Source of the DNA: a virus | Virus record (IMG/VR): IMGVR_UViG_3300030333_002064 | Span: 741 to 21,596 of that record | Length of the DNA: 20,856 bases | Reading direction: 5' to 3' (one strand) | Shown here: positions 1 through 20,856 of the stretch, piece after piece | Position numbering within the stretch: position 1 is the first letter of the stretch | How the letters are laid out: each line of letters begins with the position of its first letter | Notes under the pieces: model-generated | The model's input: the letters and a program-made list of their open reading frames with translations, nothing else | Database searches by the model: none | Told to the model about the DNA's origin: nothing | Made by a program: the position numbers and the translations under genes

Positions 1-1
1 T

Positions 2-1438
2 TTGCTACCACCACAGAGTACCTTCTTTAAGTTTCAGATTCAAGATGATAAACTTGGAACAGAGCTACCTAAAGATGTACGGTCTGAACTTGACTTAAGT
101 TTCTCGAAACTTGAAAGGCAGGTAATGGATTCTATCGCTGCTTCAAGTGATAGAGTAACGATACACCAAGCGATTAAACATCTAGTTGTAGGTGGTAACG
201 CCCTATTATATATGGGTAAGGAAGGTATTAAGCATTACCCATTGAACAGATATGTTGTAGAACGAGATGGCAACGGCAACGTAATTGAGATCGCCACAAA
301 AGAATTAATTAATAGAGAACTACTACCTGCTGAGTTCCTAGCACTAGAGGGTATGCCAAATCACCCTGGTGACTACGGTGCAAATGGTACTGGTGGTAAC
401 TCTGAAGATGTGGAAGTCTTCACCTGTGTTAAGTTACGAGGTAACAAATGGGTGTGGCACCAAGAGGCATTCGATAAGATCATTCCTAATACCCAAGGCA
501 AAGCACCCAAGGATGCTAGCCCATGGTTGGTACTTAGGTTCAACTCAATTGATGGTGAAAACTACGGACGTGGTAGAGTAGAAGAGTTCTTAGGAGACTT
601 CCGATCATTGGAAGCACTCTCTCAGGCACTCGTAGAAGGCTCTGCAGCGGCTGCAAAAGTAATCTTTACTGTATCACCTTCAAGCTCTACTAAACCTGCC
701 ACGATAGCGCAGGCAGGCAACGGAGCAATCGTCCAAGGACGACCAGATGATATAGGTGTCATCCAAGTTGGTAAGACAGCGGACTTCCGTACAGCTGCGG
801 AGCTGGCTAACCAATTAGAGAAACGTTTACTCGAAGCTCACCTAGTTTTAAACATAAGGCAGAGTGAACGGACCACAGCTGAAGAGGTACGCCTCACACA
901 ACTAGAACTAGAACAACAACTCGGTGGTCTATTCTCACTGTTAACTGTTGAGTTCCTAGTACCATACTTGAATAGAAAACTACTTACCTTACAAAGGACA
1001 GGTGAGTTACCACGTATACCTAAAGGCATAGTTAAACCTACTATCGTAGCAGGTATTAATGCACTAGGACGTGGACAGGATAGAGAATCATTAACAACAT
1101 TCATCACAACGATTTCACAAGTGCTTGGTCCAGAAGCAATGACTAAGTATGTTAATGCTGATGAAGCAATCAAACGTCTCGCTGCTGCACAAGGTATTGA
1201 TGTACTCAACCTTGTCAAGTCTATGGAGCAACAGCAAGAGGAAGCACAAGCTGCACAAGATGCAGAGATGGATCAAACCATGGCTTCACAAGCTGCATCG
1301 TTTATGAATGCTCCTATCGCTGACCCATCCAAAAACCCTAACGCAGAGGAGATGATTAAAAATGTCACAGGCCAAGCCGACGAGGCCCAAGAGGGCACCC
1401 CGCAAGAAGGTTTCGACCCCGCCCAAGCCTCAGCTTGA
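2..1438 (+). CDS. Portal (head-tail connector) protein, T7 gp8-like, 5' partial
   Basis: Forms the dodecameric portal ring at one capsid vertex, through which DNA is packaged and ejected, and anchors the tail. The 478 visible residues follow T7 gp8 from about its residue 70 to the end. Recognisable blocks are HLVVGGNALLYMG (about residue 60), DGENYGRGRVEEFLGDFRSLE (180-200), GRPDDIGVIQVGKTADF (245-260), TAEEVRLTQLELEQQLGG (290-307) and INALGRGQDRESL (350-362). The Gln/Ala/Met-rich tail (405-450) is also typical. The frame is open to the window edge and no convincing start is present (the first codon is TTG inside a conserved block), so roughly 70 N-terminal residues lie upstream. The last 77 bases are also read in another frame by the next gene. 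The scaffold and capsid genes follow, as in T7. The identification is secure from sequence blocks and gene order. Confidence 0.93.
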   Translation: MLPPQSTFFKFQIQDDKLGTELPKDVRSELDLSFSKLERQVMDSIAASSDRVTIHQAIKHLVVGGNALLYMGKEGIKHYPLNRYVVERDGNGNVIEIATKELINRELLPAEFLALEGMPNHPGDYGANGTGGNSEDVEVFTCVKLRGNKWVWHQEAFDKIIPNTQGKAPKDASPWLVLRFNSIDGENYGRGRVEEFLGDFRSLEALSQALVEGSAAAAKVIFTVSPSSSTKPATIAQAGNGAIVQGRPDDIGVIQVGKTADFRTAAELANQLEKRLLEAHLVLNIRQSERTTAEEVRLTQLELEQQLGGLFSLLTVEFLVPYLNRKLLTLQRTGELPRIPKGIVKPTIVAGINALGRGQDRESLTTFITTISQVLGPEAMTKYVNADEAIKRLAAAQGIDVLNLVKSMEQQQEEAQAAQDAEMDQTMASQAASFMNAPIADPSKNPNAEEMIKNVTGQADEAQEGTPQEGFDPAQASA

Positions 1439-1580
1439 AGGGGATGATATAGCTAAACCCACCTCCCTCGAGACTAATAAGTATGCACCTAAAGCTAGGA
1501 TAGGAGCCAACCTATCTGGTAAGAAGGTAACTAAAGTTGGCCTCGGAGGGCTATCAACAGTAACATCTTATGGCAATTAA
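1362..1580 (+). CDS. Small basic hypothetical protein between portal and scaffold (72 aa)
   Basis: The function is not recognised. The N-terminal third is very basic and Pro-rich (KPTRPKRAPRKK, residues 5-16). The C-terminal part is Gly/Ser/Thr-rich and probably disordered. There is no signal peptide or membrane segment. The start is supported by an AGAGGAG Shine-Dalgarno at 1345-1351, ten bases before ATG 1362. The gene overlaps the end of the portal gene by 77 bases in a different frame and the start of the scaffold gene by 11 bases, which suggests translational coupling in a tight head-assembly operon. Its position suggests a head accessory or nucleic-acid-contacting assembly factor, but that is inference. 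It could be a chance open frame, though the good ribosome site and the lack of any other cover for 1439-1569 argue that it is real. Confidence 0.7.
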   Translation: MSQAKPTRPKRAPRKKVSTPPKPQLEGDDIAKPTSLETNKYAPKARIGANLSGKKVTKVGLGGLSTVTSYGN

Positions 1581-2391
1581 TATGACATATGACCCTAGTG
1601 ATGACCCTGATGCTCAAGAAGCTGCAGAAGCTAGAGACTCAGAGGCACTAGAGGTTGGTGAAAAACTAGAACAAGAACAAAATGAATTACTAGCTGGTAA
1701 GTATAAAGATGCAGAGGAACTTGAAAAAGCATACCTTGAGCTCCAGCAAAAACTTGGCTCTAAGGAGGAGACAACTGAAAAGACTGAGGCTACTACCGAC
1801 GAAGTAGAGACAACAGATGATGAGGAATTCAATCCATTTGCTGATGATCAACAAGCTGATGTAGTCTTTAGAGCTTCAGAAGAATGGGCAGAGAATGGTG
1901 AGATCTCTGCTGAAACACAGGAAGCTATCAAAGAAATGAGTGGTGAAGAGGTGATGGAAGCCTACACTCGGATCAATAAGATGGTAGCTGCAGGTGGTTA
2001 TGAAGATCCAGGTGCTGACCCAGGTCAAGAACTTGGTGATGAAGAAGTTGCAGCTATTCATAATGCAGTAGGTGGTGAGCAAGCTTATCAAAATATGATA
2101 GGTTGGGCTCAAGATAACTTTACTGAAGGTGAGATTGCTGCCTATGATAATGCATTAGAATCAGGTAATCTTTCTACTATTAACCTAGCTTTACAGGCAC
2201 TGTATTATAGATATGCAGATGCTAATGGTACTGAAGGTGAGATGATACAAGGTAAAGCAGCTTCACCTACTGAGGGATTCCGAAGTCAGGCAGAAGTTGT
2301 AAGAGCTATGTCTGACCCACGTTATGAAAACGACCCTGCATATAGACAGGATGTGTATAACAAACTCGAACGCTCTAGCGTAAACTTTTAA
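1570..2391 (+). CDS. Capsid assembly scaffolding protein, T7 gp9-like
   Basis: Internal scaffold that directs assembly of the major capsid protein around the portal and leaves before DNA fills the head. The 273 residues compare with 307 in T7 gp9. The protein is strongly acidic and predicted helical or coiled-coil through residues 10-75. It contains a block typical of phage scaffolds (LAGKYKDAEELEKAYLELQ, about 41-59), then an acidic low-complexity stretch (65-90, rich in E/T/D). The C-terminal end (about 235-273) carries the basic and aromatic residues expected of a capsid-binding segment. ATG 1570 overlaps the end of the upstream small gene. An in-frame ATG at 1582 is an alternative start that would remove four residues. 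Position between portal and capsid supports the call. Confidence 0.88.
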   Translation: MAINMTYDPSDDPDAQEAAEARDSEALEVGEKLEQEQNELLAGKYKDAEELEKAYLELQQKLGSKEETTEKTEATTDEVETTDDEEFNPFADDQQADVVFRASEEWAENGEISAETQEAIKEMSGEEVMEAYTRINKMVAAGGYEDPGADPGQELGDEEVAAIHNAVGGEQAYQNMIGWAQDNFTEGEIAAYDNALESGNLSTINLALQALYYRYADANGTEGEMIQGKAASPTEGFRSQAEVVRAMSDPRYENDPAYRQDVYNKLERSSVNF

Positions 2392-2393
2392 CT

Positions 2394-2567
2394 ATGGCAA
2401 AAGCAACTCCTTATGATCCTGCTAACAGGAGCATTACTAACACAGAATATATGGTAGCTGCAACTGGAGACAGATGGTTCCCAGCAGCTTACGAACAACC
2501 GAATACAAATAAGTATGACTACAATGCTGTCATCAATCCTACCAAAGGAGAAGCAGTAGTAGCATGA
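2394..2567 (+). CDS. Hypothetical 57-aa protein coupled to psbA
   Basis: The function is not recognised. It begins [12 protein letters not shown], two bases after the scaffold stop codon, and ends in TGA inside the psbA start (ATGA overlap, 2564-2567). Ribosomes finishing this gene are therefore placed on psbA. The protein is soluble-looking, rich in Asn, Tyr, Pro and Ala, with no signal peptide or membrane helix. An AAAGGAG at 2544-2550 near its 3' end probably serves psbA. The exact fit between two secure genes, with overlaps on the psbA side, supports a real gene. It may be a small head protein or chiefly a coupling leader for psbA; the sequence does not decide. Confidence 0.7.
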
Positions 2568-3622
2568 CCACTCTCTCAGTACAAAAATCCCCTCTTCAGA
2601 ATTGGGATGAGTTTTGTGACTGGGTTACGAGCACTGACAACCGCCTCTATGTGGGGTGGTTCGGTGTGCTCATGATACCCGCACTCTTAACAGCAGCAAC
2701 TTGTTTTATTATTGCCTTCATCGCTGCGCCCCCTGTGGACATTGATGGCATACGAGAACCAGTCGCAGGCTCATTACTTTATGGAAACAACATTATATCT
2801 GGAGCTGTTGTACCTAGTAGCAACGCTATTGGGATGCACTTCTACCCCATCTGGGAAGCTGCTACAATTGATGAGTGGCTCTACAATGGAGGACCTTATC
2901 AGCTCATCATCATGCACTTCCTTATTGGCATCGCAGCTTACATGGGACGCCAATGGGAACTTAGTTATAGACTTGGAATGCGACCATGGATAGCAGTAGC
3001 TTATTCCGCACCAGTCTCAGCAGCATTCGCTGTGTTCTTAGTGTACCCATTTGGTCAGGGGAGTTTCTCTGATGGTATGCCTCTTGGTATTTCCGGTACT
3101 TTCAATTTTATGTTCGTCTTCCAAGCCGAGCATAATATCCTCATGCATCCATTCCATATGCTTGGTGTTATTGGGATGTTCGGGGGAGCTTTATTCGCTG
3201 CTATGCACGGAAGTCTCGTTACTTCCTCGATTGTTAAAGAGACGACTGACATTGAGTCGCAGAATTATGGCTATAAGTTTGGCCAAGAGGAGGAGACGTA
3301 CAACATTGTTGCCGCTCATGGTTACTTCGGGAGGTTAATTTTTCAGTATGCTAGTTTTAATAATAGCCGTTCTCTCCATTTTTTCCTTGCTGTTTTCCCA
3401 GTCGTTTGCATATGGTTTACCTCTATGGGAGTCTCAACCATGGCATTTAATCTTAACGGCTTTAACTTCAACCAGTCTATACTCGACTCTTCAGGAAAAG
3501 TGGTACCAACTTGGGCAGATGTGCTCAACCGTGCCAACTTAGGTATGGAAGTTATGCATGAACGTAACGCACACAATTTCCCGCTTGACTTAGCGGCTAC
3601 TAAGGAGGTAGAATATGGATAA
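2564..3622 (+). CDS. psbA: Photosystem II reaction-centre protein D1
   Basis: Phage copy of D1, the photosystem II core subunit that binds P680 chlorophyll, pheophytin, QB and the manganese cluster in the thylakoid membrane. Host D1 turns over fast in light, and the phage gene is thought to maintain photosynthesis during infection. All key residues sit at standard cyanobacterial numbering: Q130, Y161 (YZ), D170, E189, H190, H198, H215, F255 and S264 (QB pocket), H272, H332, E333, H337, D342 and A344. Q130 marks the low-light-type D1:1 pheophytin ligand. Phe at 278 replaces the Trp common in other D1 proteins. The length is 352 aa against about 360, because only eight residues (from ATKEV on) follow A344, the CtpA cleavage point. 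Those last codons also hold the Shine-Dalgarno and start of the next gene. The start is coupled to the upstream ORF. Apparently intact and functional. Confidence 0.98.
3602..3609 (+). promoter_or_regulatory. Perfect Shine-Dalgarno inside the psbA 3' end
   Basis: AAGGAGGT, the full anti-16S complement, lies six bases before ATG 3615 and is read by psbA as part of Lys-Glu-Val in the D1 C-terminal extension. It fixes the start of the 41-aa gene. It is the strongest ribosome site in the islet, since hli, the OMP-like gene and the capsid gene have none that I can see. Confidence 0.75.
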
Positions 3623-3740
3623 GAAAACACAAGCTAAACATGATAGAAGGGTTAACGCTGCTAATGCAGTAAAACATAACCCATCATTAAGAAAGAAAAT
3701 AATGTTAAACGCTGCACAAATTTACATTAAAGGAATATAA
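3615..3740 (+). CDS. Small basic hypothetical protein (41 aa)
   Basis: The function is not recognised. This is a short, Lys/Arg/Asn-rich peptide that begins [12 protein letters not shown] and looks helical throughout, with no membrane segment. The start overlaps the psbA stop by eight bases and is preceded by a perfect AAGGAGGT at 3602-3609 with six-base spacing, so it should be translated well from the psbA message. The stop codon overlaps the next start as TAATG (3738-3742). The basic charge could fit RNA or DNA binding, but nothing identifies a partner. Strong initiation signals and tight coupling at both ends make it likely to be real. Confidence 0.72.
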
Positions 3741-3796
3741 TGCCTAAAGGAAAAGGTACTTACGGTACCAAGAAAGGGAGACCCCCTAAAAAATAA
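3740..3796 (+). CDS. Tiny basic peptide MPKGKGTYG-type (18 aa)
   Basis: An 18-residue peptide, [18 protein letters not shown], starts in the TAATG overlap with the preceding gene and ends at TAA 3794-3796. Six of 18 residues are Lys and one is Arg. The C-terminal GRPPKK resembles an AT-hook core (GRP), which in larger proteins contacts the DNA minor groove. From memory, very similar MPKGKGTYG peptides recur in marine phage genomes. That recurrence, together with coupling to an expressed upstream gene, supports coding despite the size. The role is unknown; DNA or RNA binding is only a guess from charge and the GRP core. Confidence 0.6.
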   Translation: MPKGKGTYGTKKGRPPKK

Positions 3797-3855
3797 AATA
3801 GTATAGTGGCGACCTGACTTATCATCCTCGCCCAGTACATTTATTCTAACCCCTA
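3797..3855 (+). other. Short intergenic gap before hli
   Basis: A 59-base gap with no ORF and no Shine-Dalgarno before the hli start. It contains GCCCAGTAC (3830-3838), a nonamer that recurs in the capsid leader at 4862-4870, and a TATAGT (3803-3808) that could act as a weak host -10 element. No matching -35 or hairpin is evident. It is the most likely place for an hli promoter or processing site, but this is not proven. Confidence 0.35.
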
Positions 3856-4017
3856 ATGTCTAACAACAAATTTGCAACTGAACCACAAATCGAAGTAGTA
3901 GATCAACCTTACTTTGAGAATGCTGAACGTGTCAACGGACAGCTAGCTATGCTTGGATTCATTGCAGCAATCGGTTCCTATATATTTACTGGACAGATTA
4001 TACCTGGAGTATTCTAG
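3856..4017 (+). CDS. hli: High-light-inducible protein (one-helix chlorophyll-binding)
   Basis: A 53-residue single-helix member of the LHC/Hli superfamily. These proteins bind chlorophyll and carotenoid in the thylakoid membrane, associate with photosystem II assembly and repair, and dissipate excess light energy. The diagnostic motif is present at residues 24-34 (ERVNGQLAMLG), with the Glu, Asn and Met/Gly positions intact. It is followed by the hydrophobic helix (31-45) and the C-terminal signature TGQIIPGVF seen in marine picocyanobacterial and cyanophage Hli proteins. The N-terminal 20 residues are polar. It lies downstream of psbA, the usual cyanophage arrangement, and should protect photosystem II while phage D1 is inserted. 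No Shine-Dalgarno precedes the start, which is common in marine picocyanobacteria. Confidence 0.95.
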   Translation: MSNNKFATEPQIEVVDQPYFENAERVNGQLAMLGFIAAIGSYIFTGQIIPGVF

Positions 4018-4059
4018 GTAGCAATGGCGGCTCGATAGTCGAATCAGAAGAAGCCACCT
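4018..4059 (+). other. Spacer between hli and the riboswitch
   Basis: A 42-base segment with no credible ORF. GGCGGCT (4027-4033) can pair with AGCCACC (4052-4058) with one C-A mismatch, giving a modest hairpin right after hli and before the riboswitch. There is no U-tract, so it is not a clear terminator. It may separate or process the hli transcript. No confident promoter was found. Confidence 0.3.
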
Positions 4060-4130
4060 CACACCACGTCCGTTCATCCCTTCGGGGGACGCATGAAACC
4101 ACATCATGGAACGGGGGTGTGGTACTGGAG
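4060..4130 (+). promoter_or_regulatory. Glutamine-II riboswitch (Downstream-peptide motif)
   Basis: RNA element with the core of the glutamine-II aptamer, which binds L-glutamine. P1 is CCGTTC (4070-4075) with GAACGG (4109-4114). P2 is a UCCC stem capped by a UUCG tetraloop (4077-4089). P3 is CATGA (4092-4096) with TCATG (4104-4108). The strings GTTCATCC, GGACGCATGA and TCATGGAACGGGG match the family consensus as I remember it. An extra outer stem, CACACC (4060-4065) with GGTGTG (4116-4121), extends P1 toward the ribosome site. A GGAG at 4127-4130 lies seven bases before ATG 4138 of a 17-aa ORF, the arrangement that named the motif. Ligand-dependent control of translation is the expected mechanism; the sign of regulation is inferred, not shown. 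A covariance-model search would settle the assignment. Confidence 0.85.
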
Positions 4131-4137
4131 TATTACA

Positions 4138-4191
4138 ATGACTGTAAAACTAAGGTATCGTGGTGTTGAGTACACAAAAACTACAAAGTAA
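4138..4191 (+). CDS. 17-aa YRG peptide downstream of the riboswitch (DUF4278-like)
   Basis: A short ORF, MTVKLRYRGVEYTKTTK, whose start is set by GGAG at 4127-4130 with seven-base spacing. The L-x-YRG-x-x-Y pattern resembles the N-terminal core of DUF4278, a small cyanobacterial family of unknown function. The Downstream-peptide RNA motif is known for preceding ORFs of 17 aa upward, so this peptide is at the bottom of the described range. It is either a functional micropeptide or a regulated leader for the OMP-like gene, whose ATG is 10 bases after its stop. An in-frame ATG at 4093 lies within the aptamer (P3) and has no ribosome site, so I reject it as the start. Family assignment is from memory and pattern, not a search. 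Confidence 0.7.
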   Translation: MTVKLRYRGVEYTKTTK

Positions 4192-4201
4192 TTAACTTAA
4201 C

Positions 4202-4558
4202 ATGAAAAAAATTGCACTTGCTCTAGCGGCATCTCTCGCTTCCGCACCTGCAATGGCTGGCGTTTATGTAAACGTCGAGTCTAACGCATCTTATACAGGC
4301 GGCGATTATACTTCCCGTACTACCGATCTACACGTAGGCTATGAAGGAGACGTAGGTGATCTTGGATACTACATTCAAGGTGGACCAGCTCTCGTTAATG
4401 GCGACGCTGTTGACGGAACCAGTGAGTTCTCAGGTAAGCTCGGAGCATCCGTAGCTGCATCTGATAACCTAGATGTGTATGGTGAAGTATCATTCATCAC
4501 TGATGAAGATGCTGACAACGCATACGGCACCAAAATAGGTGCTAAATATAACTTCTAA
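4202..4558 (+). CDS. Putative phage-encoded outer-membrane beta-barrel-like protein
   Basis: A 118-aa protein with a textbook Sec signal peptide: MKK, a hydrophobic Ala/Leu core (4-16), and an AMA cleavage site before Gly20. The mature part (about 99 aa) alternates polar and hydrophobic residues in Gly/Tyr-rich strands (for example VGYEGDVGDLGYYIQGG, 45-61) and ends in Phe after KIGAKY. Such a terminal aromatic is the beta-signal read by the BAM machinery. It resembles small porin-like domains but is too short for a standard eight-strand barrel, so it may be a partial or oligomeric barrel. It likely sits in the host outer membrane or periplasm. Possible roles are superinfection exclusion, altered permeability or receptor masking; all are inference. 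It has no Shine-Dalgarno, lies 10 bases after the riboswitch peptide and may share its control. Confidence 0.75.
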   Translation: MKKIALALAASLASAPAMAGVYVNVESNASYTGGDYTSRTTDLHVGYEGDVGDLGYYIQGGPALVNGDAVDGTSEFSGKLGASVAASDNLDVYGEVSFITDEDADNAYGTKIGAKYNF

Positions 4559-4560
4559 TT

Positions 4561-4719
4561 ATGGCACATCAAACAGCAGGTATGACGGCTTATGTCACTA
4601 CGTTATCACCTGAACCTGAAATAAAAGATCCGGTTGATACCAACCCTAGTGACTACCAACCACCTGGTGTTGATGAAGAAAGAGAACCTCAATCTTTGGA
4701 AGAAGCTCTCACAGGTTAG
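4561..4719 (+). CDS. Acidic hypothetical protein (52 aa)
   Basis: The function is not recognised. It starts two bases after the OMP-like stop and begins MAHQTAGM. The first four residues are the same as those of the capsid protein (MAHQNSAL). The rest is acidic and Pro-rich (residues 17-48, with DPVDTNPSDYQPPG near 23-36), probably disordered, and ends in LEEALTG. There is no signal peptide or membrane segment. The 59-aa membrane ORF overlaps its last 47 bases in another frame. The shared N-terminus suggests a small virion or assembly protein related to capsid expression, but this is weak. The compact fit after 4558 supports coding. Confidence 0.6.
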   Translation: MAHQTAGMTAYVTTLSPEPEIKDPVDTNPSDYQPPGVDEEREPQSLEEALTG

Positions 4720-4852
4720 TGAGTTATGGCTGGGAGTCTTCGGACTCCTGGCCTTCTTTATATTTGTCGAGGTATTACATACTCGATATCACCATAAAGC
4801 TGCACCTTACTGTGCAAGGGTAGAGACACCTCAGAGTCGGATCTCTATCTAA
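4673..4852 (+). CDS. Candidate small membrane protein (59 aa), overlapping frame
   Basis: From ATG 4673 the frame gives a positively charged N-terminus (MKKENLNLWKK), a single hydrophobic helix (about 19-33, LWLGVFGLLAFFIFV) and a cytoplasmic or periplasmic His/Arg/Cys-containing tail. This layout is compatible with a small holin or other inner-membrane protein; T7 holin gp17.5 is 67 aa. The frame is open upstream to an ATG at 4634, which would give 72 aa, but 4673 yields the cleaner membrane-protein design. No good Shine-Dalgarno is visible. Caution is needed because the helix is encoded exactly by a strong RNA hairpin (4728-4753), and the whole stretch is structured RNA. The hydrophobic run may therefore be a by-product of the structure. 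Confidence 0.45.
   Translation: MKKENLNLWKKLSQVSELWLGVFGLLAFFIFVEVLHTRYHHKAAPYCARVETPQSRISI
4728..4753 (+). terminator. Strong UUCG hairpin upstream of the capsid gene (possible terminator or processing site)
   Basis: GGCTGGGAGTC (4728-4738) pairs with GACTCCTGGCC (4743-4753) around a TTCG tetraloop, giving 11 continuous pairs including two G-U wobbles. TTCTTTATATTTG follows, a T-rich but interrupted tail. It could be an inefficient intrinsic terminator that separates the photosynthesis/OMP islet from capsid transcription, or an RNase processing or stability hairpin. It lies inside a candidate membrane-protein ORF, so a full terminator would conflict with that gene. Confidence 0.4.
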
Positions 4853-4898
4853 TTGGCTTTGGCCCAGTACGCTGGATACCCTTAGCCGTCTAGACGGT
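4766..4898 (+). promoter_or_regulatory. Multi-hairpin structured leader of the capsid gene
   Basis: A run of paired elements precedes the capsid start. GTCGA..TCGAT hairpin: 4766-4787, with one bulged G. TGCAC (4801-4805) pairs with GTGCA (4812-4816). AAGGGTA (4816-4822) pairs perfectly with TACCCTT (4877-4883) and closes a junction. That junction holds GAGA/TCTC (4823-4826 with 4842-4845) and CCAG-TACG-CTGG (4864-4875, a UNCG-type loop). CCGTCTAGACGG (4886-4897) is a perfect 12-base palindrome. The first part overlaps the 3' half of the 59-aa ORF. Possible roles are mRNA stability, RNase III processing or ribosome recruitment for the capsid gene, which lacks a Shine-Dalgarno. I do not recognise a known RNA family. 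Confidence 0.45.
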
Positions 4899-4943
4899 GG
4901 GAAAGACCACAACAAAGCGCAAAAAATTTCAGCTGAGAACGTA

Positions 4944-4949
4944 TATAAT
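4944..4949 (+). promoter_or_regulatory. Possible -10 box upstream of the capsid gene
   Basis: A consensus TATAAT lies 19 bases before ATG 4969. The position for a -35 hexamer (about 4921-4926) is an A-run, with no TTGACA-like match. Transcription from here would start only about 12 bases before the ATG. It may be a host-type promoter or chance in AT-rich DNA. T7-like phages usually transcribe the capsid gene from a phage-polymerase promoter, which I could not identify. Confidence 0.25.
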
Positions 4950-4968
4950 TTAACCTTTATCCATATCA

Positions 4969-6138
4969 ATGGCTCATCAGAATAGCGCATTGCTCACCTC
5001 GCTTACCGCGCCAGGTGCTGATAATGCGACCCGCGCAGGTGGTACCTTTACAACCGCCGAGCGTCGGGCTTTATTCCTCAAGCTATTTAGTGGAGAATTG
5101 TTCAAAGGATTCCAACGCAATACAATTGCAAGGGATCTAGTAACCAAGCGTACCTTGAAGAACGGCAAATCATTGCAGTTCATCTATACAGGTAGGACTA
5201 ACAGTGAGTTCCATACTCCTGGTCAATCCATTCTTGGTAACTCAGACAATGCTCCTCCAGTAGCTGAGAAGACAATCACTTGTGATGACTTGCTCATCTC
5301 CAGTGCATTTGTATATGAATTAGACGAGACACTTTCCCACTATGACTTAAGGGGAGAGATCTCACGTAAAATCGGTTATGCTCTAGCAGAGAATTATGAC
5401 CGTCGTATCTTCCGTGCAATCACCAAGGCTGCACGTAAAGCATCACCTGTAACGAAGACTAACTTCGTAGAACCAGGCGGAACACAGATTCAAGTTGGTT
5501 CTGCTACTAACTCAGGTGCTGAAGCTTATGATCCAGACAAGCTAGTGACTGCATTCTATGATGCTGCAGCTGCATTAGATGAGAAGGGTGTAAGCACTGA
5601 AGGACGTGTAGCTGTTATCAACCCACGCCAATACTATGCTCTTATCAAGGGACTAGATGGTTCTGGTCTTGGTGCTTATCTTGTTAACCGTGACGAGCAA
5701 GGAGATGCCTTACAATCAGGTAAGGGCGTCTACGAGATCGCAGGTATCAAGATCTACAAGTCAATGAACATTCCGTTCTTTGGTAAGTTTGGTACTAAGT
5801 ATGGTACTGCATCAGCCACTGCTCCTGGTACAACTGATCCTGGTAACACAGGTTCATTCGTTGGCGAAGCAATGGGTGATCAACATAACGACACCGTTAA
5901 CGACTACGGACAAGAAGCTAAGTTCAACAACAGTTGTGGACTTATCTTCCAGAAGGAAGCCGCTGGCGTTGTCGAAGCAATCGGACCTCAAGTTCAAGTA
6001 ACTTCTGGTGATGTATCCGTGATTTATCAGGGCGATGTCATTCTAGGACGCTTGGCTATGGGAGCCGACTACCTTAACCCAGCTGCTGCTGTTGAGTTGT
6101 TCTGCGGAACAGCTACAAAGCCTGCTGCATTCGGGTAA
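4969..6138 (+). CDS. Major capsid protein, T7 gp10-like
   Basis: Main shell protein of the icosahedral head, HK97 fold, 389 aa (T7 gp10A is 345). The N-terminal MAHQNSALLTSL, then TTAERRALFLKLFSGELFKGF (28-48), the E-loop-like stretch (58-85, with FIYTGRTNSEFHTPGQ), the long helix around NYDRRIFRAI (138-147) and the C-terminal domain ending LAMGADYLNPAAAVEL are typical of cyanopodovirus capsids. Residues 265-300 are a Gly/Thr/Ala-rich insert not expected in T7. Arginine codons are nearly all CGT/CGC with no AGA, unlike the tail and core genes, as expected of a highly expressed gene. No Shine-Dalgarno precedes ATG 4969; the leader is structured instead. The gene is bounded downstream by a strong terminator. 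Confidence 0.95.
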   Translation: MAHQNSALLTSLTAPGADNATRAGGTFTTAERRALFLKLFSGELFKGFQRNTIARDLVTKRTLKNGKSLQFIYTGRTNSEFHTPGQSILGNSDNAPPVAEKTITCDDLLISSAFVYELDETLSHYDLRGEISRKIGYALAENYDRRIFRAITKAARKASPVTKTNFVEPGGTQIQVGSATNSGAEAYDPDKLVTAFYDAAAALDEKGVSTEGRVAVINPRQYYALIKGLDGSGLGAYLVNRDEQGDALQSGKGVYEIAGIKIYKSMNIPFFGKFGTKYGTASATAPGTTDPGNTGSFVGEAMGDQHNDTVNDYGQEAKFNNSCGLIFQKEAAGVVEAIGPQVQVTSGDVSVIYQGDVILGRLAMGADYLNPAAAVELFCGTATKPAAFG

Positions 6139-6145
6139 TGTACAT

Positions 6146-6172
6146 AGGGGAGTTCTCACGCTCCCCTTTTTT
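6146..6172 (+). terminator. Intrinsic terminator after the capsid gene (T-phi equivalent)
   Basis: AGGGGAG (6146-6152) pairs perfectly with CTCCCCT (6161-6167) around an eight-base loop, followed by six T residues (6167-6172). It lies eight bases after the capsid stop codon, the same place as T7 T-phi after gene 10. It should lower transcription into the tail genes relative to capsid. It also argues that the tail-tube-A gene starts at 6189 rather than at the in-frame ATG 6138 upstream of the hairpin. Confidence 0.88.
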
Positions 6173-6188
6173 ATTAACAATTCTTTAT

Positions 6189-6845
6189 ATGGCTTCCACA
6201 ACTGTAGATACCGAGACCGAACTCTCCGCTGTTAACTCAATCCTGGGAGCTATTGGTCAGTCACCTATTAGTGTCCTGAAAGATCCTAATACAGGTGTAG
6301 TCACCAACGCTAACCCAGAGATTCAGTTTGTTTATAACTTACTACGTGATTCAAACGTAGATATACAGAGTGAAGGTTGGCATTTTAATACTGAAAAACA
6401 TGTAGCTTATGTACCAGCTGATGTTGATGGTATTAAAAAGATAGCAATAGGTAATGATATACTTCAAATGGATGTGTCCAAAGGCTGGTCACATAGACAA
6501 TATGATGTAGTAAAAAGAAACGGATATTTATATGACAAGTTTGATCACACTGATGATTGGGGTGATCTACCAGATGATGGTATAGATTTAGATATCACAA
6601 GACTATTTGAATTTGAAGATCTACCCTCTGTATTCAAGAGATACGTTACTAACATGGCAGCTGGTAGAGCAGCTACACAATTAGTAGGTAACCCTCAATT
6701 AGTACAACTACTAGCCACTAGAGAATCGTTTGCTAGAGCAGCTTGTATAGAATACGAATGTAATCAAGGTAATCATACTATGTTTGGTCTACCAGAAGAT
6801 AGTGTGTATACTGGATATCAACCCTGGAGGAGTTTAGCAAGGTAA
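6189..6845 (+). CDS. Tail tubular protein A, T7 gp11-like
   Basis: Adaptor or gatekeeper ring that joins the portal to the tail nozzle, made as a dodecamer in T7. The product is 218 aa against 196 in T7. Blocks typical of gp11 are ELSAVNSILGAIGQSPI (about 9-25), the SEGWHFNT motif (60-67), the FEFEDLPSVFKRYVTNMAAGRAA stretch (about 138-160) and a C-terminal helix ending in YQPWRSLAR. The frame is open back to ATG 6138, but that start lies in the capsid stop and before the terminator hairpin, so ATG 6189 (MASTTVDTETELS) is chosen. No clear Shine-Dalgarno is present. The stop overlaps the next start as TAATG (6843-6847), which couples gp11 and gp12. Confidence 0.92.
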   Translation: MASTTVDTETELSAVNSILGAIGQSPISVLKDPNTGVVTNANPEIQFVYNLLRDSNVDIQSEGWHFNTEKHVAYVPADVDGIKKIAIGNDILQMDVSKGWSHRQYDVVKRNGYLYDKFDHTDDWGDLPDDGIDLDITRLFEFEDLPSVFKRYVTNMAAGRAATQLVGNPQLVQLLATRESFARAACIEYECNQGNHTMFGLPEDSVYTGYQPWRSLAR

Positions 6846-9676
6846 TGGCAGGAATTACACAAACTGTACCCAACTATGTTGGAGGTATATCTGAGCAGTC
6901 AGATGATAAGAAAAATCCAGGCATGGTTAAAAGTTTAGTGAATGCTATACCTCATTTATCTAAAGGATTATACAAAAGACCTGGTACTAAACGTGTAGGT
7001 ACTGATAAATTAGCTTCAGGTGGTACTGCTATACCTGCAGGTGGTTCATGGTTCCATTATTATCGTGATGAATCTGAAGGTGCTTACATAGGTCAAGTAG
7101 CAACTGATGGTAAAATTAGAATGTGGAAATGTTCTGATGGTACTGAGAAAAATGTATGGTATCACACAGATAACTCAGCATATAACGGAAGCAACTCTGA
7201 TCACACAGCTATAACTACCTACTTATCTGCTAGTAATACTGAGGATGTCCAAGCATTAACTATTAACGATACTACCTATCTTAATAATAGAGACACAGTT
7301 GTAGCTACAACAGGTACTACAGATGCTAGACCTCATACGCATTGGGCATATATAGAACTTAAAAAAGCAGAAAATGGTAGGCAATATGGTCTGAATATTT
7401 ATGATAATGAAACCACATCTACTATTAAAACCGCTACTAGATTGAAAGTTGCAAGTGATACTTTATACGAAGGATCTCACTCAGGACATTGCCCTGGTAT
7501 AGGTACACAAGTATTTAGTGGTGCTGAAACAAATACAGGATCTAGAAAAAACTTAACTTTCAGATTAACTACTGTAGGACAACAAGGTCAAGTACCTCAT
7601 ACAAATACAGACGATGATCCAGGTGCTGATAACTGGCGGTGTAGTTATAGTAGAAGAGTAGAGTTATTACATGGTGGTGAAGATTGGGAAGATGGTGATA
7701 CTACAACTGTAACACTAAACAATGCTCCTGGAACATCTGGAGATGGAGGAGGAGGTGGAACATGGGTCGATTCAACTTACACAATTGAAGTTACAGAACA
7801 TGTTGCAACAACAGTTAAAGCTAATATAAAAGCAGTTAGACCTGCTCCAACACCCTTCGATCAATCAACATGTGTAACAGCTGATACTATTCTTGGTGGT
7901 ATTATAGGTGAACTTCCAGGTGGATTCAGTTATTCAACTATAGGTAATGGTATATATCTAACAAGATCTACTGCATTTAATGTAGAAGCTACTGATTTAG
8001 ATTTAATGAATGTAGTTAGTAGTGAGATAAATGATGTAACAAAACTCCCTAATCAATGTAAGCATGGTGTAATTATAAAAATTGCTAATACCCAGATGTC
8101 TAATGAAGACGACTATTACATGAAGTTTAAGGGAGAGAATGGTTTAGATGGAAAAGGTTCTTGGGTTGAATGTGCTGAACCTGGTATTGTAAAAAGCTTT
8201 GATGCTACTACAATGCCTCATGTACTACAGCGTATGAGTGATGGAGACTTCTTAGTCAAGAAAAATACTTGGAAGGATCGTGTAGTAGGTGATGATTATA
8301 CTAACCCTATACCAACCTTTGCTAAAGATAGTAACAAAATTAATAGAGTATTATTCTGGCAAAATCGCTTAGTATTTTTATCAGGAGAAAGTGTTATATG
8401 TTCTAAACCTTCTGACTTTACTAACTTCTGGTCACAAACTGCATTAACTATTAGTAATATAGATCCTATAGATATAACATCTAGTTCAACTTATCCATCA
8501 GATTTGTTTGATGGTATAGAAACAACTACTGGATTAGTAGTATTTAGTACTAACCAACAATTCTTATTAGCTTCAGATGATGCAATACTAAACAATGATA
8601 CTGCTAAGATAAGAAGTATCTCAATGCTTAATTATAATCATCATGTACCTCCATTCTCTTTAGGACTTACTACAGGTTACTTAGATAATTCTGGGAAGTA
8701 CAGTAGATTCATGGAGATGGCTAATGTACAAAGAGAAGGTGAACCTATAGTTTTTGATCAGAGTACTGTTGTACCTACATTATTAGATAAAAATATTGAT
8801 TTAATAGCTAACTCAAGAGAGAATGGTTTGCTATTATTTGGTAAGACAAATTCAGATACAGTTATAGGGTATAAGTATTTGATCATTGGTCAGAAACGTA
8901 TGCAATCTGCATGGTTTAAATGGAAGTTTAATAATCCTTTAAGATATCATTTTATAGTTAATGATACTTATTACATGTTAGATATGGATGGTTTCTTACA
9001 AACTCTCAATATTGTACAAAGTGATACAGATCCAAGTATAGATCAAGATGATGTTAATTATTTACTACACTTAGATAATTATACTACAATTAGTGGTGGT
9101 AGTTATAGCGATACAACACAACTAACTACATTCAGTAATGTGAGTTGGATGCCAAATGTAACCTCACCTAACGGTAAACTTGTACTAGTTGACTCAGATT
9201 CAAATACTGCTAGAGAAGGTAGATACGCTGAAACCACTGCTACATCTACTACCTCATTCACAGTACCTGGAGATTGGTCTAGTGCTACATTGAATATAGG
9301 ATATCTTTATGATTATCAAATTGATTTCCCTAGAATGTATGTAACAAAATCATCAGGTGAGAAAACTGTAGCTGATGTAAATGCATCACTTATTATCCAT
9401 AGAGTAAATATAAACTTTGGTAAGATAGGTCTTTATGAAACTACATTAACTAGATTAGGTAAAGATCCTTATACAGAAGTCTATGAGTCTACAGATCTAG
9501 ATGAGTATAATGCATCTGATGCACCTTACTTAGAAGAGATACAGAAAACGATACCAGTTTATGAGAAAAATTTAAACGTAGATTTAACACTTAAATCCAC
9601 ACACCCAGCACCTGCCACACTACATTCTATGTCGTGGGAAGGTGATTATTCACCCATGTTTTATCGACGTGTCTAA
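6845..9676 (+). CDS. Tail tubular protein B (nozzle), T7 gp12-like
   Basis: Forms the hexameric tail nozzle, through which DNA leaves, and carries the fibre attachment site together with gp11. The product is 943 aa against 794 in T7. The N-terminus (TQTVPNYVGGISEQSDDKKNPGM, then LSKGLYKRPGTKRV) is the diagnostic gp12 opening. Conserved central blocks include RVLFWQNRLVFLSGESVICSK (about 500-520) and FNNPLRYHFIVNDTYYMLDMDG (about 698-719). The C-terminus ends in SWEGDYSPMFYRRV, also typical. The extra length is in the N-terminal half, where a Gly-run linker (about 299-305) sits among beta-rich sequence and probably forms a surface insert. The start is coupled to gp11, and the 3' end overlaps the gp13-like gene. 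Confidence 0.93.
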   Translation: MAGITQTVPNYVGGISEQSDDKKNPGMVKSLVNAIPHLSKGLYKRPGTKRVGTDKLASGGTAIPAGGSWFHYYRDESEGAYIGQVATDGKIRMWKCSDGTEKNVWYHTDNSAYNGSNSDHTAITTYLSASNTEDVQALTINDTTYLNNRDTVVATTGTTDARPHTHWAYIELKKAENGRQYGLNIYDNETTSTIKTATRLKVASDTLYEGSHSGHCPGIGTQVFSGAETNTGSRKNLTFRLTTVGQQGQVPHTNTDDDPGADNWRCSYSRRVELLHGGEDWEDGDTTTVTLNNAPGTSGDGGGGGTWVDSTYTIEVTEHVATTVKANIKAVRPAPTPFDQSTCVTADTILGGIIGELPGGFSYSTIGNGIYLTRSTAFNVEATDLDLMNVVSSEINDVTKLPNQCKHGVIIKIANTQMSNEDDYYMKFKGENGLDGKGSWVECAEPGIVKSFDATTMPHVLQRMSDGDFLVKKNTWKDRVVGDDYTNPIPTFAKDSNKINRVLFWQNRLVFLSGESVICSKPSDFTNFWSQTALTISNIDPIDITSSSTYPSDLFDGIETTTGLVVFSTNQQFLLASDDAILNNDTAKIRSISMLNYNHHVPPFSLGLTTGYLDNSGKYSRFMEMANVQREGEPIVFDQSTVVPTLLDKNIDLIANSRENGLLLFGKTNSDTVIGYKYLIIGQKRMQSAWFKWKFNNPLRYHFIVNDTYYMLDMDGFLQTLNIVQSDTDPSIDQDDVNYLLHLDNYTTISGGSYSDTTQLTTFSNVSWMPNVTSPNGKLVLVDSDSNTAREGRYAETTATSTTSFTVPGDWSSATLNIGYLYDYQIDFPRMYVTKSSGEKTVADVNASLIIHRVNINFGKIGLYETTLTRLGKDPYTEVYESTDLDEYNASDAPYLEEIQKTIPVYEKNLNVDLTLKSTHPAPATLHSMSWEGDYSPMFYRRV

Positions 9677-10133
9677 ATTAGATCAATACGTTCACCCTAT
9701 AACGATGGAGGCTGCTATGGATGTAGCCTCTAATCTACGTCCAGATGACCGCAGAGAAGCCGAAGAGGGTTGGGGAGTAGATCCTACAGAAACCCTCTCT
9801 TTGGCAGCTCAGGAGGGCTCCTGTGTATGGTTCGAGGTGCCTAACGGCAAGACTGCCGGAGTGGCCGGAGTAGATCCAGGAGGTCAGATATGGATGGTAT
9901 GCACACCTGCAATCGAAGAGTATCCAATTACATTTGCTAGAGAAGCAAAGCGGTGGGTTGAGAGTAGACCTGAGCCGTTGCTTTGGAACATAGTTGACAA
10001 ACGCAACACTGTTCATTTGAAACTACTCAAATTTTTAGGGTTCAAATTTTTACGAGAAATTTCTCACGGACCCAACCAATTGTCCTTTATAGAGTTTTGC
10101 CGTGTGTCAAGGAGCAGGAGCCGCAAAGGCTAA
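9642..10133 (+). CDS. Internal virion protein A, T7 gp13-like (acetyltransferase-type fold)
   Basis: Small assembly protein at the gp13 position. In T7, gp13 is needed for normal assembly of the internal core. The product is up to 163 aa against 138. The C-terminal half (WNIVDKRNTVHLKLLKFLGF, about 114-133) resembles the final strand-helix of GNAT acetyltransferases and matches the T7 gp13 pattern of WNYV, then N-H and a G at the end of a hydrophobic helix. The catalytic competence of the fold is unknown. The long form overlaps gp12 by 35 bases from ATG 9642. A GTG at 9669 (VSKLDQYV) is an equally plausible start, overlapping gp12 by only eight bases and closer to T7 length. The 3' end overlaps the gp14-like gene by 32 bases. 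Confidence 0.8.
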   Translation: MIIHPCFIDVSKLDQYVHPITMEAAMDVASNLRPDDRREAEEGWGVDPTETLSLAAQEGSCVWFEVPNGKTAGVAGVDPGGQIWMVCTPAIEEYPITFAREAKRWVESRPEPLLWNIVDKRNTVHLKLLKFLGFKFLREISHGPNQLSFIEFCRVSRSRSRKG

Positions 10134-10716
10134 GGCTAAAGCATACGAACATCAATTACATGTTGCAGAAATGGAGCAGCATGGAAAGAACATCGTAACT
10201 AAAGTCAAACAAACAGATTATTTAAAAAATAGAGATGCAGTCAATTTAGCTTATTCACGTAGAAAAGCTGATATTGATTACAAAGTTGCTACTGAAATAC
10301 GCAACGCATTGAAGAATAACGAGACCTTAGCTAAGCAGTTCGCAGCCAAAAAGTATTCACCACAACTTGGCAGATCTACTAGAGCTGGTAAAGGTCAAGA
10401 AAGAGCTATGTTACATGCTCAGTCTCAGCAAAGAGCACAGTTAGAATATAACGTAGGAGAAGGAGCACAAATTGCTATGAGAGGTGCTGGGTATGAGATG
10501 CAAAGCAGACATAACCAAGCACTTACTAAACTTGGTATACCCCCATCACCAACTATCGCACCACCTAAACCTGTATTTAAAGGTTGGGGTGAGAAGCTTA
10601 CAGAGGCTGGTATCACAGCACTGTCTATTGCAACTGGAGCAAGTAGTGCAGGTGCATTCGGTAAAACTACTGGCGGTGAGAACAAAAGCATTTTCGAGTG
10701 GATCGGTGGAGATTAA
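10102..10716 (+). CDS. Internal core protein, T7 gp14-like, GTG start
   Basis: Member of the ejected internal core. In T7, gp14 enters the outer membrane and starts the trans-envelope channel. The product is 204 aa against 196. It starts with GTG and reads MCQGAGAAKAKAKAYE; the Met-Cys opening is shared with T7 gp14 and supports this start inside the end of gp13. A long Ala/Gln/Lys-rich helical region (8-130) is followed by a Pro-rich linker (145-160) and a C-terminal Ala/Ser/Gly segment (TALSIATGASSAGAFG, about 174-189) that could insert in a membrane. The overlap with the upstream gene and the GGTGGAG before the next gene fit a tightly coupled operon. Confidence 0.85.
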   Translation: MCQGAGAAKAKAKAYEHQLHVAEMEQHGKNIVTKVKQTDYLKNRDAVNLAYSRRKADIDYKVATEIRNALKNNETLAKQFAAKKYSPQLGRSTRAGKGQERAMLHAQSQQRAQLEYNVGEGAQIAMRGAGYEMQSRHNQALTKLGIPPSPTIAPPKPVFKGWGEKLTEAGITALSIATGASSAGAFGKTTGGENKSIFEWIGGD

Positions 10717-10719
10717 ATC

Positions 10720-13617
10720 ATGACGCAATCATTTTTACAAGCACCTATGATAGGTGACGCAGGTTTTGTACAACCTCAACAATATGGTGATACCATAGCA
10801 AGTAATACCCAGGCATTCCAAGGGGATATGACTCGGTATTACTCACAAGTAATTGAACAAGAAAATGCTAGAGCTGTAGAGAAAGACGCTTTAACCACAA
10901 AGGTTTTAAATTTCTTAGGTAAAGAAGGTTCACAGCTTGTAGCATCAGAAGTTAATCGAAGAGAGACTGATAGACAGCACGACGAGTGGTATCGGTATAA
11001 TACTGGTAGAACTCAACAAGATACTAAAGATCTATTAGCGTTAAACATAGAAGAGCAAGAAGCTTTAGCCGCGAAAGGTTTAATAATTAACCTACAAAAT
11101 CCTGGGATGTTCGATGAAGCCTACTTTGCAGATGCAAGAAGAAGGGTAGATAATGGTGAAATGAGTGAAGAAGTTTATACTACACTAAAAAATCTAGCTG
11201 ATAATCAAGACCAAGGGAAAGTAACTCGTGACATGCTGCGAGAGGGTGTTAGGCTATATCCAAAATGGATTGAGATTGCCAGAAGAAACGGTTTAAAAGT
11301 TAGAATTTGTAATGATGATGGTTGTAAATTTAAAACTTGGGAAGAGGTAAATAAACCAGGAACACCAGGGTATTTAACTGAGAGTAAAGAGTGGATGGAA
11401 GGTGCTAATAGAGTATTCTTACGTCCTTATCAAGGTACCGCTGAAGAGGGTTGGACTGATCCTCGTCAAATAAAAAGAATTTTAATACCAGCTATTCATA
11501 AATTTAGAGTAGATGAACAAGTTAAAGAAGGTCAAGAGATAGCTGAAGTTAACAGAAAAACACAGAAAAGTAAAGACTATCAAAGTGCAGTATCAGCGAT
11601 AGTATCAATAGGTGGTCAAACTACCGATACTTCTAAAGCTAATTCTATGAGGGCTGTTGAACTTACAAACTGGGCAAAGTCAGATGGTATGCGTTATGGT
11701 GGTGGTGCCGCTGCAATTGAATGGTTAAAGAATGAAGTACTAACTAGAGGACAAAGAGGAGATTTATCTACTGAAGAGATTGCTGCCTTCCGTGGAGCTT
11801 TACAGGGACAGTTCAGAGGTAATGATGGTAATCTACATTCTCTAGGTACAACATTTGAGGATGGTAAAGAAAAACCTGGTTATTGGAAAAGTATTCAAGG
11901 TCTTGAAACTGCTTTGACTTTAGCAGAAAAAAGGAATTTAGCTACACAAGAACAAATCAGAGCTAATGATCGTACTAATCAAAAAGTAATAGCATTAGGT
12001 GCAATAGATAAAATTTCACAAGAAAACGGTGGGGTACCACCAGACGATGAAACAATGATGCAGTTAATAAAAGGTACTCATAGCAGATCAGCTGAATTTG
12101 GTTTAGAACCTTGGAAGCCTAGTTGGGGTCACCAAGGTTGGGTAAATTTTGTAAACCAACATAGTCCTTCAGAAGCTTTATCAGAAACTAAAAAAGTCAT
12201 AGCTAATGCTTATATGTCAAGGAGTGGTGGCTATCTTCCTGATGATAGTTTTATTAAAGGTATGACAGCTCAGGATTATGGTTACTATAAACAATTTGTA
12301 GGTAATCCATATGCACCTAGTACAAAAGTTGCTGAAGAATTTATAAAAGGTAGAGCTACTACTTATTATCAAAGTAGTGGAGATATTAATAAAGGTGATG
12401 CACAAAGAGTTACTGAATCTAACTTGATGAATGTATGGAGTGCTAGTGTACAGGGTGATATAGAGGATGGTATAACTAATAAAAACGATATCCTGAAAAA
12501 TGCTCAAAAAGCAGTAGTTGACGCTTTAGGTGATCCTGATAACCCAGGAGTAGCTGTAGCTCCAACAGATGCATATGGTTTGGTTACTCATGATTTTGGA
12601 GATGTTACCCAAACAACATTAAATAGAAAAAATGCATTAGTTGAAGATCGTAAAGCTATTAAAAAATATGGCAATGCTTATATTACTCAAGCAATATTAC
12701 CAGGAACACCGTTAAAGATTAGAGAACAATTATTATACGATGGTAAAAGAAATAATGTTTCTCCAGAGGTTCAAAATTATTATCAGTATTTAGCTAAAGC
12801 ATCTTCACCTCCAGGTTCTAGAACTCCTCTTAATTGGTGGGCTATAGCTAATGCTCAATACCAACTACTAAGAATTGAAGCTGGTTTAAGTAATGATCAA
12901 TCCAAAAACATGACTACTGATGGACAAATTAAAGAATATGTTACTATTACACCACCAGTTAGATCTTGGAAAGGTATTGATACAACAGGTCAGTTACATA
13001 AAATCTTAAATCCACATAATACTAATGCTATGACTTTAGCATTAGTTAACGATACTACAGTTGAAGGAGAAAAACCTGCACCATGGTTAGTTGAAAACTT
13101 AAAGCTGGCTGAAGCTGAAGCCAATGGTGGCTATAATGCATTTACATTTGGTGCTAGAGGTGGTGATATATTTGGTGAAGGTTTCCAAGATAGTTCAAAA
13201 GTAGATAGACCTTATTCTGGTGACTTAACAACTACTTATGTACAACCTATATCTGAGTTAAGTATTGGTCAAATACAAACCCTCCAAGAGGAAGGTGTTA
13301 TAGATCAAGTAGGTATTTATGGTTTTGATCAGGATCAATTAAAAAAAGCTCTACAAGGTTCTGGTATAGCACCAGAAGCTATATTTGATCAAAGTGTTCA
13401 AGAACAATTAATTCTAGGTTACCAACGTACTACAGTTAATAATAATTCTAAAGGTACTATAGGTGAAGATATATCATGGTTAGAGTTATTAACACCCGTC
13501 GATGAATATGTAGCATTAGAGCAGAACATGCCATGGGCAAATAGAAGAGAGAATCTTATCCCTGCACTCCACGGAGTGGCTTTAGAGGCATTAAGACAAT
13601 CTTCAACTACCGCATAA
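10720..13617 (+). CDS. Internal core protein, T7 gp15-like
   Basis: Large internal core protein. In T7, gp15 is ejected and forms the periplasmic tube with gp16. The product is 965 aa against 747. It is largely helical, with an N-terminal region (1-160) rich in Glu/Arg/Gln and a long middle without recognisable catalytic motifs. There is no signal peptide and no clear membrane segment. ATG 10720 follows the gp14 stop by three bases and has GGTGGAG at 10705-10711 as ribosome site. Arginine is mostly AGA and the base composition is more AT-rich than the capsid gene. The identification rests mainly on position, size and helical composition, since gp15 proteins diverge strongly. Confidence 0.82.
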   Translation: MTQSFLQAPMIGDAGFVQPQQYGDTIASNTQAFQGDMTRYYSQVIEQENARAVEKDALTTKVLNFLGKEGSQLVASEVNRRETDRQHDEWYRYNTGRTQQDTKDLLALNIEEQEALAAKGLIINLQNPGMFDEAYFADARRRVDNGEMSEEVYTTLKNLADNQDQGKVTRDMLREGVRLYPKWIEIARRNGLKVRICNDDGCKFKTWEEVNKPGTPGYLTESKEWMEGANRVFLRPYQGTAEEGWTDPRQIKRILIPAIHKFRVDEQVKEGQEIAEVNRKTQKSKDYQSAVSAIVSIGGQTTDTSKANSMRAVELTNWAKSDGMRYGGGAAAIEWLKNEVLTRGQRGDLSTEEIAAFRGALQGQFRGNDGNLHSLGTTFEDGKEKPGYWKSIQGLETALTLAEKRNLATQEQIRANDRTNQKVIALGAIDKISQENGGVPPDDETMMQLIKGTHSRSAEFGLEPWKPSWGHQGWVNFVNQHSPSEALSETKKVIANAYMSRSGGYLPDDSFIKGMTAQDYGYYKQFVGNPYAPSTKVAEEFIKGRATTYYQSSGDINKGDAQRVTESNLMNVWSASVQGDIEDGITNKNDILKNAQKAVVDALGDPDNPGVAVAPTDAYGLVTHDFGDVTQTTLNRKNALVEDRKAIKKYGNAYITQAILPGTPLKIREQLLYDGKRNNVSPEVQNYYQYLAKASSPPGSRTPLNWWAIANAQYQLLRIEAGLSNDQSKNMTTDGQIKEYVTITPPVRSWKGIDTTGQLHKILNPHNTNAMTLALVNDTTVEGEKPAPWLVENLKLAEAEANGGYNAFTFGARGGDIFGEGFQDSSKVDRPYSGDLTTTYVQPISELSIGQIQTLQEEGVIDQVGIYGFDQDQLKKALQGSGIAPEAIFDQSVQEQLILGYQRTTVNNNSKGTIGEDISWLELLTPVDEYVALEQNMPWANRRENLIPALHGVALEALRQSSTTA

Positions 13618-13630
13618 TTACTAAGGTATA

Positions 13631-16600
13631 ATGACAGATTCTAATTTCGGAACGCCTACAACTAGTCAGTTGGGTGATACTTCTATAACTAATAATGATA
13701 TTTCTATAGAAGAAAGAAAAAAACAAGAGTATTTAGAAGACTCTATTAAAAAGACAGAAGCTAGAATAGATTACGAACAGAGAAAAATAGATTTTGAGGA
13801 GAAGCAAGCGGCAGCAGCAGCAGAAATACAACCTCAAGATTCTAGAGACGATGGTCCTTGGGACCTAGGTGACTATGCTAAGGAAGCTGGTTCAGTCGTA
13901 GCAGGTGGTTTACAAGATACTGCATCTTCTTTAATCACTGCACCTGAACGGTTAGTAGATATGATTACAGGTGAATACTCAGATGAAGTATTTGCCACTG
14001 GTAGATATACACCAGATTTTGATCCATTTACTGACCCTGATAATCCTATTGTAACTAAAACTTGGATTGGCAATCTTGCTAGAGGCTTTGTACATTATGG
14101 TACTATGATGGTACCAATAGGTGGCGCCGCTGGAGCAATTACAAAAGTAGCAGCCTTACCTAAATCAGTTGGTTTATTTAATAAAGCACGTCTTGTAAGA
14201 AGTATGGCTAGAGGTGCTGGTGCTGACGCATTATCTAGAAATTCACAAGATCATAACTTATTAGGTGTAGTTAAAAAGAAATTTCCTCATATAGATACAC
14301 CTATCTCTACAAATGATTGGGATCATCCATTGATGAAAACCTTCAAAAATGTAGTTGAAGGTATGGGTCTTGGTATTGTAATGGATGGTGTCGTAGCAGC
14401 TGTAGGTAAAGGTGCTAGAGGTATTAAAGAAGCTAGAGCTAATAGAATTAAAAGTATAAAAGAACAAGTAATTGAAAAAGGAGCTGCTGAATTAGCAGAC
14501 CCAAACCCTAGAGGACATAAGAATAAAGTTATAATGGATTCTCACCAAGGTTCTCCTACATCTAATGGAACTATAGATAATGTTAGAGGACAGTTGGATC
14601 AAATTCGTACAGATTATGGAGCTAAAGAAGGATCAACAGATTCTTTATTAACTCCTGTTCAATTAGAAAGATGGGGTGAAGCAGAGTATCAAGCATTCGG
14701 TAAGCAAGTATTAAGTAGTAGCAGATATCAAGCAGAAATTGCTGCTATTAAAGCTGGTCAAACTACTATGGCAGAGGCTTGGGGAAATACATTAGATCAA
14801 GTCTATCGTATTACTCAAGGTAGAGAAGCTACTGAATTATCATCAGCAGAATATTTTAAAGAACATATAGCAGCTTCTGTTGAATGGCCGATACTTAATG
14901 ATAAAGGAGAAGTTATTGATAAAATTACTACTTGGTTCCCTGAAACACTAGGATCAGCTGATTTAGTCATAGGTACACTTCTAAGGGAGATACGTGACTT
15001 AGGTATTTCTGGTAGAGAAATGCAAGATCTTGTAGATCTAAATGCTGTTGATGGTTCCGCTAAAGCAATAGTAGATAAAATTCTTACAGCACTCACTGAA
15101 ACCAAGCGTACGCGCATGGTTATGTCTGATCAATTTAGAAAGATCGGAGTAGGTAAAAAAGGTAAGAGTTCTGTAAGAAAAGAAATGAATGAAGCTCTAG
15201 CTGAAGAAATGGCTAGAACTAAAGAATCACTAGTAGCAATGATGAAACTTGCTTCAGATCAAAAAAGTGATGATTTAACTAAAGCTTTGTGGGAAGTATT
15301 TTCTAGTATAGATGATGTAAATAATTTAGATGACTTTGATGCTTGGGTTAAGAAAGCTATTAAAGGCGGTACTATAGACGGTAAGAAACAAACAGGTGTT
15401 TTAATAAAAAGTTTAGAAGGTAACTTTGTTCATAGTGTATTAAGTGGACCTAAGACACCTTTACGTGCTATGATGGGTACATCAACTGCTACATTCCTTA
15501 GACCATTGTCAATGGCAATTGGTGCCGGAATGAGGGGAGATGGAATGGCTGCACGTGCAGGTTTAGCATCCCTAAATGCTATGATGCAAGCAATACCAGA
15601 ATCATTTACTTTATTTAAAACTCGTTTAAATTCTTATTGGAATGGAGATATCGCTACAGTTAGAACAAGATTCTATGAATCTGCTGCAGGTAATGATCAA
15701 TGGGATTTAATTGGAAACTACATAGAAACTTCTCCTGATGTAGCTTGGGCAGATAAGATGTGGTATCGCATGGCTAATATGTCTAGAGCGTGGAATAATA
15801 GTAAATGGCTTACTTATTCTACAAAACTAATGGCAGCTACTGACGATGCTTTTGGTTATATTTTAGGTAGAAGTGAGATGAGAAGAAGATCTTATCTCGA
15901 AGCAATGGAGAATTTTAACAAAGGAGAGGTAACTGATATAACTCCTGAAATGTTAAAACAAGGAGAAGATAAATTTTATGCTGAAATATTTGATGCCGAT
16001 GGAAATATAAAAGATGCTGCTGTAGAGGCTGCTAGAAAAGAAGTAACTTTAACTCAAGATTTAACTGGATTTTCTAAAGGTCTTAACGATGTATTTAATA
16101 ATTTTCCACTGGCAAAACCTTTCTTTTTGTTTGCACGAACTGGTGTTAACGGGCTTGCTCTAACAGCTAAACATACTCCATTATTTAATAGATTAGTTAC
16201 TGAAGTAAACGATATTAATCTTGCTTCACTTGGTGGTGATTTGACACCGTTAAATAAATACGGTATATATACACCACAAGATCTTATATTTGCCAAAGAC
16301 TTGCAACGTGGCAGAGTAGCCATGGGCAGCTCTTTAATTGCAATGGCTAGTTGGGCTTATATGTCCGATGGTCTTACAGGTAATGGACCTGCAGATAGAC
16401 AAAAAAGGCAGATGTGGCTTGATGCTGGATGGAAACCAAGAAGTATTAAATTAGGTGGTGTATGGGTTGGTTATGACTCTATGGAGCCATTTAACCAAAT
16501 ATTCTCTATAATAGGAGATATTGGTGATCACACTGAATTAATGGGTGAAGAGTGGACTGAAGATAATCTACAAAAACTTGGATTAGTTATAGCACAAGGT

Positions 16601-17374
16601 ATTACAAGTAAGTCTTACCTTGCTGGTATGACTCAGTTTGTTGAATTATTCTCAGGCAGACCTGGACAATGGGAAAGAATTGTTGCTAATTTAGCAAATA
16701 ATACAGTACCTCTTGCTGGTTTAAGAAATGAATTAGGTAAATTATTCACACCTTATACACGTGAATTAGGTTCTGGTATAACAGATGCTATTCGTAATAG
16801 AAACCTTATTACTGAAAATATAGCAGGTGATGGCCAATTACCTATTAAGTATGATTTATTAAATGGTCAACCACTTAAAGATCATAATTTCTTTGTAAGA
16901 GCTTTTAACGCTGTCAGTCCTATACAACTTAATTTAGATTATAGTCCTGGTAGAAAGTTATTATTTGACAGTGGTTATGATTTAAGAATGTCTACTTATT
17001 ATTCACCTAATGGAAATGATCTTTCTGAATCTCCAGTAATTAGATCTATGTTCCAAGAGGCTATTGGTAAACAAAATCTAGAAGCTCAATTAAATAGATT
17101 AGCAACTAGTCCTCAAATCATAGAATCTTTAGCAGAATATAATAGAGATCTTAGAAATGGTAATAGAGGTAAGTACGAGACAAAAGACTATTATCATAAC
17201 AGGCGTATTAAAGTAATCTTTGAAAGAGCTAGAAGAAGAGCTTGGGCTCAAATTCTAAATGAACAAGCCGTCCAAACTTTAATTACAGAAGAACGTCAAA
17301 GAGATCTTGGTCAAACTAAGAAAGCATTTACTTCTGGAGGCGCTACACAACCCCTTCTCAACATGTATAAATAA
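13631..17374 (+). CDS. Internal core protein, T7 gp16-like, without visible transglycosylase domain
   Basis: Largest internal core protein. In T7, gp16 spans the inner membrane during ejection and pulls in the first DNA. The product is 1247 aa against 1318. The N-terminus is a charged coiled coil (25-70) rather than the lytic transglycosylase domain of T7 gp16; I see no ES-type catalytic motif there. Hydrophobic Gly/Ala-rich stretches (about 147-172 with VPIGGAAGAI, and about 245-258) could insert in membrane. The C-terminal third (from about 890, including KPRSIKLGGVWVGYDSMEPF near 935) is the best conserved-looking part. An AAGG lies four bases before the start. The gp17 fibre gene follows after two bases. 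Confidence 0.85.
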   Translation: MTDSNFGTPTTSQLGDTSITNNDISIEERKKQEYLEDSIKKTEARIDYEQRKIDFEEKQAAAAAEIQPQDSRDDGPWDLGDYAKEAGSVVAGGLQDTASSLITAPERLVDMITGEYSDEVFATGRYTPDFDPFTDPDNPIVTKTWIGNLARGFVHYGTMMVPIGGAAGAITKVAALPKSVGLFNKARLVRSMARGAGADALSRNSQDHNLLGVVKKKFPHIDTPISTNDWDHPLMKTFKNVVEGMGLGIVMDGVVAAVGKGARGIKEARANRIKSIKEQVIEKGAAELADPNPRGHKNKVIMDSHQGSPTSNGTIDNVRGQLDQIRTDYGAKEGSTDSLLTPVQLERWGEAEYQAFGKQVLSSSRYQAEIAAIKAGQTTMAEAWGNTLDQVYRITQGREATELSSAEYFKEHIAASVEWPILNDKGEVIDKITTWFPETLGSADLVIGTLLREIRDLGISGREMQDLVDLNAVDGSAKAIVDKILTALTETKRTRMVMSDQFRKIGVGKKGKSSVRKEMNEALAEEMARTKESLVAMMKLASDQKSDDLTKALWEVFSSIDDVNNLDDFDAWVKKAIKGGTIDGKKQTGVLIKSLEGNFVHSVLSGPKTPLRAMMGTSTATFLRPLSMAIGAGMRGDGMAARAGLASLNAMMQAIPESFTLFKTRLNSYWNGDIATVRTRFYESAAGNDQWDLIGNYIETSPDVAWADKMWYRMANMSRAWNNSKWLTYSTKLMAATDDAFGYILGRSEMRRRSYLEAMENFNKGEVTDITPEMLKQGEDKFYAEIFDADGNIKDAAVEAARKEVTLTQDLTGFSKGLNDVFNNFPLAKPFFLFARTGVNGLALTAKHTPLFNRLVTEVNDINLASLGGDLTPLNKYGIYTPQDLIFAKDLQRGRVAMGSSLIAMASWAYMSDGLTGNGPADRQKRQMWLDAGWKPRSIKLGGVWVGYDSMEPFNQIFSIIGDIGDHTELMGEEWTEDNLQKLGLVIAQGITSKSYLAGMTQFVELFSGRPGQWERIVANLANNTVPLAGLRNELGKLFTPYTRELGSGITDAIRNRNLITENIAGDGQLPIKYDLLNGQPLKDHNFFVRAFNAVSPIQLNLDYSPGRKLLFDSGYDLRMSTYYSPNGNDLSESPVIRSMFQEAIGKQNLEAQLNRLATSPQIIESLAEYNRDLRNGNRGKYETKDYYHNRRIKVIFERARRRAWAQILNEQAVQTLITEERQRDLGQTKKAFTSGGATQPLLNMYK

Positions 17375-17376
17375 TT

Positions 17377-19665
17377 ATGGCAACTACAACATTTCACGAT
17401 TATGATGGGAATGGGTCAACTACCACCTTCGCCTTTACCTTTCCTACTTTTAAAGAAGCAGAAGTAGTCGTAGAAGTTGATAATGAAATCAAAACTACTT
17501 CTTCTCATTATAATATAACAAGCTATTCCACAGCTAATGGTGGAAACGTAGTATTCACTTCTGGTAATATTCCAGCAGCTGGTACTAAAAACATACGAAT
17601 TTATAGAGACACAGATGTAGACAATGCTAAGGCAACTTATACTGCTGGGTCTTCTGTTAAAGCTGGGGATCTTAATAATAACCAGTCACAAGTTTTACGA
17701 GCGTTACAAGAAGAACAAAACCAAACAGTAACAACATCTCGTATAAAAGATGGAGCAGTAACCTCAGCTAAGATTGAAGATGGAACAATTGTTAACGCCG
17801 ATATCAATGCGTCTGCAGCAATTGCACTTAGTAAGTTGGGTACAGGAACTCTCCCGAGTGGAATTGCTGTTAACAGTGATAATATCGCTCCAGGCACTAT
17901 TCTTGTCAGTGATCTTGCTGATGATAGTATTACCAATTCGAAAATAAATTCATCAGCTGCAATAGCACAGAGTAAATTATCATTAGATGCTGATCTAACT
18001 ACTCTATCTAGTATGCAAACAGGAGCTGCTACAAAGTTAGCTGCTTTAACTGCTACTGAGGTAGAAACATTAGATGGTGTAACTGCTACAACAGCAGAAC
18101 TTAACTATGTAGATGGAGTAACTTCTAACGTACAGACACAGCTAAATGCTAAGCAAGCATCAGATGCTGAGCTAACAGAACTAGCTACTATGGCTAGTGA
18201 TACTGCTAGTGCATTAGCTGATCTAACACAGTCAGAAGTACAGATATTAGATGGTGCTACAGTCACTACAGATGAACTAAACAAGTTAGATGGAGTAACA
18301 TCAACTGCTACTAACTTGAATATAGTATCTGGTATGACGAAACAGACAACAATATCTGATTCAGATACCTCGTATCCTACATCAGGAGCTGTTGTCGATT
18401 ATGTAGCTGGGCAAATAGCACCTATTGGTGGATTAGAAGTTATAGCTAATAAGGATTCATTCCCTGAAACTCAACCTGCATCAGGTGTTGTAATTAGTAT
18501 CGCAGATGCTGGTGGTATTGTTGTAAATGGTAGCGGTACAAGTACTACTCCAGACACAATATCAAGTGATGCTACAGTAACTATCAATAATATTAACTCC
18601 TCATTTAACAGTTCTACTGTTGATGCTGGGGTTGGTTGGTTAGTTACATCAACAGGATCAGGTCAGATCTATAATTATCATAAAGCTAATATCAAGGAAT
18701 CTGATGTAGTACAGTTAAGTGATGATATAAATGACTTTAACAGTAGATACCGTGTAGAAGATTCAGCACCTGGATCTAATAATGATGAAGGCGACCTTTA
18801 CTTTGATAAAGGAGCTAACAAGATGTATGTCTATGATGGCTCATCTTGGGGTGAAGTAACATCTACAGGTGACTTTAAGTATCTAGTACCTTGTGCATTT
18901 AATACAGGTACAGGTAATGCTGCTGTATTTAATGGCTCTATATCTAAGTATGACCTTAGAGAGAACTCAACATCAGGTAGTTTAGCTAGTGTAACTAACG
19001 CTGCTCAGCTAATGGTGAGTGTTAACGGTGTTATACAGAAGCCTAATACTGGTACATCTATAGGATCTAATGATGGATTCTGTATGGTAGATGGTCATAC
19101 CATTGAATTTGGTGCTAATTTACCAGCTAGTTCTGAAGTATTTGTAGTACAATCTGGTTCAGCTCTATCTATTAATACCCCTGGTGATAACACAGTTACT
19201 TCTGCTAAAATAGTAGATGATACTATTGTTAATGCAGATATTAATTCAGCTGCAGCTATAGCAGGTAGTAAATTAGCTGACGATTCAATTACTGAAGCTA
19301 AATTAGATATACATGCAGCTCCATCAGGAACTGATAAGTATTTAGCATATACTTCTAATGGAATGGAGTGGGCTACTGTAGCACAGTATACCACACCTTT
19401 AACAACTAGAGGTGATATACTCTTTAGAGATGCATCTGGAGACCAGAGACTAGCTAAAGGTACAGATGGTCAGTTCCTTAAGATAGGTGCTAATGATCCT
19501 GAATGGGCTGACGTTGTAGGTGCTGTAGCTGATGGATGTATATATGAAAACGATCAAACAATATCTAATAATTATACTATTGCTGCTGGTAAAGGAGCAC
19601 ACAGTGTTGGACCTATAACGGTCAATGCCACTGTAACTGTAAACGGAAACTGGGTAGTTAGCTAA
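17377..19665 (+). CDS. Tail fibre protein with T7 gp17-like N-terminal domain
   Basis: Receptor-binding fibre. Residues 1-125 match the T7 fibre N-terminal tail-attachment domain (HDYDGNGSTTTFAFTFPTF near 7-25, then KNIRIYRDTDVDNAKATYTAGSSV-type sequence at 69-92). It continues with low-complexity Ala/Ser/Thr/Asp repeats: VTSAKI-DGTIVNADIN units (128 on and again at 607) and LDGVTATTAELN-type repeats (about 230-315), which probably form a trimeric stalk. A middle domain has FNSRYRVEDSAPGSNN and LYFDKGANKMYVYDGSSW (about 447-489). The C-terminal part (TTRGDILFRDASGDQRLAKG from about 676) and the hydrophobic end NGNWVVS are common in marine cyanophage fibres. The length is 762 aa against 553 in T7. 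The stop overlaps the next start as TAATG. Confidence 0.92.
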   Translation: MATTTFHDYDGNGSTTTFAFTFPTFKEAEVVVEVDNEIKTTSSHYNITSYSTANGGNVVFTSGNIPAAGTKNIRIYRDTDVDNAKATYTAGSSVKAGDLNNNQSQVLRALQEEQNQTVTTSRIKDGAVTSAKIEDGTIVNADINASAAIALSKLGTGTLPSGIAVNSDNIAPGTILVSDLADDSITNSKINSSAAIAQSKLSLDADLTTLSSMQTGAATKLAALTATEVETLDGVTATTAELNYVDGVTSNVQTQLNAKQASDAELTELATMASDTASALADLTQSEVQILDGATVTTDELNKLDGVTSTATNLNIVSGMTKQTTISDSDTSYPTSGAVVDYVAGQIAPIGGLEVIANKDSFPETQPASGVVISIADAGGIVVNGSGTSTTPDTISSDATVTINNINSSFNSSTVDAGVGWLVTSTGSGQIYNYHKANIKESDVVQLSDDINDFNSRYRVEDSAPGSNNDEGDLYFDKGANKMYVYDGSSWGEVTSTGDFKYLVPCAFNTGTGNAAVFNGSISKYDLRENSTSGSLASVTNAAQLMVSVNGVIQKPNTGTSIGSNDGFCMVDGHTIEFGANLPASSEVFVVQSGSALSINTPGDNTVTSAKIVDDTIVNADINSAAAIAGSKLADDSITEAKLDIHAAPSGTDKYLAYTSNGMEWATVAQYTTPLTTRGDILFRDASGDQRLAKGTDGQFLKIGANDPEWADVVGAVADGCIYENDQTISNNYTIAAGKGAHSVGPITVNATVTVNGNWVVS
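17758..17838 (+). repeat. Fibre stalk repeat, copy 1
   Basis: Encodes VTSAKIEDGTIVNADINA and then SAAIALSKL, a 27-residue unit. It recurs near the C-terminal half of the same protein at 19195-19275. Similarity is mainly at protein level, with synonymous changes between copies, so the duplication is old or under selection rather than recent. Confidence 0.75.
17911..17979 (+). repeat. Fibre stalk repeat, partial copy
   Basis: Encodes DLADDSITNSKINSSAAIAQSKL-type sequence (23 residues), sharing the SAAIA-SKL end of the first unit. It also shares LADDSIT with the sequence just after the second full unit (19276 on). It shows that the stalk is built from shuffled short motifs. Confidence 0.6.
19195..19275 (+). 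repeat. Fibre stalk repeat, copy 2
   Basis: Encodes VTSAKIVDDTIVNADINS and then AAAIAGSKL, the second full copy of the 27-residue unit first seen at 17758-17838, about 480 codons downstream. It is placed between the middle domain and the C-terminal receptor-side domain. Confidence 0.75.
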
Positions 19666-20856
19666 TGGGAAGTATTAATTTAGGTTCTAATGGAACCATA
19701 ACAGGACTGGCCGTTGGTGGATTACCAGATGGCACAGTAGATGCAGATACACTTGCAGCAAATGCTGCTGGAACTGTAGATATACGAAAAGATCTATCAA
19801 CACTAGCTTTACAAACTGCTGTAGATACAAACAGGAAAGCATATAATTTAAATAATAGTTTTGTAGATCAATTTGAAGATGATACTGGTATAGGAAGCCA
19901 TACTACTTCAGATAGAAATACAAATGAATATGTAGATTCTTCAGTTACTACAGCTACTGCATTTAACTTTGGAACTGCAGGAACTCATGGTCAGCCTGAT
20001 CTAAGAGGTTTTACAATTAAACAGACTCAACTCACAGGAGCTACAACTGGTAACTGGACTAATGATTCTGTAAAAATTAACGATAACGCAGCATATTATT
20101 CTGCTGCATGGCCTAACTTCTTATTTGATACTAATAATGACTGGAAGTTTTACGCTGCTAATTATGTAGATAGTTCTGGAGATTTTGGAGGTAGAGGTAA
20201 TTCGGCTTTAAGTGTTGTCATTTTCGAAGGTGATGCTGCTGTAGCAACTGCTCCTGGTAAAGCTCCTACTTATAGCGGAAGTTCTATCTTTAGAGCAAAT
20301 GCTCATGCAGACGTATCTGATGAAAGTGCTAACGATTTTGATGCTAATAACTACGATGATAGAGTTTTCACATCAACTTATGCTTCTGCTATTGGAACTA
20401 CAGGATTCGGTAGAGTAAGTCAATCTGGTGGAGATACTTCTACTACCGTTAATTATAGCACTTCTAAAAGTGGTAATGGTTTAATTCTTTCTCAAAAATG
20501 GACCTCTAATGGCGATGGCGATTGTCAAGGTGTCTATGTTGATTACGATGAAAGTGCTTCTCAATTAGTAGCTGGATTTTTAGGCTCAGGTGAAAGCTGG
20601 CATTCTACTGCTTTGAAATATACAGTGACTAATGTACCTGCAAATGCAAGAGTATTTTGTGCATTTGGTATTGCTAACGCATCTACAGTTACAGCACGTT
20701 TCTCTTTGAATAGAGGTTCAGGAGCTGAGTCTAGTGGTCATGTTGATGTTGTAACTACAAGTGCTACAGGTAATGTAATAGGTGTAGCTAATACAGCAAG
20801 TTCATCTAGAACTAAAGTTTCAGGAGTAATGCTTTATAAGAATGAATCTGGTACTG
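19665..20856 (+). CDS. Second tail fibre or adhesin-like protein, 3' partial
   Basis: Open frame of at least 397 codons running off the window end, starting in the TAATG overlap with the tail fibre stop. The N-terminus (MGSINLGSNGTITGLAVGG, then LPDGTVDADTLAANAAGTVD) resembles repeat or attachment segments common in cyanophage fibre genes. The rest is Ser/Thr/Gly/Asn-rich and beta-like, with aromatic-containing strands and little charge, including FVDQFEDDTGIGSHTTSDRN (about 66-85) that I recall from marine phage structural genes. The C-terminal domain is outside the window. It probably is a second receptor-binding protein, fibre tip or spike carried on the first fibre. Function is inferred from position and composition; the call of a real CDS is strong. 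Confidence 0.82.
   Translation, partial: MGSINLGSNGTITGLAVGGLPDGTVDADTLAANAAGTVDIRKDLSTLALQTAVDTNRKAYNLNNSFVDQFEDDTGIGSHTTSDRNTNEYVDSSVTTATAFNFGTAGTHGQPDLRGFTIKQTQLTGATTGNWTNDSVKINDNAAYYSAAWPNFLFDTNNDWKFYAANYVDSSGDFGGRGNSALSVVIFEGDAAVATAPGKAPTYSGSSIFRANAHADVSDESANDFDANNYDDRVFTSTYASAIGTTGFGRVSQSGGDTSTTVNYSTSKSGNGLILSQKWTSNGDGDCQGVYVDYDESASQLVAGFLGSGESWHSTALKYTVTNVPANARVFCAFGIANASTVTARFSLNRGSGAESSGHVDVVTTSATGNVIGVANTASSSRTKVSGVMLYKNESGT

Follow-up and report, generated by a model that had tools for sequence, protein, structure and literature searches.

A glutamine-II riboswitch in T7-like cyanophages with a candidate expression platform built partly from micro-ORF codons

RESULTS

Genomic setting of the element

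The virus record is 21.6 kb long, and the window (the whole stretch of 20,856 nucleotides analyzed here) was drawn from within it. The genes follow the order of a T7-like cyanophage: portal, scaffold, psbA, hli, a riboswitch element, a beta-barrel gene, the major capsid gene, and the tail tube genes (Table 1). The first-pass annotation had placed the element between hli and a putative outer-membrane protein, and this placement was borne out, with the product of the beta-barrel gene passing the Pfam threshold of PF24653 (27 bits). The small open reading frame (ORF) that comes after the beta-barrel gene belongs to a family whose members, in other phages, lie directly after the stop codon of the micro-ORF described below or overlap it. 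We also observed a tiny ORF at 3740-3796, between psbA and hli, whose C-terminal codons recur just 5' of the aptamer in three other phages (L024, L026, and L060).

Table 1. Positions of the features around the riboswitch element in the window
Feature	Position	Strand	Remarks
hli	3856-4017		Upstream neighbor of the riboswitch element
P0 5' strand ACACCACG	4061-4068	+	Just 5' of the aptamer; exact complement of 4159-4166, 8 bp
Glutamine-II aptamer (RF01704)	4068-4123	+	cmscan 57.8 bits; model R2 76 bits
Pseudoknot (PK) 5' strand CGTTC	4071-4075	+	Pairs with 4109-4113; no variation among 24 diverse phage copies; equivalent to crystal residues C1-C5 (PMC6698751)
P1 stem-loop	4077-4089	+	97.9% of cells paired; 2 pairs changed on both sides
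CGC third strand	4090-4092	+	Invariant; predicted to contact the ligand, as C17-G18-C19 of the crystal structure (PMC6698751)
P2 helix	4098-4103/4118-4123	+	Encloses PK 3' strand 4109-4113; compensatory changes in 6/6 pairs; 90.3% of cells paired
P4 hairpin	4121-4159	+	Shine-Dalgarno (SD) sequence in stem, ATG in loop; 4121-4123 common to P2
SD sequence GGAG	4127-4130	+	Separated from the ATG by 7 nt; most copies have this sequence or a variant
Micro-ORF MTVKLRYRGVEYTKTTK	4138-4191	+	17 codons; single YRGxxY repeat of DUF4278 type
P0 3' strand CGTGGTGT	4159-4166	+	Arg-Gly-Val codons of the micro-ORF
Beta-barrel outer-membrane-like cyanophage protein	4202-4558	+	PF24653, E 9e-45, 152.4 bits
Small ORF MAHQTAGM...	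4561-4719	+	Begins 2 nt past the beta-barrel stop

Farther downstream, the leader of the major capsid mRNA (4853-4912) carries a second conserved element, consisting of TTGGC..GCC, a hairpin, and GGATACC..GCCGTCTAGACGGTGGGAWAGACCACA. Its core, GTCTAGAC, was present in 56 of 71 cyanopodovirus capsid loci, and compensatory pairs were found in one hairpin. A search of this element against Rfam returned no match beyond chance, even at E 10. It is possibly an uncatalogued structured RNA, a promoter, or a processing site.

The aptamer belongs to the glutamine-II class

A cmscan search of the whole window matched RF01704 (Glutamine-II) over the full model (positions 1-60) with 57.8 bits and an E value of 7e-12, against a gathering cutoff of 33 bits, and no second Rfam match was found. 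The same segment scored 76 bits with R2, a covariance model built in this analysis. The conserved strings on which the first-pass annotation had based its assignment to this class are all present, GTTCATCC at 4072-4079, GGACGCATGA at 4087-4096, and TCATGGAACGGGG at 4104-4116. The P1/P2/P3 junction that it had described gives way to a pseudoknotted fold made of P1, P2, and PK. Across 24 diverse copies, 95.6% of the cells in these three helices were paired, and the covariation score was 0.359, compared to 0.116 after shuffling.

Are the bases that contact the ligand also retained? Mapping the crystal numbering of Huang et al. (PMC6698751) onto the window by hand, we found all of them (C1, G2, C17-C19, G35, and G36-G41) at 4071-4075, 4090-4092, and 4108-4114, and they were invariant in the 24 phage copies. 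We could identify every pair of the pseudoknot (C1:G40 to C5:G36), the C17-G18-C19 third strand, and the C19:G41 long-range pair, and the linker, CATGAAA, matches the crystallized RNA exactly (PMC6698751). Such invariance of the pocket across very divergent phages requires selection for binding. Judged by its sequence, with the model score, the pseudoknot and contact bases, the covariation of P1 and P2, and a short downstream ORF all in place, the element belongs to the glutamine-II riboswitch class, also called type 2 glutamine or Downstream-peptide, and is encoded by a phage.

The element is widespread at the same locus of T7-like cyanophages

The class had been thought, in the first-pass annotation, to occur in marine picocyanobacteria and one phage. 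Picocyanobacterial copies do exist, but the figure of one phage was too low: 18 of 24 named T7-like cyanophage (cyanopodovirus) genomes exceeded the Rfam cutoff and 1 more contained a partial match, compared to 0 of 14 control genomes with a match to RF01704. An exact-pattern scan of IMG/VR yielded at least 120 stretches with the aptamer. Among the matches listed, 117 of 120 stretches carried T7-like structural genes related to those of the window, and an ORF with the YRGxxY core followed the aptamer in 118 of 120. The survey of cyanopodoviruses that had been proposed as a check was also carried out blind to the aptamer, by searching for the capsid protein. Among the 41 loci with at least 700 nt upstream (the window included), 38 contained the aptamer, ending 217 to 1,089 nt upstream of the capsid gene. 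The micro-ORF is present in P-SSP7, NATL2A-133, 9515-10a, P-SSP10, and others; the records that we viewed annotate no gene over it.

Two individual loci are worth recording. One (L120, aptamer on the minus strand at offset 836 of the reverse complement) is a natural deletion in which the aptamer is retained, the micro-ORF is gone, and the sequence runs straight into the capsid leader element. The other (L155/G009), filed as the Porticoccaceae MAG NAT127, holds a phage-type copy with the CGTA 5' motif and a long micro-ORF, and is probably a phage contig binned with that MAG.

This class of aptamer also precedes DUF4278 ORFs in the picocyanobacterial hosts, so that the element could be recently captured, nonfunctional host DNA. 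We regard this explanation as highly improbable: it is refuted by the conservation of the element at the same location in most T7-like cyanophages, and the aptamer helices contain compensatory changes. In addition, the sampled phage copies conserve a CGT(C/A) directly ahead of the PK strand that is absent from the sampled host copies. At that place many host copies instead have an NtcA-like box, GTAN8TAC, followed by runs of T or A. This box, which ends about 5 nt before the aptamer in many of the picocyanobacterial loci (L124-L203), was not seen in the sampled phage copies; its position next to the aptamer suggests that transcriptional and glutamine control may be stacked in the hosts.

The micro-ORF encodes one DUF4278-like repeat and is probably coupled to the next gene

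The ribosome site and the 17-residue ORF noted in the first-pass annotation were both located (Table 1). Y, R, and G of the motif and its second Y were constant over 160 copies, while the codons varied synonymously, including CGN-to-AGR changes for arginine; as the copies were gathered by the YRG motif, the informative part is the second Y together with the synonymous variation. The window micro-ORF gave no Pfam match and thus lies below the DUF4278 (PF14105) cutoff of 25.3 bits. Its longer phage relatives scored 18 to 21 bits, also below that cutoff, and the two host proteins tested against DUF4278 scored 35 to 42 bits. By motif, the predicted product is a one-repeat relative of DUF4278 and not a formal member.

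In its residues, the micropeptide resembles a single repeat of the DUF4278 proteins whose expression the same riboswitch class controls in picocyanobacterial hosts. Host proteins such as PMM1846 and the IF17 N terminus share the YRGxxY repeat and the upstream riboswitch class; they are mostly 55 to 65 residues long with two or three repeats, whereas the phage ORF in the lineage of the window usually has 13 to 20 residues and one repeat.

In 25 distinct copies, the micro-ORF stop lies 0 to 17 nt before the beta-barrel start (10 nt in the window). In other phages, a small ORF of the MAHQ type begins no more than 4 nt after the micro-ORF stop or overlaps it as TAATG. The 0- to 17-nt spacing suggests translational coupling, and we consider the beta-barrel gene to be probably coupled to the micro-ORF. 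The first-pass annotation had proposed that the phage could tune the whole photosynthesis/structural segment to the nitrogen (glutamine) state of the host; the anatomy points instead to the micro-ORF and its coupled gene. In 87 "far" cases the micro-ORF has no coupled gene, and the capsid gene comes next.

A hairpin made partly of micro-ORF codons encloses the start codon

How might the aptamer reach the ribosome site? Folding of 97 copies revealed that the SD sequence pairs mainly with downstream sequence and not with the aptamer; sequestration by the aptamer itself, a mechanism that we considered, was not seen in that set. The resulting hairpin, P4, combines the SD region with codons 1 to 7 of the micro-ORF. 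At least six pairs enclosed the ATG in 80 of 80 copies with a short micro-ORF, compared to 34 of 50 with a long one and 20 of 43 host copies, and many of the long copies are without an obvious SD sequence and P4. Synonymous recoding weakened P4 (mean z of -2.0), with the native codons among the best 5% for 43 of 70 copies; in the window, the predicted energy was -13.2 kcal/mol for the native hairpin versus -6.4 kcal/mol after recoding. Leaders swapped between copies also weakened it, from -10.7 to -7.7 kcal/mol (predicted).

The two arms of P4 vary together. Of 22 distinct arm pairs, 21 had a Watson-Crick pair between the base after the shared GGUA and the base before the Tyr codon, and all four combinations (C-G, U-A, G-C, and A-U) occurred. 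Pairing of the arms occupied 48 of 66 cells, compared to 34.0 ± 2.9 when the arms were permuted, a control that, like the one used for P0 below, retains the shared ancestry among copies. The covariation score was 0.290 versus 0.134 after shuffling.

We also examined held-out copies. A capsid-leader scan gave only 5 short copies, and two further scans supplied previously unused ones; GGAG and ATGAC(A/T)GTAA were required in one of the two, a restriction that favors the short type and leaves the tested arms free. P4 enclosed the ATG in 65 of 77 held-out copies, and 32 of 45 arm cells were paired versus 22.1 ± 2.7 after permutation (maximum of 2,000 permutations, 31).

The base of P4 uses G4121-G4122-U4123, which also form the 3' end of P2, so that the two helices are mutually exclusive there. 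The predicted energies of the P4 and P2 states are about 3 kcal/mol apart, as computed by folding programs that leave out the pseudoknot. Even minus the shared bases, P4 is predicted to retain about -7.7 kcal/mol; a hairpin this strong without them means that the switch could be leaky or work otherwise.

A helix flanking the aptamer also uses micro-ORF codons

The first-pass annotation had proposed an outer stem, CACACC (4060-4065) with GGTGTG (4116-4121), as a possible part of the switch. We rejected this stem: four of its nucleotides belong to the 3' strand of P2, which it excludes, and it is not conserved, its complementarity over 118 copies being no better than permuted (5.48 versus 5.63). 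The 5' strand pairs instead with 4159-4166, forming P0. In short copies P0 averaged 5.35 bp, compared to 4.49 ± 0.10 bp permuted, and in held-out copies 5.86 bp, compared to 4.97 ± 0.15 bp (maximum, 5.57). Both sides had changed at several pairs, and the number of paired cells was above all 500 shuffles; the total number of pair types in P0 was not. The helix is partial, with a nearly universal CG core and outer pairs that fail in about a third of copies. On this pairing pattern, P0 explains in part why phages conserve CGT(C/A) immediately ahead of the PK 5' strand. A different pairing, CGTCC with GGACG, was discarded as the cause of the phage 5' CGTC because P1 variants turn GGACG into GGAACG or GAGCG with the upstream sequence unchanged.

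P4 and P0 could also be structures of the micro-ORF mRNA that tune its translation or decay regardless of ligand, the aptamer making a modest contribution. In keeping with this explanation, the inner part of P4, which does not overlap P2, is strong and conserved in its own right. However, the base of P4 invariably lies against P2, whose 3' strand it uses, and selection for binding is evident in the invariant pocket. We therefore view ligand-independent tuning as quite unlikely.

DISCUSSION

The best explanation of these data, and one that we think probable, is a translational ON switch, in which glutamine promotes P2 at the expense of P4 and so switches on the translation of the micro-ORF. At low glutamine, P4 would be fully formed and the SD sequence hidden. 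At high glutamine, the ligand would lock the pseudoknot and P2; P4 would lose its base, falling from about -13 to about -8 kcal/mol (predicted), and ribosomes could then initiate on the micro-ORF. In lineages like that of the window, they may reinitiate on the adjacent beta-barrel gene. A structural study has proposed, for the class, a ligand-stabilized pseudoknot that competes with an SD-occluding structure (PMC6698751). In the phage RNA, P4 offers, from its sequence and position, a concrete candidate for such an SD-occluding structure.

The direction of the switch could be the reverse. A glutamine-binding aptamer might act as an OFF switch, or gate another step (RNA stability or expression of the capsid gene) rather than the opening of P4. 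The 87 loci with the capsid gene next and no coupled gene would fit such a role, as would the deletion locus in which the aptamer, without a micro-ORF, leads directly into the capsid leader. Yet the type 2 switch that has been studied in Prochlorococcus is an activator, in which glutamine turns expression on (PMC6316151), and P2 and P4 share bases, so that ligand should weaken P4. We consider an OFF switch or a different gated step unlikely, and retain the translational ON switch as our working explanation.

A broader proposal can be put forward tentatively, and we lean against it as a whole. Most T7-like cyanophages may sense host glutamine by an RNA that has its regulatory helices, P4 and P0, in the coding sequence of a DUF4278-like micropeptide with one repeat; about 130 nt would then be sensor, switch, and gene product at once. 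The peptide and the coupled membrane protein would then be made only in nitrogen-replete hosts and redirect host nitrogen metabolism.

Neither the aptamer class nor the micropeptide is new in principle, and glutamine riboswitches have been seen in phages before (PMC2864571, PMC9004378, PMC9602691). The window shares with RF01704 the pseudoknotted aptamer, all the ligand-contact bases, and a short downstream ORF with a DUF4278-type core; the phage copies differ in having a P4/P0 platform made from ORF codons. Phage-borne examples have been reported from Melnitz, Mosig, and AG-345-P14 and from T4-like cyanophages, and the Melnitz riboswitch, unlike that of the window, is of the glnA type and lies beside tmRNA (PMC9004378). 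The literature that we searched yielded no account of this locus in T7-like cyanophages and none of the P4/P0 platform; one could exist beyond it. An expression platform made partly of micro-ORF codons thus appears to be new.

The crystal structure of this riboswitch class has no expression platform, and the present analysis offers a concrete one in which codons double as regulatory helices. The element is carried, unannotated in the records viewed, by cultured phages (P-SSP7, NATL2A-133, 9515-10a, and others) and is thus directly testable. If the proposed switch is true, lytic viruses that are common in the ocean maintain a sensor of nitrogen immediately before the capsid region, through which a virus could monitor the nitrogen status of the cell that it infects.
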